This document shows, piece after piece, positions 1-64,000 of a stretch of 64,000 bases of DNA. Position 1 is the first letter of the stretch; each line of letters starts with the position of its first letter. Made by a program: the position numbers and the translations under genes. The notes below the pieces were generated by a model, which had not been told where the DNA came from, ran no database searches, and saw only the letters and a program-made list of their open reading frames with translations. This DNA is from Psittacicella hinzii. Lineage in GTDB: Bacteria; Pseudomonadota; Gammaproteobacteria; Enterobacterales; Psittacicellaceae. The DNA lies in the NCBI RefSeq assembly GCF_003585885.1, contig NZ_NRHC01000002.1:1-64000 (forward strand), given 5' to 3'.

Positions 1-128
1 ATTATACGGAATTACGGATAAAACTATACAAAACGGGGGGTATTTTCTTATGTGAGAGAAATAACTTCTACGACAATTTACTAAGAAAGCAATTAGCCTA
101 TAGTTATTTTTGCACTAGACACCTTACT

Positions 129-728
129 TTAACTTTCCTCATACATCTGAGTAGCTACTTTAAGCAATCTTTTTTGCTCTTTTTTAAGCTCTCGTTTGCG
201 ACGAAAATATTTTAGTAATTCTTCGCTGACTTTTGCTCCGCGTACTCCAGAAGTAACCTCAGGGATATGATTCATTGTAAAGTCCGAGTACAGGTTAAAT
301 CTACCACCTATAGCACCCGTTTTAAAATCTTGTGCTCCAAAAACTATGCGTGCACAACGAGCATGTAAAATTGCTCCTGCACACATTGGACAAGGCTCAA
401 GAGTAGTATAAATAGTCGAACCAACCAGACGATAATTTTCTACCCTTCTCCCCGCTTCCCTAATAGCTAACACTTCAGCGTGTGCTGTTGCGTCTTGTAA
501 AATTATTGAATTGTTTAAACCTATGCCTACAATTCTATCATCTAGCACTACCATAGCTGCTATAGGGATTTCTCCATAATTTTCTGCTATTTTTGTTAAC
601 TCTAAGCATAGTTCCATAAAGAATAGATCTTTATCTTCTTGGCTAGTGGTGTCGACAAAAATAGGTTTTAAATTATAAAAGGGCTCTAATTCTCGAGCTA
701 TTGCTTCTGGATAGATAGATAGTGCCAT
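129..728 (-). CDS. tadA: tRNA-specific adenosine deaminase TadA
   Basis: Deaminates the wobble adenosine A34 of tRNA-Arg(ACG) to inosine in the cytoplasm. The zinc-dependent deaminase signature is visible: a HAE motif (in TAHAEVLAIREA, about residue 83) whose His binds zinc and whose Glu is the proton shuttle, and the PCPMCAGAI motif (about 112-120) whose two Cys complete the zinc site. It is 199 aa, longer than the usual 150-170; the extra length is an N-terminal segment of about 30 residues and a lysine-rich C-terminal helix. It starts 6 nt after the stop of the rluB-like gene, so the two probably share one transcript. The two Cys and the motif spacing separate it from cytidine or guanine deaminases. 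Confidence 0.92.
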   Translation of the reverse strand: MALSIYPEAIARELEPFYNLKPIFVDTTSQEDKDLFFMELCLELTKIAENYGEIPIAAMVVLDDRIVGIGLNNSIILQDATAHAEVLAIREAGRRVENYRLVGSTIYTTLEPCPMCAGAILHARCARIVFGAQDFKTGAIGGRFNLYSDFTMNHIPEVTSGVRGAKVSEELLKYFRRKRELKKEQKRLLKVATQMYEES

Positions 729-734
729 ATTTCT

Positions 735-2063
735 CTAGTTATAGAATTTCTCTACAAAGTCATTGTCATTTTTGTTCGAAAATTTCTTTTTATTCTTTTG
801 TGAAATTTTCTCAGCTAACTGTTTACGTTTTTCGTGTTGCTCTTTGTTCTTTTCATCTTGTACTCGAGCTTGTTTGCCACGATACTTACTATCTTTGAAA
901 ATAGCACGTTTAATTGTACGTAAATGCTTAGCTTTCTGACGTTTAGCTTCAGATTTAGTTTGTCCTGCAAAATCAGATGGTCTAAATCCTTCAGTTTCAG
1001 GTGCTAGACCTACTAAACCTCTTAACATATTAATTTCGTCTAGGTCTGCTTCTAAGTATCCAGATTGCGGAATACTTAATTGACGATTTAAACGGATTCC
1101 TGCGTACTCAACACGAATTAAACGAGAAACAATCACGGCTTGACTTTCCCAAATACGACGTACTTCGTGCTTACGCCCTTCACTTAAAGAAACTTCAAAC
1201 CAAGCATTTGCTTTTTTACGTTGATTATTATTTCCTTCATCAGCTTCTAAACCTGAAATAGGACGAACTTCATCAAATTTAGCAATGCCATCTTCTAATT
1301 CAATACCGTCAGTGATTTTTTTGATCATCTGATCAGTTACTTCACCATAAACACGACATAAGTATTTACGTTCAATGTTATAAGATGGGTGCATTAAACG
1401 ATGTGCTAATTCACCATCATTGGTAAATAATAATAAGCCTGAAGTATTAGCATCTAGACGACCAACTTGTACCCAACGACCAACTGATAAACGTGGTAAA
1501 CGATCAAATACAGTTTTACGACCTTCTGGATCTTTACGTGAAGAAATTTCACCTTCAGCTTTATGATAGATCAGTACTTGACAAGGCTCTCTTAAAGACG
1601 CGCGGTGTTTAATAATTTCTCCATCAACACGTACTTTAATTGAAGAGTCATTTAAGTCAATTTGTTGACCAACTAAAGCTCTTTCGCCATTAACAGAAAC
1701 TCGCCCTTCTCTAATAAGTTGTTCAGCTTTGCGATTTGAACAAATACCTGTACGAGCTATTACTTTATGTAATCTTTCAGGTCTTACCCCTTTAGATTGT
1801 TGTTTAATAGTTTTTAACTTAATTTTACCCGTACTTGAGATATCTGCTACTTCAGCTTTTGCTTTACTTAAGCCTTCAAGGTAAGCTTCACCAACTTGCT
1901 CTGCTTCGTAAATTTCTGCTGAACGCGCTAAGATTGAACGACGATGTAAGTTCTTACGAGCTTGTTCTTTTTTTTGTTGTTTTTCTTTTGCTTTTTTAGC
2001 GTCTAAAGATTTTTTTTCTTTAGTTGCTTTAATTAATTTTAAAACTTTTTCTGTTATTGACAT
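735..2063 (-). CDS. rluB: 23S rRNA pseudouridine synthase, RluB-like
   Basis: Isomerises a uridine of 23S rRNA to pseudouridine (U2605 in the E. coli enzyme). An S4 RNA-binding domain covers about residues 94-152 (RPERLHKVIARTGICSNRKA onward). The RsuA/RluB-type catalytic motif GRLDANTSGLLLFTNDG lies at about 201-217, with the catalytic Asp in GRLD. Both ends carry long lysine/glutamine-rich, low-complexity tails: about 90 residues before the S4 domain and about 70 after the catalytic domain. This makes it 442 aa against about 290 in E. coli. RluE and RluF share the fold, but the match around GELAHRLMHPSYNIERKY fits RluB best. It is the first gene of a likely two-gene unit with tadA. Confidence 0.85.
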   Translation of the reverse strand: MSITEKVLKLIKATKEKKSLDAKKAKEKQQKKEQARKNLHRRSILARSAEIYEAEQVGEAYLEGLSKAKAEVADISSTGKIKLKTIKQQSKGVRPERLHKVIARTGICSNRKAEQLIREGRVSVNGERALVGQQIDLNDSSIKVRVDGEIIKHRASLREPCQVLIYHKAEGEISSRKDPEGRKTVFDRLPRLSVGRWVQVGRLDANTSGLLLFTNDGELAHRLMHPSYNIERKYLCRVYGEVTDQMIKKITDGIELEDGIAKFDEVRPISGLEADEGNNNQRKKANAWFEVSLSEGRKHEVRRIWESQAVIVSRLIRVEYAGIRLNRQLSIPQSGYLEADLDEINMLRGLVGLAPETEGFRPSDFAGQTKSEAKRQKAKHLRTIKRAIFKDSKYRGKQARVQDEKNKEQHEKRKQLAEKISQKNKKKFSNKNDNDFVEKFYN

Positions 2064-2137
2064 GATATTTTTCCAATAAAACGGATCTAGTTGTATCTCT
2101 ACAAATAAACACCTGATTCTAAACTATTTATTATTAA

Positions 2138-2185
2138 GGAGAAATTAATTTTACTAATTATAGCACAATAAAGTTTAATTTCTCC
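2138..2185 (-). terminator. 3' hairpin after the glycosyltransferase gene
   Basis: Eleven-bp perfect inverted repeat (GGAGAAATTAA / TTAATTTCTCC) with a 26-nt loop, just past the stop of the GT8-like gene. There is no good T-run on the minus strand, so it may protect or process the 3' end rather than terminate on its own. Confidence 0.35.
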
Positions 2186-2194
2186 ATAGCTAAA

Positions 2195-3199
2195 CTATCT
2201 AATGTAATTACCTTGATCGTTTAATTTAAGTAAGTGTAAATAATTGTAAGACTTAATTAAAGAATTAACATCAAAAACATTACGATTAAGTAAAATCTCG
2301 CTAATGCTTTCGTTGTAGAGCTCCATAAATAAACGTCTAAATGGTAATTTAGCATTGGAATTTAACGGTTTATTAATTCCTGTAAAGCTAATAACAACTG
2401 GTAAATTATAAGATGGTTTAGGATCTAAATCAGCGTATTTTACAACCTCAATTTCTAGTTTATTTAAAGCGATTAGCTCTTCATTAATATAATCTACCTG
2501 ATAATTAAATTTGTCAGGTAAAGGTTGCCAATCTAGTCTATGAGTTAAATTTAGATATAGATTTACATGAGGTAAAGCTTTAACAAAATCACTAGTTAAA
2601 TACTGCAGGTAGTGCTTGCTAATTTGTTGCTCACGAAGTCTCTTTAAATTTAACAACATTACTTGCGAACTAAACACCTCAATTTCTTCAGGATATTTAG
2701 CTAAACCACGTTTATACAAATATTTAAAACTATTTAAATAACTATCTTTTAGCTCAAATCTTAAAGATCTTTCTAATAAGTGATCATGACACGCATAAAT
2801 ACTTACATCATCTGCCATTGGATAGTTAAGTAACTCATGTAGATCTTGTAGAACAATAGTTTCAGTATCTAAAAATAGTACTTGATCTTCATTAGGGAGA
2901 AGATCTGCAATCAGCAACTTACCATACATGGATTTGTAGAATAAATTACTCGCAAAAGTTAAATTATCCAATACTTCTTTTTGTTCAGCACTTAAAGAAC
3001 GCACTTTAATTTGGCAATTTTTTAAATGCTTTTGACATTGCTTAACATAATGTAAAAGTAGATCTGACGGATAATCGTAATTTATTAGGTAGATAGTTGT
3101 TTCTTCTCTACCATTGGTCGCTAAGAAAATACTTTTGAGAAGAACTTCAAGGTATTGACTTAAACGATGATCAGCAAAAATAACAATACTTCTGGTCAT
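2195..3199 (-). CDS. GT8-like glycosyltransferase
   Basis: Looks like a family 8 retaining glycosyltransferase (the LgtC/RfaJ group that extends lipopolysaccharide outer core in Gram-negative bacteria). Seen: an N-terminal Rossmann-like start (SIVIFADHRLSQYLEVLLKS) and, at about residues 107-120, VLFLDTETIVLQDL. In GT8 enzymes the matching segment is LDxD, which binds the metal and sugar nucleotide; here it reads DTE. The conserved HxxGxxKPW-type C-terminal element is only weakly visible (SFTGINKPLN at about 272-281). Length (334 aa) fits the family. Sugar donor and acceptor cannot be told. It lies 22 nt upstream of nothing else in its strand except a 3' hairpin and 22 nt downstream of the ybfF-like gene, so the two may be co-transcribed. 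Confidence 0.6.
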   Translation of the reverse strand: MTRSIVIFADHRLSQYLEVLLKSIFLATNGREETTIYLINYDYPSDLLLHYVKQCQKHLKNCQIKVRSLSAEQKEVLDNLTFASNLFYKSMYGKLLIADLLPNEDQVLFLDTETIVLQDLHELLNYPMADDVSIYACHDHLLERSLRFELKDSYLNSFKYLYKRGLAKYPEEIEVFSSQVMLLNLKRLREQQISKHYLQYLTSDFVKALPHVNLYLNLTHRLDWQPLPDKFNYQVDYINEELIALNKLEIEVVKYADLDPKPSYNLPVVISFTGINKPLNSNAKLPFRRLFMELYNESISEILLNRNVFDVNSLIKSYNYLHLLKLNDQGNYIR

Positions 3200-3221
3200 A
3201 AAACCTACTTGTGCTAATAAT

Positions 3222-4052
3222 TTAATTTATTTCTAGATTACTATCAACTGGTAGAAGACCATTATCCTCAAAAAACACTTCCATATATTTAAATACTGTA
3301 CGAGGTTGCTCAGCATGTAACCAGTGAGTAGCACCTTCAACACAGTAGAGTTTTGAACGTGGGAATTGACGAGGAATTGCTAATTGACGCTCTTGGTCAA
3401 CATATGGAGAATCTCCACCGTAAATAAAAGCACTCGGTCCAGCATAAACACTCTCTTGCCAGATTCCAATGTGATCGTATTCTCTTTCTAAAATAAGCGC
3501 ATTGAATAAGAACTTATGAGGCTCTTCATTTGTAAAACTTTTTAATAAAAAGTTAATTACTCCAGGATTATCTAGATTTGCTTTTAGGATATCACGACAC
3601 TCTTCTCTTTCTGTACAATTATTAGCAATTACTTGGTTGATTGCATAGAAAATATCATCGTGTCCACGCTTACCATAAATTACTGGCGCCATATCCAAAA
3701 CTACTAAACCGCGGCAATAATCAGGATAGTCAAAAGAAATTCGCATAGAAACTTTACCACCCATAGAATGCCCTACAGGAATAATCTCCTTAATGCCATA
3801 GTGACTTACTACTTTTAGGACATCAGCAGCCATTTCACTGTATTCCATCTGGTTGCGGTAAAAACTATGACCATGATTTACCAGATCAACACGTAAAATA
3901 TTAAAACGATCTGCAAAGTGACGACCAATCATGCCTAAATTTTGTAAATCCCCCATTAAACCGTGAATTAACACCAAAGTTGGGCGATCTTTTAAATTTT
4001 CATTAAAAGTATATTCGTGATTTAATAAATCTGGATTACGAATTATTGTCAT
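3222..4052 (-). CDS. ybfF: Alpha/beta-hydrolase, YbfF esterase-like
   Basis: Cytoplasmic alpha/beta-hydrolase, probably an acyl-CoA or short-chain ester hydrolase like E. coli YbfF. Visible: the oxyanion-hole segment LVLIHGLMGDLQNLG (about 26-40), DLVNHGHS, the nucleophile elbow GHSMGG (about 95-100, Ser97), the YbfF-type stretch VLDMAPVIYGKRGHDDIF, and a C-terminal GATHWLHAE that supplies the catalytic His. Length 276 aa is near the family norm of about 255. Other alpha/beta-hydrolases share the elbow, but DMAPV..Y..RGHD is characteristic of the YbfF group. The physiological substrate is unknown. Confidence 0.75.
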   Translation of the reverse strand: MTIIRNPDLLNHEYTFNENLKDRPTLVLIHGLMGDLQNLGMIGRHFADRFNILRVDLVNHGHSFYRNQMEYSEMAADVLKVVSHYGIKEIIPVGHSMGGKVSMRISFDYPDYCRGLVVLDMAPVIYGKRGHDDIFYAINQVIANNCTEREECRDILKANLDNPGVINFLLKSFTNEEPHKFLFNALILEREYDHIGIWQESVYAGPSAFIYGGDSPYVDQERQLAIPRQFPRSKLYCVEGATHWLHAEQPRTVFKYMEVFFEDNGLLPVDSNLEIN

Positions 4053-4088
4053 TATCCTCTTTCCTTAAATTACTAATCGCTTTTAGCA

Positions 4089-4111
4089 GGTTAATTACAA
4101 AGTAATTAACC
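4089..4111. terminator. Perfect 10-bp hairpin downstream of the 352-aa gene
   Basis: GGTTAATTAC-AAA-GTAATTAACC, a perfect 10-bp stem with a 3-nt loop, 23 nt past the stop of the 352-aa gene. Neither strand has a following T-run, so termination is plausible but not certain. Confidence 0.4.
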
Positions 4112-4134
4112 CTCTAAACAACGATTAACAAACG

Positions 4135-5193
4135 TTACTTATTTAAAATAAACAACTGCATATAGTCAGTTGCTCTTACCGCTTCAGTTGCGACAAAACT
4201 ATATTTCGAATTTTCTTTTTGCTCAAGAAGATTATTTACACTAATCATTCCTACATGTTCCCTAAATGCTTGGGCATATCTTTCCCTTGGGTATAGTTTT
4301 TCTTTAGCAAGATGGTGATTTAAAATTTCATAGAAATTATAGATTTTAGTTACAACTGGTACAGGAATACGTGGTAAAGCAACCTGAATTTTACTATAGG
4401 TATTTTTATTTTGCCAAAGATTGAAAAAATCTTCTTCATAATCTTCGACTTCAAGTGACAAATTATAGTCTTCGGTAAAAGTGCGCTCGGTAGTCCCAGA
4501 GTACAATCTTTGTTCCCAATCCTTTTCTATTTGCTCATCAGTAAAGTTATAAACAACTAAAGAGCTACCACTTTGTCCTTTACCTATAGCTAACTCAGAA
4601 GCAAAAGCATTTGCTTTATGAACCTCATCCAAACCACCTAAAAGTGAAGTTTGTAAAACTTGATTAAACTCTTCTATCTTATCTTCTAGATAATGAAGTT
4701 TGTCGCTATAAGTAACTAAGTTATAGCGTAAGACGTTTTTATCTTCTGCTTCTTGATCCAAGCCTAAATTGGCAGGCATTAATTCATAAGACTGTACGGG
4801 AAAAAGTTCAGTATAAAGAAAATCATTTTGCAATGAATAAGTATATTGCCCTGCAATGATAGCTTTATACTTAGCTAAATCTTCTTTACTTGTTTCTTTT
4901 AAAATTTCTAAAAGATTTTTTGCCGTAAACGCAGTACTTGGAGTAGTTACAAGACAAGCAAGTTTATTAAGGTCTGTTGCAAAACCTGTAGAACTATATT
5001 CTTTAGTTCTCAAAGCAAGATTACCTGAAGTTGCAGCTTTAAGATCAGTTACCTCAGCTATTTTTTGTAAATCCTGATCAGTAAATTTCGTTAAGTAATC
5101 ATGGATTACATCATTTAGCATACTATGAGGCTTTTGAATATAATTCTTTGATTTTTTATCACTGTGTTTTTTGAAGGTAGCTACCTTCATCAT
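4135..5193 (-). CDS. Unrecognised 352-aa protein
   Basis: Not recognised. Basic N-terminus (KKHSDKKSKNYIQKPHS), no signal peptide, no membrane segment, predicted mixed alpha/beta with many Leu/Asn/Tyr residues and an acidic stretch near residue 250 (EVEDYEEDFF). A strong Shine-Dalgarno GGAGG stands 4 nt before the first ATG and 7 nt before a second, directly following ATG (5190), which may be the true start. It follows the 1253-aa orphan after a 92-nt gap that contains a strong hairpin. The two genes share strand and general composition, and may form a lineage-specific pair. Confidence 0.65.
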   Translation of the reverse strand: MMKVATFKKHSDKKSKNYIQKPHSMLNDVIHDYLTKFTDQDLQKIAEVTDLKAATSGNLALRTKEYSSTGFATDLNKLACLVTTPSTAFTAKNLLEILKETSKEDLAKYKAIIAGQYTYSLQNDFLYTELFPVQSYELMPANLGLDQEAEDKNVLRYNLVTYSDKLHYLEDKIEEFNQVLQTSLLGGLDEVHKANAFASELAIGKGQSGSSLVVYNFTDEQIEKDWEQRLYSGTTERTFTEDYNLSLEVEDYEEDFFNLWQNKNTYSKIQVALPRIPVPVVTKIYNFYEILNHHLAKEKLYPRERYAQAFREHVGMISVNNLLEQKENSKYSFVATEAVRATDYMQLFILNK

Positions 5194-5230
5194 AGAACCT
5201 CCAAGAAAAAACTAGCTTCTTTAAGTAAGA

Positions 5231-5268
5231 GAAATTAGAATTCAGCTTTAAATCTGAATTCTAATTTC
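5231..5268. terminator. Perfect 15-bp hairpin between two orphan genes
   Basis: GAAATTAGAATTCAG, loop of 8 nt, CTGAATTCTAATTTC: a perfect 15-bp stem 18 nt past the stop of the 1253-aa gene. It lacks a long T-run, so it could be a weak terminator or an mRNA stability element that sets a ratio between the two orphan proteins. Confidence 0.5.
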
Positions 5269-5285
5269 CTCGTTTCCTAGACTTT

Positions 5286-8200
5286 TTAATCCTCGTCGTT
5301 ATCATAAAAGTAAGGATCACTGTCGTAGAAAATAAAATCATCTTCGCCGTCCTCACTACTTAGAAGAAGATCTGGTCCTATTAACCTTGCAAGATCTGCC
5401 ATTTGCTCTGGATCTATGACAAAATCACTTAGACCACTTTCATCTCTAGTATGTGTAAGGCTTTGAAAGAGTTCTTCATTAGTTTGCGTACTAGCCTTTT
5501 CTATATCAAGTAATTTAATTTTGCTATATAGAGGAGCAATTGCTTTCTGCTCATTTAACGAACTAAAATTATCAGGCTCTAATTTTACTTTATCAGCTAA
5601 TAAAACTAAATTGCGCAGGTTAAATTGCTCTTTTTCATAATAATGGCTAATTAAACCTTTACTTGCTAAATGTGATTTCAGAGCATGTCTTCCCATGCGA
5701 GTTAAATCATAGCGTTCAAAAAGTAAGTTATCGTCGCTCTTAGTATCGAGAATCATCTCTTCAATTGAAGCTGGGATAACTGCAATTTGTTTAATTGAGC
5801 CAATTACTTGGTAACTTGCAAAGAAATCAGCTAGATCTTTAAAACCTATGAGATATTGATTTTCACTGTACTCAACATCCGCTAGTTTACTACTAACTGC
5901 GGGATCGAATAGATCCCAAGTGATTTCACAATCACCAACCAGTCTGTCGTTATGATGAACTGGTGAAGCAAGCTCATACTGCCCTGTTGCATGATTTTTA
6001 CGTAAGCAATAACCAAGTCCAGCAATAGGTTTAACAATACTTGAGTTTAAATCTTGCGTAAAACTATAACTCATAGGCTCAACGTACCAATTTAAATCCA
6101 AGCCATAGCTAAATTTACTTGGGATAACTTCAGCTGAATTATCTCCATACTTAACTAGAGTTTCATATAAACCAGGAACAAAACTAAATAAATTTAGTAC
6201 CTTATCCTGATGTTCTGGAGTTAACTCTAAAAATTGTAAACCAAACTTACCAGCTAAAATTTCATTATAGCCAACAACTTGAGAGTATTTATTTTCTAAA
6301 TCTACTGCTGTATAACTATCTTCATCATAAGCGTGATTTAAATCGAACGTACTATGTGCTAAATAGTTGATTGCCACTTGTTCAGTATTACTTAATCTAA
6401 CTTCTTCTTGCGCTTCCTGTAAGTAAATAATACTAAATCTATCGCTAAAGTTATCTTTAACTAAATAATAGTTATTTGCTTCAACTTTACGAGGACTTGC
6501 GTTAAAGAATTCAACTCGCATTTGTAGATGATGAAGCTTGTCAAAGTTTACACTTAAACGATCTTCACTATTTACTAACCAACGCTCTAAAGCATGACCT
6601 TTTGCATTGAGTGCAATATTTAATGAACCAAGCTTTTCTTTAGAGTTTAAATGATTTTTACTAAAATCTAGTAACTCTTCATTAAATTTATAGCTTAATG
6701 CGCGAGGTAATCTAGTAAAGTTTTGACGCACTAAAATAGCACGTTTAACAATTTTACGTAAACTCTCGTAGAACTTATCGTAAGGTAAGCCTGTAGCCTG
6801 GGCTAAGCTCGTTGGTAAAAAGTTACCAGCTTGACTAGCTAAAAATCTGCTACTAAGAATTGCATTTTCTCTTAATTTAAAATTAAAGTACTCTGGACTT
6901 TGTGCTTGATAGATTTCATTACTATTTTGCTTTAGTTTTACTTTTAAAGTATCAAGACTTTTAGGTCTTGAAGCTAAAGCACGATTGAAAAATATCTCAC
7001 TTACCCCTTTATTCGGCAGCCCCTCTAACTCTAAATCTGACTCAATCTTAAATAAAGTATCATTTTTATTAGCTAGACCTACGAGCATATCTGACACAGT
7101 TAAAGTATAGAAATTATTTTTACGATCTTTTGCAAAAAAGTTTTCTACTTTCGGCTTGATATTACCAATTTCTTTAAAGAATTTAGTTGTCTCAAAACCA
7201 TAGGTTTTAAAGATATCTGCATTACGCTTATGAGTATATTCACGGAAGCCTGCTGCTTGAGATGTATATAGAGATAAGAGTTCTTCTGGCGAAATATTAT
7301 TTAGTTCTAATGGGTTTTTATTAAACCAATTAATTGCACCAAAAGGATTGAAACCTAAACGTTTATATACGTATAAATTAGTATAAGCTTGTGAATGCTC
7401 TTTAGCAGTATCTTCTATATCAATCTCTTTTAATGAAGGATAATCAAAGCCTGAAGCACGATAATTATAATCGTATAAGTTACTAATTAATCCAGCACGA
7501 TTATTTTTATAAACAAAAGCAAAATCTGTTGACAGTTGGTAATGACTTGCACTGTAATTACTTGGTTGTCTAGCTAAATCTTTAATTTCTCGTTGAACAA
7601 TTGCTGAATTTTGTAACGTAAAAATATCTGTTAGATATTTCCCCTCTTCAAAAGAATAACCAAAATCAAAATTTAAGTTAGCTTTCAAGAAAATGTTAAA
7701 ACGCGAAACATCTATTCCAGGCATTTGAATAAAAGTTGATAACAATGTTGAGTTATCACCTGGATTAGGCACTCCAATTTGATAAGCTAGTTCACGTCCA
7801 AATAATAAATCACCAATATTTTGCTGATTATAATTAGTTATATAATTATAAGCTTCATTATAATTAGCATCGAGCACAGCATAAACATTTGCTAGAAAAT
7901 AGTTATACTGCAGTTTTAACATAGTTAAACTTTTTGCAGTCATGCTACGCACAGAAGCTTCAGTTAACCAAAGGTTAAACACCTCTAATAGTGGTGCAAT
8001 TTGGTTCCAGTCACTTAGTGGATAGGTTGGATGCCAAGCAAAAGATGAACTTAAAGTGCTAATCCCTAGCTGGAATAATGTTGGCTGATCATATCGAACG
8101 ATGAAATCATTTTCTTGTTCAACTACTAAATTATTATAGAGATCTTTTACCTCTTTAATAGCATTAGCATTGACATTTGCTATCTCATCTGTTTGTAAAA

Positions 8201-9047
8201 GATTACTAAATAAGAAAGCAGACTTATCTAATGGATGCTGTACTACCCCATGATCATGGAGATATCTTTTAATAAGACCTTTTTTATGAAAGTTAGTATA
8301 AAAGTAAGAGAATGGAGTTTTAAAGCCTGATGAGAAATTATCATTTAATAAAACATCACGATAGTTAGTTTGTACTAAAGCTAAATCTTTTAAACTAGAA
8401 ATCACTTGAGCACGATAAGATTCTTTTACTTTACTAAGTAACTCTTCATGTACAGCAAAAGCTGTTAAATTATCTTTGGCAATTAACTTACCAGCCAAAG
8501 GAAGCTTATTGTAAAGAGCAAATTCATCTTCTGGAACATAACCATGAATTTTTTCTTCTAAAGCTCTAACCTCTTCTTGCAAGTTAGCAATATTTTTAAA
8601 AAGTGCAGGTAATACTGTGTTTTGAACTAATAACTCATTCTTGTGAGTTTCTAATTGTTCAGTAATTAGTTTACTACTTAGGGCAAAGTGTTTTTCTAAG
8701 AACTTTAACAGTTCTGGATGAGGAGAATGTGCAGTAGGAGCTAAATAGTTCGCATGTAAGCGTACATAAGCTTCAGTGATAACTTCGCTATCATTTATAT
8801 CCTTAACCTGAATACCATCTTCATCAGTCTCAACCTTTAGTTCTTCAATATTCTTATCAAAAATATTTGACTTACTTGAAAGGTAAGACATGTGATTAGT
8901 ACGAAACAACTGTGGGGTAATTCTGTACGACCCCTGCGGTTGAGTTACTAAAGGATTGGTATTTCCTTTCTCTACCTCTTCTTTAACGTTGTCAATTAAA
9001 CGTTTTAGGTCTTTTCTTACAAAAGTTTCGTAATCTTTACGAACCAT
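5286..9047 (-). CDS. Unrecognised 1253-aa protein
   Basis: Not recognised. The frame is open for 1253 codons with a good start (AGAGGAAG just before ATG). No signal peptide, transmembrane helix or Walker, HNH, kinase or protease motif was seen. The protein is rich in Leu, Asn, Tyr, Phe and Lys, with many short NxY/YNY patches and an acidic tail (residues about 1238-1253, EDGEDDFIFYDSDPYFYDND). Residues about 140-170 could form a short coiled coil. It sits between glnS and the 352-aa orphan on the same strand, behind the glnS terminator, so it probably has its own promoter. It might be a structural or surface-independent scaffold protein, but no function can be assigned. Confidence 0.7.
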   Translation of the reverse strand: MVRKDYETFVRKDLKRLIDNVKEEVEKGNTNPLVTQPQGSYRITPQLFRTNHMSYLSSKSNIFDKNIEELKVETDEDGIQVKDINDSEVITEAYVRLHANYLAPTAHSPHPELLKFLEKHFALSSKLITEQLETHKNELLVQNTVLPALFKNIANLQEEVRALEEKIHGYVPEDEFALYNKLPLAGKLIAKDNLTAFAVHEELLSKVKESYRAQVISSLKDLALVQTNYRDVLLNDNFSSGFKTPFSYFYTNFHKKGLIKRYLHDHGVVQHPLDKSAFLFSNLLQTDEIANVNANAIKEVKDLYNNLVVEQENDFIVRYDQPTLFQLGISTLSSSFAWHPTYPLSDWNQIAPLLEVFNLWLTEASVRSMTAKSLTMLKLQYNYFLANVYAVLDANYNEAYNYITNYNQQNIGDLLFGRELAYQIGVPNPGDNSTLLSTFIQMPGIDVSRFNIFLKANLNFDFGYSFEEGKYLTDIFTLQNSAIVQREIKDLARQPSNYSASHYQLSTDFAFVYKNNRAGLISNLYDYNYRASGFDYPSLKEIDIEDTAKEHSQAYTNLYVYKRLGFNPFGAINWFNKNPLELNNISPEELLSLYTSQAAGFREYTHKRNADIFKTYGFETTKFFKEIGNIKPKVENFFAKDRKNNFYTLTVSDMLVGLANKNDTLFKIESDLELEGLPNKGVSEIFFNRALASRPKSLDTLKVKLKQNSNEIYQAQSPEYFNFKLRENAILSSRFLASQAGNFLPTSLAQATGLPYDKFYESLRKIVKRAILVRQNFTRLPRALSYKFNEELLDFSKNHLNSKEKLGSLNIALNAKGHALERWLVNSEDRLSVNFDKLHHLQMRVEFFNASPRKVEANNYYLVKDNFSDRFSIIYLQEAQEEVRLSNTEQVAINYLAHSTFDLNHAYDEDSYTAVDLENKYSQVVGYNEILAGKFGLQFLELTPEHQDKVLNLFSFVPGLYETLVKYGDNSAEVIPSKFSYGLDLNWYVEPMSYSFTQDLNSSIVKPIAGLGYCLRKNHATGQYELASPVHHNDRLVGDCEITWDLFDPAVSSKLADVEYSENQYLIGFKDLADFFASYQVIGSIKQIAVIPASIEEMILDTKSDDNLLFERYDLTRMGRHALKSHLASKGLISHYYEKEQFNLRNLVLLADKVKLEPDNFSSLNEQKAIAPLYSKIKLLDIEKASTQTNEELFQSLTHTRDESGLSDFVIDPEQMADLARLIGPDLLLSSEDGEDDFIFYDSDPYFYDNDED

Positions 9048-9073
9048 ACTTCCTCTAAAATAAAGTAAAGTAA

Positions 9074-9105
9074 AATTAAAATAAAAGGGATGGTTGTACC
9101 ATCCC
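9074..9105 (-). terminator. glnS terminator
   Basis: GGGATGG-TTGTA-CCATCCC stem followed on the minus strand by a T-rich tract (TTTTATTTTAATT), 28 nt past the glnS stop. Classic Rho-independent form. Confidence 0.8.
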
Positions 9106-9132
9106 CTTTACTTTTATCACTTCGGAGATCTC

Positions 9133-10767
9133 TTAAATTCTAGCTTTAAGCTCTACTGTTAAGTTGAATACTGCTTTATCAGCTGTTGAGTCTTCATCTT
9201 TACAGTAATAACCATTACGTTCAAATTGATAAGAATCTCCAACTTTAGCTTGTTCTAAAGAAGGCTCAATAAAGCCATTAAATGTAACTAAGCTATTTGG
9301 ATTTAAAATTTCATGAATATCAAAAGATCCAGGAGTTTTGCTTGTAAATAAGTGATCATAGTGACGGAATTCAGCAGGTTTTGCAGTTTTTGCATTTACC
9401 CAGTGAATAACACCTTTCACCTTACGACCTTCTGGTTTTTTACCTAAAGTATCTTTATCGTAAGTAGCGTATACCGTTGTTACATTACCAGAAGCATCAG
9501 TTTCATATTCCTCTGCCTTGATTACATATGAACCACGTAAACGTACTTCACCTTTATGTAATAGGCGTTTAAAACCTTTGTCTTCTGTTGTAATTGCAAA
9601 ATCTTCACGCTCAATGTAAAGCTCTGGTCCAAATTCAACTACACGATTACCAAAACTCTCATTTTGTGGGTGATTTGAAATTGTTAAATCCTCTGTACCT
9701 TCATAGTTAGTGATAACTACTTTAATAGGATTTAATACAGCCATAGCGCGAGGAGCTTTTTCATTTAGATCATCACGAATACAAGCTTCTAATGCTTGAT
9801 ACTCTACTAAGTTATCTTGTTTTGATACCCCGATACGACGGCAGAACTCACGTAATGCAGCTGGTGTATAACCTCTACGTCTTAAACCTGCTACTGTTGG
9901 CATACGAGGGTCGTCCCAACCATTTACTAAGCCTTCATCAACTAATTGCGTTAACTTACGTTTTGAAGTTAGAACATACTCTAAATTTAAACGTGCAAAT
10001 TCATATTGATGAGGAGTTGCGTCGATAGTAATATTCTCTAATACCCAATCGTAAAGACGACGGTTATCTTGGAATTCTAAAGTACAAATTGAGTGAGTAA
10101 TCCCCTCAATCGCATCAGAAATACAGTGAGTAAAATCGTACATTGGGTAAATGCACCATTTATCACCTGTTTGGTGGTGACTTGCGAATTTAATACGGTA
10201 TAGCACAGGGTCACGCATTACCATAAATGGAGAAGCCATATCAATTTTGGCACGTAGACTTGCTTTACCTTCTGCAAATTCACCATTGCGCATTTTTTCA
10301 AATAAAGCTAAATTTTCTTCTACCGAGCGATCACGATATGGTGAGTTTTTACCTGGAGAAGTTAAATCACCACGGTACTCTCTAATTTCTTCTGGACTTA
10401 ACTCGTCTACGTAAGCTAATCCTTTTTTGATTAACTCAATTGCATAACCGTATAGTGCGTCAAAGTAATCAGATGCGTAACGTACTTCACCATCCCACTC
10501 AAAACCTAACCAACGTACATCTTTTTCAATTGACTGTACAAAGTCTACTTTTTCTTTTACTGGGTTAGTATCATCAAAACGTAAATTACATTTACCATTA
10601 AAGTCTTCTTTAATACCAAAGTTTAAACAGATTGATTTTACATGCCCAATGTGTAAATAACCATTTGGTTCAGGAGGAAAACGCGTGTAAGTTGTTTGAT
10701 ACTTACCTGAAGATAAATCTTCTTCTATAATGTTATAGATAAAATTTGAAGGGCGTTCAACCGACAT
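9133..10767 (-). CDS. glnS: Glutaminyl-tRNA synthetase
   Basis: Class I aminoacyl-tRNA synthetase that charges tRNA-Gln. The HIGH-type signature is seen as [15 protein letters not shown] (about 32-46), and the KMSKS loop as LTSKRKL (about 267-273), close to the MSKRKL of E. coli Gln[18 protein letters not shown] and the anticodon-binding beta-barrel region follow in the usual order. Length 544 aa matches the family (554 in E. coli). The GlnS-specific context DDPRMPT..GLRRRG and the lack of a GltX-type pattern argue against a glutamyl-tRNA synthetase. Confidence 0.95.
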
Positions 10768-10929
10768 AAATTCTTTACCTTTTTCAAGCCAGCGTTATAA
10801 AATATTTTACGTTGCTCATTATATCATTTTAATCGAGCTAGTACTCTAGTTTATCATAAACTCCCTCATTCTCTTGCTCCAAACTACTAAAAAGTTTAAC
10901 TTCTTCATTTTAGTGTGCTATATTTAGAG

Positions 10930-10958
10930 TTGAAAAAATTATTTTTAATTCCTAAAAT
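10930..10958 (+). promoter_or_regulatory. Likely topA promoter
   Basis: TTGAAA, 17-nt spacer, TAAAAT: a good sigma-70 match 43 nt before the topA start, in the 233-nt divergent gap between glnS and topA. Confidence 0.55.
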
Positions 10959-11000
10959 GTTGCAAATTTTCAAGATCTCTAACTAACAACAGAGGCTTAC

Positions 11001-13643
11001 ATGGCAAAATCTTTAGTGATTGTTGAGTCCCCAAATAAAACCGCTACAATCAAAAAGTATCTATCAGAGGACTATATAGTTCTATCCTCAGTAGGACATA
11101 TTAGAGACCTTCCTACTAACTCTTCTTTTGCGCCTCCTGCAAAAAAAGGCGTTAAGCAAACTCAAGATCAGAAACTACAAAACGCTGTTTTAAAAATGGG
11201 TATTAACCCAACTACTTGGGAAGGTGATTTCCAAATTATGGCAGACAAGCTTAAAGTTGTAAAAGAACTTAAGCATGTTGCAAAAAATTGTGATGTTATC
11301 TACCTAGCAACCGATTTGGATCGCGAGGGAGAAGCTATTGCATGGCACCTACAAGAAGTTCTTGGACCAGGTAAAACTTATAAACGCGTAATCTTTAATG
11401 AAATTACTAAGTCAGCAATTCAAAAAGCATTTGCTAATCCTATTGAACTTAATATGGATCGTGTACATGCGCAACAAACTAGACGTTACTTAGATAGAAT
11501 TGTTGGTTTCTTAATTTCTCCACTTTTATTTAAAAAAGCTGGTCGTGGGTTATCTGCTGGACGTGTACAATCAGTAGCAACACGCTTAACGGTAGAAAGA
11601 GAGCGTGAAATTCGTGCATTTGTGCCTACTGAATACTGGCAAGTTGAAGCCAAGTCAGGTGATTTCCTGTTCAACTTACACTCAATTAATAACACACGCT
11701 TAACTACACCTTTAGATAAAAATCCTTACTTTATTGGCAATGAAGAATTAATAAAAGAACATATTGCTAATATAAAATCAGGTAAAGGAATTATTAAATC
11801 TATTGAAGTAAAAGATACGGTAACTGCACCAAAAGCACCTTTTACTACCTCTACTTTACAACAACGAGCTTCAACTGTATTAGGTTACGATGTGCGTACA
11901 ACTATGAGTATTGCCCAGTTCCTATATGAATCTGGTTATATTACTTATATGCGTACTGACTCGGTAAACATTTCACAAGACGCTCGTAATATGGCAAAAG
12001 ATTATATCTTAGCTAATTATGGTGACGATTATTGGGATGGAGAACGTAGTTACACTTCAGGAAATGATAATTCGCAAGAAGCCCATGAAGCTATTCGTCC
12101 AACTAATTTAAACGCGATTTTACCGGCGAACTCAAGAGGCTACAAACTTTATAATTTAATTAAGCAACAGTTCCTTTCTTCATTAATGTCTAATGCTGTT
12201 TTCCAAAGCACAACCATCAACTTAGAAGTTGATAACAAAGAGAACTACTTACTTAAATTCTCTGAAAGTTTATTAAAATTTGCTGGTTTCCAAAAAGTAT
12301 TTGGACGTGAACCAGATAAATTAGTTGATATAACAAGTGGCTTCACTCAAGGGCAAGAGTTATCTTTAACTCAAATAGAAGGCTTACAAAACTTTACAAG
12401 CCCTCCAAACCGCTACTCCGAAGCATCACTGGTTAAAGAGCTTGAAAAACGTTCAATTGGTAGACCATCTACCTATGCTAGCATTATTTCAACTATCCAA
12501 GAAAGAGGCTATGTAACTCTTGAAAACAAGCGCTTTATGGTGCAAAAAATTGCTGAAATTGTTACAGATAGCTTAGAAGTTAGCTTCCCTGAAATCATGG
12601 ATTATGACTTCACTGCCCAAATGGAAAAATCTTTAGACGAAATCGCTAAAGGTGATAAGTTATGGACTGAAGAACTTGATGATTTCTGGAAAGAATTTAA
12701 ACTAAAACTTATTAAGGCAGAATTACCTCCTGAAGAGGGGGGTATGCCTAATAAAGAAGTAGTTGAAACTAATTTTGAATGTCCTTCATGTCATAAGCAT
12801 AAAATGGCAATTCAGTTCTCTAAGAGCGGAACTTTCTTATCTTGTTTAGGTTATGAAGCTAAAGGTGAAGATAAGTGTAAACATTCTTTAACCTTAGTTA
12901 AAGTTGAAGACATGTTAGGCGATGAATATGTGGCTGATAAAGAACTACAACATTGTCCAAAATGTAATTCAAAATTAGAAGAGTACTTTATTGACGCTAA
13001 ACATAAAATGCAAATTTGCTCTAATGTACCTTATTGTAATTTTACTGAAGTTGAAGAAGGTAACTTTATGAAAGGTTCAAGTTTAGCTAAAGTTCCTTGT
13101 GATAAATGTGAAACAATTATGACCTTGCATATGGGACCATTTGGTCGTTATCTACGCTGTGATAATTGTGGTAACACGCGTCGTATTCTAGCTAGTGGTG
13201 AAGTAGCTCCTCCACGTAAAGAAGCAATCGAGTTCCCAGAGTTAAAATGTGAAAACGGTACTTCTTTCTTTGTACTAAGAGAATCAGCTAAAGGTATTTT
13301 CTTAGGAGCAAACAACTTCCCTCGTTGTCGTGAAACAAAACTAATTACGGTAAAAATTCTTAATCAATTCCGTGATCGCTTACCTGAACATCTGCTATAT
13401 CTTGCAGATGCTCCAGAAGAAGATCAAGAGGGTAATGATACTGTTGTCCGTTACTCTACTAAGGACAAAATTCAATTCTTAGGTTCAATTGATAAAGAAA
13501 GCAACAAGTACACTAAGTTCCGTATGGAATACCTTGATGGTGCTTGGGTAATAGTTGAAAACGCAACAACGGCTAAAAAAGCAACAGCTAAGAAAACTAC
13601 AAAAAAGGCTAAAACAACTAAGAAAAAAGTTGTTGAATCTTAA
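11001..13643 (+). CDS. topA: DNA topoisomerase I
   Basis: Type IA topoisomerase that relaxes negative supercoils. N-terminal Toprim domain: KSLVIVESPNKTATIKKYL at the start and ATDLDREGEAIAWHL at about 98-112, holding the Mg-binding acidic residues. The active-site Tyr is in GYITYMRTDS (about 313-322). Three C-terminal C4-type zinc ribbons are visible, beginning CPSCHKHK (about 594), CPKCNSKL (about 652) and CDKCETIM (about 705). The protein ends in a Lys/Ala/Thr-rich tail (AKKATAKKTTKKAK). Length 880 aa is close to E. coli TopA (865). Single gene with its own promoter and a bidirectional terminator. Confidence 0.96.
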   Translation: MAKSLVIVESPNKTATIKKYLSEDYIVLSSVGHIRDLPTNSSFAPPAKKGVKQTQDQKLQNAVLKMGINPTTWEGDFQIMADKLKVVKELKHVAKNCDVIYLATDLDREGEAIAWHLQEVLGPGKTYKRVIFNEITKSAIQKAFANPIELNMDRVHAQQTRRYLDRIVGFLISPLLFKKAGRGLSAGRVQSVATRLTVEREREIRAFVPTEYWQVEAKSGDFLFNLHSINNTRLTTPLDKNPYFIGNEELIKEHIANIKSGKGIIKSIEVKDTVTAPKAPFTTSTLQQRASTVLGYDVRTTMSIAQFLYESGYITYMRTDSVNISQDARNMAKDYILANYGDDYWDGERSYTSGNDNSQEAHEAIRPTNLNAILPANSRGYKLYNLIKQQFLSSLMSNAVFQSTTINLEVDNKENYLLKFSESLLKFAGFQKVFGREPDKLVDITSGFTQGQELSLTQIEGLQNFTSPPNRYSEASLVKELEKRSIGRPSTYASIISTIQERGYVTLENKRFMVQKIAEIVTDSLEVSFPEIMDYDFTAQMEKSLDEIAKGDKLWTEELDDFWKEFKLKLIKAELPPEEGGMPNKEVVETNFECPSCHKHKMAIQFSKSGTFLSCLGYEAKGEDKCKHSLTLVKVEDMLGDEYVADKELQHCPKCNSKLEEYFIDAKHKMQICSNVPYCNFTEVEEGNFMKGSSLAKVPCDKCETIMTLHMGPFGRYLRCDNCGNTRRILASGEVAPPRKEAIEFPELKCENGTSFFVLRESAKGIFLGANNFPRCRETKLITVKILNQFRDRLPEHLLYLADAPEEDQEGNDTVVRYSTKDKIQFLGSIDKESNKYTKFRMEYLDGAWVIVENATTAKKATAKKTTKKAKTTKKKVVES

Positions 13644-13687
13644 ATAAAAAAAATAGTCCGCTTATTTGAGCGGACTATTTTTAATTT
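13644..13687. terminator. Bidirectional terminator, topA / exbD
   Basis: AAATAGTCCGC / GCGGACTATTT stem (13651-13680), with an A-run before and a T-run after. It serves topA on plus and exbD on minus, whose stops face each other. Confidence 0.85.
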
Positions 13688-13693
13688 AAAAAC

Positions 13694-14110
13694 TTAATTT
13701 AATTTCTCTGGTTCTGAAACAAAACCAATTTTACTTATACCTGCAGACTTAACTAAATCTAGTAAGCTAATAACATATTTATAGCTTACTTCTTGATCTG
13801 CACGGATTGTAACTACAAGATCTGGATTAGTTTGAAACTCTTTGGTTAGGAGTTCTGTCAGATTTTCTTTAGTATAAACTTGATCTTTATAAAAATATTC
13901 TCCCTCTTTATTAACTACTAAAGCAACCATTTGAGGAGCTTCTATCATCTTTTGTTGTGATGATTTAGGTAAGCTAATATTTACAGAAGAGGTAAATACT
14001 GGCATAGCCAACATAAAAACAATTAGCAGAACAAGCATAACATCAACTAACGGTGTTATGTTGATTTCTGACATTTCTTCGTCTTGGGAATTAAAACTTC
14101 CAAAAGCCAT
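13694..14110 (-). CDS. exbD: Biopolymer transport protein ExbD
   Basis: Inner-membrane subunit of the TonB energy-coupling complex. The single N-terminal transmembrane helix (about 17-40) includes the ExbD/TolR signature NITPLVDVMLVLLIVF, with the proton-pathway Asp in PLVDVM. The rest is a periplasmic domain ending in the typical ISLLDLVKSAGISKIGFV. Length 138 aa matches ExbD (141 in E. coli). TolR is the alternative, but the position directly after exbB and tonB decides for ExbD. Last gene of a tonB-exbB-exbD unit; gap to exbB is 9 nt. Confidence 0.88.
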   Translation of the reverse strand: MAFGSFNSQDEEMSEINITPLVDVMLVLLIVFMLAMPVFTSSVNISLPKSSQQKMIEAPQMVALVVNKEGEYFYKDQVYTKENLTELLTKEFQTNPDLVVTIRADQEVSYKYVISLLDLVKSAGISKIGFVSEPEKLN

Positions 14111-14119
14111 TATTCCCCC

Positions 14120-14911
14120 TTACTTTTTATGTTTAGTAATAAAAGAGTTATATAGGTCATGGGCAAAACCGTCTAACTTACGATTAAAGAGACGATTTCT
14201 ACGTACAAAGATGTTGTAACACATAACCGCAGGGATAGCAACAAATAAACCAAAAGCTGTGGCAATTAGCACTTCACCAATTGGTCCTGCAATAGTTGCT
14301 ATGTTTGCGTTACCAGTAGCTGTAATTGAAATTAAAGCACGGTAAATACCCCACACAGTACCAAATAAACCAATAAATGGTGCTGTAGCTCCAATTGTTG
14401 CTAAGGCTGATAAACCACCATCTAAAGAGTTTGAAGATCTTTCTAAACTATGACGAATATTACGTTGTAAGTACTCTGCATAGTCTAAAGAATTTGACAT
14501 AACTCCTTCAGCGCGGGCAAACTCTTCTTTTGACTCAACGGCACTAGCTACTAAAGTTTTTATAAATGAATTACCCTCCATAGCCTGATATGCAGCTTCA
14601 TATGTAGGGTAGTTTTTAGAATATAGAATCTTTAAGTGCTTTTTACTTTTTGTGCTTACTAAATAAGATTTTATTGCACGGTAAATAATTACTGTCCAGC
14701 TATATACACTCATAATTACAAGAATTAAGAAGGTAAACTTTAATACGGCGTCACCTTCATTTAATAATAAGTGCATTACTCCTAAATCCGTAGTAGCTGG
14801 AGTCGTGCTTGCTAGTTGCGTAACCTCTTCGCTAATTACTTGTTGTCCTTCATTGGTAGTTGCATTCGTTTCAACTAGGTTAGCTACAGCTGATAAAAAA
14901 ATGTTAAACAT
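14120..14911 (-). CDS. exbB: Biopolymer transport protein ExbB
   Basis: MotA/TolQ/ExbB proton-channel protein, the pentameric scaffold around ExbD that feeds proton motive force to TonB. Three membrane helices are visible: about 53-75 (FLILVIMSVYSWTVIIYRAI), about 168-195 (LATIGATAPFIGLFGTVWGI) and about 212-240 (GPIGEVLIATAFGLFVAIPA). The family signature GTVWGI and the conserved TM3 stretch are intact. Length 263 aa is near E. coli ExbB (244). An N-terminal Thr/Ala-rich segment of about 45 residues precedes TM1. Between tonB and exbD on the same strand. Confidence 0.88.
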   Translation of the reverse strand: MFNIFLSAVANLVETNATTNEGQQVISEEVTQLASTTPATTDLGVMHLLLNEGDAVLKFTFLILVIMSVYSWTVIIYRAIKSYLVSTKSKKHLKILYSKNYPTYEAAYQAMEGNSFIKTLVASAVESKEEFARAEGVMSNSLDYAEYLQRNIRHSLERSSNSLDGGLSALATIGATAPFIGLFGTVWGIYRALISITATGNANIATIAGPIGEVLIATAFGLFVAIPAVMCYNIFVRRNRLFNRKLDGFAHDLYNSFITKHKK

Positions 14912-14947
14912 AATTTAAATTGTTAGAGTGATGAATTAATATTAGCT

Positions 14948-15715
14948 TTAACGCTGATCCAAATAAAATTCTATCGCAAAATCATAAGTCGATCTTACAG
15001 GAACTCCACCTTTTGTTGCTGGGATAAAGGTATAGTAGTCTCTTACTGTATTTAGCGCAGCACGATCTAGACGTGGGTAACCTGAAGACTTTTTAATTTG
15101 CACACTTGAAGGTTTACCATTTGCCTCAACCACAACAGTTAAGACCACTGTACCTTGCTCGCCTCTTTCTAAAGATTGAAAAGGGTAATTAGGTTTAGGA
15201 TTATTTAAGTATCCTCCTAGGTGATTAGCACTAGTAGCTACATCTTTACCTACTCCCTCGTTACCTTTAGCTTCACGACCTTGTGCACTTTGTTCTGTAT
15301 TACTTTTCTGGTTTTGCTTTTCTGTAGATTTTGCTTTAGGTTTAGTTTGTGGCTTTACCTTAGGTTTTGCTTTTTGCTCTACTTTAGGCTTATCCTCTAC
15401 TTTCTTTTCAGGTTCTTTTTTTTCTGGTTCTTTTTTCTCTGGTTCAGGATTAACATCTGGAGCCTCTTCTGTTTTTACCGATATAGGCTCTTGTTTCACC
15501 TCTTGTACCTGAGGAATTTCAGCAACCTCAAAAAACTCTACTTTTGCCGTAGCCTGAAATTTACCAGCAGTCTGATCTAAATAAGTATTAGAAACCAATT
15601 TAATTGGCTGATTATTGTTTGATAACAGAGCATATACTACAGCTATATGTCCAAAAATAACCATACTTAAAGCTAATAGTTTTAATCCAATTCCTTCTGA
15701 ATTATTCTCTTTCAT
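14948..15715 (-). CDS. tonB: TonB energy transducer
   Basis: Links the inner-membrane ExbBD motor to outer-membrane receptors for iron, haem or vitamin uptake. N-terminal membrane anchor at about 11-30 (LKLLALSMVIFGHIAVVYAL), including the conserved S..H pair of TonB anchors. The periplasmic spacer (about 65-165) is rich in Pro/Glu/Lys, with a three-fold EPEKK repeat. The C-terminal TonB domain follows (about 172-255: GTVVLTVVVEANGKPSSVQI, SSGYPRLDRAAL). Length 255 aa is typical. First gene of tonB-exbB-exbD, preceded by a possible Fur box. Confidence 0.9.
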   Translation of the reverse strand: MKENNSEGIGLKLLALSMVIFGHIAVVYALLSNNNQPIKLVSNTYLDQTAGKFQATAKVEFFEVAEIPQVQEVKQEPISVKTEEAPDVNPEPEKKEPEKKEPEKKVEDKPKVEQKAKPKVKPQTKPKAKSTEKQNQKSNTEQSAQGREAKGNEGVGKDVATSANHLGGYLNNPKPNYPFQSLERGEQGTVVLTVVVEANGKPSSVQIKKSSGYPRLDRAALNTVRDYYTFIPATKGGVPVRSTYDFAIEFYLDQR

Positions 15716-15739
15716 TGTGAATTGTGGATAAATCTAAAT

Positions 15740-15758
15740 AAGAATGATTAATATTAAC
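15740..15758 (-). promoter_or_regulatory. Possible Fur box upstream of tonB
   Basis: AAGAATGATTAATATTAAC matches 13 of 19 positions of the classical Fur consensus and lies 25 nt before the tonB start, just downstream of a TATACT -10-like hexamer on the minus strand (15767-15772). Iron repression of tonB is usual in gammaproteobacteria; in AT-rich DNA such matches also arise by chance. Confidence 0.35.
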
Positions 15759-15796
15759 TAGTTTAAAGTATAGCATAAAGATAATGTTAAAAAGAA

Positions 15797-15842
15797 AAAA
15801 CTAAAGCCACCTCTCAAGAAAAAGAGGTAGCTTTAGTTTTTT
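15797..15842 (-). terminator. hinT terminator
   Basis: AAAACTAAAGC..ACCTCT / AGAGGT.GCTTTAGTTTT stem with one bulge, followed on minus by TTTTTTCTTTTT. It lies 23 nt past the hinT stop. Confidence 0.8.
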
Positions 15843-15864
15843 GATTTTCGCTTAGTTCAAGTTC

Positions 15865-16206
15865 TTAAACCATTGAACCTAATTTATTTCCACCAATTAA
15901 GTGCATGTGGATATGAAAAACTTCTTGTCCAGCATCGCTATTAGTATTTACTGTTAAGCGGTATCCTGACTTATCAATGCCATATTCACGAGCTAAATGA
16001 CGAGCTACAGTAAACAGTCTACCTAATGCAGGTTCATCTGCTTCTGTAACATCATTAACTGTAGGGATTTCCTTTTTAGGAACAATTAAAAAGTGGTATT
16101 TTGCTTGTGGATTAATATCACTAAAAGCAATTACAAGGTCATCTTCATAAACAATGTTAGAAGGGATTTGACGATTAATAATTTTTGTAAAAATTGATTC
16201 GCTCAT
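15865..16206 (-). CDS. hinT: HIT-family purine nucleoside phosphoramidase (HinT-like)
   Basis: Small cytoplasmic nucleotide hydrolase. It carries the histidine-triad motif [11 protein letters not shown] (about 96-106) with the catalytic His in the HxHxH core, and the HinT start [28 protein letters not shown] (about 88-95) is the family strand before the triad. Length 113 aa is typical (119 in E. coli). Known HinT enzymes cleave AMP-lysine and similar phosphoramidates. Single gene with its own terminator. Confidence 0.9.
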
Positions 16207-16382
16207 AAATTAATCAAAACCTCATATAATTGTTAAAGGTACAAGTCTATAATACCTTATTTAAATAAGGAAAAGAATAGATTAAATTAATTTTTAATCT
16301 TATTTGATTTCCTATATAATTATAAAAAAGATTTCCTTTTAACTTTCCTTTATTGCAAAGGACATTTATTTATTTTATTTTT

Positions 16383-17408
16383 ATGAAGAATTCTCATTAC
16401 AGCGATGATCAAGACGCATTACATCATAGCTTAGAACATACTGATTTTCGTACAGATGCTATTTGTAGTTTAGAAACTATTAACGATTTTATTCGTTGGA
16501 CTTACTCTTACTTAAATCAAAATGATGTTTTCTTCGGTCACGGTTATGACAACGCATGGGACGAAGCACGTACTTTAGTTTTACATGTAGTTTCGTTACC
16601 ATACAATACTGATCAAGATTACCTATTAAGTGCTCGTTTAACAGAAGCTGAAAAAACTAAAATTTTAGATCTACTCTACGCACGTGTGCATAAGCGTATT
16701 CCATTAGCTTACTTAATTAATACTTCACGTTTCTTAAACCGTGAATATTATGTTGATGAACGTGTAATTATTCCTCGTTCACCAATTGGCGAGTTAATTC
16801 AAGATGGTTTTAAAGAAGTGATGCATGCTTCACCAAGTACTATTCTTGACTTATGTACAGGTTCTGGGGTTCTAGCTTTAGCTTTAGCACAACGTTTCCC
16901 AGACGCACAAGTGGATGGAATTGATATTTCTCCAGATGCGATTGATGTAGCTAATATCAACTTAGAATTAGCTAATGATCACCTTCTATCAGATCGTATG
17001 GCATTTATTGAATCAGATCTATTTAATGCTTTACCAGAAGGGATTACTTACGATTTAATTGTTTCAAATCCTCCATATGTAGATTCAGACGATTTAGCAA
17101 ATATGCCTGAAGAATTTAGACATGAGCCAAGTATCTCTTTAGGCTCTGGTGATGACGGTCTAGATATTACTGCGCGTATCCTAAATGAATCAGCAAAACA
17201 CCTAAATCAAGGTGGGGTATTAGTAGTTGAAGTTGGTAATAGTCGCTATGCCTTAGAAGAGTACCTGCCAAATGTACCATTTAACTGGTTAAATCTAGAA
17301 AATGGTGGTCATGGTGTATTCTCTTTAACGAAAAAGGATTTAGAAGAATATGCTGATGATTTTGCTAAATTTGCTCAATTCAAACTTGAGCAACAAGATA
17401 ATCAGTAA
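16383..17408 (+). CDS. prmB: Ribosomal protein L3 glutamine methyltransferase PrmB
   Basis: SAM-dependent N5-glutamine methyltransferase acting on ribosomal protein L3. Visible: SAM-binding LDLCTGSGVLALALA (about 153-167), the catalytic SNPPYVD (about 220-226) that binds the Gln amide, and the PrmB-type stretches YGHGT-like GHGYDNAWDEA, VDERVIIPRSPIGELI and EEFRHEPSISLGSG. I prefer the ATG at 16383. The frame stays open to a TTG at 16353, which would add ten residues of no family resemblance. PrmC (HemK) is the alternative, but GHGYDNAWDEA and RHEP are PrmB features. Ends at a clear terminator. Confidence 0.92.
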   Translation: MKNSHYSDDQDALHHSLEHTDFRTDAICSLETINDFIRWTYSYLNQNDVFFGHGYDNAWDEARTLVLHVVSLPYNTDQDYLLSARLTEAEKTKILDLLYARVHKRIPLAYLINTSRFLNREYYVDERVIIPRSPIGELIQDGFKEVMHASPSTILDLCTGSGVLALALAQRFPDAQVDGIDISPDAIDVANINLELANDHLLSDRMAFIESDLFNALPEGITYDLIVSNPPYVDSDDLANMPEEFRHEPSISLGSGDDGLDITARILNESAKHLNQGGVLVVEVGNSRYALEEYLPNVPFNWLNLENGGHGVFSLTKKDLEEYADDFAKFAQFKLEQQDNQ

Positions 17409-17435
17409 TCAACTTTCATATTAACTTTTTTTAAT

Positions 17436-17464
17436 AAACACAGTTGGCTTCAACTGTGTTTTTT
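17436..17464 (+). terminator. prmB terminator
   Basis: AAACACAGTTG-GCTT-CAACTGTGTTT, an 11-bp stem with a run of T at its end, 28 nt past the prmB stop and just before queA. Confidence 0.85.
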
Positions 17465-17478
17465 GAGTGTTATAAATA

Positions 17479-19113
17479 ATGATGTATGAAGTAAAGGATT
17501 ACGACTTTAATCTTCCAGAAGAACTTATTGCTCGTTTTCCTACCCCAAACCGTGATGATTCTCGTCTTCTCCACATCTTAGGAGATGATAATCAATCTAT
17601 CAATGACTTAAAATTTACTAATATTGTTGACCTAATTCCAGAAAATTCTGTTTTAGTTCGCAATAATACCAGAGTTATTCCTGCACGTTGCTATGGACGT
17701 AAACCGTCTGGAGCTAAAATTGAAGTTCTGGTAGAGCGTATTGTAAGTGAGTTTGAATTCCTAGCGCATGTTAGAGCAAACCGCAGTCCAAAACCTGGGC
17801 AAATTCTTGTTCTTGGAGAGGATAAGATTGGTGCTTCAAGTTTAAATGAGCAAGATTTTGTTTCTTTAGAAAAACTTGCTCAACAATTAAATACTGCTCA
17901 AGATTTACAAGATTTAGCAAAAGCAAACAACTACCTAGAGAAAATCCAGCAAATTCTTGACGATAAAGGTTATATCGTCATGTGTACAGGTAGATCTGGT
18001 AGTCTATTTAGATTACAAGGCTTAAATAAAGAATCAATTCTTTCTGTGCTTCAACAAATTGGTCATATGCCTCTTCCTCCATATATGGAACGTGAAGATC
18101 AAGACTCTGATACCGAAAGATACCAAACTGTGTATGCTAAAGTACCAGGAGCGGTAGCTGCTCCTACCGCTGGGTTACACTTTACCGATAACTTAATAGA
18201 AAAACTCCAAGCTAAAGGAGTTGAAATTCTAGAAGTTACACTGCATGTAGGTGCTGGTACTTTTATGCCTATAAAAGTGGATAATATCCGAGAACATCAA
18301 ATGCACGCAGAGTGGATTGAAATTAGACAAGAAGTTGCGGATAAATTAAATCAAGCTAAAAAAGCTGGTAAAAAAATCGTTGCTATAGGAACGACCTCGG
18401 TACGCTCTTTAGAAACTATGGTGCAATATAGTATCAATAAATATATTGACCAACTTGCAGATGATCACCCTAGCAAACTGTACCGTAAACTACTTACGCT
18501 TAGAGATTTGCTTGATAAAATTCCTCAAGAAAAACTTATTGAACTTTTACATGAAAGTACAGAAGTTGTTAACTTAACTCCTGAAGAAAAAGTAGCTCAA
18601 GAAGCTTTACAAAACTTTTGTGTAAGTAAAAAAAGTTTTGATCAGTTAGCATTCAACCAAGAAAGTAATGCTACATTCTTAGAACAAAGCTGGTCACTGC
18701 TGTTAAATCTAGCTCTGCAACACAAAGAGGTATTTAACTCTAGTAATCAAGCAACTTTAGATTTTATTGCAGACTTAGAACAAAGCGAAAAAGAAAAAGA
18801 TTATAGCTTTACCAACCACTACATTAATACAAAGCTAGAATTAGGAGTTGATATCCCTCTGTTACCTTACACTGGTAATACGGAAATCTTTATCCACCCA
18901 GGGCATAAAGTACACTTAGTTGACCACATTGTCACTAACTTCCACTTACCTAAGTCGACTCTTATAATGCTGGTTGCAGGATTTATTGGTTTCGATTATT
19001 GCTTAAAAGCATATAACCATGCGATTGCGCAAAAATATCGCTTTTATAGCTACGGAGATTCATCATTTATACCTAATCTCCTAGGTAATGAAGAAATCGA
19101 ATATCTACTCTAA
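17479..19113 (+). CDS. queA: tRNA ribosyltransferase-isomerase QueA, with large insertions
   Basis: Transfers the ribosyl part of SAM to 7-aminomethyl-7-deazaguanine in tRNA to form epoxyqueuosine, the step after Tgt. Core motifs are intact: YDFNLPEELIARFP (8-21), VRNNTRVIPAR, GHMPLPPYMER, PGAVAAPTAGLHFT, TLHVGAGTFMPI, GTTSVRSLE (about 304-312), VTNFHLPKSTLIMLV and YRFYSYGDSSFI. The protein is 544 aa against about 356 in E. coli. About 45 extra residues sit at about 115-165, and about 135 extra between GTTSVRSLE and TEIFIHPG (about 467). Both inserts are charged, helical-looking and free of known motifs. The conserved core suggests a working enzyme. First of queA-tgt-yajC-secD-secF. Confidence 0.92.
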   Translation: MMYEVKDYDFNLPEELIARFPTPNRDDSRLLHILGDDNQSINDLKFTNIVDLIPENSVLVRNNTRVIPARCYGRKPSGAKIEVLVERIVSEFEFLAHVRANRSPKPGQILVLGEDKIGASSLNEQDFVSLEKLAQQLNTAQDLQDLAKANNYLEKIQQILDDKGYIVMCTGRSGSLFRLQGLNKESILSVLQQIGHMPLPPYMEREDQDSDTERYQTVYAKVPGAVAAPTAGLHFTDNLIEKLQAKGVEILEVTLHVGAGTFMPIKVDNIREHQMHAEWIEIRQEVADKLNQAKKAGKKIVAIGTTSVRSLETMVQYSINKYIDQLADDHPSKLYRKLLTLRDLLDKIPQEKLIELLHESTEVVNLTPEEKVAQEALQNFCVSKKSFDQLAFNQESNATFLEQSWSLLLNLALQHKEVFNSSNQATLDFIADLEQSEKEKDYSFTNHYINTKLELGVDIPLLPYTGNTEIFIHPGHKVHLVDHIVTNFHLPKSTLIMLVAGFIGFDYCLKAYNHAIAQKYRFYSYGDSSFIPNLLGNEEIEYLL

Positions 19114-19161
19114 ATCCTTTAATTTATTTATATTTTTTGTTAGTTACTACCTAAAAAATGG

Positions 19162-19167
19162 TATAAT
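19162..19167 (+). promoter_or_regulatory. Likely -10 of a tgt-yajC-secDF promoter
   Basis: TATAAT in the 141-nt gap between queA and tgt, with a weak TTAGTT 16 nt upstream. Transcription would start about 80 nt before tgt. Confidence 0.4.
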
Positions 19168-19248
19168 TTACTTCTGTTAATATAGGTAGATAACTTCATA
19201 GTTTTAATATCCTTAATAAAGTAGTTTTGCTACTTCTAATTTTTATAA

Positions 19249-20445
<1,197 letters not shown>

Positions 20446-20484
20446 ACCTTTACTTAAAAATAACTTAACTCGGAGTTCATACAA

Positions 20485-20862
20485 ATGAATTTATTTTTAG
20501 ACGCTGCGCAACAGCAACAAAGTCCAATCTTTTTAATTGTTCTAATCGTAATTATGTTTGCGTTTATTTATTTCTTCCAATGGAGACCAAATAAAAAACG
20601 TCAAGCTGAGTACAAAAAACTTTTAGAATCTTTAGAAGTTGGTAGTGAAGTTTTATTAAACGGTGGTTTATTAGGTACTATCACAAAATTACGTCCTGAA
20701 GATGATTTAGTTTTAGTTGAAATTGCTAAAGGCGTTATTATCACTACTAAACGTGGTTTTATCGTACAAGTTCTACCTAACGGTACTATTGATTCAATCG
20801 TTAACGAGAACAAACCAAGCAAAAAAGCAAAAACTGAAGAAAACAATTCTGAAGCTAAATAA
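20485..20862 (+). CDS. yajC: Sec translocon accessory protein YajC
   Basis: Small inner-membrane subunit of the SecDF-YajC complex, which aids protein export. One membrane helix at about 14-33 (IFLIVLIVIMFAFIYFFQWR), followed by the family signature RPNKKRQAEYKKLLESLEVG and GSEVLLNGGLLGTI. Length 125 aa against 110 in E. coli, with a Lys/Glu-rich tail. Good Shine-Dalgarno (CGGAG) before the ATG. Between tgt and secD as in most gammaproteobacteria. Confidence 0.93.
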   Translation: MNLFLDAAQQQQSPIFLIVLIVIMFAFIYFFQWRPNKKRQAEYKKLLESLEVGSEVLLNGGLLGTITKLRPEDDLVLVEIAKGVIITTKRGFIVQVLPNGTIDSIVNENKPSKKAKTEENNSEAK

Positions 20863-20871
20863 TTTTTTTCT

Positions 20872-20898
20872 AAATCTTGGGGACAATCCCCAAGATTT
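20872..20898 (+). repeat. Perfect 11-bp hairpin between yajC and secD
   Basis: AAATCTTGGGG-ACAAT-CCCCAAGATTT. No T-run follows on either strand, and secD starts 39 nt later, so it is more likely an intercistronic mRNA element (processing, stability or partial attenuation) than a terminator. Confidence 0.6.
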
Positions 20899-20936
20899 TA
20901 CCAAATATAAGATTTTCCAAAAATAAGGTTATTACC

Positions 20937-22790
20937 GTGCAAAATCAGTACCCACTTTGGAAAAACCTTTTAATTGTCTTTACTATTATTGTTGGTTGTA
21001 TCTACGCTTTACCAAACTTATTCCCAGAGAAACCATCTCTACAAATTGCTGGTAGCCGTGGTCGTGAAATTGAGTTAGCTTCTTACAACCAAATTCAACA
21101 AACTGTTGAAAACGCTGGTATTACTTTATCACGTTCAACTTTTAAAGACGGTAAGGTTAACCTAGTATTCGAAACTGAAGAAGAACAACAAAAAGCTTCT
21201 CAAGTACTAGATAGTACATTAGGAGATAACTACACTACAGCTCTAAGCTATACTTCAGCAACTCCAGCTTGGTTAACAAGCATTAGAGCAGAGCCTATGA
21301 AATTAGGTCTAGACTTACGTGGTGGTGTTCGTTTCTTAATGGAAGTAGATATTAATACTCTATTAGATCGTAACTACGATAGCTTAGCTAAATTTATCCA
21401 AGATCAAGCACGCCAACAAGGCATTTCGATTAACTCTGTAACCTATGACTCACAAAATAAACGTCTAGAAGCAGTAGTTTCAAATCAAGATTCTTTACGT
21501 GCTTTAAATAGCTTCTTACACAGCTCATCAGGTTTAGGTAGTGAAGTTGCTACGCAAACTTCAGGTTTAACTGTATATATTAACTATACAAATGCTAAAC
21601 TTGATCAAACTACTAACTACGCAGTAGAGCAATCATTATTAATTCTTCGTAACCGTGTTACTGAGATCGGGGTAGCTGAACCAGTTATCCAACGTCAAGG
21701 TAGTACGAATATTATCGTAGAATTACCTGGTATTCACGATGTTGCACGTGCTAAAGAAATTATCGGAGCAACTGCAACTTTAAGTTTTAACTTAGTTAAT
21801 ACTAATGTTACGCAACAACAAATTGAGGCAAACTTAATTCCAGTTGGTACAGTAGTTTTATCTAATGCAGCAGGTTACAAGTACGCTTTATACCGCAACG
21901 AAATTATTTCAGGGCAAAACATTATTGACGCTTCTGCTGGTCGTGCTGAAAATGGTGGTCCACAAGTTAGCATTCGCCTAGACTCAGAAGGTGCTCGTTT
22001 AATTTCTGAAGCAACTAAGAGTGCCATTGGTCGCCCTATGGCTACAGTTTACTCTGAGTATAAAGACACTGGTCGTAAAGACGAAGATGGTAAACCTATT
22101 TTACGTAAGATTGATGAAGTTGCTAATGTTGCAACAATTCAAGCACGTTTAGGTGCTAGCTTTGTTATTACAGGTCTTTCTTCAATGGCTGAAGCTAATA
22201 ACTTAGCTCTAGTTTTACGTTCTGGTGCTTTAGTTGCGCCAATCCAAATTATCTCTGAAAAAGTTATAGGTCCTTCATTAGGTGCGGCTAACATTAAGCA
22301 AGGTTTAATTGCAAGTGTTAGTGCTTTAGTTGTAACTATCTTACTAATGACAGTGGTTTATCGTTTCTTTGGGTTTATTGCTGGCTTTGTATTAATTTTC
22401 AATATTATTCTCTTAATCGCAGCGCTATCTATTCTTCCAGGAACGACTCTAACCATGCCGGGGATAGCAGGTATCGTTCTAACCATTGGTATGTCCATTG
22501 ACGCCAACGTACTAATTTACTCAAGGATTATCGACGAATTACGTTTAGGTAAATCACCTAAAGTAGCTCTTGCTGAAGGTTATTCAGGTGCTTGGACATC
22601 TATCTTTGATGCTAACCTAACCTCTGTATTAACTGCTGTAATTCTCTTTATCTTTGGTACTGGTCCAATTAAAGGCTTTGCGATTACTTTAGCTCTAGGG
22701 GTATTAATCTCTATGTTTACAGCTATTGTTGCAAGTAGAATGATCTTCAATATGGTTTATTCACGTAAAGCAACTAAGCTTCATATTTAG
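20937..22790 (+). CDS. secD: Protein translocase subunit SecD
   Basis: RND-type inner-membrane protein that uses the proton gradient to pull proteins through SecYEG. I choose the GTG at 20937 because AAGG lies 8 nt upstream and the protein then starts QNQYPLWKNLL, matching the LNRYPLWK start of E. coli SecD. A longer frame from 20877 would run through the hairpin. TM1 covers about 8-27. The periplasmic domain contains GLDLRGGVRFLMEVD (about 128-142) and NRVTEIGVAEPVIQRQG. Five C-terminal helices begin about residue 460, with TMPGIAGIVLTIGMSIDANV (conserved Asp of the proton path). Length 617 aa equals E. coli (615). Confidence 0.95.
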   Translation: MQNQYPLWKNLLIVFTIIVGCIYALPNLFPEKPSLQIAGSRGREIELASYNQIQQTVENAGITLSRSTFKDGKVNLVFETEEEQQKASQVLDSTLGDNYTTALSYTSATPAWLTSIRAEPMKLGLDLRGGVRFLMEVDINTLLDRNYDSLAKFIQDQARQQGISINSVTYDSQNKRLEAVVSNQDSLRALNSFLHSSSGLGSEVATQTSGLTVYINYTNAKLDQTTNYAVEQSLLILRNRVTEIGVAEPVIQRQGSTNIIVELPGIHDVARAKEIIGATATLSFNLVNTNVTQQQIEANLIPVGTVVLSNAAGYKYALYRNEIISGQNIIDASAGRAENGGPQVSIRLDSEGARLISEATKSAIGRPMATVYSEYKDTGRKDEDGKPILRKIDEVANVATIQARLGASFVITGLSSMAEANNLALVLRSGALVAPIQIISEKVIGPSLGAANIKQGLIASVSALVVTILLMTVVYRFFGFIAGFVLIFNIILLIAALSILPGTTLTMPGIAGIVLTIGMSIDANVLIYSRIIDELRLGKSPKVALAEGYSGAWTSIFDANLTSVLTAVILFIFGTGPIKGFAITLALGVLISMFTAIVASRMIFNMVYSRKATKLHI

Positions 22791-22809
22791 GATAGGGGTG
22801 TAAATCATA

Positions 22810-23823
22810 ATGAGCAAACAAGTAGAAAAATATACTCGTGGAGTTAACACTCCTTACCCAAATAGATTTAGTAAAAAAGCTTATATTACAGAAAATGGCG
22901 TTGTTCTTGCACGTCCAATTATTCACTTCTTAAAAGAACGTAAATATTGCTATATCTTCTCTGCAATATTAATGTTAGCGTGTATCGTTTCATTTTTTGT
23001 ACGCGGATTAAATCTAGGTTTAGACTATACAGGTGGTACTGTAGCTGAAGTGAGTTACTCAAAAGCAGTAACAACTCAAGAAATTAGTGCAGTTTTAAGT
23101 GCACAATACCCTGGGATTGAAGTTACATCTACAGGTGCACGTGAAACTACAATTCGTATCCCTGCTAAACTAGTTACAAGTACAACTACTCAAGATGTAC
23201 AAAAATTATTACAAGATACAGTAGACACAAATGCAGTAATCACTTCTGCTGAATTCGTTGGTCCTAAAGCTGGTGCTGATCTAATCTACGCTTCTGTGAT
23301 GTCTATGATATGTACAATTGTCATGATGCTAATTTACATATCTTTCCGTTTCCAATGGCGTTTATCATTAGGAGCGGTGGCTTCACTAGTCCATGACGTA
23401 GTTGCAGTAATCGGTATCTTCTCAATGTTCCAAATTGACATTGACTTAAACTTTGTCGCTGCAATTCTTTCAGTAGTAGGTTACTCTATTAACGATACTA
23501 TCGTGGTGTATGACCGTATGCGTGAAAACATTCGTAAAATGCATCGTATCTCTGTACAAGAATGTATTGACATCTCTTTAACTGAGACTCTTAACCGTAC
23601 AATTATGACTTCATTAACGACTTTAGTTTCTGTAGTTATCTTATTATTCTTCGGTGGTAGTTCGTTATACATCTTCTCACTATGTTTAACTATCGGTATT
23701 ATTATCGGTACTTACTCATCTGTATTCGTTGCTGTGGCTATCTCTTATGACGTTGGTCTAACAAAAGAAGACATGTTAGTTCGTCAAGTTAATAAAGATG
23801 GTCTTGAAGAATATGAAAGTTAA
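22810..23823 (+). CDS. secF: Protein translocase subunit SecF
   Basis: Partner of SecD. Six membrane helices are expected; seen are TM1 (about 44-66), LGLDYTGGTVAEV (about 69-81, the SecF signature), FVGPKAGADLI, and the block VASLVHDVVAVIGIFSMF, LSVVGYSINDTIVVYDRMRENI and TSLTTLVSVVILLFFGG. Length 337 aa against 323 in E. coli, with an N-terminal extension of about 20 residues. Starts 19 nt after secD and ends the operon at a terminator. Confidence 0.95.
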   Translation: MSKQVEKYTRGVNTPYPNRFSKKAYITENGVVLARPIIHFLKERKYCYIFSAILMLACIVSFFVRGLNLGLDYTGGTVAEVSYSKAVTTQEISAVLSAQYPGIEVTSTGARETTIRIPAKLVTSTTTQDVQKLLQDTVDTNAVITSAEFVGPKAGADLIYASVMSMICTIVMMLIYISFRFQWRLSLGAVASLVHDVVAVIGIFSMFQIDIDLNFVAAILSVVGYSINDTIVVYDRMRENIRKMHRISVQECIDISLTETLNRTIMTSLTTLVSVVILLFFGGSSLYIFSLCLTIGIIIGTYSSVFVAVAISYDVGLTKEDMLVRQVNKDGLEEYES

Positions 23824-23863
23824 AAAAAGGAGTTCAGGTTTTTACCTGAACTCTTTTTTTATT
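23822..23863. terminator. Bidirectional terminator, secF / tex
   Basis: GAGTTCAGGT-TTTT-ACCTGAACTC stem flanked by seven A before and seven T after. It serves both convergent genes. Confidence 0.9.
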
Positions 23864-26394
23864 TATTTTTTATTGAATCGAGTTAGAAGAGCATTGAATT
23901 TTTCTTCCATATTAACTTTTTTCTCTTTAACACGATTATTGCTAAATTTACCTTTTGGAGCTGATTTTTGCGCTTTATTAGCATTAGGTTTTACTTTACC
24001 TTTATGCTTAGACTCATTTTTAGCTCTATGTTCATTTTTAGCTTTGTTATTTTGATTATGCTGTGGTTTTGCTAATAGCTTAAATAGTTTTAAATCTACT
24101 TCAAGACCAGCATTTTCTGCTTGTGCTAGGTATTCTTTTTGTTGCTCTAGTACAGCATTTAAACGTTGCGCTTCCTCTTCTGATTTAATTTTTGATACAT
24201 GATATTTTGGAGCTGTTTTCTTTTGTCCTTCAAAAATCATGGTTAAATCAATACGATTACGAGCAACATCTACCGCAAAAACTTGCACTTGGATTTGCTC
24301 ACCTGATTTTAAGAAATCATAAGGATCTGCAATAAAGCTACTACTCATGCGAGAAATATGCACTAGACCATCTGTGTGCACACCAATATCAACAAAGGCA
24401 CCGAAGTCAGTTACATTAGTAACTAAACCATTCATAATCATACCAACTTCTAGTTGCTTGATATCTTCAATGCCTTCTTTATATTGAATTGGTTCATACA
24501 CTCCACGTGGATCACGTCCAGGTTTTTCCAACTCTTTAATAATATCTTCAATTGTTGGTAAACCAAACTTTTTACTTACGTAATTTTGTGGATCTAATTG
24601 TTGTAAAAGCTCAGTATTTCCTACTAGAGTAGCTAACTCAACTCCAAGATCAGATGCCATTTTTTCTACAACTGCATAAGCTTCTGGGTGTACTGCAGAG
24701 TTGTCTAACACATTAGTATTTTCTCCAACTACACGTAAGAAACCAGCACATTGCTCAAAAGCTTTTGGACCTAAACGACTAACTTTTAATAAGTCTTGGC
24801 GTGAGGTAAAGAAGCCATTTTCTTCACGGAACTTAACTATATTAGAAGCTGTAATTTTATTTAAACCTGAAATACGGCGTAATAAGTATTCTGAAGCTGT
24901 ATTTAAGTTAACCCCTACGTAGTTAACACAGTCTTCAATGGTTGCTTCCAGACGATTTGTTAATTCACGCGCATTTAAGTCGTGTTGGTATTGACCCACA
25001 CCAATTGATTTAGGATCAATTTTAACTAACTCTGCTAATGGATCTAAAGCACGACGTGCAATTGAAACCGCCCCTCTAATACTCACATCTAGCTCTGGGA
25101 ATTCTGCTACAGCTAGCTCAGAAGCAGAATAAACAGAAGCTCCAGCTTCGTTTACTACTAAAGTATGTACATCCGTAATATTATTATCTTTAAAAGTTTT
25201 TTCTACAAACTCTAAAGTTTCACGACAAGCAGTACCATTTCCGATTACTACTAAAGTAACTTGATGTTTCTTAACTTGCTCAAGTAGTTTTTGCGCAGCT
25301 TTTTCTTTACTTTCGATTAAGTAAATTACACCGTGATCTAATAGTTTGGTTTGTCCATCAATAGTTGCAAACTTAATACCAGTACGAATACCAGGATCTA
25401 AACCTAAGATATTTTGTGATTTTACTGGAGATTTTAGCAGTAATGATTTTAAGTTATGCGCAAATGAATTATAAGCATCAGGCTCTGCCATTTCATGACG
25501 CGCATTTAATAATTCTGTTTCAAGAATTGAGCTTAATTTTACTTTCCAAGTCCAGCTAAGAGCTTGTCTACGCCATGAGTTTAATGGTGTATTTGGCACT
25601 AAATCGATTGCTAAATCCTTAGTTGCATGTTTTTCAATAATATAATCAACAGGATTTACCGGAATATTTGCTGGGTTAGGATTTAAATGTAAACTTAAAA
25701 CACCTTCAGCACGACCACGCCATAGAGCTAAGAAACGGTGGCTCTTAATGTGACATAATACTTCGCTATAGTCAAAGTAGTCTTTAAATTTATCACCTTC
25801 TTTTTCTTTGCCCTCAATTACTTTAGCTTCAATAGTTGCTACTGAATTTAAGTAATCTTTTAACTCAGAAAGAAGATTAGTATTATCAGCAAAGTTATCT
25901 ACTAGGATCAGTAAAGCTCCATCCAAAGATGCTTTGGTTGTATTATATTCTTCGCTTAAATAAGGTGCTACTACCTTATCTAAATCTAAGTTTACATCAG
26001 TACTTTGCCAAAGTTCTAAAGCTAAAGGTTCTAATCCTGCCTCTCTTGCTTTAGTCGCCTTAGTTTTACGTTTTGGTCGATATGGAATATATAAGTATTC
26101 TAAATCCGCTTTAACTAAACAATCATTGATTTGTTGCTCTAATTCTGGAGTTAACTTGCCTTGCTCACTAATCGAAGAAATAATACTTTTCTTTCTATCT
26201 TCTAGATCTGTTAGGTAGTTAAAACGAACTTGAAACTCACGTAACTGTTCGTCAGTTAAACCTTCAGTTTCTTCTTTACGATATCTCGCAATAAAAGGAA
26301 TTGTTGCTCCTTCATTGATTAGTCTGATTGCGGCTTCGATTTGTCTAGGATTTACTTCTAATTCCTGAGCTATACGCTTCTCAATACTTAGCAT
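23863..26394 (-). CDS. tex: Transcription accessory protein Tex (YhgF-like)
   Basis: Nucleic-acid-binding protein linked to transcription and RNA handling. Order of domains: N-terminal helical Tex domain (about 1-185, with IPFIARYRKEETEGLTDEQLRE at 32-53), YqgF/RNase H-like domain (about 325-450, LGLDPGIRTGIKFATIDG), helix-hairpin-helix region (about 490-560, RRISGLNKITASNIVKFREE), and an S1 RNA-binding domain (about 645-715, VGMIMNGLVTNVTDFGAFVD). A C-terminal tail of about 75 residues is very rich in Lys and Asn and is not in E. coli Tex (773 aa). Single gene, convergent with secF. Confidence 0.93.
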   Translation of the reverse strand: MLSIEKRIAQELEVNPRQIEAAIRLINEGATIPFIARYRKEETEGLTDEQLREFQVRFNYLTDLEDRKKSIISSISEQGKLTPELEQQINDCLVKADLEYLYIPYRPKRKTKATKAREAGLEPLALELWQSTDVNLDLDKVVAPYLSEEYNTTKASLDGALLILVDNFADNTNLLSELKDYLNSVATIEAKVIEGKEKEGDKFKDYFDYSEVLCHIKSHRFLALWRGRAEGVLSLHLNPNPANIPVNPVDYIIEKHATKDLAIDLVPNTPLNSWRRQALSWTWKVKLSSILETELLNARHEMAEPDAYNSFAHNLKSLLLKSPVKSQNILGLDPGIRTGIKFATIDGQTKLLDHGVIYLIESKEKAAQKLLEQVKKHQVTLVVIGNGTACRETLEFVEKTFKDNNITDVHTLVVNEAGASVYSASELAVAEFPELDVSIRGAVSIARRALDPLAELVKIDPKSIGVGQYQHDLNARELTNRLEATIEDCVNYVGVNLNTASEYLLRRISGLNKITASNIVKFREENGFFTSRQDLLKVSRLGPKAFEQCAGFLRVVGENTNVLDNSAVHPEAYAVVEKMASDLGVELATLVGNTELLQQLDPQNYVSKKFGLPTIEDIIKELEKPGRDPRGVYEPIQYKEGIEDIKQLEVGMIMNGLVTNVTDFGAFVDIGVHTDGLVHISRMSSSFIADPYDFLKSGEQIQVQVFAVDVARNRIDLTMIFEGQKKTAPKYHVSKIKSEEEAQRLNAVLEQQKEYLAQAENAGLEVDLKLFKLLAKPQHNQNNKAKNEHRAKNESKHKGKVKPNANKAQKSAPKGKFSNNRVKEKKVNMEEKFNALLTRFNKK

Positions 26395-26462
26395 AATTAT
26401 TAATGATTTATATTAGTGAAAAAGAACTCTTTCTCGGTTAGTTAAAACAGCATTCAAAATAC

Positions 26463-27053
26463 TTATTTGTAGTAAGAATGCTCGCCAGTTTGGTGTTCAG
26501 TTACGTCTCTTACTCCATGCACTTCATCAGGGAATTGTTCAAGTAACTGACCTTCAATACCTTGTTTTAAAGTTACATCAACCATTGAGCAACCATTACA
26601 GCCACCACCAAATTGAATTACACAGTAACCATCTTTTATCTCAATTAAAGTAATTCTACCACTGTGATTGCGTAATTGTGGATTGATTACTGTTTCAATG
26701 TAATACTCTACACGATCTATTAAAGGCGCGTCGCTATCAGGACGTTTCATTTTAGCGTTTGGAGCTTTAATTGTAAGTTGAGATTCTAATCCCTCAGTTA
26801 CAAAATCTAAAACTGCCTCATTTAAGAAAGGCCAAGAAATAGGATCAACGTAAACTTTAAAAGCGTCATAGTCAACAACATGATCTACTTCTTCAACATT
26901 ATCAGGTGGGCAAAATGATACTCCACATTCAGCGTTATAAGAACCAGGGTGAACAACGAAAACTCTAATCCCCGTACCTGGCTCTTGCCCTTCTAATAGT
27001 TGTACAAATTGATTAATTGCAGGTTTTGTAATTAAAATATATGAATTATCCAT
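26463..27053 (-). CDS. nfuA: Fe/S biogenesis protein NfuA
   Basis: Fe-S carrier that delivers [4Fe-4S] clusters to target proteins, mainly under oxidative stress or iron shortage. It has an N-terminal degenerate A-type carrier domain (about 1-95, [15 protein letters not shown]) and a C-terminal Nfu domain with the cluster-binding CxxC in [20 protein letters not shown] (about 148-167). The ending [20 protein letters not shown] is typical of gammaproteobacterial NfuA. Length 196 aa matches E. coli (191). Confidence 0.95.
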
Positions 27054-27081
27054 AAATTTTGGCTTGAAAAATTAAATTAAA

Positions 27082-27101
27082 GCTTAAACCTACGTTTAAG
27101 C
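27082..27101 (-). repeat. Hairpin upstream of nfuA
   Basis: GCTTAAAC-CTAC-GTTTAAGC, a perfect 8-bp stem, followed on the minus strand by a T-rich tract. It stands 29 nt before the nfuA start and could act as a leader attenuator or operator. Confidence 0.3.
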
Positions 27102-27272
27102 CAAAAAAACTATTATGTCAACTTCTTCTTTACTTAAGTTAACCGGTTTATTCTATCACAAAAGCCTTAGTTTTACAGAATTACCCCTCTTTTATTCCGT
27201 CAAGTAAACGGTATAAATTAAGAATAATTATCTTTTACAGTAAAGGGAAAGAAAGAATACTTTAATTTCACT

Positions 27273-27303
27273 TTGATAGATAAGCCTTAATCTAAGGTAT
27301 AAT
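27273..27303 (+). promoter_or_regulatory. Likely promoter of the yfbV-like gene
   Basis: TTGATA, 19-nt spacer, TATAAT, 29 nt before the start. The spacer is longer than ideal, so the -35 call is tentative. Confidence 0.4.
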
Positions 27304-27332
27304 ATTATTAAAGCACATATTTAAGGAGCTTT

Positions 27333-27965
27333 ATGCAAGGAAGATCTTATTCTATATTCACCTATATAATTTATGGGTTTATGATGCTTCTGCAAAGAAA
27401 AGCTTACCACTCAGACAAATATGAAAAGTTATTTATCTTTAGAAATAATTATCGTCGTCTGGTTAATATGTGGAAAGCTAGTGTAATTATTATTTTTGTC
27501 CTAATGCAAGGTTACTATTTTATTTATCACTATATTAGCTATAGTAATATTATCGCTTTTAGTATCTTCTTTATTCTTATTTCGACCTTAACCCTTTACT
27601 CAATTGGTCTTTATGCTCTTTTTCCGATTAAGCAAGAACAAAGTTTACTTTATTACACCTTACTAGATATAGTTGCAAATGAACAAGAAGATCCAAATGT
27701 AGGCTTAAATATGACTTACTATGGCTTTGCAGTTTTACTTAATCGTTTTGATAAACTTCCAGCGGTTAAATTTCCTGAAGTGTATAAAATGATTAAGCAA
27801 TTATCACGCGCTGAAGATGAGTTCTCTAACAACCAAGAGCAAAGCGAAGAAGATAAGCGTCAAGCAGAGCTAAGAAAGAAGTTAGAAAAACAAGCTGAAG
27901 AAGAGTTTAAAAAATCAACTTCTCCTGCAAAAGATGATCAAGATAATAAGGACAGTAAGGAGTAA
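27333..27965 (+). CDS. DUF412/YfbV-like membrane protein
   Basis: Small inner-membrane protein of unknown function. Two membrane helices are visible at about 45-68 (MWKASVIIIFVLMQGYYFIY) and about 72-97 (IIAFSIFFILISTLTLYSIG). The layout resembles the UPF0208/YfbV family: a short N-terminal region with a RKxYHSDKYEK-like stretch, two helices, the GLYALFPIKQEQSLLYYTLL loop after helix 2 (compare GLWWLGKRSVTPLPPTIL of YfbV), and a C-terminal helix with LNRFDKL. A Lys/Glu/Gln-rich tail of about 45 residues is extra. Strong Shine-Dalgarno AAGGAG. Last chromosomal gene before the prophage. The family call is by eye and moderate. Confidence 0.5.
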   Translation: MQGRSYSIFTYIIYGFMMLLQRKAYHSDKYEKLFIFRNNYRRLVNMWKASVIIIFVLMQGYYFIYHYISYSNIIAFSIFFILISTLTLYSIGLYALFPIKQEQSLLYYTLLDIVANEQEDPNVGLNMTYYGFAVLLNRFDKLPAVKFPEVYKMIKQLSRAEDEFSNNQEQSEEDKRQAELRKKLEKQAEEEFKKSTSPAKDDQDNKDSKE

Positions 27966-28108
27966 TTGAGCATTTCTCACTAAAAAGCCTTATCTTTAGT
28001 GTATAAAAGCAATCGCTACGAAAGTATGATAAAATCGGCAATCCTTTACCTCGTCGGTAACAATTTGGTAACCATTTAATCGTTTTTTCATTATAGCATA
28101 CCCAACTT

Positions 28109-29494
28109 TTAAACACTAAGGATAAAGCTCTTAAACAGTTCAACATCACCCAACAGCAAACAGGCAACATACAAATCATTAAAATCTTTAAGCTTCAAAG
28201 CACCACTCTTAACTAGTTTGCTTTGTACATAAGCCTCTAAAGAATTGTTATCAAATTGTAATAATTTAAGCCTGTCGATAAGGACCAACTTCTGTGGATC
28301 ACTTACTGGAGGGACTAGCCACTCTACAGTGCACTGTCTGGACTTATCTCTACACTTCTTCAGCTCTGGTAACTCTCGCTTAGGGTTGCCATTGCTATCT
28401 CTATCATCATCAGCTAAAGCTAAAACTTTACTGTATGAACATATCGAACCAATAAATTCTACAACACTGTGTAAATTCCCAAGACTAAAACATATAGCCA
28501 CGTCCGTAGTCTGATCATTAACCAAATCAAGGGCTAACTTCACACTTGCACCAGTTGCATAACCCTCGCATAGAATTATCCTACTAGGGACGTTAACATT
28601 GCGTAATTTCAGTATGCCATTCTTTACCCCATAATTCTTCATAAAACGCTTTTGACCGTCGGGTTTAATAACTTGATAGCTCATCAACTTACTAGTCTCA
28701 CAACTGTAAATTGGTACCAGTAAATCACCCCTAAATACTCTAGCCGTAGAGTTTGGCGGGGGAGGAGTATCTTCTAAGCAAACCTGTACTAAACCGTCGT
28801 AATCCAAGCCCTTAAGTTGTAAGTAATCCTGTACTAACTCATAGCGTGTTGCAAAGTTATCTTTGTACTCATTAAACCAAGCAGTAAGCTTTTCTGACTT
28901 CTCTTCAGGATCCAAATCAAAATCTACCTGCTCGAGTTTCTTATTTTCTCTTTCTTGAGCATAGTAGGCTCTGTTCACCGTGTCAAAATAAGCACGCTCT
29001 TGTTTAGTTAGTTGCTTACCCTCTTCATTGGTTACGCCCTTATAAACACTCTTACGGTACACTTGGTCAGAGTAGTTATAAACAATTAGCGTACAGCAAT
29101 TAGATGACAGCATGCAAATGTACCCTACAGATTTCTTTTTAGAGTTTCGGGTTGGTATTCTTATCCAGTCCTTAGTATGCTTACTAAGCTTAAAACCTCT
29201 ACATGATGTGAGGTCACCACCACAATCCTCAATTATCTTTTTAGCCCACTGTTCTGCGGTAGCAAAATCTACCTGATCAGTGAGATTATAGTGATAGGGT
29301 TTATAGTCCTCAAGACCAGAGAATTCTTCAGTCAGTATTCTAATATCTTCGCTTTGGATAGCCCAGAGCTTAATGTCATTATCTGTACAAAAAATTACCC
29401 TAGCGTTATAACCTAAATGCCTTAGCTCTTTCTTGGCTTCAGCTTTAAATAAATCCTTATCTGCATGCTTAACTGCGAAATATCTGGTATACAT
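28109..29494 (-). CDS. Phage Toprim-domain primase
   Basis: Probable DNA primase of the prophage. The C-terminal half has a Toprim domain: RIILCEGYATGASVKLAL (about 306-323) with the catalytic Glu, and KVLALADDDRDSNG (about 357-370) with the Mg-binding Asp cluster. Just before it, LLVPIYSCETSKLMSYQVIK and PDGQKRFM resemble the P4/TraC-type primase strand pair that precedes Toprim. The N-terminal ~200 residues are not recognised and no zinc finger is evident. It is the last gene of the leftward early operon, so primase and the DnaB-like helicase frame the small-gene cluster. Confidence 0.75.
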   Translation of the reverse strand: MYTRYFAVKHADKDLFKAEAKKELRHLGYNARVIFCTDNDIKLWAIQSEDIRILTEEFSGLEDYKPYHYNLTDQVDFATAEQWAKKIIEDCGGDLTSCRGFKLSKHTKDWIRIPTRNSKKKSVGYICMLSSNCCTLIVYNYSDQVYRKSVYKGVTNEEGKQLTKQERAYFDTVNRAYYAQERENKKLEQVDFDLDPEEKSEKLTAWFNEYKDNFATRYELVQDYLQLKGLDYDGLVQVCLEDTPPPPNSTARVFRGDLLVPIYSCETSKLMSYQVIKPDGQKRFMKNYGVKNGILKLRNVNVPSRIILCEGYATGASVKLALDLVNDQTTDVAICFSLGNLHSVVEFIGSICSYSKVLALADDDRDSNGNPKRELPELKKCRDKSRQCTVEWLVPPVSDPQKLVLIDRLKLLQFDNNSLEAYVQSKLVKSGALKLKDFNDLYVACLLLGDVELFKSFILSV

Positions 29495-29687
29495 ATCTTT
29501 CCTTGTTACATTGTCACATTTTGCGATCTAAGAGATTGATTTTTGCTAGAAATTCTCTAGAAAAAGATTAGTTTTTAGGCTATTGCTAGGGTAAATGTAG
29601 CTGTAAGTTTATAAGAGGCTTTTAAATATAACTATGCTTAATAATCAATAAATTACGTTTATTTACAACTTGTATGCCCGTTGTTTA

Positions 29688-29759
29688 TCAAATTGAAGCT
29701 AAAATAATAACTACAAAGAAAATAGCAAGCAGGCAAAGGTAAAAATAGTACTCAAACAT
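29688..29759 (-). CDS. Membrane microprotein, 23 aa
   Basis: A 23-residue frame that is almost wholly hydrophobic: MFEYYFYLCLLAIFFVVIIL and three more residues. It reads as a single transmembrane helix. AGAGG lies 5 nt before the ATG, which is good support for translation. It starts 22 nt after the stop of the 40-aa microprotein gene in the same strand and fills the gap between the small-gene cluster and the primase. Function unknown; many phages use such peptides to alter host membranes or membrane sensors. Confidence 0.5.
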   Translation of the reverse strand: MFEYYFYLCLLAIFFVVIILASI

Positions 29760-29780
29760 AAAAACCTCTGTTTGTAATAG

Positions 29781-29903
29781 TTAAATGAAAAACGAAATGA
29801 TGTATAAAATCTTAAGCCAAAAAATAATCTTAAGTATTAGTTTAATCTTTGGCGGTAGTGCTAACCCTAAATCCATTAACGAAGCTAAGTATCTTCCTTT
29901 CAT
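29781..29903 (-). CDS. Small membrane protein, 40 aa
   Basis: A 40-codon frame with AAAGGA 8 nt before the ATG. The N-terminal half is amphipathic and basic (MKGRYLASLMDLGLALPPKI). The C-terminal half, about residues 22-40, is a hydrophobic helix (LILKIIFWLKILYIISFFI). It precedes the 23-aa microprotein gene by 22 nt. Translation is supported only by the ribosome site, reading frame and position. Confidence 0.45.
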   Translation of the reverse strand: MKGRYLASLMDLGLALPPKIKLILKIIFWLKILYIISFFI

Positions 29904-30018
29904 TGTTCTTTTCCTTTATCGTTGTAAGTTGCAATTATCAATTACTTGATGTAAAATAGATTTACATGTTTAGCAAGGGTATGCCTTTCTTTTGAGCATA
30001 GCTTTGTTATTTTGCTGT

Positions 30019-30036
30019 TTATACCTTTGGGTATAA
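30019..30036. repeat. TTATACC palindrome at the end of the small-gene cluster
   Basis: TTATACC-TTTG-GGTATAA, 7-bp arms, in the gap between the 185-aa gene and the 40-aa membrane gene. It resembles the TACC/GGTA half-sites near the repressor gene and could be a further operator or a small hairpin. Confidence 0.35.
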
Positions 30037-30037
30037 T

Positions 30038-30053
30038 GTTTTTGGTTAGGGTT
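30038..30053. repeat. GTTTTTGGTTAGGGTT repeat, copy 1
   Basis: Sixteen-bp motif overlapping the stop codon of the 185-aa gene (on minus it reads AACCCTAACCAAAAAC). An exact copy lies at 31682 and a one-mismatch copy at 39251, each at a gene end in the same operon. Confidence 0.6.
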
Positions 30054-30609
30054 ATGCAGGGTTTGCACTCTGTATAACCTTTTTTCCGTCTAGGGGCATA
30101 ACGAAATTTATATAGTAGATTTTATTAAAATTCCTACCTATGTCACAAAGATCTCTATCTACTAACTTAATTCTTAGACCTGTGCCAGATTTTATTCTAC
30201 CCTCAAAATCATGTAGTAAAAATCTTTTAAAATGATAGAACAATTGATCACATTCAGAGTAAATTATAAAAGCCTGACGGTTCCCTCGCTCTATCTGCGA
30301 AAATAATTTATATCTATCCTCAGCACTATCTAACTTATTTAGCTCTTTTATAATATCAAAAAGTTTTTCATAGTAAGGTAGTAAGCTATCATTATAGCTA
30401 GCAACTATGAAATTTCTACACATTGTAAGCCAATACGAACTAGCCTTAACTGTGTCAATAACAAAATCAGTCCCTACGGTTTCATCAAAAGCATGCGCAT
30501 ACTTTAGATAATTACTAGGGATATAAATTCTTCCTCTAACAGTAACTAACGCTCGCATGTTGTTAAGCGCTTCAATAAATTTCTCAAAATTCTCACTGTT
30601 AATTTTCAT
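30052..30609 (-). CDS. Small early phage protein, paralog-cluster member (185 aa)
   Basis: Not recognised. Globular, helix-rich, no membrane segment. It resembles its upstream neighbour (187 aa) at both ends: N-terminal FEKFIEALNNM against YDGLINALDKL, and a C-terminal block LRIKLVDRDLCDI...IYYINFVMPLDG against IKVNFTDICFNP...LYFVHFDFRG. This suggests an old duplication. It starts 10 nt after the upstream stop. The stop codon lies inside the 16-bp GGTTAGGGTT-type repeat. Early-operon position between helicase and primase is a common site for phage host-takeover or anti-defence genes, but nothing in the sequence proves that. Confidence 0.65.
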   Translation of the reverse strand: MKINSENFEKFIEALNNMRALVTVRGRIYIPSNYLKYAHAFDETVGTDFVIDTVKASSYWLTMCRNFIVASYNDSLLPYYEKLFDIIKELNKLDSAEDRYKLFSQIERGNRQAFIIYSECDQLFYHFKRFLLHDFEGRIKSGTGLRIKLVDRDLCDIGRNFNKIYYINFVMPLDGKKVIQSANPA

Positions 30610-30619
30610 TTATTGTTAC

Positions 30620-31183
30620 CTACCTAATCGATTGATCTAAAAACACTACTGGCGATAAGCCCCTAAAATCAAAGTGCACAAAATAAAGATCCTTAGGCTT
30701 CTTAAGTGGATTAAAACATATATCCGTAAAGTTAACCTTAATACCTGTGGCAGTTAACATAACGTCAGGTAAATTAGCCACGATCAGCTTCTTAACTTTT
30801 GCTAGCAAACTTATAACCTTTTTAGTAATGATTTGCTCTTTGTCCGTTAGCACTGAAAGCGGTTTAGCCATCTTCTTGCTATGGATATGCTTCATTAATT
30901 CCCATATGCCTGCAGAAGTCTCTTTACCAATTTTTAACACTTCTTTACAGTGATGTAGCATTTCATGGATAAAGACATCACACTGAACAGTTCTCACGCC
31001 TACAGGATATTTTTCTACTACCTTTTGTGGACTGTGGTATTTACCAGAGTTAACGCCGTCACCATTATAAATCCTAATTAATTTATTTCTAATCATCTTG
31101 GGATTTGTTAACTCTCTGTTTAGCTTGTCAAGAGCATTTATCAGCCCGTCGTAATCTTTTTCAGCTAATTTATAAATCTTCAC
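30620..31183 (-). CDS. Small early phage protein, paralog-cluster member (187 aa), HEMLH motif
   Basis: Not recognised. Residues 69-78 read DVFIHEMLHH, which contains an HExxH pattern (H73, E74, H77) as in zincin metalloproteases. The 185-aa paralog lacks it, and no third zinc ligand is obvious, so the match may be chance. KKLIVANLPDVML (about 131-143) resembles KHLIISHLPYIKE in the 140-aa neighbour, and INALDKLNREL resembles ISALKRLNRKG there. Ten nt upstream of the 185-aa gene and 11 nt downstream of the 157-aa gene: one tight operon. Confidence 0.65.
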   Translation of the reverse strand: MKIYKLAEKDYDGLINALDKLNRELTNPKMIRNKLIRIYNGDGVNSGKYHSPQKVVEKYPVGVRTVQCDVFIHEMLHHCKEVLKIGKETSAGIWELMKHIHSKKMAKPLSVLTDKEQIITKKVISLLAKVKKLIVANLPDVMLTATGIKVNFTDICFNPLKKPKDLYFVHFDFRGLSPVVFLDQSIR

Positions 31184-31194
31184 GATAGCCTACC

Positions 31195-31668
31195 TTAAAG
31201 ACATAAATCTTCTACAGAGATTTCAGTGATTTCTAAAAATTCTTCACTACCCTCAAAGAAGTTATGCACATTTAACTCTAAATTACGCTCACGAAATTCT
31301 TCTGACGTTGACACTTCTACAACCCAATCGTAAAAACTCTTAAAGCTTAGACTTGTCCATAGTGGTTCAGTAGCAAAAGCTAGGTCAAATAACTCTGAAG
31401 TAGTTTTCAAATTATAGTTATAACTATCTGTTTCTTCGGGATTAACTTGCTCTAAAAATTTTCGCATAAAAAATAAATTACAAAAATCTTTAACTTTAAA
31501 ACAACAAGTCCCATCTCTAGGTTCAAACTTCTGTAAGAGAAAATCTCTATAAAAATCAGCTAGTTGATCATCGTTAAAGAACAGACTAGCATATTGCATC
31601 ATAACCAGCGTTCTTTTAAGTTCTTTAATATGTCTGCTTTTTACTTCTTTTAAATCTAATTCTAACAT
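31195..31668 (-). CDS. Small early phage protein (157 aa)
   Basis: Not recognised. Acidic, rich in Phe, Glu and Leu, no membrane segment; a CCFKVKDFC stretch (about 55-63) holds three Cys but no clear zinc site. Ends in an acidic ITEISVEDLCL. AAGGAA lies before the ATG. Between the 187-aa and 123-aa genes with short gaps; its link to the paralog family is weak. Confidence 0.6.
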   Translation of the reverse strand: MLELDLKEVKSRHIKELKRTLVMMQYASLFFNDDQLADFYRDFLLQKFEPRDGTCCFKVKDFCNLFFMRKFLEQVNPEETDSYNYNLKTTSELFDLAFATEPLWTSLSFKSFYDWVVEVSTSEEFRERNLELNVHNFFEGSEEFLEITEISVEDLCL

Positions 31669-31681
31669 GTTTGCGTTCCTT

Positions 31682-31697
31682 GTTTTTGGTTAGGGTT
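31682..31697. repeat. GTTTTTGGTTAGGGTT repeat, copy 2
   Basis: Exact 16-bp copy of the motif at 30038, again overlapping a stop codon (end of the 123-aa gene). Confidence 0.6.
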
Positions 31698-32061
31698 TCA
31701 TGATCAAAATGTCACCTTCAACTAAAGCAACTATACATATGCCTTTTAACTTCCCATTAATGCCCTCTAAATTGCATTCTAAGAAGCTTTTGAAGTCTGA
31801 CCAATACTTTATTAGCTTCGAACTCTCTTGCTCTGAAAATGACTTTAAAATGACCGCAGCGTCAAAGACAGGTTCATCTAAGCCTTGGTTAAAATAATCG
31901 TTTAGCTTTTCACATAAAACCTTATTGGCAAATAATACTCTCGCTACGCGATATTGAACAGCTAGCTCGCTTAACCTCGTAAATAACCTAACGCAGTAAT
32001 CTACTCCAGCGCCCCCTAAAATCTCTTTAATACAATGATCAACTTTATTCAATTCTGTCAT
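31690..32061 (-). CDS. Small early phage protein, paralog-cluster member (123 aa)
   Basis: Not recognised. Helical N-terminal two thirds and a C-terminal beta-like end, FLECNLEGINGKLKGICIVA then LVEGDILIM. The end resembles YICKNFQQLRRALSLHCKFS then LIEYGILLE of the 128-aa neighbour, and more loosely the 140-aa neighbour. A good GGAGG ribosome site lies 6 nt upstream. Confidence 0.65.
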   Translation of the reverse strand: MTELNKVDHCIKEILGGAGVDYCVRLFTRLSELAVQYRVARVLFANKVLCEKLNDYFNQGLDEPVFDAAVILKSFSEQESSKLIKYWSDFKSFLECNLEGINGKLKGICIVALVEGDILIMKP

Positions 32062-32071
32062 TCAAGCCTCC

Positions 32072-32458
32072 TTAACTAGGTTTATATTCTCTATCTTCCA
32101 GAAGAATTCCATACTCAATAAGTGAAAATTTACAATGTAAAGATAAAGCTCTTCTCAATTGCTGAAAGTTTTTGCAAATGTAATCCTCCAAACTGTTAAC
32201 GAAATCGTCATAGTCTTCCTTATAGTTGTCAGCTATGTAGTTTGCTAATCCAATTCCTAACAGTCGGTGAAGTTCTTCATCTTCTTCTTTGCCAGCATAC
32301 AGCTTTTCTTTGACTTTCTCGGTAATCAAGAAGTTCAATAACTGGCGGTATTTGATATAAGTCGATACCCTGCGATTATTACGCTTTAGCAACTGTATCG
32401 CCATTTCTTCAATACTGTAGCTGAAGATTTCCTCTATGAAGTCAATTACTTTTTCCAT
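32072..32458 (-). CDS. Small early phage protein, paralog-cluster member (128 aa)
   Basis: Not recognised. Helix-rich with a basic patch LLKRNNRRVSTYIKYRQLL (about 23-41) and the shared C-terminal block ending LHCKFSLIEYGILLEDRE. It appears related along its length to the 123-aa product (VIDFIEEIF against VDHCIKEIL). Starts 2 nt after the 140-aa gene stop, so translation is probably coupled. Confidence 0.65.
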   Translation of the reverse strand: MEKVIDFIEEIFSYSIEEMAIQLLKRNNRRVSTYIKYRQLLNFLITEKVKEKLYAGKEEDEELHRLLGIGLANYIADNYKEDYDDFVNSLEDYICKNFQQLRRALSLHCKFSLIEYGILLEDREYKPS

Positions 32459-32460
32459 GT

Positions 32461-32883
32461 TTAACTCGCTTTGACCTTGTTACAACATTGGCATATTTCA
32501 GATTCACAATCATGATCATGTAAAATCACATAATCACCATCTACCTTAACTCTACAGTGTTCTCGCATACCCTCCTTAATATATGGCAAATGACTGATTA
32601 TTAAGTGTTTGGTATGTCCTAATATAGTATTAAAATCTTCAGGGCATTTATCCTTGAAAAATTCACCAAATAAAAATCCTTTGTTAAACCAGTACTTTTC
32701 TGAAACTTTATCGTCATACACGTGATACCAATTTGCAAACCAATCCCCAAAGGTAGAGTAAACAATCTCCTCTAAAGAGTAAATAGTACGCTCTCCTTTT
32801 CTATTTAAGCGTTTCAATGCAGAAATTAAATTATTGTGATGTATAACTTCATAAGCCATTCTTTTGGTTAATACTAGCCCCAT
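32461..32883 (-). CDS. Small early phage protein, paralog-cluster member (140 aa), Cys/His-rich end
   Basis: Not recognised. It has LISALKRLNRKG (about 18-29) and HLIISHLPYIKEGMREHCRV (about 92-111), both echoed in the 187-aa paralog. The tail LHDHDCESEICQCCNKV (about 121-137) has four Cys and two His within 17 residues, which could bind a metal. Its ATG directly follows the TAA of the 136-aa gene inside a 16-bp repeat (32880-32895). Confidence 0.65.
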   Translation of the reverse strand: MGLVLTKRMAYEVIHHNNLISALKRLNRKGERTIYSLEEIVYSTFGDWFANWYHVYDDKVSEKYWFNKGFLFGEFFKDKCPEDFNTILGHTKHLIISHLPYIKEGMREHCRVKVDGDYVILHDHDCESEICQCCNKVKAS

Positions 32884-32895
32884 TTACTTGTCCTC
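32880..32895 (-). repeat. 16-bp junction repeat, copy 1
   Basis: On minus, GAGGACAAGTAAATGG: a Shine-Dalgarno (GAGGA), the last codons, TAA stop and the next ATG in one block. Identical at 33291-33306. Confidence 0.7.
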
Positions 32896-33294
32896 CGTCC
32901 AGCATAGAGTTGAGATCCTTATGTGATCCTTAAACTTAGAATAAACTAATTCTTCATCTCTAAATGTTAAGTCGTCAAAGTTACGAGAGTTGTTAATGAT
33001 TTCCATATACTTGTCATAATACTCTTCGTTGTAGCCTCTCATTTTGTGATATCTATACAAATATGCGTAAGAGGCTCCCATACTTACCTGTGGATGAAGC
33101 TTTCGAAACTCTTCCAGTAAAACCGAACGATAGCATTCGTCGTATCTTATTTCATAATGTCGATAATATGCGTATTCTTTCTTCAGAAAAGCTTTAAGAA
33201 TACCAATTGCTTCTTCTGTTGATAGCTTCCTAGCAATCTCATCGAAATCTTTTTTGATCGTTTCGTCATCTACTAACAGCGGTTTAGGTGCCAT
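32884..33294 (-). CDS. Small early phage protein (136 aa)
   Basis: Not recognised. Very rich in Tyr, Arg and Glu (KKEYAYYRHYEIRYDECYRS at about 38-57; YAYLYRYHKMRGYNEEYYDK at about 76-95), helical, no membrane segment. Ends in EDK, as does its upstream neighbour. Stop and next start are fused (TAAATG) in the 16-bp junction repeat at both ends of this gene, so it looks like an insertable cassette. Confidence 0.65.
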   Translation of the reverse strand: MAPKPLLVDDETIKKDFDEIARKLSTEEAIGILKAFLKKEYAYYRHYEIRYDECYRSVLLEEFRKLHPQVSMGASYAYLYRYHKMRGYNEEYYDKYMEIINNSRNFDDLTFRDEELVYSKFKDHIRISTLCWTEDK

Positions 33295-33306
33295 TTACTT
33301 GTCCTC
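33291..33306 (-). repeat. 16-bp junction repeat, copy 2
   Basis: Exact copy of the block at 32880-32895; joins the 131-aa and 136-aa genes. Confidence 0.7.
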
Positions 33307-33690
33307 ATAAAAATGTAAGTGCTCATTACCAACCACAAAGTGCACTTCCTTGCCATTAATAACCAGAGTTCTGTCATAATCGCCATTCACTAAGTAGTCG
33401 TAAAATCTATATGCGTTATCTTCAAAGCAATCCAAACTAAACGGATGGGTAGTACCAACAAATGGGTAAGCTACTTCAGGGTAAGGTAATTCTTGCTGAA
33501 CTTCTGGATAACGCCCAACTGTATGCTCATACGCAAGCTTATGAAAAACATTTATCCAGTTAATCATAAACTCACCGTTCTTAGGTTCGTAAACTTCCTC
33601 TACATGTTCCAAAAAGATCGCTAGTATCATTTCATTACCTAGTTCAGCGAACTCGTTTAAACCAAAATCTACCCAATCATTTGTTTCCAT
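33295..33690 (-). CDS. Small early phage protein (131 aa)
   Basis: Not recognised. Acidic and aromatic; N-terminal helix WVDFGLNEFAELGNEMILAI and a proline-rich middle (ELPYPEVAYPFVGTTHPF at about 67-84). C-terminal strands RTLVINGKEVHFVVGNEHL look like a small beta-hairpin. First of the small-gene cluster, 20 nt after the helicase gene. Confidence 0.65.
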   Translation of the reverse strand: METNDWVDFGLNEFAELGNEMILAIFLEHVEEVYEPKNGEFMINWINVFHKLAYEHTVGRYPEVQQELPYPEVAYPFVGTTHPFSLDCFEDNAYRFYDYLVNGDYDRTLVINGKEVHFVVGNEHLHFYEDK

Positions 33691-33710
33691 AATTATTTCC
33701 TTTTAATTTT

Positions 33711-35348
33711 CTAACCTTTCTTAACCCAGTGTAAGTACCTCTCAAAATTATCAACTCCGTAAAGAGTTTTTCCCTCTCGTGTGGTTGTTCTTTCTGAAAA
33801 TCCATATTGACCATGTAAAAATATAGGTCGAGAATGTACACTCACGCGCCCGATACGGTTCTTCACAATGCTTACCCAAACCTTGCTAAAACCGTTATCC
33901 CTTAACTCTCTAAGAGGGGCTTTCTCGGTTTCTGGCATGCTAGGTAATTCAGTTAAGTTAGCCTTACACAGCGTTATAATCATGTCAGCGTCTTGTGTGT
34001 AGTTTCGGCTTCCCTTTATAGAACTCGCTGGGGGTGGGTTATGCTCATCGTAATCTTTGCCATCAGCGGTTAATACCTGTGCTAAAGCAAAAGTTACAAG
34101 CTTGTATTTGCGGGTTATGTCTCGTATTGTGGCAGTTATAACGTTGTGACGTTCAAAATCCCCGCCATTAATTGCTCTATCCTCCGTATCCAGTATTTGT
34201 AAGTAATCGATTAGAATAACGTCAGGCGTCTTGCCCTGTGATGACATTAAGTCAATATCGCGCTTAATATCTTCAACTGTCGCAATCTGATCCCTATCTT
34301 TGATATCTAGGTACTTATCCCAACCGCTTGCCTCAAGAAATACCTGAAACGCTCTGACACACTTAAGCAAGTGAGCCTGAAGCCTTTGCCCTGTTAATTC
34401 CTTATTGAGAAAGTTATCAGAGAATTCTTTTTTGTTAAAGTAAAAGGTATATTGCCCATTCTGATACCAAAAATATTTAGCTAACTGAAGATATATGTCT
34501 TGAAGAGGTAACTCGGCAGAGTAGAATACAATTCTCTTTTTTGGCGAGCCTGCACGTTGATTATTGAGTAATAATTGAGCCACTTGTTGGACTGCGTAAG
34601 CAGTCTTCCCGACACCAGGTAATGCCCCAATGATCACATACTTACCTTTAGGGATAGCTCCGCCGTTTGTAATTAAGTGATCTAGTTTTATAGGTGATAG
34701 CATTACAGGATGATCGTCAGCAATATTCTCTATATCTTCAGTAGCTAATTTTAAACATAAGGCTAAATTATTCTCTTCTACTTTAGCTTTGTTAACCTCT
34801 CTGCTGAGTTGCGTCAAATCCTCGATAAGATTGCTTAAGTCATTAGGGTCTCCATTTGTATGCTCCTTATATACGTAGGCAATATAATCGGTTTTTGCGC
34901 GTGTGTAGTCTCCAACAACTACGTCTAAAATTCGTTTGTAGTATTTAAAATCAATCTCACATTTTAAAAACTTAGTGCTTTCAAGCCTTATATCCTCAAA
35001 TACTTTTTTAAGGCGTGAGATTGATACATGGCGCTCTTTATCATCTTTAGAGCGAGACCCTATGGTTGCCACCATTTTATTGTAGGTTTCTACAAGTATT
35101 AACCCTAACTCGTTCTCTATAGCATTTAAATCTGTTTGTTTATCATTCTTTAAATTGCTAAATTCATCTTGTAAAAGCTTATAGTAACCCACTAGTACCG
35201 GCTCGTCCATCATGTTGCAGGTCTGACTTCTCAAATCTTTTAATATTTCTTGGCGATCCTTAACATGTGGGTTACTTAATACTGTTATGAAAAGACCTAT
35301 TAAAGCGGCACCATAATCTCGTTTTACTTGTTGCCCTTGTTCTTTCAT
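33711..35348 (-). CDS. DnaB-like replicative helicase of the phage
   Basis: Hexameric 5'-3' helicase for phage replication. The RecA-like domain is clear: Walker A IIGALPGVGKTAYAV (about 234-248), SAELP (about 280-284), Walker B DVILIDYLQIL (about 374-384), FALAQVLTADGKDYDEHNPP, and the DnaB H4 motif SSIKGSRNYTQDADMIITL (about 447-465). Residues 1-220 are helical and unlike the usual DnaB N-terminal domain, perhaps a phage-specific primase- or loader-binding region. Next to a small winged-helix-like gene that may load it, and in one operon with the Toprim primase. Confidence 0.88.
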   Translation of the reverse strand: MKEQGQQVKRDYGAALIGLFITVLSNPHVKDRQEILKDLRSQTCNMMDEPVLVGYYKLLQDEFSNLKNDKQTDLNAIENELGLILVETYNKMVATIGSRSKDDKERHVSISRLKKVFEDIRLESTKFLKCEIDFKYYKRILDVVVGDYTRAKTDYIAYVYKEHTNGDPNDLSNLIEDLTQLSREVNKAKVEENNLALCLKLATEDIENIADDHPVMLSPIKLDHLITNGGAIPKGKYVIIGALPGVGKTAYAVQQVAQLLLNNQRAGSPKKRIVFYSAELPLQDIYLQLAKYFWYQNGQYTFYFNKKEFSDNFLNKELTGQRLQAHLLKCVRAFQVFLEASGWDKYLDIKDRDQIATVEDIKRDIDLMSSQGKTPDVILIDYLQILDTEDRAINGGDFERHNVITATIRDITRKYKLVTFALAQVLTADGKDYDEHNPPPASSIKGSRNYTQDADMIITLCKANLTELPSMPETEKAPLRELRDNGFSKVWVSIVKNRIGRVSVHSRPIFLHGQYGFSERTTTREGKTLYGVDNFERYLHWVKKG

Positions 35349-35363
35349 TATTTAATATCAAGG

Positions 35364-35789
35364 TTAAATTAATCGGGTTCTACCTCTATGATCCGCTTTA
35401 AGTTTGTCAATTTGGGTAGCAATAATAGGGATCTGCGATTCAAAGAAATGCTTCACACCGTCGATTAAAGAGTACTTAGGGATAATTCCCCTATCGGATA
35501 ATCTGATTAAAAAATCCGGTTTAGCCTTGACTTTCTTAGCTACAGTAGCTACGCGAACAAGGTTATCTGGTGATGTACGGTTACTAATTACAGCCATGTT
35601 TTGCGCTAAAGGCTCAATAATGGACATCGCCTGATTATGCTTTTCAGAATATTCTTTAACTAGATCCGCTAATTGGGCTACTAATTTATTGGTCTCTGAA
35701 AGGCGATCATCGAGAGGTAATGTTACTAGATCGTACACTTTATCCACTAAGTCAGCAGTATTTAGAGTAACTTTTTGTCTAGTGCTCAT
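35364..35789 (-). CDS. Small winged-helix-like protein, possible helicase loader or initiator (141 aa)
   Basis: Not firmly recognised. The middle (about 86-116) reads KKVKAKPDFLIRLSDRGIIP then KYSLIDGVKHF, which resembles the MerR/Nu1-type winged helix-turn-helix in which a GxxP-KY-D turn forms the wing. The N-terminal half is helical (LVAQLADLVKEYSEKHNQAM). Directly upstream of the helicase gene, the usual place for a loader or origin-binding protein. The separate terminase small subunit at 47968 argues against this being the packaging Nu1. Confidence 0.6.
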   Translation of the reverse strand: MSTRQKVTLNTADLVDKVYDLVTLPLDDRLSETNKLVAQLADLVKEYSEKHNQAMSIIEPLAQNMAVISNRTSPDNLVRVATVAKKVKAKPDFLIRLSDRGIIPKYSLIDGVKHFFESQIPIIATQIDKLKADHRGRTRLI

Positions 35790-35801
35790 ATGTTAACCTC
35801 C

Positions 35802-35957
35802 CTATCTTTTTTTATGGATTTCCATAAATCTCGTAGCACTCGCGTTATAAAAAATATTGTTATTTTCGCTCTCCAATACAATGTATTGGGTTTTAGTTCC
35901 TTCAAGTGCTAATTTTGCTAAGGTTTGTAACATTAACTCATCTAATTCTTTACTCAT
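35802..35957 (-). CDS. Hypothetical 51-aa phage protein
   Basis: A 51-codon frame (MSKELDELMLQTLAKLALEG at its start) that exactly fills the gap between the exonuclease stop (35959) and the next start (35789). GGCGGAG stands 9 nt before the ATG. Soluble, small alpha/beta; ends in HKKR. No family recognised. Confidence 0.55.
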   Translation of the reverse strand: MSKELDELMLQTLAKLALEGTKTQYIVLESENNNIFYNASATRFMEIHKKR

Positions 35958-35958
35958 A

Positions 35959-37053
35959 CTAGAACGCTCCGCCTAATAATTGTTCATATTGATCTTCAAA
36001 TTCTTTTTTGCTGTTCTCTTGCTCTTCCGCTGTAGCTTCTCGCATTAATTTGCCGTAGTACCAACGTTTAGCTTTCCACTCTAAGCCCCTAGTTGCGTGG
36101 ATCTTATAGTGAGGGTTATCTTCAAGATATTCAGCAACGATTTCCTTGGTTTTGTGTTTCTGTTCGTATAATGTAGGCACTGTTTGTAAAAGTTCTGCAT
36201 AGTCCGGTAGGTCTGATCTATCCACAATCTGCTGACCGAAACCACTGTATAAAATATAATCAACTTTTACTTTCTTAGCGATTTCTGTATAAGCTGCATG
36301 TCCAATGCCCGATAGTTTTAAAGCCTCTTCGTAGCTTGTTGTTTGCGGTAATTGACGGATTTTAGCTACCTTTTCCTCTACTTCTTTGTTTAAGGTTTCT
36401 AGACGCTCTAGGTAGATCTTTTGACGTTCAGGGTCAGCTTTAATAGTTAAAACCACTAACATGTTATCCACATTACACTCTGGTCTGAAAGCTACGAAGT
36501 GACAGTATTTAGCTCCAGTAACTAGTAGCTGGTGCTCCATTTGCAGAATATAGTCCTCGTTGATATATTTAGGATCTCTAAAGTCTGCTAAAGCTTTGTG
36601 GTTCTCTGCGCTTAGGGTTTTAATCTCAATTAAACCCTCTAGGTTGCCATTGTTATCGAAGATTAAACCGTCTGGACTGCCTGCAATATAATCGTAATCT
36701 TTCATTACTAAAAGCCCACATTGTGCTAGTGTGTACCCTTGCGGTAAGTATGCTTCTTTGTAAAATCTAAAAGCATACGATTCGCCAACAATACCACGAT
36801 CCACAAGCATAGGGTTGCGAGGCTCTTCAAGTTCAGCGAGTGTTAAGAAGTAATCCTCCTGATCCTTACGAGCACGTGCGAAAGCAATGCTATCAATCGC
36901 TCTTAATGTCTCTACCGAGGTACCACCGCGTTTAAGAACTTTAGCGTAAACCTTAGCATTGCTAGCGGTGAAGCGGGTAGATCTAGCCTTAAACCACTCC
37001 GGTGTGCGTTGCTCTGCAGTAATCTCGTAGCAGTTTGGTAGGTTTAGTTTCAT
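35959..37053 (-). CDS. YqaJ/lambda-exonuclease-type recombination nuclease
   Basis: Probable 5'-3' double-strand exonuclease for phage recombination. Seen: QRTPEWFKARSTRFTASNA (about 15-33, the RTxEWLxxRxxxITAS signature of YqaJ proteins), MLVDRGIVGESYAFRFYKE (about 82-100, with the Glu of motif I), GSPDGLIFDNNGNL and IEIKTLSAENH (about 141-151, the D-ExK metal site). Length 364 aa is somewhat above the family. It sits beside a Sak4-like ATPase, and ssb lies across the control region, which together make a complete recombination set. Confidence 0.85.
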   Translation of the reverse strand: MKLNLPNCYEITAEQRTPEWFKARSTRFTASNAKVYAKVLKRGGTSVETLRAIDSIAFARARKDQEDYFLTLAELEEPRNPMLVDRGIVGESYAFRFYKEAYLPQGYTLAQCGLLVMKDYDYIAGSPDGLIFDNNGNLEGLIEIKTLSAENHKALADFRDPKYINEDYILQMEHQLLVTGAKYCHFVAFRPECNVDNMLVVLTIKADPERQKIYLERLETLNKEVEEKVAKIRQLPQTTSYEEALKLSGIGHAAYTEIAKKVKVDYILYSGFGQQIVDRSDLPDYAELLQTVPTLYEQKHKTKEIVAEYLEDNPHYKIHATRGLEWKAKRWYYGKLMREATAEEQENSKKEFEDQYEQLLGGAF

Positions 37054-37088
37054 AATAGTAGCCTCCTTTTAGGCGGGTAAATGTTTGT

Positions 37089-38021
37089 TTATAAATCAAA
37101 TAAGTACTTAATTGCACGTTTGTCGAAGTCCGTTAAATGCTCACTATTTAAGGCTTGAAGTGCTTGTTCTTGGTTCTGGATGTCGTAAACATCTACAGAT
37201 AGATAAAGGTCATTAACTTCAGCGTAAATTGCCAAGTAATGCCACTTAGTGATCTTAATGGTCTGCCCTTGTGTCCAAGCTTTTAGTCTTGATTTCTCAA
37301 GGTTGACTACATTATGGATCTCTTGTATGTTATAATCTTTTCTGAACTTCTCTGACGTGAGCTGTAAGTCATTACAGTAGTTCTTGAACGCTTCTTCAGA
37401 GAAGATTTCACCGTTGTTAATTTTCGGGGATGTATACCCTACTCTCTCGCATTTAACAATGAGGTCAAAATGAAATTCGAAATCACGCTTCTGGATAGTC
37501 TTATCAACTTCCTCGAACGTCTTTCCGTCGGTAGTACGTTTCTGTTTTATCGTGCAAATAAATGGTAACTCTAGGTTTGCAATGTATGATAAGACGTCAT
37601 CGTTAGCCCTGCTAATCATCATGTGATCCCTCATATTAAGGTTTCCTGATTTATTAGCGAACGCTTTGCCGAAAATTCCATTTTTACCATTCCAGCCGGG
37701 TGATATGCTATCTACCATAATGCACTTATAATCCATGCTTTTCGCTTGCTCTACGCACTTTTTCATTGTCGCGTAATTAAATTCATCGTCATTAACTAGG
37801 GCAATGTCAAAGTAGTTTTTGTTAGCTCCAGCATGTGTAAATGCGGTTTTTATCGCTCCGGCTTCTGTGTCAATCACAGCAATCCTATAGTTGTCCGGAT
37901 TAGGATCTAGACGTCTAAACGCTTCGGCTAATTGTACTGCGTGAACCGTCTTGCCTGATCCGGCTTTTCCTATAAATGCAGCCTTTAAAACTTTCTTTAA
38001 TTGGTCGGCTTTAATAAACAT
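37089..38021 (-). CDS. Sak4-like phage recombination ATPase
   Basis: RecA-fold P-loop ATPase of the phage AAA_24/Sak4 type, probably a single-strand annealing recombinase. Walker A FIGKAGSGKTVHAVQ (about 16-30), IAVIDTEAGA (about 47-56), Walker B KCIMVDSISPGW (about 99-110), and the FICTIKQKR sensor strand (about 155-163). Residues beyond 240 form a small extra domain not recognised. Known Sak4 proteins work with a phage SSB, which is present at 42761. Overlaps the next upstream gene by 11 nt. Confidence 0.75.
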   Translation of the reverse strand: MFIKADQLKKVLKAAFIGKAGSGKTVHAVQLAEAFRRLDPNPDNYRIAVIDTEAGAIKTAFTHAGANKNYFDIALVNDDEFNYATMKKCVEQAKSMDYKCIMVDSISPGWNGKNGIFGKAFANKSGNLNMRDHMMISRANDDVLSYIANLELPFICTIKQKRTTDGKTFEEVDKTIQKRDFEFHFDLIVKCERVGYTSPKINNGEIFSEEAFKNYCNDLQLTSEKFRKDYNIQEIHNVVNLEKSRLKAWTQGQTIKITKWHYLAIYAEVNDLYLSVDVYDIQNQEQALQALNSEHLTDFDKRAIKYLFDL

Positions 38022-38580
38022 TTTTTAGTATTTCCTCCCAGTTGTATCTTCTTACCACGCCATTAGCTGTTAAGTACTCTTCTCGTCCTACCAACATATT
38101 AGGCTCAATCTCTTCAAATTGTTCATAAAAGACCTCTTTAGCCTTTAAGTCCTCACTATCAACAATTGGCTTTAATACGTGGTTTATGACTATGAACGAT
38201 AACGCAATCTTTCGAAACACTTCAAAATTGATTTCCCTGTTTAACTTACCTCCACGTAACTCATCGAAGCTCTTGCCAATTAAGTAGTTTTTTACGTACG
38301 CTTCAAATGCTTTCTCATAGTGAGTAATCAAGATATACAAGGTTGCGTCGTTTTGCATTCGTAAATGCTGGTAGTAGATTAAATCTGGGTTATTACTTGA
38401 AATCATATCTTTCACTCTTTGGTTTAACTCTTCAGCTCTCTTCGCCTTTTCAAGGTCGGGCTCTTCAGGTACCACATTCAAGACACCCGTGTCTCTCTTA
38501 ACAACCCTATAAAATAGCTCTGTTAGTCTTTTCGTGAGGGTTTCGTCTGAAGCTAGAGACTTATTAGTAGTGTCAGCCAT
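38011..38580 (-). CDS. Unrecognised early phage protein (189 aa)
   Basis: Not recognised; all-helical in appearance with a basic-acidic pattern (DLEKAKRAEELNQRVKDMIS at about 43-62). I choose the ATG at 38580, because AGAGGA lies 5 nt upstream and this start falls 19 nt after the neighbour's stop. A longer frame to 38667 would overlap that gene. Overlaps the ATPase gene by 11 nt, so probably translationally coupled with it. Confidence 0.6.
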   Translation of the reverse strand: MADTTNKSLASDETLTKRLTELFYRVVKRDTGVLNVVPEEPDLEKAKRAEELNQRVKDMISSNNPDLIYYQHLRMQNDATLYILITHYEKAFEAYVKNYLIGKSFDELRGGKLNREINFEVFRKIALSFIVINHVLKPIVDSEDLKAKEVFYEQFEEIEPNMLVGREEYLTANGVVRRYNWEEILKNVY

Positions 38581-38599
38581 ACCGATCCTCTTGTATCCA

Positions 38600-39154
38600 T
38601 TACGCAAATGTATCCAAAACGTCTTTATACTTTTCATCAAGTCTATCTTTAAGTACTTTAAATTCATTATCTGTTATCATCAAATAAGATTGTAAATTTC
38701 TTAAACAATCAAACAACATTACAAATTGGTCTTTTCTACTTTCTAAGATTAGTCGTTCATTACCCTCATCCTTTTCTCCTTCTACAGTAACGCCTAATAT
38801 TCTTTCTGCATTCCTAGAATAGTAGTACACGTCAAATCTATTTAAGTAGGTGGTTATGTCGTCCACATTATCCAAGTATTTATTTACCATTTCGTTAACA
38901 GTGTCAGCGCCTTGTGCGAAGAAAGAATCTAGTTTCAAAGTGTTAGCTATTTCAGTGCTAAACTTCCAAGACATTTCTTCAAAGTCAGATATAGCTTTAC
39001 GTAATCCCTTATTTATAAAATGGGTATACATTACTAGATCTGATATATTTGATAAGGTCAAACGTCCAGCATTAATACGACGCTGTGGTTTTACCTTAGT
39101 CTCTTCCAACTCTGGTGCTGCTTGTTGAAATTGTTCTTTATTTTCTTGTGTCAT
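38600..39154 (-). CDS. Unrecognised early phage protein (184 aa)
   Basis: Not recognised. Helical, Gln/Glu-rich N-terminus, basic stretch KVKPQRRINAGRLTLS (about 21-36) that could contact nucleic acid, then long helices (DFEEMSWKFSTEIANTL; FVMLFDCLRNLQSYLMI). It lies in the recombination part of the operon, so a role as an accessory of the ATPase/exonuclease pair is possible but unproven. Confidence 0.6.
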   Translation of the reverse strand: MTQENKEQFQQAAPELEETKVKPQRRINAGRLTLSNISDLVMYTHFINKGLRKAISDFEEMSWKFSTEIANTLKLDSFFAQGADTVNEMVNKYLDNVDDITTYLNRFDVYYYSRNAERILGVTVEGEKDEGNERLILESRKDQFVMLFDCLRNLQSYLMITDNEFKVLKDRLDEKYKDVLDTFA

Positions 39155-39182
39155 GGGTTTGTCCTAATTATTGTCAGAGCCT

Positions 39183-39223
39183 GTTGCAAAGACCTTTTTG
39201 TCTAGCATAGAGACCTTTGCAAC
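39183..39223 (-). repeat. Intercistronic hairpin in the early operon
   Basis: GTTGCAAAG / CTTTGCAAC, a perfect 9-bp outer stem with an inner GTCT/AGAC stem. No T-run follows. It lies in the 113-nt gap after the coiled-coil gene and may mark an mRNA processing or attenuation point. Confidence 0.5.
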
Positions 39224-39250
39224 ATCTCCGTAATGTCATGTTAATTTGCT

Positions 39251-39266
39251 GTTATTGGTTAGGGTT
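39251..39266. repeat. GTTATTGGTTAGGGTT repeat, copy 3
   Basis: One mismatch from the two copies at 30038 and 31682, again next to a gene end (coiled-coil gene, stop at 39268). TTTGCTGTT precedes it, as near copy 1. Confidence 0.55.
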
Positions 39267-39267
39267 T

Positions 39268-39990
39268 TTAGAGTTCATCTTTGTTTAACATTTCGTAGTA
39301 CTCTTCAAAATCTAACTCTTCATCTTGTGGTTTAGCTTTAGTAGTAACTTGATCGTGTTCAAAAAGTTTTTGTTCAACCATGTAGTCGATAGTTAGATCG
39401 ATGTTATTGTGTAAGTATGAGAACACATCTTCATGTTGATCTAATCTTTCCTCTACGTTTGCTTTTAACTCTTTGATTTCTTCACACAGTGCAGTGCATT
39501 CTTCTTCACAACCCTCAAGGTTTTCTGCTAATTCTTGGTTAGTTTCTTCGATTGAGCTTAACTTCTCTTCTAGCTCATCTACGCGATCTTTAAGATTGGC
39601 TGTATCGTTTTTATAGTCTGGTAAGTCGTCTAAATCTTCTACTGTCTCTTCTAATTTTTCAACTTTCCATTCTAAATCGCTAACTGAACTCTCTAGGTCG
39701 TTAAGTTGACTATTGTGTTCATCATAGTGTCTATCTAGAGCTTCTACTGTCTCTTCAAGGTCAGCAAACTTTTCGAAGAGTTGATCTAGTTGGCTCTCTA
39801 CTGTGCCGTCAACCTTTTCAGTTAAGTCAGAGCATTCAGTTTCACAGTATGAGATACGTTCAACTAGTGCCTCGTGATCAGCTTCGTAACCTTTTACTTT
39901 GCTTTCTAGGTTGTCTACTTTAGCTAATAAGTTTTGTACTAATGCAACTAATTCGTTAGTGTTTAAAGCGTTTAAAGTGTTGGTAGTCAT
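39268..39990 (-). CDS. Acidic coiled-coil phage protein (240 aa)
   Basis: Not recognised by family. Residues about 15-205 show strong heptad patterns rich in Glu, Asp and Leu (LESSVSDLEWKVEKLEETVE; NLKDRVDELEEKLSSIEETN), so it is a long coiled coil, probably dimeric or trimeric. It is strongly acidic, with only five Cys and no membrane segment. Second gene of the leftward operon. It may bind partner proteins or mimic nucleic-acid charge. The downstream gap contains a hairpin and the 16-bp repeat. Confidence 0.65.
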   Translation of the reverse strand: MTTNTLNALNTNELVALVQNLLAKVDNLESKVKGYEADHEALVERISYCETECSDLTEKVDGTVESQLDQLFEKFADLEETVEALDRHYDEHNSQLNDLESSVSDLEWKVEKLEETVEDLDDLPDYKNDTANLKDRVDELEEKLSSIEETNQELAENLEGCEEECTALCEEIKELKANVEERLDQHEDVFSYLHNNIDLTIDYMVEQKLFEHDQVTTKAKPQDEELDFEEYYEMLNKDEL

Positions 39991-40048
39991 AATGTTATTC
40001 CTTGTTGTTTTGAGGGTTGAAGTTAATTTGTAAATATTATTTTTAGTT

Positions 40049-40435
40049 TTAGTACTCTACTCTAACGTATGGTTTGTTACCTGTAGAGCTTGTTAACAGT
40101 CTGCCAGATGATAATTTAGCTTTTACTCTGAAGTAGCGAACTGTTTGCTTGTCTCTAATCTCTTTAATCAGGCGTTGTAACGTTGCAGTGTAATCTTGTG
40201 TTACTTTAGAGTAGTGATTAGTGTCTGCTACTCTTGTTTCTTTTACTGATTTGAAATCCGAGTTTGTAATCTCTTGATCTAATGGGATATCTTGACTTGA
40301 TGATAACCAGTAGATTGAGTAGCCTAGTACATGCTCGTTTTCGTCCATTTGCATTAGCTTGATGTTGATATTATTAATTGCTTGTACGAACTTGCATGTT
40401 GTTGATGATGAAGAATGGATTAATTTATTTACCAT
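40049..40435 (-). CDS. Unrecognised first gene of the leftward operon (128 aa)
   Basis: Not recognised. Ser/Thr-rich start (LIHSSSSTTCKFVQAINN), a mixed alpha/beta body, and a basic C-terminal half (RLIKEIRDKQTVRYFRVKAK). It is the gene nearest the PL-like promoter, about 89 nt from its -10, the position lambda N holds. There is no Arg-rich N-peptide motif, so an antiterminator role is only a positional thought. Confidence 0.6.
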   Translation of the reverse strand: MVNKLIHSSSSTTCKFVQAINNINIKLMQMDENEHVLGYSIYWLSSSQDIPLDQEITNSDFKSVKETRVADTNHYSKVTQDYTATLQRLIKEIRDKQTVRYFRVKAKLSSGRLLTSSTGNKPYVRVEY

Positions 40436-40484
40436 TTATTTTTATACCTTTTTTAATTGTTAATTTTTTCAAATGGATCTACGT

Positions 40485-40499
40485 TACCCATTTACTACC
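40485..40499. promoter_or_regulatory. Putative operator at PL, TACC-N7-TACC
   Basis: TACCCATTTACTACC: two TACC half-sites in direct repeat, 11 bp apart, just downstream of the leftward promoter. The same 15-bp design is at 42711 and, in reverse, at 41843. Confidence 0.5.
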
Positions 40500-40523
40500 T
40501 TTTTCTATCATTTTGTTAGTACC

Positions 40524-40552
40524 ATTTTATACCTTTTCATATACCCAATCAA
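40524..40552 (-). promoter_or_regulatory. Leftward early promoter (PL-like)
   Basis: On minus: TTGATT, 17-nt spacer, TAAAAT. The surrounding 45 nt are nearly identical to the PR-like promoter at 42657 in the opposite orientation, including GGTATAT and TATAAAATGGTAC. Confidence 0.7.
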
Positions 40553-40608
40553 TACCCTAAGAATATCTTTTTCTTGATTTCGTTGATAATTAAGTCAAAA
40601 TAATTTTA

Positions 40609-40645
40609 CAAAAATAAAAAAAGACCGGCTAAATTAGCCGATCCA
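40609..40645 (-). terminator. Repressor gene terminator
   Basis: CGGCTAA-T-TTAGCCG stem extended by GAT/GTC, followed on minus by TTTTTTTATTTTT. It lies 7-40 nt past the repressor stop and separates it from the leftward promoter. Confidence 0.85.
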
Positions 40646-40651
40646 TAAAAA

Positions 40652-41713
40652 TTAATTATTATTTTTTCTAAAAATGTAGGAACAAACACCTACTATTTTT
40701 ATTTTTTTAAATTCTTTTAAAGTGTAAAAAGCAGCGTTATCTATTCTTTTAGATACAAAATAATGCTTTCTATCATTAGAAACCACTTCCATAATATGGC
40801 ATAAACTTTCCTCTTCTCCCTCATTTATTAAGTAAATACCAGACGATACAAATTTATCATGAGGTAAAAATTCCACAATATCATCCTTCCAAACTTTAGG
40901 TACAAGATTGTAATTAACAGCTACTCTAAATATAGGGGTTTTCCCTTGCCATTCTTTTAAATCTTCAGCACCTGCTTGTTCTGCTATAACAGTGTGATCC
41001 CTTAAGTTAACTATGTAGCCTGCTAGTTTACTTATACTCTCACTTAGTTCGTCCCAATCTATTGCCTCTTTATTTGTTGATGAGTAATTATAGTATTTTA
41101 AAAATCTAGGATCTTTAATAAACTCTGACTTATCCACCCAACCTTTAAAATTACAATAATCAAAGAACTCTTTAAATAAAGCTCCTCTTAAATTAAATCT
41201 TAATGATAAGCAATCGATCAATCTATTAGGTATCTTTTTATTTTGTTTAACCTTATAAAGGTAGTTATGAGAAAGTCCTAATTCAATGCTTAAATTGCCA
41301 TAACTTAATTCTAACTCTTGACAGAAATCTTCTAAAAGTTCAAAAATTTGCTCGTCTGTCAGTTGTATAAAGGCAGTTACTAAATGTTTAGAATTATCCA
41401 CCTTTAAAGGTTGATACATCTTAATTTTATCTACATCACTATTTAATATATCAAAGATATCAATAGAATACATGTCACAGAATTGCAAGAGCTGGTGATT
41501 ACTAGTTTTTATTTTAAACTTATTATAAAAAATTCCGTCACCATCATTAATAACATCGACTAATCTATAGTTATTATTTTTAATAATAGTTTTAATTACT
41601 TGACGATTGTCTAAGTTAAACTTATCGTCTTTAGTTTCATTATACCAATCCAAAAATTTTATAACGGACGGTTGCTTAGTCGCTCTTATAAATTTAAATA
41701 GATTTTCTTTCAT
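40652..41713 (-). CDS. Phage repressor with two HTH domains and an S24-like C-terminus
   Basis: Probable lysogeny repressor (CI-like role). Residues about 36-90 look like a diverged XRE helix-turn-helix ending in the typical LLQFCDMYSIDIFDIL. Residues about 125-176 hold a second, clearer one (LSYGNLSIELGLSHNYLYKV). The C-terminal part (about 225-353) resembles the S24/LexA fold: an Ala-Gly pair in EQAGAEDL (247-248), NYNLVPKVWKDDIVEF where GDSMxPxxxxGD is expected, SGIYLI, and VSKRID with the expected Lys (K322). The catalytic Ser position appears to be Asn269, so self-cleavage is doubtful. Lies between PL- and PR-like promoters. Confidence 0.75.
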   Translation of the reverse strand: MKENLFKFIRATKQPSVIKFLDWYNETKDDKFNLDNRQVIKTIIKNNNYRLVDVINDGDGIFYNKFKIKTSNHQLLQFCDMYSIDIFDILNSDVDKIKMYQPLKVDNSKHLVTAFIQLTDEQIFELLEDFCQELELSYGNLSIELGLSHNYLYKVKQNKKIPNRLIDCLSLRFNLRGALFKEFFDYCNFKGWVDKSEFIKDPRFLKYYNYSSTNKEAIDWDELSESISKLAGYIVNLRDHTVIAEQAGAEDLKEWQGKTPIFRVAVNYNLVPKVWKDDIVEFLPHDKFVSSGIYLINEGEEESLCHIMEVVSNDRKHYFVSKRIDNAAFYTLKEFKKIKIVGVCSYIFRKNNN

Positions 41714-41812
41714 CGTACATCTTTTAATTCTTCTTAGGGTAAATTTTAAAATTGCCTGTTAATGCAAATTTTGATTTGGACAGTATTATACAATTAATTG
41801 TAATTTTGGGTA

Positions 41813-41857
41813 TACCTTTTTAGCACCTTTTTCTTATTTTTAGGTAGCAATTGGGTA
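41813..41857. promoter_or_regulatory. Putative operators upstream of the repressor gene
   Basis: On plus, TACC-N7-CACC (41813-41827, imperfect, overlapping the palindrome GGTATACC) and GGTA-N7-GGTA (41843-41857). They lie 100-145 nt before the repressor start, consistent with autoregulation. Confidence 0.45.
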
Positions 41858-42130
41858 AATTATTTTGTTCTTCCTTACCAAGATAGTTGTACTATACTGT
41901 TTCTACCTCAAAATTCCCATATAGAAGTCTATTCTAAGAATAACCTTAAATTTATAAGGGTCTTTAGGTGGGCTTAAAAACTTTCTTCTTCTAAAAATCA
42001 ACAATTTAAAATTTAAACGACCAAAAAGAAAATAAAATTTTTCTGCAAAATTTTGAAAAATATGCTACCCTAGAAAAAAGATTATTCTTTAAAGATCCTA
42101 TAAAAACAATATACTTACCTTGCTAGGCAA

Positions 42131-42185
42131 GGGCTAATCCACCCCTCGGGGTGAAACCCTGCGAGGGGTGGGGTAAGATTAGCCC
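42131..42185. repeat. Three-tier GC-rich hairpin
   Basis: Outer stem GGGCTAATC / GATTAGCCC, middle stem CACCCCTCG / CGAGGGGTG, inner GGGT / ACCC with a GAA loop; a 6-nt bulge (GGGTAA) sits on the 3' side. It is unusually GC-rich for this DNA. It could be a single-strand initiation site, a protein-bound cruciform or an RNA. Confidence 0.7.
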
Positions 42186-42254
42186 GCAAGCCGACGCAAA
42201 CGTAAATATTACAAACGTGTCTTTAAGCAGAGAATAACCTTTAATAAAAGATTA

Positions 42255-42276
42255 TTACCCAGCGGTAGCTGATGAA
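42255..42276 (+). repeat. 22-bp origin repeat, copy 1
   Basis: TTACCCAGCGGTAGCTGATG plus AA. An exact inverted copy is at 42486-42507 and a diverged direct copy at 42306. Confidence 0.7.
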
Positions 42277-42305
42277 TACCTAAGACATTCTGAGAATAAA
42301 TATTA

Positions 42306-42327
42306 TTACCCAGCTTTAGCTGATGTA
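42306..42327 (+). repeat. 22-bp origin repeat, copy 2 (diverged)
   Basis: TTACCCAGCTTTAGCTGATG plus TA, three mismatches from copy 1, 51 bp after it. The preceding AATAAAxATTA is also shared. Confidence 0.65.
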
Positions 42328-42346
42328 TATCTAAATTAAATATTAA

Positions 42347-42440
42347 AAACTTTTTAAAACAATTTCTATATAACATTATAGAAAAAACTTTTTAAGATAA
42401 TCTCTATATACATTGTATATAGGGATTTTCTTTTTTTTTG
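42347..42440 (+). repeat. Tandem AT-rich palindrome units with a T-run
   Basis: Two imperfect copies of a unit AAAAACTTTTTAA... each followed by a palindrome: TTTCTATA/TATAGAAA (42363-42384) and CTATATACA-T-TGTATATAG (42404-42422). The second is followed by TTTTCTTTTTTTTT and so could terminate rightward transcripts. Confidence 0.55.
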
Positions 42441-42485
42441 CGAAAAATTTTTTCAAAAAGTTTTTGGCTATTTTGATCCAAAAGT

Positions 42486-42507
42486 TTCATCAGCTACCGC
42501 TGGGTAA
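42486..42507 (-). repeat. 22-bp origin repeat, copy 3 (inverted, exact)
   Basis: Reverse complement of copy 1 over all 22 bp, 210 bp downstream of its end. Confidence 0.7.
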
Positions 42508-42561
42508 AAATATTTTTTTTAAGTCTCCTTTTATATTTAATCTTACTTTAAGAATATCCAT

Positions 42562-42633
42562 TTTTTAACTTCTTATCGCACCCCCTTATACGCTCCCCTT
42601 GACGGTACGCTAGGGGGCGCTTGAAGTTAAAAA
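42562..42633. repeat. Second long hairpin upstream of PR
   Basis: Outer 11-bp stem TTTTTAACTTC / GAAGTTAAAAA and inner GCACCCCC / GGGGGCGC with one mismatch; the loop contains two ACGCT direct repeats. It ends 24 nt before the -35 of the PR-like promoter. Confidence 0.6.
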
Positions 42634-42656
42634 GGTAGCAATCGTACAAAAATGTA

Positions 42657-42685
42657 TTGACTTGGTATATAAAATAGTATAAAAT
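42657..42685 (+). promoter_or_regulatory. Rightward early promoter (PR-like)
   Basis: TTGACT, 17-nt spacer, TAAAAT, 75 nt before ssb. TTGGTA (42662-42667) and TACCAA (42688-42693) form an inverted pair around the -10. Near-identical to the PL-like promoter at 40524-40552. Confidence 0.75.
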
Positions 42686-42710
42686 GGTACCAACAAAATC
42701 AACTTTAAGT

Positions 42711-42725
42711 TACCCATAAACTACC
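42711..42725. promoter_or_regulatory. Putative operator at PR, TACC-N7-TACC
   Basis: TACCCATAAACTACC, the counterpart of the PL operator at 40485, between the PR-like promoter and the ssb start. Confidence 0.5.
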
Positions 42726-42760
42726 TTTTAAAAGTTAACTTAAAGTAAGGATTTTTTTAA

Positions 42761-43531
42761 ATGAGTACATATATCACTATTAAAGGACGTCTAGGGCGAG
42801 ATCCTGAAACATTTCAGTCTGACAATAAAACGTATTGTAGATTGTCAGTCGCTGTAACATATAGATCCTTTAGTAATGAAACAAATGCTTGGGAGGACGT
42901 TTTCACAGAATGGTACAACGTCTTCATCGCTCAACTATATTTAGTTAGTAGAGCTTCACTCTTAAAAAAAGGTTGTGAGGTTATAGTTAGCGGTAACATA
43001 TCTTTTAATAAGTACCAAGATAAAAATACAGGCGAAGAAAGAGTAGGTAAAAATATGAACTGCTCTGAACTGTATTTCACTACTACCAACGATCAATCAT
43101 TACAACAATGTGTACAGATCGCAACGAGTAACTTCGGTAATACTCAACCACAAAGTGGCGGTTTTAATAATAACCAAAATAATGGTTTCAACAACCAACC
43201 ACAACAGAACGGCTTTAGAAACCAAAGCCAACAAGGTTTTAGTAATCAGCAAGGCTTTAAGCCACAACAGGCTAATCCAACTCCTGTGCCGCAATACCAA
43301 CAAGCTCCACAGCAACCACAACAACAGCCTGTTCAAAATGTTCAGACTCAACCACAGTTTAAACCAAATGGCGAGATAGATACAACTATCAACCCAGTAA
43401 CTGGTCAGCCATTCCAACAATCGAACCCATACCAGCCTACTAACCAACCAATGAAACAGGTTAATAGACCGGTACAAGAATACTCTGATGATAGTGCAGT
43501 ATCAGTACCAGAAGAGAGTATACCTTTTTAA
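42761..43531 (+). CDS. ssb: Phage single-stranded DNA-binding protein
   Basis: OB-fold SSB for replication and recombination. Residues 1-110 are the binding domain: YITIKGRLGRDPETFQSDNK at 4-23, WEDVFTEWYNVFI, GCEVIVSGNISFNKY. Residues about 125-235 form a long Gln/Asn-rich linker. The end DDSAVSVPEESIPF is the acidic tip with the IPF-type last residues that dock partner proteins in bacterial SSBs. Length 256 aa is long because of the linker. First gene after the PR-like promoter. Likely partner of the Sak4-like ATPase. Confidence 0.9.
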   Translation: MSTYITIKGRLGRDPETFQSDNKTYCRLSVAVTYRSFSNETNAWEDVFTEWYNVFIAQLYLVSRASLLKKGCEVIVSGNISFNKYQDKNTGEERVGKNMNCSELYFTTTNDQSLQQCVQIATSNFGNTQPQSGGFNNNQNNGFNNQPQQNGFRNQSQQGFSNQQGFKPQQANPTPVPQYQQAPQQPQQQPVQNVQTQPQFKPNGEIDTTINPVTGQPFQQSNPYQPTNQPMKQVNRPVQEYSDDSAVSVPEESIPF

Positions 43532-43651
43532 TTAGCGCCTAAACCTTGGTCGTTATTTAGAAGTTTTGATTTTTTCCTTTATTATTATTTAATATTTTAG
43601 ACATTTTTTCAGTAGTTCTATAGCTATTTAATTTTGTTTAATTATTCTTTG

Positions 43652-43727
43652 TTGTTGATAGCCTTAGAGAACTGCTTCGGTAGTCCATTTTCATAAAGCG
43701 GGGCTAAGGCTATTTTTCTCTCAACAA
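43652..43727 (+). ncRNA. Structured RNA / terminator after ssb
   Basis: Nested stems: TTGTTGA (43652) with TCAACAA (43721), ATAGCCTTAG (43658) with CTAAGGCTAT (43704), and an inner CTGC-TTCG-GTAG with a stable UUCG loop. TTTTT follows the second stem. It ends 30 nt before the Panacea gene. It may be the ssb terminator, a riboregulator, or a small phage RNA. Confidence 0.5.
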
Positions 43728-43757
43728 GTAATAATAAAGACAACTAAAAGGTATACA

Positions 43758-44315
43758 ATGTTCGGTCCATTCTCTGCTCAAACTATCGCTAACTATTTCA
43801 TTCTATTTAATGAAAAGCACCCTGACAAGCTTACCAATCTAACAGAGCGTAAGCTCCAGCTTTTATTATATTTCGCACAACTATTAGCTGTTGGCAAATA
43901 CCTAGAGCCTATCTTCGAAGACGCTGTCAAAGTAGAGCCTAAACTAGGTCCTTATATCCCAAGCGTGTCTATACGTGTAACTTCTCCATTTAAAGAAGAG
44001 ACAAATAAAAACGGTAAACTAGAGTATCGGCATGCTTATAAACTCACAGGTAATACGTTTCAAGAAACCAAAACTATGGGACTGCTAAACGCTGTGGTGG
44101 ATATCTACGGTAAGCTAACAGAAGAGCAACTCACAGAGCTAGCAACTCAAAAAGGCTCTGCATTTACAAGAGCTCTTAATGATGTGAGATTTTATATCGA
44201 TATCAGGGACTACGTAAAAGACTACTCCAGTCAAGAACGTAAGCTCAAATGGTCTAAATCTAAAAATCCAATTGTAAAAGCCATTAAGAACCTTAAAGTT
44301 ATGATATTTAGGTAG
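43758..44315 (+). CDS. Panacea-domain (SocA-like) protein, solitary
   Basis: Resembles the Panacea/DUF4065 antitoxin domain. Seen: TIANYFILFNE (about 9-19), LTERKLQLLLYFAQLLAVGK (about 28-47, the LT.LKLQKLLYFAQ.. core), EPIFEDAVKVEPKLGPYIPS (about 49-68, the PLF.D..EAW..GPVxP block), and VDIYGKLTEEQLTELATQKG (about 113-132, the YG.LS..EL..LTH block). In bacteria such domains neutralise many unrelated toxins encoded beside them; here no toxin gene is adjacent. Temperate phages also carry lone copies. A host-takeover, superinfection or toxin-neutralising role is inference. Followed by a probable small RNA. Confidence 0.6.
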   Translation: MFGPFSAQTIANYFILFNEKHPDKLTNLTERKLQLLLYFAQLLAVGKYLEPIFEDAVKVEPKLGPYIPSVSIRVTSPFKEETNKNGKLEYRHAYKLTGNTFQETKTMGLLNAVVDIYGKLTEEQLTELATQKGSAFTRALNDVRFYIDIRDYVKDYSSQERKLKWSKSKNPIVKAIKNLKVMIFR

Positions 44316-44323
44316 GATTGTGG

Positions 44324-44428
44324 TATAATTGGCTAAGACGAGTATGTTTTAGCCATTTATATGCTCCGATCTAAATGTTAGACAAGGAAATGCGTGAACC
44401 CTAGCTAATTTAGCTGGGGTTCATTTTT
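44324..44428 (+). ncRNA. Candidate phage small RNA
   Basis: TGGTATAAT is a perfect extended -10 (44321-44329). The transcript would start near 44336 and fold TGGCTAA/TTAGCCA (44330-44355). It would end at the hairpin GAACCC.AGCTAA/TTTAGCT.GGGTTC (44396-44422) with TTTTT, so about 90 nt long. No -35 is evident, as usual for extended -10 promoters. Confidence 0.45.
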
Positions 44429-44495
44429 ATTTGGCTAGATTATCAATTTCAAATCAGTAAAGTTAAAAAATTATTAAAATATTTTTAATAAAGTA

Positions 44496-44524
44496 TTGTA
44501 TTTAGAAAAATGGTATTGTATAAT
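44496..44524 (+). promoter_or_regulatory. Candidate late promoter
   Basis: TTGTAT, exactly 17 nt, TATAAT. A transcript starting near 44531 would meet the 44695-44734 terminator after about 200 nt, directly before the lysis and morphogenesis genes. Confidence 0.55.
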
Positions 44525-44694
44525 GTAAGGGATAGAAAAGTATATTTAATAGATTATATTCGCATTTATTAAGCACCGATAAAGAAGTACCGCGTAATTA
44601 TTTTTAAGCATTTTTATAAAAATCTTTATCAATAAGCATAATTCTTAATTTTAGAGAATTTTTTATATCCTTTTTCAGAACATTATACTCCGAT

Positions 44695-44734
44695 ATACAC
44701 TTATGGCTAAAACATAGCTATAAGTGTATTTTTT
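44695..44734 (+). terminator. Terminator abutting the rusA start
   Basis: ATACACTTAT / ATAAGTGTAT, 10-bp stem with an inner AGCTAT partner, then TTTTTT. The last T is followed immediately by the rusA ATG, so rusA has no room for a Shine-Dalgarno outside the stem. Confidence 0.75.
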
Positions 44735-45178
44735 ATGCCTAAAATTCCAAATCAACTCAGTCTTACCCTAGATTATCCTGTGAGTGCCAATGTAATGTAC
44801 CAATACTTTGTAAGCAAAGGTACAGGTCGAAAAGGCTATAAGGCTGGTATGTCACAGAGATATCTATCACCAAAATACAAAGAATTCAAAAACAAAAACA
44901 TCTTTGTAATCAAACAAACAATCAACGAACAAGAATGGCAGACGTCAGAAGATGACGAGTTTGCCTTACATATAGAGCTAGTACAAAAAGATAAGCGTAA
45001 AAGAGATATAGATAACTATAGCAAGACGTTACTAGACCTGCTAACCAATGCAGGGGCTTATCCTGATGATAGCCAAATTCAAGAGCTGTACGTGAAAAAG
45101 AAAACACAACCCACGGCACATGCCGCTTATTGTAAAGTAACGCTTACTAAGATAACCGAAGAACAAAAAGAAGAATGA
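44735..45178 (+). CDS. rusA: Holliday junction resolvase RusA-like
   Basis: Cleaves four-way DNA junctions. The RusA signature is present: KDKRKRDIDNYSKTLLDLLT (about 87-106, with the metal-binding Asp cluster DIDN) and NAGAYPDDSQIQELYVKK (about 107-124, the second DD). Length 147 aa is slightly above E. coli RusA (120). The start codon directly follows a terminator T-run, so expression may depend on antitermination or coupling. First gene of the late arm. Confidence 0.85.
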   Translation: MPKIPNQLSLTLDYPVSANVMYQYFVSKGTGRKGYKAGMSQRYLSPKYKEFKNKNIFVIKQTINEQEWQTSEDDEFALHIELVQKDKRKRDIDNYSKTLLDLLTNAGAYPDDSQIQELYVKKKTQPTAHAAYCKVTLTKITEEQKEE

Positions 45179-45258
45179 AGAAATTAATAACCTTTCTACT
45201 AATAGCTATCATATCTTGGTGTCTGTGGCTCTATTTAGCATTCAACTATTCAATCTAA
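45175..45258 (+). CDS. Membrane peptide, 27 aa
   Basis: Overlaps the rusA stop by ATGA, a usual coupling form. The product MKKLITFLLIAIISWCLWLY plus seven residues is one hydrophobic helix with a basic start. It leads into the lysis cassette. Too small for family assignment; may be a holin modulator or a leader peptide. Confidence 0.5.
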   Translation: MKKLITFLLIAIISWCLWLYLAFNYSI

Positions 45259-45270
45259 GGATATACACAT

Positions 45271-45528
45271 ATGACCAAAGTTTACAAGCTTCTAGCTATC
45301 CTAGAAGCCCTTAGGTTTGGGGTCTACTATCCACTCTCGTATATGTATGCCAATGAAATGGTTAGTAATTTCACCCTATACCTTTACTACTACCTTACAG
45401 GTTTCTTTTACCATTACACATACCTAGTAGTGGTTCTAATCTTCCTAATTGCTAGTTTCTTAAACAACAACGGACAACCCAAACAAAACGATATTAGCAT
45501 TCCAAGGCAATACTCTAAAAAACATTAA
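45271..45528 (+). CDS. Small membrane protein before the holin (85 aa)
   Basis: Two hydrophobic segments at about 8-25 and 44-62 (YHYTYLVVVLIFLIASFLNN) and a polar tail with basic end (RQYSKKH). AAGGAT lies before the ATG. Position between rusA and the holin gene suggests a lysis-related membrane protein (second holin or antiholin), but no family is recognised. Confidence 0.6.
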   Translation: MTKVYKLLAILEALRFGVYYPLSYMYANEMVSNFTLYLYYYLTGFFYHYTYLVVVLIFLIASFLNNNGQPKQNDISIPRQYSKKH

Positions 45529-45541
45529 TAGGTAACCAACC

Positions 45542-45937
45542 ATGAGCTTGCCAACAGGTGAGTGGTTTGAAGTATTTACTAATATCTCTCTCTTCCTAGA
45601 GTTCTTTGTAAACCTACAATCTGTGAAATGGTCTCTAATAGGCGTAGCCTTTGCCATATTCAAATTCAAAAAAGACGGTAGGGTAAAAGTACTAAGGTTT
45701 TGGTGGGAGCTCTTATTCGTATTCTTAGCCGTTTATATTGGCTCACCTATTGCAATCTTGAACGGGATACCAGAGCAATACTTACCAGTGTTAGCGGCAA
45801 TTATTGGCTACTCTGGGGTCGACGGTATTGTCAAGACTGTCAAAAAGTTTCTGCACTTTTGGCTAGAGTATTTTATCGAAAAGAAAACCAACAAAACCTT
45901 TAAAAAGAAACAGGACTATGACGATGATCCAAACTAA
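45542..45937 (+). CDS. Probable holin (131 aa)
   Basis: Membrane protein expected to form the lysis hole. Hydrophobic helices at about 28-45 (VKWSLIGVAFAIFKF), 55-75 (WWELLFVFLAVYIGSPIAIL) and 82-98 (LPVLAAIIGYSGVDGIV). The segment AAIIGYSGVDGIVKTVKKFL matches the AxxIGxxGVDxIxxxxxxxL pattern of LydA/phage holin families. Charged C-terminal tail (KKQDYDDDPN). Overlaps the endolysin gene by 20 nt, as in holin-endolysin pairs. Confidence 0.7.
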   Translation: MSLPTGEWFEVFTNISLFLEFFVNLQSVKWSLIGVAFAIFKFKKDGRVKVLRFWWELLFVFLAVYIGSPIAILNGIPEQYLPVLAAIIGYSGVDGIVKTVKKFLHFWLEYFIEKKTNKTFKKKQDYDDDPN

Positions 45938-46460
45938 TTTAAATAACTTAACTAAAGAAGAAAAAGCTCTGAAGATTGCTATCAAGTACATCGCAAGGTT
46001 CGAGGGGTTTAAATCTAAGGTATATCTGGATCCAATTGGTATTCCAACCGTAGGATATGGTTTTACTGATAAGAAGCTAATCGAGCTGTACAGTAAGCCA
46101 GGTATGTCAATGTCAAAGCATGAAGCTAACCAGTACCTAGAGAAAGAATACCTACCGCGTATGGTGCAAGCCCTCAAGAAGTATTTAGATTTTAATACCC
46201 TTAATCATTTCCAGCTAGCTGCGATCTACAGCTTTGTGTATAACTTTGGGATTAGCAAGTTCCTAAACTACACACTGTACAGAAAGATCAAAAGCAGTCC
46301 AAACGATCAAGGTATTAATGACCTCTTTGATATGTACGTTTGGGGCACTGATAGAGTAACAAAACAAAGAGTTAAGCTCAAAGGATTAGTTATCAGACGT
46401 CAAGAAGAGAGATTACTATATTTCACCCCTCCAGATACACCGGTAGAGAAATATGTTTAA
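45918..46460 (+). CDS. GH24 endolysin (lysozyme)
   Basis: Cleaves peptidoglycan between MurNAc and GlcNAc. Catalytic core is visible: IARFEGFKSKVYLDPIGIPT then VGYGF (about 28-53) carries the Glu of FEG and the Asp/Thr of the E-x8-D-x5-T triad found in T4-type lysozymes. Later, LNHFQLAAIYSFVYNFG and VIRRQEERLLY are usual helices. Length 180 aa is typical. No signal peptide or SAR helix is seen, so export depends on the holin. The third codon is also ATG (45924) and is better spaced from AGGA. Confidence 0.88.
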   Translation: MTMIQTNLNNLTKEEKALKIAIKYIARFEGFKSKVYLDPIGIPTVGYGFTDKKLIELYSKPGMSMSKHEANQYLEKEYLPRMVQALKKYLDFNTLNHFQLAAIYSFVYNFGISKFLNYTLYRKIKSSPNDQGINDLFDMYVWGTDRVTKQRVKLKGLVIRRQEERLLYFTPPDTPVEKYV

Positions 46461-46860
46461 AGCTTTATTATTTCTTCTTAATAAGGGCTATAAGAGCCCT
46501 GTATCGCTTCTTATGATTATCCTAATGGGTTTCCTAGGGATAACTCAATACCAAGCGCAAAAACGTGATTATGAGCTATTTACGCTAACTCAACAGAATG
46601 CAGTCTACTTAGAGCAACTTAGACAAGAGCAAGAGGCTGCTAAAGAAATGCGTGAAAAGATTTATGAAATGCAACAACGCATTCAGATTTTAGCTCAAGA
46701 GAAGAACGACCTTAATAACCAATTTCATAACGCTTTATTAGCGATATCCAATGACTTACAAAAAGATCAATGTGCTGTACAGCCTATTTCTGATAGTCTT
46801 CTTAAGTGGCTGTCAAGCACCAATCCAACCAGTTCAACCGCAAGCACTGCAAACAAATAG
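46453..46860 (+). CDS. Rz-like inner-membrane spanin
   Basis: N-terminal membrane helix at about 14-33 (SPVSLLMIILMGFLGITQYQ) followed by a coiled-coil periplasmic domain rich in Gln/Glu (about 50-105, EQLRQEQEAAKEMREKIYEM). This is the layout of lambda Rz. Overlaps the endolysin stop by 8 nt, and contains the start of the Rz1-like gene in another frame. Confidence 0.8.
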   Translation: MFKALLFLLNKGYKSPVSLLMIILMGFLGITQYQAQKRDYELFTLTQQNAVYLEQLRQEQEAAKEMREKIYEMQQRIQILAQEKNDLNNQFHNALLAISNDLQKDQCAVQPISDSLLKWLSSTNPTSSTASTANK

Positions 46861-47059
46861 ATTAACTTTTGTGGAGCTAATACCTGCGGAGTTGTTTGTT
46901 CGTTGTTCAATTCTAGATTTTCAAGGCAAGACATGGGGCGAACTATATAAGTACACGCTCGAGCTTCAGCTAGCGTCAAGGACATGCGCCGCAACGCATA
47001 ACGCCCTGCTTGACTTGATTTTAAAAGAGAGGACAACGATCTCTAATAAGAGTAGCTAG
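46751..47059 (+). CDS. Rz1-like outer-membrane spanin lipoprotein
   Basis: Reads in a different frame from Rz, starting inside it. A signal peptide ends in the lipobox FLSGC (Cys21), followed by a Pro/Gln-rich stretch QAPIQPVQPQ, the mark of o-spanins. It extends about 200 nt past the Rz stop and is longer (102 aa) than lambda Rz1 (60). Together with Rz it should fuse the two membranes at lysis. Confidence 0.8.
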   Translation: MTYKKINVLYSLFLIVFLSGCQAPIQPVQPQALQTNRLTFVELIPAELFVRCSILDFQGKTWGELYKYTLELQLASRTCAATHNALLDLILKERTTISNKSS

Positions 47060-47967
47060 GCTTAGGTTTCTAAGTCTAGTTTACTCATATCTCTATGCCA
47101 GAGTGGGCAAGGGAGTAAGTTTGTTTAGTTAAGAAGCAATAGAGAGGTATTAACCCATAGCTATCATAGGACACGAGGGTGATAGCTAGCCTTTCAATTA
47201 CCCCCATGAGTTTAGAGGGGAGTTAGGGATGTTAGCTAACCTAACTTAATCTAAGGGGTAAGTTGCAGACTGATTATCTTTCTTAGAGTGTATAGCCAGC
47301 ACCAAGGAGGAGAAAGAGATCAGGGTAGTTAAGCAAATGTTAATACCCCCTTGCATTGTAGTAGCCTATTGATTCAGTAGGTTATGAGGGAGGGTTGTCC
47401 TAGGCAACACAGGGAGGGCTTTGAGCTTAGAGATTGATAGGGGCAGGCTGTGATAGGGGCTTATATATGGCACCCATACAGCCTGATATACCTTTATCTA
47501 TCATTATATGAGATAAATGTAAAAATGACATTTATGTCCTATGCTGATATATGGGTACCCCTACCCCTTTACCATAAAAATTATTATTTTTTTAATTTGT
47601 GAAGCAAAGTTAATAAAAATAATTAAATTATTGCAAAAAAGAGGGGCAATGAGGTAAAAAGTAGGTTCTTCTAGTGTGCATAAACCTACCGGACTCACGG
47701 GAAAGCCCGGGATTCTGACATGAGTGGGCAAAAAACCTAATTTGTTGATGTTTTTAGCCCAAAATCGAAAAAAATTGACAAAAAATTGGCGTTTTTTAGC
47801 CTAATTTTGGCTTTCAAATAGACGTCTTTTCACTGAAGAAATCGGCGTTTATTTTATATTGATATCATTTTTTAGAGTTGATTTATGCTTGAGTAGAAAA
47901 GTAGACAAGATAGAACAAAATACCTTTGCCTTAATTACTTGTTTCTTGTCGTTTCAAGGAGGAGATT
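47060..47967. other. 0.9-kb non-coding stretch, probable cos/packaging region
   Basis: No coding frame on either strand. The plus strand is G-rich in the first 450 nt (many GGGG and GAGGG runs), then AT-rich. Small palindromes occur (GTTAGCTAAC near 47231). A structured block lies at 47661-47725: GTAGGTT/AACCTAC, then ACTCA/TGAGT enclosing CGGG-AAAG-CCCG. In lambda the cos site lies exactly here, between Rz/Rz1 and nu1, and the genes on both sides match, so cos and terminase-binding sites are likely within this stretch. The exact cut site cannot be read. Confidence 0.5.
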
Positions 47968-48678
47968 ATGGCGGGTAAAAAGAAGAATGTAGAGATCAAG
48001 AAAGAACTGGATCGCATTAATCTTAAGACGATTGCGAACATTCTAAACGTTGATTTTCGTACGATTAAAAAGCACTATACCGAAGTTTTAAAGCTTGATA
48101 TTGATAACAATAGCGTAGACCCTAAGGATCTATTTCAGTGGCTTTTTGATTATGCTCAAGGCTTTGATAAGCGTAAAAATCAGAACAAAGCTAAACATGA
48201 TACAGGCGGTATCCCTCAATTAAGTGACGATCTTACTGAAGCTGAAGCAAAGGAAGCGTTTGAGTTATTTGGTACCTTACACTTAACTGATCCGGCTAGA
48301 TATAAAACGGTTCAGGAGAGTGTCTACCTTTACATTAAGAACCAACTAGCTATGCAAAAGCTGATTAACATTGATGACGCTAGGAGGATCTTTTTCGATA
48401 TCTTGACTGGTATTCAGGAGACGGTCAGCGGGTTTTTAAACTACCTTAAGGAAGAAATGGGGGCAACCCCTGAAGAGCTGGATAGGATGGAGATCCTTAT
48501 ACGTGAGCTTCAAGTGTTGATCCATAAAGACACCGTTGAGGTTGTTGACAAAATCCCATTAGTAGAGGGTGAGAAGATAACCATTAAGCAGGCTGTTAAT
48601 GGTAAAGGTGTAGAGTACTATGTGATTGCCCCGTCGATTGTAAAGGTAGGCTTTAAAGATGAAGAAAAACCAAATTGA
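47968..48678 (+). CDS. Terminase small subunit
   Basis: DNA-recognition subunit of the packaging terminase. The N-terminal helix-turn-helix reads NLKTIANILNVDFRTIKKHY (about 18-37), then a helical oligomerisation region (KTVQESVYLYIKNQLAMQKL) and a C-terminal part that should bind the large subunit. Excellent Shine-Dalgarno (AAGGAGG). Overlaps terL by 20 nt. Position before a GpA-type large subunit equals lambda Nu1; at 236 aa it is longer than Nu1 (181). Confidence 0.8.
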   Translation: MAGKKKNVEIKKELDRINLKTIANILNVDFRTIKKHYTEVLKLDIDNNSVDPKDLFQWLFDYAQGFDKRKNQNKAKHDTGGIPQLSDDLTEAEAKEAFELFGTLHLTDPARYKTVQESVYLYIKNQLAMQKLINIDDARRIFFDILTGIQETVSGFLNYLKEEMGATPEELDRMEILIRELQVLIHKDTVEVVDKIPLVEGEKITIKQAVNGKGVEYYVIAPSIVKVGFKDEEKPN

Positions 48679-50899
48679 TAATATTGATGACGTTGATCTT
48701 TTAGAAGAGGAGTTACTGGCAGGGACCACCTTGGTTGCCGCTGAGAACTTAGTTACAGATTATGAAGTTCGTGAGTTCGTAGCTAAGAATAACTTTAACG
48801 GGTTGCCACCTTTACCGTCGTTTTATGATTTCTTTAGTTCAATTATTGACATACTTAAACCGGAGCCACTGGAGCCTGTAAGTACAACAATAGAGAGAAT
48901 AATGCGTATACCTGCCACTAGAGGATTATCTAAGCCCTTTAGTGTACGCGGTAGAGCTGCATATATGCGTGAACCACTGGATACCTTAAATAGCCGTCAT
49001 TACAATGAGCTAATCTTTATGGGTTGCGCACGTTCTGGTAAAACGCAGGCACTAGTGACAGGTTTCGCTAGTTATGCAATGTACACTGCTCGCCCGATAA
49101 TTGTCTTTCAGATGAACGGGGAGAAAGCCTTAGAGTTCGCTAAGAAAGAATTTATCCCAACAGTAAACGCTAGCCCTGATTTAGCAAAGCTATTAGGTAC
49201 AAGCCGTGAGGATAAAAACCTCACAATGTACAAATTGAAATCAGGTTCATACGTGTTAATTAGAAAGCCCGCAGTTGCTGATATGGCTTCTACAACAATC
49301 CAGTGCGTGGCATTGACAGACTTCGATCGTATGCCTACTAACGTAGAGGGTGAGGGTAACCCTTGGGATCTAGCAAAAGCAAGGACTACAACGTATGGGA
49401 TTGACGCCATGGCTGTGGCAGAAAGCTCGCCCGGCTTTGATGTTAAGAACCCTGACAAGCGTTTAGATCCTCATGATAGTTATTCATGCGACGGGATTGC
49501 CGCTCTATATAACGTTGGCGACAAGCGCTGCTATTACTTTCAATGCTTAGCTTGTCAGGAGTATTTTTGGGCTACCCCTGAAACTATTACTTATGACGTG
49601 ATTGAGGGGAATATCCGAGGTTCATCTAAGACCGCAAGAGTAGAGTGCCCACACTGTGGACGTCATCATACAGACCAAGAAAGAATTAGGCACCTAATAC
49701 CTAAAGGCGTATGGTTAAAGAAAGGTCAAAAGATCGATAAGCACGGGAATATTACTGGCGAGGTGGTTGAGAATACTAGGGCTTCGTTCTGGTTACGTGC
49801 CCCAGCGTGTGGGTTTATTAGCTTAGAGGAGATTGTTTTTCGATACCTTACGGCTAAACAGCAGTATGAAGACACTGGAGACGACCAGAGTTTAAAAGTA
49901 GTAGTAAATACTACATTCGGCGATCCATACGTACCAGTAGCGTCAAAAGGCGCAGCAGAAGCTGTATACCAGAAAGAGTTAGATTCAGCAATGAACAACG
50001 AGATAGGTGTAGCACCTAGGGATACGGTTTCAATTGTAGCTTGTGTGGACGTTCAGAATGGTAAGGATTCGCGCTTCATTGTTCAGATCTTTGCTTACAC
50101 ACGTGAGGGTAAAATTCACCTGATAGATCGTTTCTCAATCAGAAAGTGGAAAGGTAAAAAAATCCATACGGATATTAACGATTCTACTGACTGGGAGGCT
50201 ATCGAGTACGATGTAATGGAGTATAGGGCTCGCATTAAAGACACAAACCTGACAATGCGCCCTAGAATGACGTTAGTCGATAGTGGTGGTCGTAACTATA
50301 CCACTGATAACGCATATAACTTTTATGAGCATATTGTACGCTCTGGTAAAAGTGCTAGATTACGTTTAGTTAAAGGTATGACTACGCCATTAAATTTCAA
50401 TGGAGGGCAAGCTTGGGCAGTATGGGATACAGCTGTTAGAAAAGATACTAAGCTAGCTAAAAGGGGATTTCGTCTGTTTAAAATCTTCCCTGACCCATTC
50501 AAAAACATGGTTTACAACCTGTTACAGCGTCCTCTGGATCAACCTAAAAGCATTTCATTTAACAAAGGTATACCTAAAGAGGTATACGAAGAATTAGCGG
50601 CCGAGTCGTTAGGGCTTGACGGTAAATATAGCCTTGACGCCCCAGACAAGCGTAACGAAGCGTTAGACTTATTTGTTTACTTCTTAGCTTACCTACAAGA
50701 ATCTAATTTAGAGTTATCGGTAAGAATGGGTAGGAGTAACGCTGAAATATGCACAGCAGAAGAGGGTAATATTAACGCTTTCGACGCCGTGACAAATACC
50801 CCAGTTATAGACGCTAGTCCGCAACAAGACGAAAGCGAAGAAGAGTTAGAAGCCGAAATTGTTGATGACTTCAACTTCGGTAGAAGAAAATTATTTTAG
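48659..50899 (+). CDS. Terminase large subunit, GpA family
   Basis: ATP-driven DNA packaging motor and nuclease. Walker A GCARSGKTQ (about 122-130), Walker B-like QCVALTDFDRMP (about 219-230), a zinc-ribbon-like pair CLACQ (about 296) and CPHCGRHH (about 331), and the GpA nuclease half: CVDVQNGKDSRFIVQIFAY (about 461-479), TLVDSGG (about 539-545), and RNEALDLFVYFLAYL near the end (about 665). Length 746 aa is near lambda gpA (641). Overlaps terS. Confidence 0.92.
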   Translation: MKKNQIDNIDDVDLLEEELLAGTTLVAAENLVTDYEVREFVAKNNFNGLPPLPSFYDFFSSIIDILKPEPLEPVSTTIERIMRIPATRGLSKPFSVRGRAAYMREPLDTLNSRHYNELIFMGCARSGKTQALVTGFASYAMYTARPIIVFQMNGEKALEFAKKEFIPTVNASPDLAKLLGTSREDKNLTMYKLKSGSYVLIRKPAVADMASTTIQCVALTDFDRMPTNVEGEGNPWDLAKARTTTYGIDAMAVAESSPGFDVKNPDKRLDPHDSYSCDGIAALYNVGDKRCYYFQCLACQEYFWATPETITYDVIEGNIRGSSKTARVECPHCGRHHTDQERIRHLIPKGVWLKKGQKIDKHGNITGEVVENTRASFWLRAPACGFISLEEIVFRYLTAKQQYEDTGDDQSLKVVVNTTFGDPYVPVASKGAAEAVYQKELDSAMNNEIGVAPRDTVSIVACVDVQNGKDSRFIVQIFAYTREGKIHLIDRFSIRKWKGKKIHTDINDSTDWEAIEYDVMEYRARIKDTNLTMRPRMTLVDSGGRNYTTDNAYNFYEHIVRSGKSARLRLVKGMTTPLNFNGGQAWAVWDTAVRKDTKLAKRGFRLFKIFPDPFKNMVYNLLQRPLDQPKSISFNKGIPKEVYEELAAESLGLDGKYSLDAPDKRNEALDLFVYFLAYLQESNLELSVRMGRSNAEICTAEEGNINAFDAVTNTPVIDASPQQDESEEELEAEIVDDFNFGRRKLF

Positions 50900-50910
50900 T
50901 GGAGGTAACA

Positions 50911-51357
50911 GTGACTGAAGAAAATACAAATGAACAATTAGAGCCGGTTACCACAGAGCAAGAGCAATCAGAGGATACTGAAGTTCTTTCATTTGATGAT
51001 TTTGAGAAAGAATTCGATAAGTATGGATTGAGTTATTTTCAGCGAACATACCAAAATTTGGTATCTAGAATTGAACGAGTAGATCCTACAGGGCAGGATA
51101 TAGATTTAGCTATGAAATGGGCAAGTTATCAGACTGCATTTAGAGATCTAATCAAACTGTACCGTTCAAATAACTCAAATATCCGCTCAATTAGTGAAGA
51201 TAGTAGCAAAGTTGAGTTTATTGGCTCTTATCAGGTAATGAGTAATTTTAATAAAGCGGCAAGGGAGTTGGATCTAGCTCTCAAAAAAGCAGAGGGTGAG
51301 TTAGATGATGCGCAAACCATTCAAATCGTTAAAGTGATTTCAATGAGAGGGCGTTAA
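50911..51357 (+). CDS. Head-joining-position protein (148 aa)
   Basis: Not firmly recognised. It stands between terminase and portal, the site of lambda gpW, but is larger and has an acidic N-terminal half (TEENTNEQLEPVTTEQEQSE). The C-terminal half is helical (NFNKAARELDLALKKAEGEL). I choose GTG at 50911, since GGAGG lies 5 nt upstream. A GTG at 50899 would overlap the terL stop and swallow the ribosome site. Two nt before the portal start. Confidence 0.6.
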   Translation: MTEENTNEQLEPVTTEQEQSEDTEVLSFDDFEKEFDKYGLSYFQRTYQNLVSRIERVDPTGQDIDLAMKWASYQTAFRDLIKLYRSNNSNIRSISEDSSKVEFIGSYQVMSNFNKAARELDLALKKAEGELDDAQTIQIVKVISMRGR

Positions 51358-51358
51358 G

Positions 51359-52990
51359 ATGTGGCCGTTTAAAAGTAAAAAAGCCAAAGAGTTAGAAGCT
51401 TTACAAGAAGAGCAACAGTTAAAGAAAGCTGAAATTGCAGTTCTAGAAGCACATGCTGAAAAGATACGTTTAGAGAATTTAGTATCACAGCAACGTCAGC
51501 AACTGTTGGCTAACGAGAAGTTAAAAAACCTATACGACGCTACTGTACCTACGGATTTTCATACCCCTAAATTCGATAATTTAAATATTAATGACACCTT
51601 AGCCATTGAGGGACAGTCATTAATGCAACAAGCGCGTAATGCGGTAGCAAATAACCCTATCGCTGCGGCAATTATTCATAGATATCAGGCGTTATTGGTA
51701 GGTAAAAATGGGTATAGTTTACAACCCCAACCGTTAGATTTAGACGGTAAGGTAGACGAAGAGCTAGCTAAAAGATTATCAACCGCTTGGTCAAAGTTCT
51801 GCCGTAACCCTGCAGTTAATGCGAAAAATCTTAACTTTATGGGGGTTTTGAACTTAATAGTCTCTAGTTGGTTAACTGACGGTGACTGCTTTGCTCAAAT
51901 AATCCGTGATTACAAAAAAGGCGAGTTTAAAATTCGCTTGTGGACAGCAGACTGTTTAGATTACAACAGCTCATCGTTAGTAAATATTGGAGCAAAATCA
52001 ACCCGTCCACCAATTGAAGTAGATGAGTATGGGGTACCAACTAAATACTACTTCAAAGTTAAGAGTGTAGACAAGACGCAGGTGGAAAAAGTAATCCCAG
52101 TAGACGGCAATGATGTGCTTCATATCTTGGATAAACGTGAACCTGAACAGCTAAGAGGTGTGCCTGTTTTCGCCAACTCATTCTTACTCATGGAGCAGGT
52201 AAAGGTATACATGTCTAACGAGATTATTGCTTCATCTCTTAGTGCGCAAATATTAGGTACTTTACAGCAAGTTTCGACTGATGTTATTGATCAAAACCCA
52301 AAAATAAAAATGGGTAAACTTGGACATGATATTGGTTATTTTAAAGTACCACCTGGGTACAACCTTACCTTTAACAATGCTACTACAAGGGTTAACCAAG
52401 TAGTTGACGCCTATACCAAAGCTATGCTTAGACAGATAGGTAGCGGTACGGCATTGGACGCTGAAAGTTTATCAAACAGTTTTGAGAGCTCTTACTCTGC
52501 AGCACGTCAATCTATGATCTACACAGAGTTAAAAGCTGCGTCAAAGATCAATATCTTAATCTCGACTTTTGTACAGCCGTTATACACTGCTTTCGTAGAT
52601 TTTTATATGGATATGTACGAGCTAGGTGTTACAAGTAAGAACGATTACTCATGGATTGACAACGTGATCATTAATAAACCACGTTCGCCTAGTATTGACC
52701 CAGTTAAAGACGCTACAGCTAATAAGCTTAACTTGCAATTAGGGATTACTACTTTAGATAAATTAGCTAATGAAGCTGGTGGCAATATCAACGATAATTT
52801 AAACGCTATCGCTGATTTAAAACATCGCTGTGATGAGCTAGGTATAGAGGAACTCTACAACGGGTTATATGATTTTGAAATGCCAACAGAAAGCGGCAAC
52901 TCTGGTGGTCCTCAATCATCAGAAGAAGATGAAGAGCAAGATACAGAGCAACAAGAACAACAGGAGGACGCTAAGCAACTAGATGATTAA
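51359..52990 (+). CDS. Portal protein, lambda gpB family
   Basis: Dodecameric ring at the capsid vertex through which DNA enters. Matches the lambda-type portal layout: coiled-coil N-terminus (AKELEALQEEQQLKKAEIAV), RNAVANNPIAAAIIHRYQAL (about 93-112; family block for the clip/wing domain), GDCFAQIIRD, the long helix region FESSYSAARQSMIYTELKAA, and an acidic Gln/Glu-rich tail. Length 543 aa equals gpB (533). Overlaps the capsid fusion gene by 8 nt. Confidence 0.9.
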   Translation: MWPFKSKKAKELEALQEEQQLKKAEIAVLEAHAEKIRLENLVSQQRQQLLANEKLKNLYDATVPTDFHTPKFDNLNINDTLAIEGQSLMQQARNAVANNPIAAAIIHRYQALLVGKNGYSLQPQPLDLDGKVDEELAKRLSTAWSKFCRNPAVNAKNLNFMGVLNLIVSSWLTDGDCFAQIIRDYKKGEFKIRLWTADCLDYNSSSLVNIGAKSTRPPIEVDEYGVPTKYYFKVKSVDKTQVEKVIPVDGNDVLHILDKREPEQLRGVPVFANSFLLMEQVKVYMSNEIIASSLSAQILGTLQQVSTDVIDQNPKIKMGKLGHDIGYFKVPPGYNLTFNNATTRVNQVVDAYTKAMLRQIGSGTALDAESLSNSFESSYSAARQSMIYTELKAASKINILISTFVQPLYTAFVDFYMDMYELGVTSKNDYSWIDNVIINKPRSPSIDPVKDATANKLNLQLGITTLDKLANEAGGNINDNLNAIADLKHRCDELGIEELYNGLYDFEMPTESGNSGGPQSSEEDEEQDTEQQEQQEDAKQLDD

Positions 52991-55487
52991 GTTTCAAAAC
53001 AAAGGCGAGGTTAACGAGCTTCACTTAATCGGGGTAGTAGGTTGGTCTTTTACCTCTCAAGAAGTTGAAGAAGCGTTAACTGCGGACGAAGTAGATACTA
53101 GCTTACCGTTAAATATCTACTTAGATAGCCCTGGAGGTTTTATACATGACGGTTTTAGGCTCTTAGGTTTGCTAAGTACCTACAAGGGCGAGAAACATGT
53201 CAGAGTGGGTTATCAAGCCTCTTCTATTGCTTCATTCTTAGCATTAGCAGGTAAGACCTTGAGAATGTCATCAGTGTCGGAGATGATTGTTCACTCATGC
53301 AATGTAACCTATGCGTTAGCTACGTTTACTTTAAGAGATGTTGAAGACCTAGGTGCAATGATGAGGGGCATGAACAAGCGCCTAAAAGAAGCTTACAAGA
53401 GTATTTTTAAAGGCAAATCTCTAGATCAAGAGCATGTTCAAGGGCTAGCTAAGAAGTTCGGCCAGTACGTAGACAATGGTAGGGATAATATCCTTACAGC
53501 CGGAGATTTAGAAGAGTTACAACTATGTGATGAAGTGCTTAGTCTCGACCAAATCGTGCCTTTTTCATCAATGCAGGAAATGCGAGAAAGTTATTCAGGC
53601 TACCTGAACGTTAAAAATGAGACCCCAATTAGGGATTTATTCTTACGTTATAAAGACTTTCAGGACTTTGAGGATAACGGCACAGATGAGCAAAAAGAGC
53701 AACTTCAGAACTTAGTTAGCAGAGAAGTTAACAATGATCTATTTGTTAATTTAAATGAGCATTTTAACCAACTACGTGGAGTAGAAATGAGAGATCAAGA
53801 AATTGATTTAATGAACAGCTCTTCAGATGAAGAAGAGAAAGAAAAAGAGCAAGAGAATAACGACACAGAAGAAGAAAAAGAAGAAGAGAAAGAAAACTCT
53901 ACATCTTCATCAGATGACGAAGAAGAAGCTAAGAACTCTGCAGAAGAAGAGGACGAAGACGAAGATACTGATGACGATGAAGAGGAAGAAGAAAAGAAAA
54001 AACAGGAGCAGAACCGAGTGGCAGATTTAGCAACAAAAGAGAATAAACGCCGTGACGACATCATTAAATTATTTGAAGATCGTTTAGATGTGCCAGGTAT
54101 GGCGAACTTAATGACAGAATGCCTTAAAAACAAAGTTAGCGTGGATAAAGCTAAGGATTTAGTGTTAGATAAGCTTCACAATATGCACAAAACTAAAGTT
54201 GAAGAGGTGACTATTGTGCCTAAGAATTTATCTAATGAAGTTAACTACCGCGAAATGTTACTGCATTTCATGTACTCAAGATTAGACTATTCTAATGTTA
54301 AAGCAGATTGGGTACGCGCTATTAAAGAAAAATTTAATGGTGTAAGCCCTAAAGAAGAGCAATTATGTAATCAGTTTTTACAAGAGTGTAATGGCAATAG
54401 TACTAAAACAGCAGAAGCTCAACTTGAGAATATGCTTAGAAAATACGCCCCAGAAGGGTACTTAAACAGAAGTATCTACGCAACTGGTGGAGGAACAGTG
54501 GATCGCTTTGGTTTAACTAACTTAACTTCAGGCGATTTTGAGTACTTAACATTACATTTCTATTCTGTATTCTATGAAGAAGCTAAAAAGAGAGAAGACT
54601 TAGATCAACTTTTAAAATTAACTAAAAATATTATTGTACCTGACCTTAACCCGATCAAAATCTTCAAAAATATTACGCCTGTAACACAATTTGAACGTGT
54701 TGGTGAAGAGGCTAATACGAAGTTTATTGATTTTCAATACAAACAAGAAGAGCTTGAGTTATATGAGTATGGCTTAGGTTTCAAAATGACTTACAACGAG
54801 TTACACATGAACACGGGTAGTATTAATCTGTTCTTTGATAAATTACAACATATTGCCAAAAATTACGTTAATACTCTTCGAGTACGTTTATTACAGGTTC
54901 TTACAGGTGTATGTATTAAAGCAGAAGCAGATAAAGTACCAGTATTCGAACTTGCAGTGGACGAACCTATCTATGTGGGTGATTTACTAGCTAAAATTAG
55001 ACTAGCATATGGTTCTTTAGTTGATTCAGCAGGTACCCCGTACAATGTTACGCCTAAATATTTATTAGGTAATCTAGAGGTTAAAGAAGCATTTGAAACT
55101 TTCTTTACTCAAAGCATTTTACCAGGAGCAGTAACTGCAGAATTTAACCCTTATAGAGGTTATTTAGAGGGGCTTTACGATGTTGGTGTGAGTGAGTTTA
55201 ATAAAGCTATTAGTTATAACGAGAACGATATCTTTATCTTACCTGAAGATCCATGTAACCTTTATTCATTAGGTCCTCAAGGTGTAACTAATCACGGTCG
55301 TATTAATGTTACGCCAGAGCAAACTGTAGAAGTACGCTCACGTTTAGACTTTCAGCCTTATGTTATGTACCCTGAACATGTACTTCACATCAAATTTAAG
55401 AAAGGCAAAAAAATTAGTGACTTATTACTACCACAGCGTCCAGTACATGTAGTTACACATCCAACAACAGCGCAAGCTTCTAGTTAA
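52983..55487 (+). CDS. ClpP-like prohead protease fused to major capsid protein
   Basis: One frame joins three parts. Residues 1-200: ClpP/S49-type protease, with YLDSPGG (46-52), GYQASSIASFLALAG (76-90; Ser81 the likely nucleophile) and MIVHS (101-105; His104). Residues about 278-345: an extreme Glu/Asp/Lys/Ser tract, likely scaffold-like linker. Residues about 415-834: capsid protein, with TSGDFEYLTLHFYSVFYEEA, LYEYGLGFKMTYNELHMNTG and a C-terminal VEVRSRLDFQPYVMYPEHVL. Self-cleavage should release capsid subunits. In lambda the protease (C), scaffold (Nu3) and capsid (E) are separate genes. An internal ribosome site for capsid alone is not obvious. Confidence 0.85.
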   Translation: MIKFQNKGEVNELHLIGVVGWSFTSQEVEEALTADEVDTSLPLNIYLDSPGGFIHDGFRLLGLLSTYKGEKHVRVGYQASSIASFLALAGKTLRMSSVSEMIVHSCNVTYALATFTLRDVEDLGAMMRGMNKRLKEAYKSIFKGKSLDQEHVQGLAKKFGQYVDNGRDNILTAGDLEELQLCDEVLSLDQIVPFSSMQEMRESYSGYLNVKNETPIRDLFLRYKDFQDFEDNGTDEQKEQLQNLVSREVNNDLFVNLNEHFNQLRGVEMRDQEIDLMNSSSDEEEKEKEQENNDTEEEKEEEKENSTSSSDDEEEAKNSAEEEDEDEDTDDDEEEEEKKKQEQNRVADLATKENKRRDDIIKLFEDRLDVPGMANLMTECLKNKVSVDKAKDLVLDKLHNMHKTKVEEVTIVPKNLSNEVNYREMLLHFMYSRLDYSNVKADWVRAIKEKFNGVSPKEEQLCNQFLQECNGNSTKTAEAQLENMLRKYAPEGYLNRSIYATGGGTVDRFGLTNLTSGDFEYLTLHFYSVFYEEAKKREDLDQLLKLTKNIIVPDLNPIKIFKNITPVTQFERVGEEANTKFIDFQYKQEELELYEYGLGFKMTYNELHMNTGSINLFFDKLQHIAKNYVNTLRVRLLQVLTGVCIKAEADKVPVFELAVDEPIYVGDLLAKIRLAYGSLVDSAGTPYNVTPKYLLGNLEVKEAFETFFTQSILPGAVTAEFNPYRGYLEGLYDVGVSEFNKAISYNENDIFILPEDPCNLYSLGPQGVTNHGRINVTPEQTVEVRSRLDFQPYVMYPEHVLHIKFKKGKKISDLLLPQRPVHVVTHPTTAQASS

Positions 55488-55508
55488 TAAATAAGGAGAT
55501 TTTTTAAT

Positions 55509-55838
55509 ATGGCACACATGGTTCGACATGAGGGCACGGTAACCTTTACGGCTACTGCAGACATTGCTAACGGTGAGTTAGTTTTAGTTGGTGATGTTGT
55601 AGGAGTTGCTTCAAAAAGTTATAAGAAAAATGAAGTAGCTACTATGTACACTAAGGACGTTTATCAGGTAAAAGCTAAGGACGGTGATACCTTTAACCAA
55701 GGAGATATTGTTTATTTTGACGCAACCACTAAGTCGGTTACCAAAACCGCAACAAATAACAAAAAAGTAGGTTACGTAGATATCCCACCAGAGAAAACAG
55801 GTAAAAATCGTCTTATCTGTGTAGCCTTAGAACGTTAA
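55509..55838 (+). CDS. DUF2190-type capsid cement protein
   Basis: Small beta-rich protein, 109 aa, typical of capsid decoration proteins: VTFTATADIANGELVLVGDV (about 11-30), TFNQGDIVYFDATTKSVTKT (about 60-79), GYVDIPPEKTG. It follows the capsid gene directly. It should stabilise the expanded head as lambda gpD does, though the family differs. AAGGAG before the ATG. Confidence 0.75.
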   Translation: MAHMVRHEGTVTFTATADIANGELVLVGDVVGVASKSYKKNEVATMYTKDVYQVKAKDGDTFNQGDIVYFDATTKSVTKTATNNKKVGYVDIPPEKTGKNRLICVALER

Positions 55839-55881
55839 TTATTTGCCCGCTTGCGCATAGTGGGCGGGCTTTAAATTACAC

Positions 55882-56364
55882 ATGAGTATATTCGAACAAA
55901 TTAAACAAGATACAGGCTATCACGACTTAATTAAATCACATTTTTGGGACGATTTTCATATCTGTTTTCATGGTCAGGATTACTTACAATCCTTAAATGA
56001 TGTTATCCCTAATGATGATTTATTTAAGGTAGTTTCAGCTCGTATCCTTAAAGATAACGAAGCTAGAGAAAGCAGTGATTTACTTGGTTTTAAGCCGATT
56101 TTAACCCGCATACTAGTCAAAACTTTATATAAAAATTTGCTGGAGACCTTTGAGGGCATACAGGTTGCCCTTGAGGAGTTAAACTCACAACAAGAGGATA
56201 ATGCTTATTACGAAAACGTTAATAAACCGGTAATTTTAGGTAGAGAAACACAGGTTTCACGTTGTTATAAGCTTATTACTTGGAGAGTTGATGGTAGTTA
56301 TATTTACTTAACTTTCGAAGCGCTTGGTTTTGACGTATGGGGTGGTAGTAATCCAACTTTTTAA
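55882..56364 (+). CDS. Head-tail connector-position protein (160 aa)
   Basis: Not recognised by motif. By order it fills the lambda FI/FII place after the capsid and cement genes. Mixed alpha/beta, with RETQVSRCYKLITWRVDGSY near the end that could be a beta-sandwich. No Shine-Dalgarno of note. Function as head-tail joining protein is positional inference. Confidence 0.55.
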   Translation: MSIFEQIKQDTGYHDLIKSHFWDDFHICFHGQDYLQSLNDVIPNDDLFKVVSARILKDNEARESSDLLGFKPILTRILVKTLYKNLLETFEGIQVALEELNSQQEDNAYYENVNKPVILGRETQVSRCYKLITWRVDGSYIYLTFEALGFDVWGGSNPTF

Positions 56365-56374
56365 GGAGGCTTAA

Positions 56375-57112
56375 ATGGTTGACAATGAGAAGAGTTTAGC
56401 TAGGTTAAGAGAGCTAGCAGACAAATTCAGAAAAGGTAAAGGTATACGTGAGGGCGCAGAGCGTGTAATTACTAGAGGGGCTCTTCGAGTAATGAAGTAT
56501 TACGCTAAGCTTACCAGATCACGCTTACATGTGCTACCTGTAGGTACTGATACCAAGCAGGACTATATGAGGGGCGTGGTAGGTAGAAACAAGATCTTCT
56601 CAAAATCTAAAAACCGCCTGATTAAAGCTCTCGACATGAAAAAGAGCGGTAACAAATTTCAGGTTACTGGGACGATTAAGACCTTAAAACGTGTTCGCAA
56701 TACCAAGGACAAAACCATGATCAGTAGGGAGTTTGTCTACAATGGCTTCAAAAACTACCATATGAAGCTTAAGTACATGTTTAAGGTACAAGATCAAGAG
56801 CTAGGCTCATTTAGCTATAACTATGAAATTAAGCTAGATAGAGGCTTTTTCATTGAGAAAAAGGACGGTAAACGCTTCGTTATGCAAAATACCCCAGGTA
56901 TTTATTTTGGACATGATTATATCGCCCCTTGGCATGTGAGAACCTTAAAAACAGGCGAGCAATTAACCATTTACGGGGCTGTGATCCCTATAAGAGACGT
57001 TTACGATTCTGCCACGAAAGCTTTGTTTAGTGGTCAAGCTTTAAAAGGGCAATTTGGGGTTAAGGACTTTGAGATTATGTTTAAAAAGTTCTATGGGATT
57101 AGAAAAAAATGA
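56375..57112 (+). CDS. gpZ-position minor tail protein (245 aa)
   Basis: Strongly basic protein in the place of lambda gpZ / HK97 gp10. N-terminal helices RLRELADKFRKGKGIREGAE and VITRGALRVMKYYAKLTRSR fit the HK97-gp10 family, which joins tail to head. Ends 4 nt into the next gene (ATGA overlap). Family call by layout and composition. Confidence 0.6.
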   Translation: MVDNEKSLARLRELADKFRKGKGIREGAERVITRGALRVMKYYAKLTRSRLHVLPVGTDTKQDYMRGVVGRNKIFSKSKNRLIKALDMKKSGNKFQVTGTIKTLKRVRNTKDKTMISREFVYNGFKNYHMKLKYMFKVQDQELGSFSYNYEIKLDRGFFIEKKDGKRFVMQNTPGIYFGHDYIAPWHVRTLKTGEQLTIYGAVIPIRDVYDSATKALFSGQALKGQFGVKDFEIMFKKFYGIRKK

Positions 57113-57597
57113 TTATTTTTCACTTCGCTAAGTGCAGTATTAGCGAGATTTTACAGCAGTATGCCGAGAAGTATAAAGTTAACGTAACTGCAGACAATAG
57201 TCGCAAGGAGCCAGTTAATAATTTACCTGTTACCTTGTGCTATGGGTTTGAAGAGATCCAGCCTATATTTTCAGTAGGAGATAATATAGTTAATAGGGTA
57301 GAATTCACAGTTAACTTTAGGTTAATTAAGGCAATTAATACAGCTAAACCGGTATCTCTTGCTATGTATTCAGAGGGGTTGCTGCGTGTTCTGTCGAGTT
57401 GGCATGAAGTTGATCCAGATGATTACCAGCCGGAGGGATTAGGAGATTTTGCAGATTTAGAGGGCATTGTAAAAGAGTACAAGAAAACCAATTATATGCT
57501 AACCCCTAAGGAGTTGGGTGCTATGCTTGACGACGACCCTAGGGTGGAGACTATGCTTTTCGCTTGCACTTTTACTATGTACCCTATTCATAAGTAG
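57109..57597 (+). CDS. Tail terminator-position protein, gpU-like (162 aa)
   Basis: Overlaps the preceding stop by ATGA. Alpha/beta protein (ISEILQQYAEKYKVNVTADN; VEFTVNFRLIKA; ETMLFACTFTMYP) of the size expected for a tail-terminator that caps the tail tube. Assigned by gene order Z-U-V; sequence evidence is weak. Confidence 0.55.
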   Translation: MIIFHFAKCSISEILQQYAEKYKVNVTADNSRKEPVNNLPVTLCYGFEEIQPIFSVGDNIVNRVEFTVNFRLIKAINTAKPVSLAMYSEGLLRVLSSWHEVDPDDYQPEGLGDFADLEGIVKEYKKTNYMLTPKELGAMLDDDPRVETMLFACTFTMYPIHK

Positions 57598-57623
57598 AAA
57601 TTATTAACAGAGGGTAAAAACTG

Positions 57624-58352
57624 ATGGCGACGAAAACTAGAACCGGTATGAAAGTTATTACCGGGGATAAAAATAATTTATATATCCAGACAGGCCTACA
57701 AGCTGCTCACAATGTTAAGGAGGTCGATTTCAAGAATTTCGAAATCACACTTCAAGCTAATGTGAGCGCAGAGATCAAACGAGGGTCAGTTGTTAAAATT
57801 GACGGGACTGATAGTCGCTTAGATGACTTTTGGGTAATTGAAAAAGTAGCAGCTAACACGGCAAAAATAAAACTAGCCGATACTAAACAAAGGGAGGATT
57901 GGGCTGATTTAAAACCAGTCGATTTAGTTGGAGATACACAAACTTTAACTGGTGCAACGCTTAGAGTGGTTAAATTTGCTCTTGTTAAAACGGCGGCAGA
58001 AGTTACTTTACCAGGCTCTAACCGTGACACTATTGACGTAACTACAATTTTAGATAAATCCCCACAAACTATTCCGGGACCAATTAAGTACGAAGACGCT
58101 TCTATTGTTTTCTTTGAAAGTCGCAGAACAGAAGAGCAAGTAGCAGTTAGAAAGGCATTCAGATCAGCCGAACAGCTTGTTTTTATGGTAATCGTTGATA
58201 AAGAGTTCGCGGATTACTTCGTAGGAGCAATCTTAGGTAGTGAGGGCAAACAAATCGCCGCAGGTGGTGCAGAAGCTACTAAAGCCAATTATAAAATTAC
58301 CGTTAATAACGCTGATATTGAGTTAGATTTACTAGCTACAGCAGGTAGTTAA
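57624..58352 (+). CDS. Major tail tube protein (gpV-like)
   Basis: Beta-rich 242-aa protein in the gpV place: AEVTLPGSNRDTIDVTTILD (about 129-148), the IPGPIKYEDASIVFFESRRT segment (about 153-172) and VFMVIVDKEFADYFVGAILG. This pattern of a short SNRDTID strand plus a P-G-P/KY-D segment is usual for siphovirus tail tubes. No Ig-like extra domain is evident. Confidence 0.7.
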   Translation: MATKTRTGMKVITGDKNNLYIQTGLQAAHNVKEVDFKNFEITLQANVSAEIKRGSVVKIDGTDSRLDDFWVIEKVAANTAKIKLADTKQREDWADLKPVDLVGDTQTLTGATLRVVKFALVKTAAEVTLPGSNRDTIDVTTILDKSPQTIPGPIKYEDASIVFFESRRTEEQVAVRKAFRSAEQLVFMVIVDKEFADYFVGAILGSEGKQIAAGGAEATKANYKITVNNADIELDLLATAGS

Positions 58353-58383
58353 TTTAAATATTTTTATTAATAAGGATTAAAAA

Positions 58384-58782
58384 ATGACACAAGAAAAAAA
58401 AGTTTTATCATTTAAAGAGAAATTACAATTATTATCACCTTTAAAAGACTACTATGTAGATGATAATAAAGACATACATTTAAAATATAAAGTATGTAAC
58501 TTTGGAGAATTTGCAGTAATTTCCCCGTCTCTAAGCCATTTATTCCAAAATGAAGAACAGTTATCTACTGAAGAGCGTGTAGCTGTTGTTGCAGAGAATG
58601 AGGACGCAATTATCAAATTATTCGGTAAGTACGTGTACAACCCAGGCGATGACGCACCTATTGGTGAGGGCAATGCTAGAGAGTTCTACCAACAGTTATC
58701 AGGTCTTACAACTCTTAATTTTGTTGGCCATATTCTTGGTAATAAAAAAGTCAACGCTGAAGCTGATAATCAAAAGAGTTAA
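58384..58782 (+). CDS. Tail assembly chaperone, gpG-like
   Basis: Sits between tail tube and tape measure, where siphoviruses encode chaperones that coat the tape measure. Soluble, alpha/beta, 132 aa, with CNFGEFAVISPSLSHLFQNE and a C-terminal FYQQLSGLTTLNFVGHILGN. The end (CAAAAGAG at 58771) allows a -1 slip into the next frame, giving a GT fusion. Good start: AAGGAT then ATG. Confidence 0.65.
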   Translation: MTQEKKVLSFKEKLQLLSPLKDYYVDDNKDIHLKYKVCNFGEFAVISPSLSHLFQNEEQLSTEERVAVVAENEDAIIKLFGKYVYNPGDDAPIGEGNAREFYQQLSGLTTLNFVGHILGNKKVNAEADNQKS

Positions 58783-59081
58783 GTCTTGAAGAGGAGCGTT
58801 TATGTAAGCTCTGTTTTGATTTACATAAAACCCCTGCAGAAATAAGAGCGATGTCGGTTGAGGATGTAAGTATGTTATTGACTTATTCCTCAACCGTTCC
58901 TGTAGGTGACTCTGTTAACATGATTATGTTGTCAGATTTAGTTACTTATACATATTTAGCTCACTTTGGGACTAAAGAAAAGGGGTTTAATGCTTTAGAA
59001 GAATACCCATGGATGAAAAGCAAACTGGGGATTATAGAGAAACAGCAGGAGGGTGAGAATGGCAAGTCAACAGGAGTTTGA
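58770..59081 (+). CDS. Tail assembly chaperone T part, made by -1 frameshift
   Basis: The frame -1 to gpG is open from 58770. After a slip at A-AAG (58773-58776) it would read ELSLEEERLCKLCFDLHKTP, AEIRAMSVEDVSMLLTYSS and on to 59081. The stretch LCxLxxxLHxxPxEIxxM.xxxxxxLL is usual for gpT-like segments. Internal ATG 58851 lacks a convincing ribosome site. It overlaps the tape measure start by 23 nt, as in lambda-like phages. The exact slip codon is inferred. Confidence 0.55.
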   Translation, partial: SKELSLEEERLCKLCFDLHKTPAEIRAMSVEDVSMLLTYSSTVPVGDSVNMIMLSDLVTYTYLAHFGTKEKGFNALEEYPWMKSKLGIIEKQQEGENGKSTGV

Positions 59082-62000
59082 TTTTAAAGTTGCTTTTGAC
59101 ACAACTGAAGCCGTTAACTCATCTCTTGGTGGTGCGAAAGCAATAGATACGTTAAACGACTCTTTACAGGAGTTAACCGACAACTCTCAAGCGATTAAGA
59201 ATTTTGCTAGCGATGTAACCAAAGGTATTAAGTCAATGGGTGACCTTGCTACTGCTAACAAAAAATCGTTTGAAAGTTTGCAAGAAGTTAGTACTTTTAC
59301 TAATCAGTTTACCAGTAATATTCGAGATATCTCAAGCTCTGTAAAGGACTATAGTTCATCTCTAGATAAGTCTACTAATGAAAACCTTGAGTTTGTTGCC
59401 TCTTTGCATTACATCAGTAAAGCTTTGACTTCAATTTCAGGAGCGGTTAAAGACGTTAAGGCGCTAAAGGAGTTAGGTACAAGTCGCTTTAAGTTACCAG
59501 TAACTGACTCACAACTACAAAAGCTGGTTAACATTGGGCAACAAATGGGGGGCTTGCAAAGCCAACTAGCACCTGCCTCTCAAAGTTTTCAGACGTTAAA
59601 AGTGCACTTAACTGGAGTAACCAGTTCGCTGGATACTCAACGCCAGAGTATTAATCTTTACATCTCTTCACTGAAGAAATTCAGCAGTCAAGTTAGTGAT
59701 ATCAAAAAGATTAGAAATGACCTCGCAGCGACAAGCAAAGCTATCGATAGTACTAGAGAGAAGCTTAATAGTACTAAGAGCGCTACGAGAGAATTAGAGG
59801 GCACTGTAGGCAAATTAAACCGTGAACTAGAGCAAGCTAACAAAGAGCCAGTTAAATTAACAACTAACCAACTTAAAGCCTTAGCAGAGTTAAATACGAA
59901 GTTTAACTCTATCTCTGAAGCAACGCCTAACTTTGTCAAATCTATGCAAAGCATTGCTTCAAGTTTTGGTGACCTGTACGAGGTGATTGTGAAAATAAAT
60001 CAACAATTACCAGAGTTCTTAAGGGCTATCAGAGAAACGGGTAATTTAAGTAAGGTATTGGTTAGTTTAGCTAGAGAAATTAGCAAATCTAAGCTAGGGA
60101 TTGACAGTTTAGGAGAAGCTTCGGACAAAGCGGGCAAGAAAGTTGAAGACTTCTCAAAAGAGCTAACTGAAGCCGGTAAGAATGCTTTTGACTTTGGTGA
60201 TAAAGCCAAAGAAGCGGGTGATCATATAGATGAACTCACAGAGAAAGCAAGCTCTGGTCAAAGTGCTCTAGGTGGTTTAGTTGGTAAGCTTGCCGGAGTG
60301 TTTGCAGTTGGTTTCAGTTTTGATCAGGTTAAAGACTCTGCTCAAGCATACCAAGACCTCTCGACTAAGATAGCACTGGTTAAGACTAGCGGAGAGGATA
60401 CTACTGCAATTCTCAATGAGTTATTTGAAGTAAGTAGCCAAGCACGTCAACCAATTGAAGCAACTGCAGAAGCTTATGTAACCTTACGTAAGAGTACCGA
60501 GGGATTAGGGTTAAAACAGAAAGACTTAATTAGTCTGACTTCAACTCTAAATAAAGCGATCGCAATTGGTGGTTCAAGTGCAGAAGCTACAAAGAACTCA
60601 ATGGTTCAGTTCTCTCAAGCCCTTAGTATGGGTTACTTATCTGGACAGAACTTTAACTCTGTGGCAGAGCAGACGCCTGGCTTAATTGACGCTATTGCTC
60701 GCGGTATGGGCATGACTTCAGCGCAACTTAAGAATTATGCTAATACTTCTAAATTAACGACCGAGCAGATTGTTCAGGCACTTAATGCAACAGCACAAGA
60801 GACTGATAGAATTTACTCGACGTTAGGGGTATCAGTAGGTTCAGCTATTACCGAGCTTAAGAATAAGTTTACGCAGTTTGTGGGTGAAAATGACTTCATC
60901 TCAGACAGCCTAGCGAAACTAATTCTAACACTTGCTAATAACTTTGGTGCATTGGCTGAAGCGGCTAAGATTGCATTGTACTCATTTGCTGCTTATAAGG
61001 CACTTAACTTTTATAGTACCTTGTCAAGTATGCAATCCCCACTAACTAGTTTAAAAGTTATGTGGGATAACCTTACAACTGCAGTTAGAAAAGCAACGGC
61101 AGCTCATGCAGGGAGTAAAACTGGTTTCTCAATCATGGCAGCGGGAGCTAGCCTAGCCAAAGGTGCGCTTGCTGGATTGACAACCATGTGGAAGACTTTC
61201 GACGCTACTGTTAAATCTACCATTATAGGGGTAATTGTCTGGGGTATTGTTGAAGCTGTTAGAGCCTTAGTTACTTGGGCAGTGAAAGCTTACAACAGTA
61301 TGCAGGAGTTATTTTATGGTCAGAAGAATTTCGACACTTCTCACATTGCAAACTTAGAAGAGAGAAAGAAATTAGCTCAAGAGCAGTATGACGCTGAAAA
61401 GGCAAACCTAGATGCAATTAATGATCAGATAAAAGCGCTTAAAGAAGCTAATGACGATAAAAACGACGTTGTTGCATCAGAGCATCAGCATGGTATCGAG
61501 AAAAAAATGCTGGACGACGCTGAACTACAACGTTTGCAGATCAAAAGAAAAAGATTAGAAGAAAATGTTGGTTTAGCAGAGAAAGAATTGAACCTTGTTA
61601 AAGGTCTTAATGAAACTACTGCTAAAACTGATAACAATGCCTTAAAAATACCTCAAGTTGATACGAAAAGTATCCCAGCGGGTATTGATCGTTACAAGCA
61701 AAACATTGACCAGCTCAAGGATAGCTTAGCAGAGGCTAAATTTAAGCTAGATCTGTTTATGGAAACAGGTCGTACGCAATTAACCCAGTTAGACCAAGTT
61801 AACATGAAGTTAGCTATGGGAGCGGAGGGTTATCGCAACCTAAGCCAAGCACAGATCGAGCAAATGCAAGCCTATGCGCAACAGTTAGATAGCGTTACCG
61901 CAACGATGGAGTACATGAAAGTACTTCAGCAGAACGATCAAGCTATCGAACGTTTGCAGTTAGAGTTGGAGCTTAAGGGGCAAGACCAAGAGCTAATTGA

Positions 62001-62823
62001 GCAGCGCTTACTTCAATACGAGCGTGAGCTAGAGCTTAAGCAGTTGTCGTATTTGTTGGATCAGGAACAAATGGCACACGTGAGAGCAATGTATGAAGAG
62101 CGCTGGGCTTTAGAGGATCAACTCAAAGCTAAAACGCAAGAAAATACTAACTTGTTCGCGCAAGCTTTACAGCAATCCTTACCAACAATCGAAGACTTCA
62201 ATAACACGGTTATACGTGGGTTTGGCTCGGTTGCGGACGGTATGGCTCAAATGGTTGTAACTGGTCAGGGATCAATGCGTAAGTTACTTTCAGCTTTCTT
62301 GAAGAACATCGCCGTGATGATTGTTAAAGCAGCAATTGTTGCCGCTCTTTTAACCGCTATGAACTATATCGTACCGGGATCAGGGCAGGCTGTTGCTAAT
62401 GCCTTTAACTTAAGTGCGCAAGCAGCAATGAAGTCAGGAAATACTGGTGGACTAGGTGCTAACCCTATCGGGGCTATTATGGGCTTCTCAAGTGGTGGTT
62501 ATACCGGTAACGTTGCAACTGATAAAGTTGCTGGTGTTGTGCATGGTAGAGAGTACGTAATTAATGCAGCTGCTACATCTAAGTATGGAGTTGATTTTCT
62601 TGATAAGTTAAACAGTCAGTCGGTAGAAGTCAATAAGAGCAAATCATCAAGCTCATCTAATAGTAACGGCAACGGTGTCAATGTTAACGTGAACGTGCAT
62701 AACTATGTGGGCAATGCTGAGCCAAGAGTTGAGTACGGTGAGAACGGAAATATTGAAATCTACATCCACGAAAAAGTTAAGGAAGAAGTAGCCAATGCAA
62801 TGGTTGAGAGAGAAATGAGGTAA
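59059..62823 (+). CDS. Tape measure protein
   Basis: Sets tail length and aids DNA injection. I choose ATG 59059 (AGGAGG 7 nt upstream). Residues 1-410 are largely coiled coil (LAATSKAIDSTREKLNSTKS and similar). About 415-620 hold the typical tape-measure N-domain: KDSAQAYQDLSTKIALVKTS, QARQPIEATAEAYVTLRKST, ATKNSMVQFSQALSMGYLSG and EQTPGLIDAIARGMGM. Hydrophobic segments near 640, 725-745 (IGVIVWGIVEAVRALVTWAV) and 1075-1100 may insert in the host membrane. Gly/Ser/Asn-rich end. 1254 aa predicts a tail longer than lambda's (gpH 853). Confidence 0.9.
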   Translation: MASQQEFDFKVAFDTTEAVNSSLGGAKAIDTLNDSLQELTDNSQAIKNFASDVTKGIKSMGDLATANKKSFESLQEVSTFTNQFTSNIRDISSSVKDYSSSLDKSTNENLEFVASLHYISKALTSISGAVKDVKALKELGTSRFKLPVTDSQLQKLVNIGQQMGGLQSQLAPASQSFQTLKVHLTGVTSSLDTQRQSINLYISSLKKFSSQVSDIKKIRNDLAATSKAIDSTREKLNSTKSATRELEGTVGKLNRELEQANKEPVKLTTNQLKALAELNTKFNSISEATPNFVKSMQSIASSFGDLYEVIVKINQQLPEFLRAIRETGNLSKVLVSLAREISKSKLGIDSLGEASDKAGKKVEDFSKELTEAGKNAFDFGDKAKEAGDHIDELTEKASSGQSALGGLVGKLAGVFAVGFSFDQVKDSAQAYQDLSTKIALVKTSGEDTTAILNELFEVSSQARQPIEATAEAYVTLRKSTEGLGLKQKDLISLTSTLNKAIAIGGSSAEATKNSMVQFSQALSMGYLSGQNFNSVAEQTPGLIDAIARGMGMTSAQLKNYANTSKLTTEQIVQALNATAQETDRIYSTLGVSVGSAITELKNKFTQFVGENDFISDSLAKLILTLANNFGALAEAAKIALYSFAAYKALNFYSTLSSMQSPLTSLKVMWDNLTTAVRKATAAHAGSKTGFSIMAAGASLAKGALAGLTTMWKTFDATVKSTIIGVIVWGIVEAVRALVTWAVKAYNSMQELFYGQKNFDTSHIANLEERKKLAQEQYDAEKANLDAINDQIKALKEANDDKNDVVASEHQHGIEKKMLDDAELQRLQIKRKRLEENVGLAEKELNLVKGLNETTAKTDNNALKIPQVDTKSIPAGIDRYKQNIDQLKDSLAEAKFKLDLFMETGRTQLTQLDQVNMKLAMGAEGYRNLSQAQIEQMQAYAQQLDSVTATMEYMKVLQQNDQAIERLQLELELKGQDQELIEQRLLQYERELELKQLSYLLDQEQMAHVRAMYEERWALEDQLKAKTQENTNLFAQALQQSLPTIEDFNNTVIRGFGSVADGMAQMVVTGQGSMRKLLSAFLKNIAVMIVKAAIVAALLTAMNYIVPGSGQAVANAFNLSAQAAMKSGNTGGLGANPIGAIMGFSSGGYTGNVATDKVAGVVHGREYVINAAATSKYGVDFLDKLNSQSVEVNKSKSSSSSNSNGNGVNVNVNVHNYVGNAEPRVEYGENGNIEIYIHEKVKEEVANAMVEREMR

Positions 62824-62827
62824 GAAT

Positions 62828-62968
62828 ATGTCAGGTAAATTAAATCTTCGTATTTGTACACCAGATAACATCGAAGTAGAGATTGTAAAGGTAGGAAACG
62901 ATTATGACCTCTACATAGTTGAAAAAGGAGATAGCCATGAGCGAAAAGAAAGAAAGCCAAGTTTTTAA
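62828..62968 (+). CDS. Hypothetical 46-aa protein after the tape measure
   Basis: 46 codons with AGGTAAGA before the ATG; the product looks beta-rich (LNLRICTPDNIEVEIVKVGN). It starts 4 nt after the tape measure stop and overlaps the next small gene by 32 nt. No counterpart in lambda. Real gene status rests on position and ribosome site. Confidence 0.5.
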   Translation: MSGKLNLRICTPDNIEVEIVKVGNDYDLYIVEKGDSHERKERKPSF

Positions 62969-63116
62969 TTTCTCTATTTCATTTAGTTATGATCAAGAAA
63001 CTGAAAAAGAGCTACTTAAGAAACAAAAACAGCTTGTTGAACTAAAAGATAGTATAAATCAAACATTAAAAGATCTAGAAGAGAGTGTACAGGTCTTTGT
63101 TAAGTCCAAGGAGTGA
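62937..63116 (+). CDS. Hypothetical 59-aa coiled-coil protein
   Basis: Start ATG 62937 is chosen, because AAGGAG lies 6 nt upstream; a TTG at 62919 is less likely. The product has beta strands (SQVFNFSISFSYD) and then a Lys/Glu/Leu coiled coil (LLKKQKQLVELKDSINQTLK). Possibly a small tail-tip or assembly factor; unknown. Confidence 0.55.
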   Translation: MSEKKESQVFNFSISFSYDQETEKELLKKQKQLVELKDSINQTLKDLEESVQVFVKSKE

Positions 63117-63118
63117 GA

Positions 63119-63502
63119 ATGGTGGATTTATATGATTTAGCAGAGGATTTAGAAGTATGGCCTTGGCCATTACCAGCGAATACTAGACGATCATATGACA
63201 ATATGGTCAAGAAGACGGAGCTCGATAATGGGTACACAGAGACCATAGCACAGGACAGACTGGGGGCAAGGGTAACCTTGTCCTTAAGCTACGAGAATAG
63301 ACCTGAAGTAATCCAGAAAATGGAGGATTTTCTCATGAAGCATTATAACGCTGATTGTAAGTCCTTCAAGGTGAAAGATCGCATTAACGGCAGGTTATGT
63401 AAGTACATAGTTAAGATATTTACCCCGCCTACTATGACCCAAAAGAATGCTTTGGAGTCTTCAATCAGTTTTAAATTAGAAGAGGTTCGTTCACTTGTCT
63501 AA
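63119..63502 (+). CDS. Minor tail protein, gpM-like
   Basis: Tail-tip protein between tape measure and gpL. The start 63119 has AAGGAG 5 nt upstream. WPWPLPANTRRSYDN, DNGYTETI (compare DGYSQR in gpM) and RVTLSLSYENRPEVIQKMED fit the gpM fold of a twisted beta protein. Length 127 aa against 109 in lambda. Its stop is next to the gpL-like start. Confidence 0.7.
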   Translation: MVDLYDLAEDLEVWPWPLPANTRRSYDNMVKKTELDNGYTETIAQDRLGARVTLSLSYENRPEVIQKMEDFLMKHYNADCKSFKVKDRINGRLCKYIVKIFTPPTMTQKNALESSISFKLEEVRSLV

Positions 63503-64000
63503 AGCACCAATATTTTTATACGATATAACTTTTATTTTCTCACAATCAACAATAGATAATTTATTTGAGCACTTTTACTTGCACTTAACCAACTATAACG
63601 ACGGTACAGGCTTATTTTACTACGAGGGTAATGGAGAGACTTATACCACGTTTAACATTGATTTTAACCAGATATCTACAGAGATAGCCAGCAACAATAA
63701 AAGCAAGCTCAAACTTAGTAACTTAAAACGTACATTTGCACCTATCTTAGCCCGCCATGACAATTTTAACGTTGGTTATGTGGATATCACAGGCTTACAA
63801 GAGAACGAAGTAACAGGAAGTTATGATGTTATCTTGTCTAAACACTTACGTATAGGTGGGCTAAGCACCTACGACGCGGAGAAGTTTGAGCTTGAATTGG
63901 TAACACTAACTGACGTGGAGCGTAACTTACCACCAATTGATGTACGTGAGCTATGCCCGTATGAATTAGGAGATAAATACTGTGGATATGTTGGTAGCGA
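63495..64000 (+). CDS. Minor tail protein, gpL-like (partial, runs off the window)
   Basis: Starts at TTG 63495 overlapping the gpM stop, with AGAGG 9 nt upstream. Codes MSKAPIFLYDITFIFSQSTI onward for 168 residues and is cut by the window edge. The last part, CPYELGDKYCGYVGS, matches the Cys motif of lambda gpL, which binds an Fe-S cluster at its C-terminal half. The rest of gpL and the K, I, J tail-tip genes should follow. Confidence 0.75.
   Translation, partial: MSKAPIFLYDITFIFSQSTIDNLFEHFYLHLTNYNDGTGLFYYEGNGETYTTFNIDFNQISTEIASNNKSKLKLSNLKRTFAPILARHDNFNVGYVDITGLQENEVTGSYDVILSKHLRIGGLSTYDAEKFELELVTLTDVERNLPPIDVRELCPYELGDKYCGYVGS

Follow-up and report, generated by a model that had tools for sequence, protein, structure and literature searches.

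Eight small orphan genes between the helicase and primase genes of a Psittacicella prophage, three of them apparent tandem paralogs

Beside its replication genes, in the early operon, the temperate phage lambda has the ninR region, a group of small genes that are for the most part dispensable, and mosaic slots are common among temperate phages generally. The array of eight genes (g1 to g8) described here from a Psittacicella prophage resembles ninR in being a block of small genes beside replication genes in a temperate phage, but by description ninR lies at another position, contains other genes and has no known trio of paralogs. Ocr, ArdA, Ral and the internal proteins of T4 are likewise products of small accessory genes, and two array proteins, g1 and g6, share the strongly acidic character of DNA-mimic inhibitors; unlike these described proteins, the array yields no sequence or profile match to any of them. 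Small, tightly packed genes are a hallmark of blocks that interact with the host, of which the host takeover module of Bacillus phage SPO1 is an example (PMC6873191). Like the array, the SPO1 module is a dense block of small genes that mostly lack known targets, but it comprises 26 genes in the terminal early region of a lytic phage and is driven by strong early promoters (PMC6873191), whereas the array comprises eight genes in the replication operon of a prophage and has no known sequence link to SPO1. Phage accessory genes that have been screened include those for counter-defence proteins (PMC12373910). As in phage host-takeover and accessory modules, the array is a cluster of small, lineage-specific genes. 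The first-pass annotation of this DNA had proposed the array as a candidate for an undescribed system, which overstates the case, since phages are known to carry arrays of small orphan accessory genes; the array is ordinary in kind, and what sets it apart is a recognisable trio of apparent tandem paralogs together with a predicted fold that has no match.

The array was analysed in a stretch of 64,000 nucleotides (the window, to which positions refer unless stated otherwise) on contig C75, the genome as a whole measuring 2.3 Mb. The host is a bird-associated Psittacicella and the array is carried by a dormant virus, an intact-looking 45-kb prophage with one end at about 28.0 kb of the window and a tyrosine-type integrase (contig position 72210-73400) at the other; read by eye, it seems to include genes for head, tail and lysis. 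The replication operon is encoded on the minus strand and consists in order of genes for a Sak4-like ATPase (37089-38021) and a YqaJ-type exonuclease, two small genes, a DnaB-like replicative helicase gene (33711..35348) directly upstream of the array, g1 to g8, a gap of 557 nt and a Toprim-type primase gene (28109..29494) downstream of the array. Profile searches of the neighbouring operon genes covered the helicase and the primase, both of which gave matches that bear out the earlier placement of the array between them; the Sak4-like and YqaJ-type genes carry names given by reading of their sequences and are presumably what those names say.

The eight open reading frames are arranged head to tail on the minus strand from 30052 to 33690, with lengths of 131, 136, 140, 128, 123, 157, 187 and 185 aa and intergenic gaps of 0, 0, 2, 10, 21, 11 and 10 nt from g1 to g8. 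They are real coding genes: their codon bias is like that of other prophage genes (0.30-0.50 bits per codon) and is confined to frame 0, the other frames being close to zero. The earlier description of eight small head-to-tail genes of 123-187 aa with gaps of 0-21 nt agrees with these data, and of the span 28109-33690 assigned to them the upper boundary holds while the lower one, 28109, marks where the primase gene ends, a gene which the 557-nt gap separates from the array. The first gene, g1 (33295..33690), encodes a very acidic protein (pI 4.4) and g2 (32884..33294) shares the reading frame of its neighbours g1 and g3, with a gap of 0 nt to each; the searches yielded no relative for g1 or g2. 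The g3 protein (32461..32883) has a Cys-rich C-terminal tail and appears to be a paralog of g4 (32072..32458), the hub of the putative trio, and more distantly of g5 (31690..32061), which in turn is a likely paralog of g4. The acidic g6 protein (31195..31668, pI 4.5) has no supported relative. The last two genes, g7 (30620..31183), which starts with GTG and encodes a basic protein (pI 9.6), and g8 (30052..30609), are probable paralogs of each other. Isoelectric points thus range across the array from 4.4 to 9.6. Residues 68-79 of g7 form an isolated CDVFIHEMLHHC stretch with an HExxH motif, and a likeness of this stretch to a TFIIH C1-like zinc finger extends over 14 residues only and is probably due to chance.

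At the level of local similarity every pair among the eight proteins is weak, and the pairwise identities among g3, g4 and g5 are only about 20%. In full-length (global) alignments, scored as Z values against shuffles that preserve local (window) composition, g3-g4 and g4-g5 reach 4.4 and 4.2, both of which exceed all 666 control pairs drawn from other small proteins of the same genome and its relative, and this result is stable over three matrices. A profile HMM built from g3 and g5 ranked g4 first among 161 ORFs with an E value of 2e-4, the runner-up having 0.06. The three top-scoring pairs are all neighbours, and gene order and similarity are associated with a permutation p of 0.034. Because the global scores lie above the controls, the g3+g5 profile finds g4 and neighbours are most alike, g3, g4 and g5 are best read as diverged tandem paralogs that would have arisen from one ancestor by duplication followed by strong divergence. 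The full-length alignment was adopted after the local and ungapped tests had proved weak, a choice whose possible bias is reduced but not removed by the control pairs and by the leave-one-out profile. That the likeness reflects convergence of helical, similarly sized proteins and not descent would be in keeping with the low identities and with the behaviour of a C-terminal pattern which aligns without gaps in g3, g4, g5, g7 and g8 and is optimal for that set, but which scores 25 against a null of 32 +/- 44, no better than sets of unrelated proteins. Convergence is nevertheless very improbable, as the pairwise and profile similarity within g3-g5 (31690-32883) exceeds both shuffles and real control pairs and the profile of two members recovers the third.

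Beyond the trio the evidence for kinship is graded. The pair g7-g8 gives p values between 0.0003 and 0.008, according to the matrix used and uncorrected for the 28 pairs, and is probably a second duplicated pair. The mean Z of the 28 array pairs is 0.90, compared with 0.12 +/- 0.20 in random sets of eight, none of 2000 of which reaches 0.90, and this raised mean similarity comes mostly from g3-g5. Pairwise hhalign of single sequences rises above background for g3-g4 (probability 14%, E 0.002, 68 columns) and for a short g3-g7 motif, while the remaining pairs of this profile comparison, which had been put forward as a check, do not. No relationship of g1, g2 or g6 to other array genes was detected, so that the eight do not form a single paralogous family in which each is detectably related to at least one other, the g7-g8 link being borderline. 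Of the at least five paralogs first suggested, three are retained as apparent paralogs and two as probable ones, and the accompanying picture of repeated duplication and divergence, with neighbours most alike, applies to these genes and is not borne out for the whole array; the common C-terminal pattern survives as an alignment in five genes and fails as a score.

The structure of g4 was predicted with fair confidence by AlphaFold2 from an alignment that held g5 and g3 as its only other rows (pLDDT 78.4, pTM 0.70). In the model two helices are followed by a strand, four more helices and, at the C-terminus, a beta hairpin, and a search with it gave nothing significant among solved structures (PDB, best E 0.48) or predicted viral structures (BFVD, best E 0.17). 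The model obtained for g7/g8 was poor (pLDDT 49.8) and too unreliable for a structure search.

None of the eight proteins has a convincing family match in Pfam, PHROGs, NCBIfam or PADLOC, the last of which contains defence proteins and not their inhibitors, and none was found in the PDB with g3, the g3-g5 profile and the g7-g8 profile as queries, in agreement with the initial statement that no known family is represented. With respect to described anti-defence families, the array proteins have no profile match in Pfam, PHROGs or NCBIfam, and the g4 model has no counterpart of similar fold in PDB or BFVD. A tblastn search with all eight joined returned nothing from 50,697 phage and 72,556 plasmid records, and the same joined query found nothing beyond the window in 296 related genomes. 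Nothing beyond the window was obtained with g4 and g5 singly at loose cut-offs, in scans of IMG/VR with g3, g4, g5, g7, g8 and the helicase, or with the g3-g5 and g7-g8 profiles. The eight genes are orphans within the collections searched. Weak profile matches of g5 to phrog_19779 (E 0.003, with control genomes also matching at a loose cut-off) and of g3 to Cas12f were judged to be chance or too weak, and a 118-aa gene of a P. hinzii prophage, the top non-member in a search with a five-protein profile (E 0.009), is too weak to claim. No match was obtained in Rfam, and promoter-like sites show no excess over shuffles.

The search for related prophages yielded two, L008 and L009 from P. hinzii, with helicases 28-29% and primases 31% identical to those of the array prophage. 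They share the order of Sak4-like ATPase, YqaJ-type exonuclease, DnaB-like helicase, small gene and Toprim primase, but in place of the eight genes they carry one conserved gene of 158 aa which overlaps the primase gene by 26 nt and has no detectable similarity to any of g1 to g8. Since unrelated content occupies the same slot in related prophages, the slot between helicase and primase is variable, albeit in a small sample of three prophages, and the variation of the locus that was to be looked for in related prophages is thus present. A weak profile match of the 158-aa protein to Cas6 was judged to be chance or too weak. Two Desulfovibrio loci (L022 and L023) that were found via the primase appear to carry primases of conjugative elements and lack a slot of this kind. 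Elsewhere in the P. hinzii prophages, two small genes after the primase in one correspond to a fused 264-aa gene in the other (L008:9300-10173 and L009:8793-9587).

Short repeats are located at several gene junctions of the array. The repeat GAGGACAAGTAAATGG occurs in two exact copies, the only ones in the whole genome, at g1/g2 (33291..33306, minus strand) and g2/g3 (32880..32895, minus strand), where it takes in the final codons of the preceding gene, a likely ribosome-binding site and the beginning of the gene that follows. A 3' linker, AACCCTAACCAAAAACA, is found at the end of g5 (31681..31697, minus strand) and in a second exact copy at the end of g8 (30037..30053, minus strand), and recurs with one mismatch at 39250-39266 on the minus strand after an upstream gene for a 240-aa coiled-coil protein; no further site within one mismatch exists in the 2.3-Mb genome. 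The form common to these three 3' ends of the leftward operon is AACCCTAACCAA[A/T]AACA. Junction repeats and linkers fit duplication or exchange of gene cassettes, and shared translation or processing signals would also explain them. An inverted repeat of fifteen pairs (30048-30081) lies at the 3' end of g8 and adjoins the recurring linker.

The AT-rich region of 557 nt between g8 and the primase (29495..30051) is non-coding, with a longest ORF of at most 54 aa. Two possible tiny hydrophobic ORFs of 23 and 40 aa with ribosome-binding-like sites can be read on its minus strand (29688-29759 and 29781-29903), and the related prophages have small membrane-protein-like ORFs of 77-85 aa directly after the primase. 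A segment of about 119 nt (29541-29659) is 70% identical to an intergenic stretch near a porin-like gene on contig C90 (4314-4433).

Based on small size, packing, orphan status, duplication and slot variability, and by analogy with the SPO1 module and the screened phage accessory genes, the array is tentatively read as an accessory block directed at host proteins, most likely for counter-defence or takeover, although this falls somewhat short of an even chance. Replication accessory proteins would suit the place of the array within the replication operon just as well, and the products may instead work together with the DnaB-like helicase and the Toprim primase on either side as a helicase loader, as partners of primase or helicase, or as single-strand-binding or recombination helpers. 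The slot itself, the Sak4-like ATPase and YqaJ-type exonuclease genes of the operon and the conserved 158-aa gene that fills the slot in related prophages and overlaps the primase by 26 nt would all suit such a role, but those phages replicate with one unrelated gene in the slot, eight orphans of which three appear to be copies of one another exceed the needs of a replisome, and no family match to loaders is found; a replication function is considered unlikely, if well within consideration.

A comparable, rather low likelihood is given to the array being a mixed, ninR-like set of captured unrelated genes with separate roles, in which g3-g5 would be the one duplicated family. The absence of detected relations for g1, g2 and g6, the wide spread of isoelectric points and the mosaic slots of temperate phages in general are what such a collection would predict, while the mean similarity of all eight above random sets, mostly via g3-g5, and the recurrence of two linkers between array members speak against it. 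A much bolder reading, which is very unlikely, is that the block consists of tandemly amplified variable inhibitors of a new fold, each copy directed against a different defence and added at a fixed slot via the junction linkers; the family would then comprise g3-g5 and g7-g8 and possibly others beyond recognition by sequence.

For the host-facing accessory reading, it is proposed that the block represents variable accessory genes within the replication operon of an intact-looking temperate Psittacicella phage, probably assembled in part via duplication and in part via capture of unrelated genes. To judge from operon position alone, the array genes would be expressed together with those for replication in the early lytic phase, and their small, non-enzymatic products may bind and modulate host proteins, most likely defence or takeover targets, with duplicated copies possibly specialised for different targets. 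If the duplicated genes inhibit host defences, the array would supply a small set of naturally diverged inhibitors whose fold is new, and it could help to uncover defences in a bacterial family that has been little studied; if they do not, it would add to the known cases of orphan genes that evolve fast within the replication operon of a phage.

Follow-up and report, generated by a model that had tools for sequence, protein, structure and literature searches.

In the textbook picture of a lambda-type switch the operators are inverted repeats, and the CI repressors of both lambda and 186 use operators of that kind; in lambda these lie at the two early promoters and at the repressor's own promoter, which CI auto-activates from OR2. 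Alpha-proteobacterial LexA has one HTH per chain, P2 C has to our knowledge no LexA-like domain, and the winged-helix recombination directionality factors sit head-to-tail on direct repeats that are spaced by one turn. The SOS box of LexA in Caulobacter and other alpha-proteobacteria is described as GTTC-N7-GTTC (PMC9578287, PMC3091678), and P2 C as a small dimer with subunits of 99 aa whose site consists of direct 8-bp repeats with their centres 22 bp apart (PMC4752584). The Pf4 repressor dimer is also described on a non-palindromic site (PMC8402870), and phage 186 Apl as binding 10-11-bp direct repeats in the pR-pL interval as well as at att (PMC7498355).

The switch considered here belongs to a lambda-like prophage that fills the window, the whole 64-kb stretch of DNA analysed, from about 28.1 kb on, in a genome of 2.3 Mb in 162 contigs. 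The prophage gene set includes a DnaB-type helicase, YqaJ exonuclease, SSB, RusA, lysozyme, a gpA-type terminase (32-34% identical to the terminases of Gifsy-2, Fels-1 and cdtI) and a lambda-family portal, and its integrase (C75:72210-73400) carries an arm-DNA-binding domain. The switch itself is made up of a repressor gene and two divergent early operons (see the table). Its repressor resembles lambda and 186 CI in the predicted fold of the C-terminus and in having its gene between two divergent early promoters, and at sequence level the lambda CI layout recurs in candidate operators at both early promoters and at the repressor's own. In contrast to lambda and 186 CI, however, the boxes are direct repeats, TACC-N7-TACC, rather than inverted ones, and no sequence match to those repressors was found. 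The direct-repeat design is, on this comparison, unusual for a lambda-type switch, and close precedents exist. With alpha-proteobacterial LexA the locus shares a 4-N7-4 direct repeat of 11-bp period and a LexA-fold C-terminal domain (here predicted), but that LexA is a host SOS regulator whereas this is a phage switch, with another half-site, a DNA-binding domain that is not recognised and, judged by eye, Asn at the position of the catalytic serine. With P2 C it shares direct, non-palindromic repeats as the sites of a phage switch repressor (here the predicted binder), but the chain is 353 aa rather than 99 and the spacing 11 bp rather than 22. A survey of limited scope in the open-access literature found no example of 4-N7-4 direct repeats in use by a lambda-like phage repressor of CI fold.

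Table. Features of the switch and of the left prophage end (positions in the window)
Feature	Position	Strand	Remarks
Left prophage-end direct repeat TTACCAAATTGTTACC	28056..28071	-	Probable integrase arm-type site; motif related but distinct
Leftward operon gene 1, 128 aa	40049..40435	-	Homologue in sibling prophage
OL box TACCCATTTACTACC	40485..40499	+	Centre about +26 of leftward promoter
46-bp promoter core	40510..40555	-	Inverted copy of rightward 42654-42699; 87% shared
Two extra TACC half-sites (40520, 40530)	40520..40533	+ (as boxes)	Between the OL boxes
Leftward early promoter TTGATT-17-TAAAAT	40524..40552	-	Promoter scan
Second perfect OL box TACCCAATCAATACC	40542..40556	+	Over -35 of leftward promoter, centre -32
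Repressor gene, 353 aa	40652..41713	-	Orphan family; predicted C-terminal LexA/UmuD/CI-like fold
Presumed repressor promoter, -10 TATAAT	41785..41790	-	-35 slot poor
Imperfect box TACC-N7-CACC	41813..41827	+	Centre about -42 of repressor promoter
Box TACCCAATTGCTACC upstream of repressor promoter	41843..41857	-	Centre about -72
Imperfect OR box TACC-N7-TACA	42653..42667	-	Over -35 of rightward promoter, centre -32
Rightward early promoter TTGACT-17-TAAAAT	42657..42685	+	Promoter scan; upstream of SSB gene
OR box TACCCATAAACTACC	42711..42725	+	Centre about +27 of rightward promoter
SSB gene	42761..43531	+	Opens rightward operon; PF00436, 2e-13

The TACC-N7-TACC boxes are a real, non-random set, and a larger one than was initially listed. 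A preliminary description of this DNA had given perfect sites at 40485, 42711 and 41843 and an imperfect one at 41813; all four exist exactly there, and the geometry claimed for them, half-sites in direct repeat 11 bp or one helical turn apart, is borne out, while the further perfect copy at 40542 was missing from that list. All seven TACC/GGTA half-sites of the leftward intergenic region (starting at 40445, 40485, 40496, 40520, 40530, 40542 and 40553) are on the + strand, and six of the seven follow one another in roughly 11-bp steps, those at 40520, 40530 and 40542 being at successive distances of 10-12 bp. Of the remaining perfect matches in the window, one, 28056(-), lies at the left end of the prophage and the other, 44311(-), where a gene ends. 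The perfect form occurs six times in the 64-kb window against 1.16 expected, a number that none of 100 shuffles reached. The bare 15-mer, for which a genome-wide search had been suggested, proved not to be specific, with 72 matches (35 forward, 37 reverse), whereas an extended form, TTACCCANNNRCTACCTWWW, is specific: the 2.3-Mb genome has three perfect copies, all in this switch, no single-mismatch copy and 16 copies with two mismatches. Because the extended pattern was derived from those three sites themselves, the absence of near-copies is the informative part of that search.

The 1263 bp of intergenic DNA in the switch contain 30 TACC/GGTA half-sites, where shuffles average 10, and their same-strand pairs number four at 11 bp and six at 10-12 bp; none of 5000 dinucleotide shuffles reached any of these three figures, nor did any of 5000 reach the four same-strand pairs of the leftward region. 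When the number of half-sites is fixed and their placement is random (20,000 draws), P is 0.0003 for the pairs at 11 bp and 0.0004 for those at 10-12 bp, and it is 0.008-0.009 over all spacings and orientations. Opposite-strand pairs of TACC half-sites, the only half-site considered in this sequence-level comparison, show no peak at helical spacing, the pairs there being same-strand. When every 4-mer containing one or more G or C was tried region by region, TACC at 10-12 bp came out for the leftward region (P<1/400), and neither the rightward region (P=0.055) nor the repressor promoter region (0.85) is significant alone. The top-ranked 4-Nk-4 dyad of the region is a CAGC-N4-GCTG element unrelated to the boxes.

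Both divergent early promoters are near-consensus; the promoter scan as a whole returned 10 promoters against a shuffle mean of 12.5, and so no excess. The leftward and rightward cores are identical at 40 of 46 positions (40 was reached in 0/100 shuffles). If +1 is put seven bases past the -10, each early promoter has one box centre at -32 and another at +26/+27; at 10.5 bp per turn, the upstream and downstream boxes differ in phase by roughly half a turn. Neither +26 box falls within the duplicated core, and the two are alike over 24 bases (21/24; 0/2000 shuffles). With the OR and OL boxes on the same genomic strand, the OR box is flipped relative to transcription, and the RNA copies of the downstream boxes would differ in sequence between the two promoters. 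That one of these boxes is flipped favours an element acting at the DNA level over one acting in RNA, and a nut-like element was rejected on account of the opposite orientation; no Rfam family matches the switch region.

Searched against Pfam, NCBIfam and PDB sequences, the repressor has no family or domain match and no HTH, and PHROG regulators match its residues 119-169 very weakly (E 0.07-0.12). Two AlphaFold models of it are poor, with a mean pLDDT of 47, the alignment used for modelling having three rows, the repressor and two paralogues (34% and 27% identity). With such a model LexA, UmuD and CI chains top the Foldseek list at a best E of 7e-3, none being at or below 1e-3, and with a probability of up to 1.00; structure alignment of residues ~254-353 gives Z up to 9.1 and 3.2 A over 88 residues, for a C-terminal part modelled at a pLDDT of about 44-70. 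At the level of the model, the C-terminus has a LexA/UmuD/CI-like fold. That domain filled the list of the first fold search, in which the N-terminal part was hardly sampled, and a structure search with the poor model of residues 1-210 matched nothing. The suggestion made earlier that one chain carries two similar HTH domains found no support, the hhalign probability for residues 1-100 against 101-203 being 0.9% with 3 sequences per alignment. By eye on the three-row alignment, the position of the catalytic serine is occupied by Asn269 here, by Lys in the sibling and by Ser in the third copy, and the Asn makes self-cleavage of this repressor doubtful.

On balance the boxes are probably the lysis-lysogeny switch operators of the lambda-like prophage, and the adjacent CI/LexA-fold repressor is presumably what binds them. 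Boxes at three promoters are what control by a CI-type switch repressor leads one to expect, and the -32/+26 geometry is alike at both early promoters. We infer repression, activation and reading by a dimer along the following lines. Two DNA-binding domains would read TACC half-sites that point the same way and are spaced by one helical turn, most likely one domain from each subunit of a dimer, with the C-terminal LexA-like domain joining the subunits and flexible linkers between. Binding at the -32 box, over the -35, would shut polymerase out of both early promoters, and repressor bound at the +26 boxes would act as a roadblock. The presumed repressor promoter has a good -10 but a poor -35, and the imperfect box at about -42 would position repressor for its auto-activation, with the box at about -72 as a further potential site. 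The operator model first put forward keeps its boxes at three promoters and gains a predicted LexA/UmuD/CI-like C-terminus for its binder, while its two-HTH chain is neither supported nor needed. If the dimer reading holds, a phage case would join LexA and P2 C as examples of direct-repeat reading and would offer a compact system for studying the reading of an asymmetric site by a symmetric dimer; the family libraries searched contain no match to the repressor family, so that the candidate operators give a first clue to what this family does.

Contigs C13 and C98 of the same genome carry a sibling prophage whose repressor is 34% and whose integrase is 39% identical to those described here, and which has the same gene order: lysis genes, RusA, SSB, divergent repressor, and then the homologue of the leftward first gene. 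The ends of the two contigs have 20 bases in common, inverted, and this is probably a terminator hairpin where the assembly broke. The sibling's switch has no comparable box (best scores 13.1 and 10.7 against 24-29 for real sites), and a search of it found neither operators shared with the present switch nor operators of its own. With the sibling included, the switches of three other prophages of the same genus (C98/C13, G003 C201 and G003 C16), both of those in G003 ending near their leftward promoters, show no significant phasing of direct repeats at 10-12 bp in the 4-mer search used above, and so the direct-repeat design need not be used across the repressor family.

The main rival to the operator reading is that the boxes serve an excisionase, a recombination directionality factor of the Apl/Cox type, which also controls the early promoters. 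Apl of phage 186 is a precedent (PMC7498355), each end of this prophage has GTTAC-type direct repeats 11 bp apart (28056 in the window and C75:73432), and the left-end repeat agrees with the box at 41843 in 14 of 16 bases. A candidate for such a factor is hinted at in another sibling, where the positional counterpart L036:1804-2268 has weak matches to profiles for excisionase (E 5.6e-4) and HTH_17 (E 4.5e-4), but the counterpart in the window, a 141-aa protein at 35364-35789, resembles neither any profile nor the other counterparts to a significant degree. The end repeats also have a motif of their own, GTTACYAAAWTGTTAMC, common to both ends of this prophage and of its sibling, and cross-scoring separates it from the switch motif: the end-motif model gives the end sites 25-29 and the switch sites 0.6-12.7, and the switch-motif model gives the end sites 5-9. 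Early promoters with tandem direct repeats spaced by one turn are a feature shared with the Apl, Cox and Xis systems, but there the same repeats recur at att whereas here, the one close match excepted, the two motifs differ. Integrase arm-type sites flank the core on both arms, and the end repeats, which flank a candidate core in the same way, are best read as such sites. The sibling retains the end motif at both ends and has a switch without it; as it keeps the end repeats while its switch has no comparable box, it follows that the switch motif would go with the repressor rather than with the integrase. Taken together these points make an excisionase an unlikely owner of the boxes.

The other alternatives are less likely again. 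That a monomer with two similar HTH domains reads both half-sites would suit a chain as long as 353 aa, and low-confidence helix clusters at residues 36-89 and 120-189 could either of them be a five-helix HTH domain, but the segments have no profile similarity and the N-terminal 210 residues no family or fold match (the models being poor). Nor do direct repeats demand two HTH domains per chain, since alpha-proteobacterial LexA and P2 C also read them, and we consider the monomer improbable. Equally improbable is an orphan family with two diverged HTH domains per chain under a LexA-fold oligomerisation domain, with one chain on each box and chains spreading along the leftward phased array, and were it so the orientation of a box relative to its promoter would be immaterial. 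The direct repeats read by lambda CII lie around a -35, and the half-sites at 40542-40556 flank the -35 hexamer, which might point to another DNA-binding protein, for instance a CII-like or Cro-like regulator, as the user of the boxes. Near-consensus hexamers at both early promoters would need no activator, however, and among the frames tested beside the switch none of Cro or CII size has a matching profile, so that such a protein seems very improbable. A last possibility is that a GC-containing tetramer has clustered by chance in regulatory DNA that is AT-rich, an effect inflated by the duplicated core. It could draw on the 72 bare matches in the genome, on a rank of only about 32nd for TACC-N7-TACC among the 4-Nk-4 dyads of the region and on the location of part of the array within the duplicated 46-bp core. 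The shuffles and the fixed-number placements given above speak against it, as does the likeness of the +26 boxes outside that core, and it is the least credible of these readings. The operator reading is the one we prefer.

Relatives of the repressor were found neither in the viral contigs and genome contigs nor in the phage records searched, and in the 197 genomes searched as relatives a match at E<=1e-4 is confined to its own genome. The 3-row repressor profile has matches at E<=0.01 in 6 of 295 genomes; outside its own genome one match is strong, to a G003 fragment with 9 stops, and the rest are weak or C-terminal-only. A search elsewhere in the genus for prophage switches linked to SSB led to the C13 sibling only, the remaining SSB matches being read as host SSBs (one, in G003, was inspected). 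Upstream of the third repressor paralogue there is a 10-bp tandem array; it was set aside as support, short tandem arrays also being found elsewhere in the genome.

The 1 kb of non-coding DNA upstream of the SSB gene holds copies of an element of the approximate form ATTATTACCCAGC-N4-GCTGATG, which is centred on CAGC-N4-GCTG, the top-ranking dyad of the switch region, and which is possibly an origin or a site for a different dimeric protein. The stem-loop predicted in the same DNA has a computed folding energy of -46.3 kcal/mol with a z of -4.7 (42100-42210), and an Rfam search of the region gave no match.

Coordinates of repeats, the predicted RNA structure and repressor-related genes
Feature	Location	Remarks
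ATTATTACCCAGC-N4-GCTGATG-like element, three copies	window 42247-42283, 42298-42334, 42486-42523	two direct, one inverted
RNA stem-loop (predicted)	window 42115-42205	very stable
GTTACYAAAWTGTTAMC direct repeats	window 28056-28071; C75:73432-73447; C98:8289-8304; C13:9020-9035	C75, integrase contig; C98 and C13, sibling prophage
81-bp tandem units, nearly four	L010 382-685	intergenic, between SSB and repressor of sibling prophage
Repressor family, third copy	L011 985-2139	
10-bp tandem units ATAAGCGAAG, about five	L011 2240-2291	100-150 bp upstream of third copy
Decayed repressor-family copy	L038 8970-9776	in G003, a same-genus genome
Stand-alone proteins, 131 and 139 aa	L026 1384-1779; L028 129-548	match to repressor C-terminal domain

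Direct repeats of GTTACYAAAWTGTTAMC are present at each end of two prophages and are probably arm-type sites of the integrase, and a candidate core of 7 bases, AATCGCT, lies close to both ends of the window prophage.

In the sibling prophage every 81-bp unit contains a TTGACA-like hexamer. In the leftward promoter region of a G003 prophage (L036 5880-5940) ATGRT motifs recur by eye some 10-11 bp apart; they did not reach significance in a 4-mer test, and the contig end there looks to fall within the C-terminus of a repressor-like gene. The decayed repressor-family copy in G003 is interrupted by 9 in-frame stops. On either side of the third copy of the family are genes resembling those for a TonB receptor and for ClpB (names given by eye). 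The stand-alone C-terminal domain proteins occur in two same-genus genomes and each is adjoined by a divergent gene, which in the case of the L026 protein looks helicase-like.
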